A stretch of DNA of 7,953 nucleotides, taken from the NCBI GenBank assembly GCA_026387515.1, contig JAPLLP010000142.1:1-7953 (forward strand), written 5' to 3'. Below are positions 1 through 7,953 of the stretch, in pieces. This DNA comes from Candidatus Omnitrophota bacterium. Lineage in GTDB: Bacteria; Omnitrophota; Koll11; Gygaellales; Profunditerraquicolaceae. How positions within the stretch are numbered: the first letter of the stretch is position 1; each line of letters opens with the position of its first letter. The translations under genes and the position numbers were made by a program. The notes beneath the pieces were generated by a model. The model made no database searches, was not told the origin of the DNA, and saw only the letters and a list, made by a program, of their open reading frames with translations.

Positions 1-1
1 T

Positions 2-289
2 GGTAAAAATAAAATTGTCAGCAGCAGGATTGTTTCGAATCATGTTCAGCATAACGGGAAAGAATGTAAAGTGGTCGATGAGATATTGAAATATAGGATA
101 ACTCATCTAATAGCAGACAGTATGGGGGTGGCTGCACAGAAAAGATTCGCACAAGTCAATGTTCAGGTATTTAAATATTCAGGCAATGTAAAAGATGCTA
201 TTGATAATTTTTTAAAAAAGAATGTAGAACTTGCTAAAAAAGTAGTGCTTTCTGATTCAGCGGCTGATAGGTTACGTAATCTAGTCTAG
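2..289 (+). CDS. NifX/NifB-type FeMo-cofactor-domain protein, 3' part (5' end outside window)
   Basis: The frame is open from base 2 to a TAG at 287-289, giving 95 residues without a natural start, so the gene begins left of the window. The GTG at 71 is only an internal valine codon, because the similarity continues upstream of it. The visible part fits the C-terminal half of the dinitrogenase iron-molybdenum cofactor biosynthesis domain: a stretch with HNGKECKVVDEIL, then THLIADSMGVAAQKRF, then VQVFKYSGNVKDAIDNFLKK. This matches the family pattern of a strand, a glycine-rich turn (here SMG), a helix and a closing strand-helix unit. Such small alpha/beta proteins bind or carry metal-cluster precursors. 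Many occur outside nif operons with no proven role, so nitrogen fixation should not be concluded. About 20-35 residues are probably missing at the N-terminus. A terminator lies 77 bp downstream, making this the last gene of its transcript. Confidence 0.72.
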   Translation, partial: GKNKIVSSRIVSNHVQHNGKECKVVDEILKYRITHLIADSMGVAAQKRFAQVNVQVFKYSGNVKDAIDNFLKKNVELAKKVVLSDSAADRLRNLV

Positions 290-365
290 GAAGAATTATC
301 GTAATAGAAAGAAATAGGTTTAAAAAGATTTGTAATGACCCCCATTTATTAAGGGGTTAGTATAG

Positions 366-393
366 AAGCCGCATCTTAAAAATGCGGTTTTTT
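366..393 (+). terminator. Rho-independent terminator after the NifX-like gene
   Basis: A perfect 6-bp stem CCGCAT (369-374) / ATGCGG (382-387) closes a 7-base loop. It is followed directly by six T (388-393) and a further AATTTT. Outer A-T and G-T pairs (366-368 with 388-390) can lengthen the stem. The T-run is on the plus strand only, so it acts mainly on rightward transcription from the NifX-like gene. A weaker hairpin (ACCCC 338-342 / GGGGT 353-357) lies just upstream. Confidence 0.85.
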
Positions 394-543
394 AATTTTG
401 GAAATGAGGGTCCTGTCTTAAGGTTCAGTTGCGACCCTTGAATGTCCATGCCTGGAGTTTGTTGTAAGGTAAAAAGCCGGCAGGCAGGAACATGGAGAGG
501 GTGAGGGGATTTATTGAGCTAGGAGTTTTGTTTTAATTTAATA
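394..543. other. Non-coding stretch with two inverted repeats
   Basis: No open frame with a credible start was seen here. Two inverted repeats stand out. AGGGTC (407-412) pairs with GACCCT (433-438) across 20 bases. TCCATGCCTG (445-454) pairs with CAGG-aa-CATGGA (485-496), giving ten pairs with a two-base bulge and a 30-base loop. Neither is followed by a T-run, so they do not look like terminators. They could belong to a structured RNA, a relic element end, or nothing functional. Confidence 0.4.
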
Positions 544-723
544 TCAAAGAAGGCGCCTTCTTACATATTCAGTTTTGACTTCGGAACTAAGTTTTACAGC
601 AATCAATATACAGCCAATAATCATTATAGACCCCATGAAAATGGGATTTTTTTCAAAAAACCATCCACCAACAATTATAGGAATGCTGTAAATTCCTGTC
701 TCTATTATTACGGATAACCCCAT
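544..723 (-). CDS. Small predicted two-helix membrane protein
   Basis: The frame encodes 59 residues starting with MGLSVIIETGIYS. I chose the ATG at 723-721 because GGGAGG (minus strand, positions 738-733) lies nine bases upstream of it. The frame is also open to an ATG at 741 and a TTG at 753, but no ribosome binding site precedes either. Two hydrophobic segments are visible: roughly residues 4-20, ending in PIIVGGWFF, and roughly 27-43, FMGSIMIIGCILIAV. They are joined by a short EKNP turn and followed by a charged tail with RRR near the end, which by the positive-inside rule suggests both ends in the cytoplasm. No family is recognised. It stands alone on the minus strand, diverging from the gene at 833. 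A chance frame is possible, but the hydrophobic pattern and the ribosome binding site favour a real gene. Confidence 0.5.
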   Translation of the reverse strand: MGLSVIIETGIYSIPIIVGGWFFEKNPIFMGSIMIIGCILIAVKLSSEVKTEYVRRRLL

Positions 724-732
724 TTCCTTCAC

Positions 733-738
733 CCTCCC
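733..738 (-). promoter_or_regulatory. Shine-Dalgarno GGGAGG deciding the start of the minus-strand gene
   Basis: Read on the minus strand, GGGAGG stands nine bases before the ATG at 723. It lies inside the longer open frame, so it supports the shorter start over the ATG at 741 and the TTG at 753. Confidence 0.45.
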
Positions 739-820
739 CATTAGCCAAGCCAATTATTTAACCCTTTCGACTCAAAATATTTCTGTTAGATTTTGCCACT
801 TTCCGCGTCTATTAATAGTA

Positions 821-825
821 GGAGG
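821..825 (+). promoter_or_regulatory. Strong Shine-Dalgarno GGAGG before the 47-residue gene
   Basis: GGAGGTGG begins at 821 and GGAGG ends seven bases before the ATG at 833. It is the best ribosome binding site in the window and the main reason for treating the short frame downstream as a gene. Confidence 0.6.
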
Positions 826-832
826 TGGTAGG

Positions 833-976
833 ATGTTTACATGGCTCTGGAATATAAGGCATAGGAAGTTGATTAAGGAGACAGAGGCAATAATGAGGCT
901 GTATCTGTTTTTAAGGCATGACTGCGGGCTGAGAGAGGCGGATAGGCTGAGCGCGAGGGAGCTAGGAGTTGCTTAA
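833..976 (+). CDS. Small unrecognised basic protein, 47 residues
   Basis: The frame runs from the ATG at 833 to the TAA at 974-976, beginning MFTWLWNIRHRKLIKE and ending RLSARELGVA. A strong GGAGG at seven bases supports translation. The product is short and arginine-rich (7 R) with tryptophans at positions 4 and 6; it is probably helical, with no signal peptide or membrane segment. No family is recognised. Its base composition is richer in G than the long genes around it, and six of seven arginines use AGG. The helix-turn-helix gene at 3971 shares that habit, while the defence-like genes mix AGA, CGx and AGG. A small regulator or a fragment of a larger decayed gene are both possible. It diverges from the minus-strand gene at 723, with 109 bp between the two starts. 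Confidence 0.5.
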   Translation: MFTWLWNIRHRKLIKETEAIMRLYLFLRHDCGLREADRLSARELGVA

Positions 977-1023
977 GTGTTTGACTAAGCAAGAAAAAGG
1001 TTAGAGTTTAATATAAGAGATAG

Positions 1024-1029
1024 TATAAT
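1024..1029 (+). promoter_or_regulatory. Candidate -10 box (TATAAT) for the DUF4209 gene
   Basis: A perfect TATAAT lies 24 bases before the ATG at 1054, in a very A+T-rich stretch. At the usual distance the start site would fall near 1036, leaving a leader of about 18 bases. No good -35 box is seen: TTGACT at 981-986 is much too far, and TTAGAG at 1001-1006 matches poorly. In such AT-rich DNA a chance match is easy. Confidence 0.35.
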
Positions 1030-1053
1030 ATAACAATATAACACCTAATTCAC

Positions 1054-2829
1054 ATGGCAAATATCGATAAAAGATTAATTGAGATTTGTAATGAGGCTGT
1101 AGCGGATGTTGAGGCTAAGAAATTCCCTGATTTTTTATCGTCATTTAGACAGAGACAGGATGCTGCAAAAAAAGAAGGCGATCAGGAATTAGAGGAGTTT
1201 ATTAAATTGCTTTGGGGTGTTTTCTCTATGTATTTTACATTTGCCAAAGGTCAGCCTTTCGGTCCGCTTATGTCTGGGCCTCAAGGAAGAACAATGATTC
1301 CTGAAGATTTAACCGAAGATGAGTTATTAAAGCTGGAAAAAAGCCTCGGAGCATCTAATAATCCTGAATTCGTTGCGCGAATTTGTGATGTCCTTTGGAT
1401 AAGACGCAGGAATCCTTTATATGCCAGAAAAGCAATAAATGCTTATTTACAGTCTGCGGATGAGGATAAAGATGAATCTTGGGTGCCTAGGAGTGAATGG
1501 CTCAAGAGGGCTACTCAAATTGTAATGGAGTTAGGGGAAAAGGCACAAGAAAGAGAGATTATTAAGAAAAAAATAATGGATTTATTTGAAGATAGTAGAA
1601 AAACTTGTTTTAATCCTAGAATGGATTATTGGCCCTCGTCTCTATTAAAACTTATTATAGAAAACAAACTTGCTGATAATTGGGAAGAGCTTGGCAATAA
1701 ATCTGTTGAGATAGCGAAAGGATTTCCTGTTTCGCCGGGATGTGATGCACCGCGTAAATATTATGGATTAGCAGCTGCATGTTACAATTATGCAACTAAG
1801 CCAGATAAGGTTAAGGAAATGAAAATTGCTATTGCCAAACACTGGGAGGATGAGGCAAGAAGTTTCAAGACTCCTGAAGGTTGCGATGGATTTAATTTAG
1901 CACATCGGCTTGAAAAGGCTATTCATGCTTATCGCGAGGCAGGAGATAGTAAAAGGGCTGAAGAACTGGTGCATGAATTGAAGGAAGCAAATAAGATTGC
2001 AACAAGCCAAATGAAAATCATCACAAGTCCACCTATTGACGCCGCCCCTTTATTAAAAATCGCAGATGATGGGATAGGAGACAAAAAGGGAATTGCTGCA
2101 ATTGAAGCGTTTGCTACATTACTTACGCCTTTTTCTTACGAACACGAAGAAGAATCAGCCAAGAAGATGCTCAAGGAACACCCATTGCAGGGTTTATTTA
2201 ATACTCAAGTATTGACTGATGAAGGGAACGTAGCAGCTACAATCCCTAGCATGACGGATGACTACGATGAGGCGATTAAAGCTCAAGTTGTCCGGGGCTA
2301 CAATCTCGGCCAGAGTTTGTCAGCAAATACTACTTTAAGACGAGGCATTGCTTTAATCTTGGAATCAGGAGACTCTTGGAGAGAGGGGCTAAAAGAGCTG
2401 ATAAATTCAAGTGTATTCGTACCAAAAGATAGAGTAGATATTTATCAAAGAGCAATTCTCGCGGGATTTGAAGACGACTTTTTGTCGTTTACTCATCTAA
2501 TCGTCCCTCAGATTGAGAACTCAGTAAGGTTAATATTTGGCATGAACAAGCAAAAGATTACCTCTGTACGCGAGGGAATACAGCAAGAAAGAGACTTAAA
2601 TCAACTTTTGACTGATCCAGAGGCCGAAAAAATATTCGGGAAAGATTTACTCTGGGAAATGCGATCTGTTCTAATTGAAAAAACCGGTCCGAATCTGAGG
2701 AACAGAATATGTCACGGTCTAATATCGTCCACTGGGATAAATAACTCTTCATCTGTCTTTTTATTGTGGTTGATTCTTCACTTGATTGTTGGTTTTCAAT
2801 CAACCGAGAAAAATGAAGACCATAATTAG
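1054..2829 (+). CDS. DUF4209 protein with C-terminal HEPN-like RNxxxHG motif
   Basis: The protein has 591 residues. A stop codon in frame at 1039-1041 with no start codon between it and 1054 fixes the start at this ATG, although no Shine-Dalgarno is visible. Residues 1 to about 470 are charged and mostly helical, rich in tryptophan, resembling the helical N-terminal halves of other long DUF4209 proteins. The C-terminal part (about 475-581) fits the DUF4209 domain: IVPQIE (483-488), SVRLIF, a conserved GKDLLWEMRSVL helix, then GPNLRNRICHG with R549, N550 and H554, then a hydrophobic helix (567-581). The RNxxxHG motif defines the domain. It has the R-x4-H form of HEPN RNases, and the human DUF4209 protein ERMARD is linked by name to RNA degradation. 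RNase activity is inference. It lies 8 bp before another HEPN-like gene, suggesting one operon and a joint role. The hydrophobic C-terminal helix is more likely a bundle core than a membrane anchor. Confidence 0.8.
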   Translation: MANIDKRLIEICNEAVADVEAKKFPDFLSSFRQRQDAAKKEGDQELEEFIKLLWGVFSMYFTFAKGQPFGPLMSGPQGRTMIPEDLTEDELLKLEKSLGASNNPEFVARICDVLWIRRRNPLYARKAINAYLQSADEDKDESWVPRSEWLKRATQIVMELGEKAQEREIIKKKIMDLFEDSRKTCFNPRMDYWPSSLLKLIIENKLADNWEELGNKSVEIAKGFPVSPGCDAPRKYYGLAAACYNYATKPDKVKEMKIAIAKHWEDEARSFKTPEGCDGFNLAHRLEKAIHAYREAGDSKRAEELVHELKEANKIATSQMKIITSPPIDAAPLLKIADDGIGDKKGIAAIEAFATLLTPFSYEHEEESAKKMLKEHPLQGLFNTQVLTDEGNVAATIPSMTDDYDEAIKAQVVRGYNLGQSLSANTTLRRGIALILESGDSWREGLKELINSSVFVPKDRVDIYQRAILAGFEDDFLSFTHLIVPQIENSVRLIFGMNKQKITSVREGIQQERDLNQLLTDPEAEKIFGKDLLWEMRSVLIEKTGPNLRNRICHGLISSTGINNSSSVFLLWLILHLIVGFQSTEKNEDHN

Positions 2830-2837
2830 AGGTAAAA

Positions 2838-3902
2838 ATGTCAGAATCAATATTTGAGGAAGGCGGCCCGCATAAAATAAAACGGATAGATACGGATAAA
2901 TATCAAATGAATGTTTCCTTGCCTTTAGATTCAGATGGTCGTTTGGCTCGGGAATGTCCTTCTGAGAATTGTTCTCCGGGTTATTTTAAGGTCAAACCGG
3001 GAACCGGAATCACAAGCGAGCAAAAATCTGCTTTTTGTCCCTATTGCCGATTTAGTTCTGAACCTAAAAATTTTGCCACAAAAGAACAGGTAAGATATGT
3101 AAAAGATTCAGTTATGAGAGAAACTCATGAAGGTATCGGTAAGATGATTCAGGATGCTTTGGGATTGGGTCCTTCCGGCAAAAAGAAATATGGTGACGGG
3201 TTTATTTCTATGGAGATGAGTTATAAGGCTGGGAGTTTACCGTATGTAAGACCTCCAATTGAAAGTGAATTGAAGAGAGATGTTATATGTCCAAATTGCG
3301 GCCTAGATCATTCTGTTTATGGATTGGCTACATGGTGTGCGGATTGCGGGAGAGATATTTTTTTAATTCACGTTGAAGCAGAACTGAATGTTGTAAAAAC
3401 AATGTTAGAAGATGTAAGCAGACGCCAAGAGAAAATAGGGTCTCGAGTAGCGGCTAAAGATATAGAAAATTGCCTTGAAGATACTGTATCAATTTTTGAG
3501 GCTGTGCTTAAAGCCCTGTTAATCCGTTATTACATCAATAAGGGGCTGTCTGAAGATGAAATCAATGAGATTTTGAAGAAAAAAATAGGCAATGCCTTTC
3601 AATCGATATCGCGGACAGATTTGTTCTTTCAAGCCGAGCTCGGCTTTAAACTTTTTGATGATGTGGACAAAGAAACCCTTGAATTCCTTGCTTTGACTTT
3701 TGAAATGCGGCATCCTATTACCCATAATCTTGGCATAGTTGATAGAAAATATCTTGAGAAAGTAAGATCAGCTGAAAAAGAAGGCCGCGAAATACGGGTG
3801 ACGATAGAGGACATAGAAAAAGCCATAAATATTTCATTTGATATCTTTAAGTCTACACATAGACGTTTGTTTAGAGCTGATGATGGCAACTCAATAATTT
3901 AG
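2838..3902 (+). CDS. Two-zinc-ribbon protein with C-terminal HEPN-like domain
   Basis: The protein has 354 residues. The ATG at 2838 is preceded by AGAGGT (2828-2833), which overlaps the stop codon of the previous gene, so translation is probably coupled. Domains in order: a first zinc ribbon (C40-x4-C45 and C67-x2-C70); a linker; a second zinc ribbon (C151-PN-C154 and C167-AD-C170); then a helical region from about 180 to 345. In the last part the helix around FEAVLKALLIRYYINKGLS precedes FEMRHPITHNLGIVD, with R291-x4-H296 followed by N297, G299 and D302. This pattern, R-x4-H then NxGxVD, is typical of HEPN RNase-fold proteins. Zinc ribbons could bind nucleic acid or protein partners. No named family is recognised for the full architecture. 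Paired with the DUF4209 gene, it may form a two-subunit RNase or an effector-sensor pair; the catalytic role is inferred from the motif only. Confidence 0.7.
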   Translation: MSESIFEEGGPHKIKRIDTDKYQMNVSLPLDSDGRLARECPSENCSPGYFKVKPGTGITSEQKSAFCPYCRFSSEPKNFATKEQVRYVKDSVMRETHEGIGKMIQDALGLGPSGKKKYGDGFISMEMSYKAGSLPYVRPPIESELKRDVICPNCGLDHSVYGLATWCADCGRDIFLIHVEAELNVVKTMLEDVSRRQEKIGSRVAAKDIENCLEDTVSIFEAVLKALLIRYYINKGLSEDEINEILKKKIGNAFQSISRTDLFFQAELGFKLFDDVDKETLEFLALTFEMRHPITHNLGIVDRKYLEKVRSAEKEGREIRVTIEDIEKAINISFDIFKSTHRRLFRADDGNSII

Positions 3903-3922
3903 GTTTGTTTCTATTCCTGATG

Positions 3923-3931
3923 TGTTATAAT
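3923..3931 (+). promoter_or_regulatory. Extended -10 promoter (TGnTATAAT) for the helix-turn-helix gene
   Basis: TGTTATAAT at 3923-3931 is a perfect extended -10 element in the gap after the zinc-ribbon gene. The start site would fall near 3938, leaving about 33 bases before the ATG at 3971, enough for the AAGAGGGG ribosome binding site at 3956-3963. No good -35 box is present, which extended -10 promoters tolerate. Confidence 0.55.
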
Positions 3932-3970
3932 GTGAAATAATGTTAAATTCCATCCAAGAGGGGTTTGCAT

Positions 3971-4141
3971 ATGCCTAAAAGCTATCTGACAGTCAGGGAT
4001 GCCGCAAAGCAGCTTGAGCTTACCGAGTATAGGATAAGGCAGCTCATCAATCTCAAAGAAATCAAAGCCACAAAGATAAAGCAGTGGAGGATTAAGCCGA
4101 AGGATTTAGAGGAGTTTGTCAGGGCGAGAACGAATAAATAA
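3971..4141 (+). CDS. Small helix-turn-helix (excisionase/MerR-like) DNA-binding protein
   Basis: The frame encodes 56 residues from the ATG at 3971 to TAA at 4139-4141, with AAGAGGGG just upstream. The sequence YLTVRDAAKQLELTEYRIRQLI, then a short wing, then WRIKPKDLEEFVRA, follows the HTH_17/excisionase pattern: YLTVxEAA, a recognition helix, a wing with W-R-I, and a final D-L-E-x-F. Such proteins are either Xis directionality factors in mobile elements or small transcription regulators. Here no integrase is visible, so regulation of the neighbouring genes is as likely as excision. The 97-residue gene begins 11 bp after its stop and is probably cotranscribed. Five of six arginines use AGG, unlike the long genes on either side. 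Confidence 0.82.
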   Translation: MPKSYLTVRDAAKQLELTEYRIRQLINLKEIKATKIKQWRIKPKDLEEFVRARTNK

Positions 4142-4152
4142 AGAAGTAAAGT

Positions 4153-4446
4153 ATGCCTATAAAGAAAATTATTGTATCAGAAGACTTGCTTAAGAAATTA
4201 GAACAGCCAGATAATCCAGTGATTGTTGTGGGTATTCCTATGGGGACTGCTCCTGCTGCAACTGGCGATTATGTTTTGCATGAAGTTCAGGAAAAATATC
4301 CTGCTGTTATGGTTTCTGCTACTACTGGAAGCACGATCAGCTTTGTGGCCGTGCAAGCGGCAGAAGAGGAGCATATGAAGCTGAAGAATGTTAAGCTTCA
4401 TGTTGGGATTAATCCAAGCGTTGATTTTGAGTGGGAGAAGAAATAG
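4153..4446 (+). CDS. Unrecognised 97-residue protein behind the HTH gene
   Basis: The frame runs from the ATG at 4153 to TAG at 4444-4446. It starts 11 bp after the helix-turn-helix gene, with AAGAAG (4141-4146) as a weak ribosome binding site, so cotranscription is likely. I do not recognise the family. The product looks like a small soluble alpha/beta fold: an N-terminal charged helix (SEDLLKKLEQ), then strand-like PVIVVGIPMG, a glycine/alanine loop (TAPAATGDYV), AVMVSATTGS, STISFVAVQAAEEE and VKLHVGINPSVDFEW. No cysteines, signal peptide or membrane segment are seen. The codon pattern (regular third-position T and A) and the amino-acid mix look genuinely coding. A role as a partner or target of the HTH protein is possible, but nothing in the sequence shows it. 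Confidence 0.65.
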   Translation: MPIKKIIVSEDLLKKLEQPDNPVIVVGIPMGTAPAATGDYVLHEVQEKYPAVMVSATTGSTISFVAVQAAEEEHMKLKNVKLHVGINPSVDFEWEKK

Positions 4447-4523
4447 AAAAAGAAGATCCTGAATGCGGTTCCGTAATAGGTTTGGGCGTTCAAACTAACT
4501 AAAAGTATTTATAGGTAATTATT

Positions 4524-4527
4524 GGAG
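4524..4527 (+). promoter_or_regulatory. Shine-Dalgarno GGAG deciding the start of the ABC-3C effector
   Basis: GGAG at 4524-4527 ends nine bases before the ATG at 4537. It overlaps the in-frame TTG codon at 4522 that would give a protein five residues longer, so the ATG at 4537 is the better start. Confidence 0.6.
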
Positions 4528-4536
4528 AATGAGTAT

Positions 4537-5619
4537 ATGGCCAATGTTCAAGAGGTCACAAAACCTGATTATAAAATTGATTTGTCCAATGCTCAAATAC
4601 TTTCTAAGCCTCTTCTCCCATTACAGCTACTCAAAGTAATTGATGAAGACAGCTTTGAAGAAATAGTGCATGAATGGGCCTTTGAGTATTTAAAGTCGAA
4701 ATATGAAAAAGTATGCCGTCTTGGAGGTACGGGCGATAAGGGTAGGGACGTAGTAGCTTACTCAGATTGCAAAAACGATATCTGGGATAATTATCAATGC
4801 AAGCATTATGCCCAAAAATTAAACACCTCGGATGTTATTCTTGAAATTGGCAAGTTGTGTTATCGCTGTTATCTAAAAGAATTTACTTCTCCTAAAAAAT
4901 ATTATTTTGTCTCACCTTTAGGCGTTGGAACGAAAGTCCATGATTTGTTAAGAAACGGTGTTTCTCTTAAAGATACACTAAAGAAGAACTGGAATAATAG
5001 CTGTGAGAGCAAAATATGCTCTGGCAAAAAAGTAATTTTAGATGTTGGTCTTAGTGCTTATATAGATAGTTTTGATTTCTCAATATTTGATTATATTGAA
5101 CCATTGGAGTTTATCAACCAATATAAAGGCACTTGTTACTATTCAGCTCGTTTTGGTGGCTTTTCCAAGTCTCGCCCACTACCGCAGCCAGCCCCAGAGA
5201 AAATACAAGATAATGAGTCAGTTTATATTAAAAAAATATTAGAGGCCTACAGCGAATATCTTAATAGTGACATTGAAAATGCAAAAAAGCTGGACGCTTA
5301 CCCAGATTTAAAAAAGGATTTTGAAAGGCATAGGACTTGTTTCTTTTGTGCAGAATCTCTTAACAAGTTCTCGCGAGATATTTATGATCCAGACCTTAAA
5401 CACTTTGAGAATTTAAAACAGGAAATATATGATGGAGTGATTAATACTATTGAAGAAGACGCAGAAAATGGATTTTTACGGCTTAAAAAAGTATTAGATA
5501 GGGCAACAGATTTGGAAATTACGAACAATCCCTTGATGAGTAGTGTCAAAGTAAACGATAGAAAGGGAATTTGCCATCACCTAGCTAATGAAAGAGATGA
5601 TGTAAAATGGAAAAAATGA
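4537..5619 (+). CDS. ABC-3C effector: Mrr-like nuclease fused to the ABC-3C C-terminal domain
   Basis: The protein has 360 residues from the ATG chosen for its GGAG. Residues about 36-130 form a PD-(D/E)xK restriction-endonuclease-like domain: FEEIVHEW (E41/E42), then RLGGTGDKGRDVV with D71, then YQCKHY with Q87 and K89. This is the E...D...QxK arrangement of Mrr-type nucleases, so metal-dependent DNA cleavage is expected. Residues from about 229 on match the ABC-3C C-terminal domain: a helix with AYSEYL, HRTCFFCAESLNKFSRD, a long helix with IYDGV, and the closing DRKGICHHLANE (341-352), followed by W near the end. By family knowledge this domain tethers an effector to an ABC ATPase via a middle component. 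The stop overlaps the next gene by 13 bp, so the three genes form one operon. The GC content and codon use resemble those of its partners. The target DNA is unknown. Confidence 0.88.
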   Translation: MANVQEVTKPDYKIDLSNAQILSKPLLPLQLLKVIDEDSFEEIVHEWAFEYLKSKYEKVCRLGGTGDKGRDVVAYSDCKNDIWDNYQCKHYAQKLNTSDVILEIGKLCYRCYLKEFTSPKKYYFVSPLGVGTKVHDLLRNGVSLKDTLKKNWNNSCESKICSGKKVILDVGLSAYIDSFDFSIFDYIEPLEFINQYKGTCYYSARFGGFSKSRPLPQPAPEKIQDNESVYIKKILEAYSEYLNSDIENAKKLDAYPDLKKDFERHRTCFFCAESLNKFSRDIYDPDLKHFENLKQEIYDGVINTIEEDAENGFLRLKKVLDRATDLEITNNPLMSSVKVNDRKGICHHLANERDDVKWKK

Positions 5620-6113
5620 TCACCCCATATTTTTTCAACTCTCCCTTAGAAACGGGTCTAAGATTACTGTTTGTATTTAACAATACAAATAAACGATTTT
5701 TGGACATTCAAAGGTTAGTGTATTACAACTATTTGTTGATACATTCCTCTGATATCCCGGAGGCCCCATTTGAAAGTTTGCATCCTGAAATGCCAAACAG
5801 GTCTTGCGAAATATTAATAGGAAGAAAAATAATTCAAAAAGGCATCAACTTGTTATTATCCAAAGGATTGATCTGTGTCCATTATGAAAAATCCGGGGTT
5901 CGTTACAACTCAAATGAAAATACTTCTTTATTCTTGAGCCATTTGTCTTCCAACTATTCTAAAGAATTAGAAAAGCGAGCAAAATGGGTCTGTGAGAAAT
6001 ATGATCCGATGTCAGATCTCAAATTAAATGAATTTATGCAAAGCAATCTTGGCACATGGGGTGCTGAATTTTCGCGGGAATTTCATCTCATGGGAGAATT
6101 GAACAATGCATAA
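5607..6113 (+). CDS. ABC-3C middle component (MC2 type)
   Basis: The protein has 168 residues. The ATG at 5607 lies inside the effector gene; a second ATG at 5616 overlaps the effector stop as ATGA and is an equally good start, giving 165 residues. The sequence carries the middle-component hallmarks: FFNSPLETGLRLLFVF (9-24), then a winged-helix-like part with LDIQRLVYYNYLLIHSSD, the conserved SLHPEMPNR (57-65), and a second helical part with GINLLLSKGLICVHYEKSGVRY, typical of a wing. Members of this class sit between the ABC ATPase and the CTD effector in three-component systems and probably link the two. No catalytic motif is visible. It overlaps the ATPase gene by 8 bp. Assignment to the MC2 subtype is from remembered family pattern and is less sure than the role. 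Confidence 0.82.
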   Translation: MEKMITPYFFNSPLETGLRLLFVFNNTNKRFLDIQRLVYYNYLLIHSSDIPEAPFESLHPEMPNRSCEILIGRKIIQKGINLLLSKGLICVHYEKSGVRYNSNENTSLFLSHLSSNYSKELEKRAKWVCEKYDPMSDLKLNEFMQSNLGTWGAEFSREFHLMGELNNA

Positions 6114-7953
6114 GGGATTTTATTTCAAGGAATTGAGGGTTGTGGGAAAAAAGGTTAAACCCGCAAAGTTGTTGTTTAATAGAGGTCTGAATGTTCTCCA
6201 AGGCGCATCAGATACTGGGAAATCTTATGTATTTAATTGCATTAATTATGTTCTAGGCAGCACCAGAGAGCCTAATAAAATAAAAGAAGCTGAAGGATAT
6301 GATGAAATAAGATTGAATCTATGCACTTATGATAATCAGGATTTCACAATTGGCAGAAAATTCGGTGATTCAAAAATATATGTTGCCAAAGCTTTCATGG
6401 ATGGCTATGACAAAGTTAGCACAGATAAATTGAATTCGATACATAGCTCAAAATCCGATGACAATATATCATATTTCCTATTGAGTCTAATTGGTTTAGA
6501 AGGTAAAAAATTAAGTGTAAATGCTAGGAATGAAAAAAGGGCTATAAGTTTTCGAGATATTGCTAATCTCTGTCTTATAAACGAAGAATTAATAATTTCT
6601 ACGACTTCTCCTATCTACTCGGGGCAAGTTGTTAATAAAACCGTTGAAGAATCAGTTTTTAAACTTATTTTATCCAGCAAGGATGACGACGAGCTGGAAT
6701 CTCTTGAAAATCCTAAAGTATACAAAAATAAAATTAAAGGCAAAATAGAATTTATTGAAGACTCGATTATCGGTAAGAGCAAACGACTTGAAGAATTAGA
6801 AAAAAATGTGAAGAATATGGAAATAGATGAAATAAATATCAGGATAGACGAGTTTACCAACCTAATAAATGAGTCTTATAAAAATGTACAAGAGGAAGAT
6901 AAGAAAAGGGCTGTTATATGGAATGACGTTGAGTCACTAAGAAGCCAATTAAATCAAATTGAAGAACTCGAGAAACGCTTCCACTTACTAAATAAACACT
7001 ATATCAGTGATTTAGATAGGTTAGAATTTATTAATGAAGGGAAACAGTATATAGAACAGCTGAAAGATATTGAATGCCCCATTTGTGGTTCCTGCATTAA
7101 TCAAAAAGTTCTTGATGATTATGAAGAGCGTAACTCTGAAAAGATAATGATTTCGTTGATGTCAGAGTCAGACAGCATAAAACTAAAACAAAAAGAACTA
7201 TCCGATACTCTACAGCAACTTAATAACCAAAAAATAGAATTATCTTCTAAGCATACTATTAAAGTCGGTGAATTTGAGGCAATAAACACGTATATAAATA
7301 ATAAGCTAAAACCCGTAGCGGATATAAATCGGCAAAAACTCGAAGAATATTTGAAGCTTAAAGAAGATAAATACGGAATATCCGTTTTAATCGAAGAAAT
7401 AAGTCAGCTGAATAGGGATAAAAAATATTATTATACTAAGCTTGACGAGAAAATTAAGAAGATACCCGGAAGGTCTGTACCTAACGATCTGTATAACCTA
7501 TTTTCCGATGAAATAAAGAAATATCTTATTGAGTGGGGGCTTACTTGCAATACAGTCTATTTTGATAAAACTGAAAATGATATTGAGATTGATGGCAAGC
7601 CAAGAAGTCATTACGGAAAGGGATTTAGGGCAATATACCAATCAGCCTTTATGATCGGCTTAATGGATTATTGTTTGAATAAGAATAATAATAAATTTCA
7701 CCCATTTTTCCTGATATTAGATTCTCCTTTGACAACCTATAAAGAACAGGATAAAGACAAAATTCTAAAAGATGATGAAGTTTCGGAGAATATTCAAGAA
7801 TTATTTTATAAAAGTCTGTCAAAATATGATAAAAATAGTGAATTTCAAATATTCTTGCTAGAGAATAAAGACCCCGAAGAAAAAATAAAAAAATTAATAA
7901 CCTATGAGCATTTTTCAAAAAATCCAAATGTAGGTAGATACGGATTTTTCCCT
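6106..7953 (+). CDS. ABC-3C SMC/Rad50-like ABC ATPase with zinc hook (3' end outside window)
   Basis: The frame starts at the ATG at 6106, inside the stop region of the previous gene, and is open to the right edge: 616 residues without a stop. Walker A is GASDTGKS (33-40). The N-lobe continues with ISFRDIANLCLINEELI (147-163) and TTSPIYSG (166-173), typical of ABC-3C ATPases. Residues about 200-470 are a charged coiled coil broken by CPICGSC (C324, C327, C330), a Rad50-style zinc hook. The signature region is SHYGKGFRAI (501-510). Walker B is FFLILDSPL with D539; a serine follows it where most ABC proteins have the catalytic glutamate. The last visible residues, GRYGFFP, look close to the end, so little is probably missing. 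The ATPase would sense or remodel DNA or nucleoprotein and license the nuclease through the middle component. Confidence 0.9.
   Translation, partial: MHKGFYFKELRVVGKKVKPAKLLFNRGLNVLQGASDTGKSYVFNCINYVLGSTREPNKIKEAEGYDEIRLNLCTYDNQDFTIGRKFGDSKIYVAKAFMDGYDKVSTDKLNSIHSSKSDDNISYFLLSLIGLEGKKLSVNARNEKRAISFRDIANLCLINEELIISTTSPIYSGQVVNKTVEESVFKLILSSKDDDELESLENPKVYKNKIKGKIEFIEDSIIGKSKRLEELEKNVKNMEIDEINIRIDEFTNLINESYKNVQEEDKKRAVIWNDVESLRSQLNQIEELEKRFHLLNKHYISDLDRLEFINEGKQYIEQLKDIECPICGSCINQKVLDDYEERNSEKIMISLMSESDSIKLKQKELSDTLQQLNNQKIELSSKHTIKVGEFEAINTYINNKLKPVADINRQKLEEYLKLKEDKYGISVLIEEISQLNRDKKYYYTKLDEKIKKIPGRSVPNDLYNLFSDEIKKYLIEWGLTCNTVYFDKTENDIEIDGKPRSHYGKGFRAIYQSAFMIGLMDYCLNKNNNKFHPFFLILDSPLTTYKEQDKDKILKDDEVSENIQELFYKSLSKYDKNSEFQIFLLENKDPEEKIKKLITYEHFSKNPNVGRYGFFP

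Follow-up and report, generated by a model that had tools for sequence, protein, structure and literature searches.

Adjacent DUF4209 and zinc ribbon-HEPN-like genes next to a Lamassu set in an Omnitrophota bacterium: probably two separate defense modules

Introduction

The gene encoding the anticodon nuclease PrrC is flanked by hsdS and hsdR, and its product has an ABC ATPase domain. PrrC is silenced by the type I restriction-modification (R-M) enzyme to which it is linked (PMC2610378). HEPN families were cataloged in 2013, and that catalog lists DUF4209 (C6orf70) as a HEPN family with a conserved motif in bacteria and eukaryotes, with the remark "Occurs in R-M related operons" (PMC3710099). 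It also lists zinc ribbon-HEPN fusions, for example Npun_R5629 and DUF4145 with a zinc ribbon. HEPN domains and zinc ribbons are also found within the McrBC-type GTPase systems termed CoCoNuT, and the available part of their description contains no fusion like the one reported here (PMC11090510).

Two related systems are candidates in PADLOC. For PDC-S39, the accessible portions of the literature naming it yielded no functional test, and PMC12482510 terms other phage defense candidates uncharacterized. PDC-M14 consists of two components, M14A and M14B; a search outside most subscription journals and bioRxiv found no paper on PDC-M14 or on the shared ribbon module described below, and a search on zinc ribbon, TIR, antiphage and HEPN matched work on Cas12a3, not a shared module.

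Here we analyze a stretch of 7,953 nucleotides (the window) from a Candidatus Omnitrophota bacterium, in which a DUF7380 plus DUF4209 gene (gene A) is followed by a double-zinc-ribbon gene (gene B). A preliminary description had read the tandem as a candidate undescribed RNA-targeting module.

Results

Genes A (1054-2829; 591 amino acids) and B (2838-3902; 354 amino acids) are both intact and lie on the plus strand, separated by 8 bp, with AGAGG directly preceding the ATG of B. These coordinates, the gap and the residues R549/H554 and R291/H296 given in the preliminary description were all confirmed in the window sequence. An HTH_17/excisionase-like gene of 56 amino acids follows on the same strand (3971-4141; HTH_17, 3.9e-11), and beyond it, also on the plus strand, lie genes for an LmuA-like ABC-3C component (CTD6; 4522-5619) and an LmuC-like protein (MC2; 5607-6113), both assigned with Pfam and PADLOC, and for an LmuB-like SMC-type ATPase (6106-7953; PADLOC) that continues past the window end. 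The PADLOC profiles for LmuA, LmuB and LmuC matched at 1.2e-105, 6.1e-147 and 2.4e-45, respectively, so that all three Lamassu genes are present at 4522-7953. The ABC-3C system and small HTH gene previously noted next to the tandem are thus borne out by profile matches, the ABC-3C set being Lamassu. MADS1 was rejected as an identity for the HTH gene: PADLOC gave 18.8 bits, and NCBIfam gave 13.6 bits where its cut-off is 80. An open reading frame (ORF) of 97 amino acids, located after the HTH gene and before LmuA (4153-4446), had no family match above the cut-off, and the window starts with an incomplete dinitrogenase iron-molybdenum cofactor-type protein (2-289; PF02579, 9e-7). A near-mode search of the window against E. 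coli genomes gave no match.

Each protein contains exactly one R-x4-H motif, R549-N-R-I-C-H554 in A (2698-2715, plus strand) and R291-H-P-I-T-H296 in B (3708-3725, plus strand). Both proteins had been described as ending in such motifs; the motifs are real but lie 37 (A) and 58 (B) residues before the C termini. Composition alone is weak evidence, as shuffling (5000 shuffles) produced an R-x4-H in 42% of cases for A and 36% for B, and within the last fifth in 9.7% and 7.7%. Of 91 aligned relatives of A, 83 are ungapped at the R and H columns; all 83 keep both residues, and the residue after R was N in 81 and H in 2. In another row, R is gapped and the H column holds Y. For B, 1048 relatives were found, and the 120 listed all keep R (120/120) and H (120/120), with H after R in 119 and R in 1. 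RHxxxH was also kept in 8/8 distant full-length relatives that were aligned. Because they are conserved in relatives, the motifs are more than chance. A hallmark of the HEPN superfamily is R-x4-6-H, conserved and with its R followed by a polar residue; the alignments of A and of B both show this pattern, which agrees with the R-x4-H HEPN form proposed earlier for the two proteins.

Protein A matched DUF7380 (PF24098, 2e-33) and DUF4209 (PF13910, 3.6e-16), the latter at residues 487-576 (2512-2781, plus strand), and it matched PDC-S39 at 2.5e-115 over nearly its whole length (residues 13-580 on profile positions 19-598 of 615). It keeps the RNxxxHG motif, and we found no important difference from PDC-S39/DUF4209. 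The structural model (mean pLDDT, 89.6) consists of a helical solenoid and a helical C terminus. The 50 fold-search matches listed mostly cover the solenoid (residues 5-321), include solenoid and designed repeat proteins, and have no HEPN entry among them. In a sequence search of solved structures at 1e-3, a designed mini-binder was the sole match (3.4e-4). DUF4209 is listed as HEPN in PMC3710099, and the HEPN nature of A, including the assignment of its C-terminal domain, is therefore already published. Judged from its sequence, A is a member of the known candidate family DUF4209/PDC-S39, and the term "undescribed" does not apply to it.

Some neighbors of A homologs were recorded separately. 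A cluster of related genes came from 15 loci, and the 8 members listed are all cyanobacterial and lie directly downstream of A, overlapping or abutting it; the member at L017 (11695-12126) is a PIN-domain protein (9.1e-7), giving a repeated DUF4209-PIN pair. At L078 (6648-7691), a 348-amino-acid ORF overlaps the start of a DUF4209 homolog, carries its own R-x4-H (RNPRAH) and appears HEPN-like by eye.

For protein B, no Pfam family reached the cut-off, and a sequence search of solved structures found nothing at 1e-3. Its model (mean pLDDT, 76) shows a pair of ribbon regions and, at the C terminus, a bundle; the loop carrying the motif is poorly modeled. The alignment places zinc ribbon 1 at C40, C45, C67 and C70 (2955-3047, plus strand) and zinc ribbon 2 at C151, C154, C167 and C170 (3288-3347, plus strand), and these zinc-ligand cysteines are invariant in 120/120 relatives (the 120 listed of 1048). 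The helical C terminus (residues 175-350; 3360-3887, plus strand) has a predicted HEPN-like fold: 8 of the top 10 rows (4 entries) in a Foldseek search and 12 of the top 18 in a VIA search were HEPN or HEPN-MNT, all with modest scores, and some designed helical bundles ranked lower. The likeness to HEPN-MNT toxin-antitoxin folds is paralleled by AbiEii-type nucleotidyltransferases near B at two other loci (L001 and L134), but no MNT-type partner was recognized in the window. The zinc ribbon-HEPN fusions in PMC3710099 likewise join a ribbon to HEPN. Overall, as had been suggested, A and B each resemble HEPN RNases, and they lie in a defense neighborhood.

PDC-M14A matched the first ribbon of B (residues 22-106 on profile positions 4-85 of 152) at 2.5e-12. 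It also matched 27/27 B relatives scanned (0.01) and covered a divergent B, at L147, over positions 5-149, nearly the whole profile; in a whole-genome search at 1e-5 it missed the B gene of G306. PDC-M14B had no match among 8 window proteins scanned. B thus resembles PDC-M14 in its N-terminal double zinc ribbon but differs in that it lacks an M14B gene and has the ribbon fused to a HEPN-like domain instead. We class B as a variant of the PDC-M14A module that carries a fused HEPN domain.

The ribbon also occurs as a standalone gene. In the 11 such loci fetched, which include one of three Rhodococcus records, the partner was TIR in 7, an unknown 334-amino-acid protein in 2, M14B in 1 and none recognized in 1. 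A Lysinibacillus plasmid encodes a 144-amino-acid M14A (1.3e-52) followed immediately by M14B (3.7e-91). The standalone ribbon lies directly 3' of a TIR gene (PF10137) on Rhodococcus, Kocuria, Arthrobacter, Microbacterium and Curtobacterium plasmids and in two genomes from the class of a Microbacterium (L168 and L169). These ribbon-TIR pairs, mostly on Actinomycetes plasmids, have the ribbon module in common with B, but their effector is a separate TIR protein and not a fused HEPN domain. In two haloarchaea the ribbon follows the 334-amino-acid protein, which has no Pfam match; on these plasmids (L160, 2485-3944; L161, 2482-3941) that protein ends 5 bp before the double-ribbon gene. At L170 no partner was recognized by eye. 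A model built from 8 standalone ribbons matched 120/120 B proteins (those listed of 1048), 0/92 A proteins and 0/120 shuffles that kept the cysteines, and among 9982 ORFs of the collected loci hits were confined to the two B genes already known, one with a weak score (0.0028). Because of these shuffle, A and ORF controls, the link between B and the standalone ribbons exceeds shared cysteine spacing. Separately, a Methylocystis plasmid (L149, 1338-4523) carries a segment that combines a ribbon with an R-x4-H like that in the C terminus of B, 3' of an IS6 transposase; the gene before the transposase has no match and is itself preceded by a DUF4062-like gene.

We analyzed the neighborhoods of B at 18 loci outside the window, counting near-identical Sinorhizobium plasmids once. 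By raw count, a recognized defense-family gene was adjacent to B or one gene away in 8 of the 18. These were genes for PifA (L128), HsdS (L144 and L171), AbiEii directly downstream (L134) or one small gene upstream (L001), AIPR/AbiU one gene upstream (L145), AbiH per annotation (L126) and a PLD protein with weak DrmC/MkoB matches (L127). At the other 10 loci (L002, L124, L125, L132, L133, L141, L142, L143, L146 and L147), no defense gene was recognized directly beside B, a minority of those neighbors having been profile scanned.

Two of these loci, L144 and L171, come from different phyla and have B in the interval from hsdS to hsdR. One other gene also intervenes before hsdR at L144, where HsdS and HsdR were profile scanned; two others do so at L171, the first SIR2-like (1.4e-5), where HsdS and HsdM were profile scanned and HsdR was read by eye. 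Both the position and the predicted HEPN-type RNase recall the HEPN anticodon nucleases PrrC and RloC, and the silencing of PrrC by its R-M enzyme offers a precedent for B as a toxin held inactive by an operon partner, with A or Lamassu here only the latest host operon. However, just 2 of the 18 B loci were recognized as lying within a type I R-M operon, and B differs from PrrC/RloC in its zinc ribbons and in having no recognized ABC ATPase domain. We regard such a restriction guard as an unlikely alternative for B in the window.

The preliminary description had instead considered A and B plausible partners in a single system, either a heteromeric RNase or a sensor-effector pair. The 8-bp gap, the common strand and the AGAGG before B speak for such a unit, as does one observation from metagenomes: a relative of A (P0124, 77%) and a relative of B (P0002, 84%) each lie on a 21,420-bp contig. 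Judged by this equal size, the two probably share one contig and would be a second A-B pair; within a single clade the tandem may go back a long way, as a clade-specific partnership. Broader sampling argues against a system of two parts. The survey took in 121 A loci: 41 on viral contigs plus 80 in genomes, the latter being the 80 best among 258 relatives. The B model had no match in the DNA around any of them (0/121), 10 of which had less than 1.2 kb downstream. In whole-genome searches of 50 of the 80 A-bearing genomes, B was found anywhere in 2. Among 285 genomes of Omnitrophota, the phylum of L003, A was present in 3 (1e-40) and B in 1 (1e-10), with none carrying both, and 27 plasmid records with A and 13 with B had no accession in common. 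Three close relatives of A with genome sequence have differing downstream genes by eye. Whole-protein profile comparison gave no signal of kinship between the HEPN halves of A and B, consistent with the earlier remark that the two are otherwise unlike. Recurrent adjacency, the mark of a two-gene system, was thus seen in 0/121 loci and 0/285 genomes. The outcome that was to count against the proposal in a survey of DUF4209 neighborhoods, no repeated co-occurrence, is largely what we obtained. On the locus survey, genome searches and plasmid accessions, we rejected A-B co-occurrence as a system: the tandem is not a recurring one in the loci and genomes searched, and a functional pairing of A with B is improbable.

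A housekeeping function of A and B in RNA processing or regulation, with no part in defense, as the predicted ER RNA decay role of eukaryotic DUF4209 might suggest (PMC3710099), is very improbable given the defense-gene neighbors of B, its plasmid carriage (the 13 records above) and its patchy presence (1/285 genomes at 1e-10; 4/240, 1/201 and 2/345 at 1e-20). Searches of annotated phages at 1e-5 gave no match to B, and 58 pattern matches in viral contigs included no relative.

Discussion

The account that we favor, and consider probable, is that A and B are separate single-protein abortive-infection modules, B being a fusion of a ribbon sensor with a HEPN effector. The two would stand side by side in a defense island that adjoins the Lamassu set, and they are probably cotranscribed. 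A would combine a sensor made of a helical solenoid with a HEPN RNase at its C terminus. In B, the double zinc ribbon may sense infection through a phage product or nucleic acid, and the HEPN domain would then cut host RNA, perhaps tRNA, causing growth to stop. We assign sensing to the ribbon since it stays the same whereas the effector varies among HEPN, TIR and M14B.

A wider reading, which we put forward tentatively and hold as somewhat less than probable, is that B belongs to an unrecognized family of defense systems. In this family, one double-zinc-ribbon sensor would respond to a common phage signal and be combined with interchangeable effectors, namely, a HEPN RNase fused to it or a neighboring TIR, PDC-M14B or haloarchaeal 334-amino-acid protein. 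In some hosts, the HEPN version would serve as a second defensive layer inside type I restriction operons.

Our analysis separates two genes that appear as a single unit in the window and brings out a sensor-like module common to HEPN, TIR and M14B effectors. If the trigger is set by the zinc ribbon, exchanging ribbons would be expected to transfer phage specificity from one effector to another. That B is flanked by hsdS and hsdR at loci from two phyla suggests that PrrC may not be the only HEPN guard of restriction systems.
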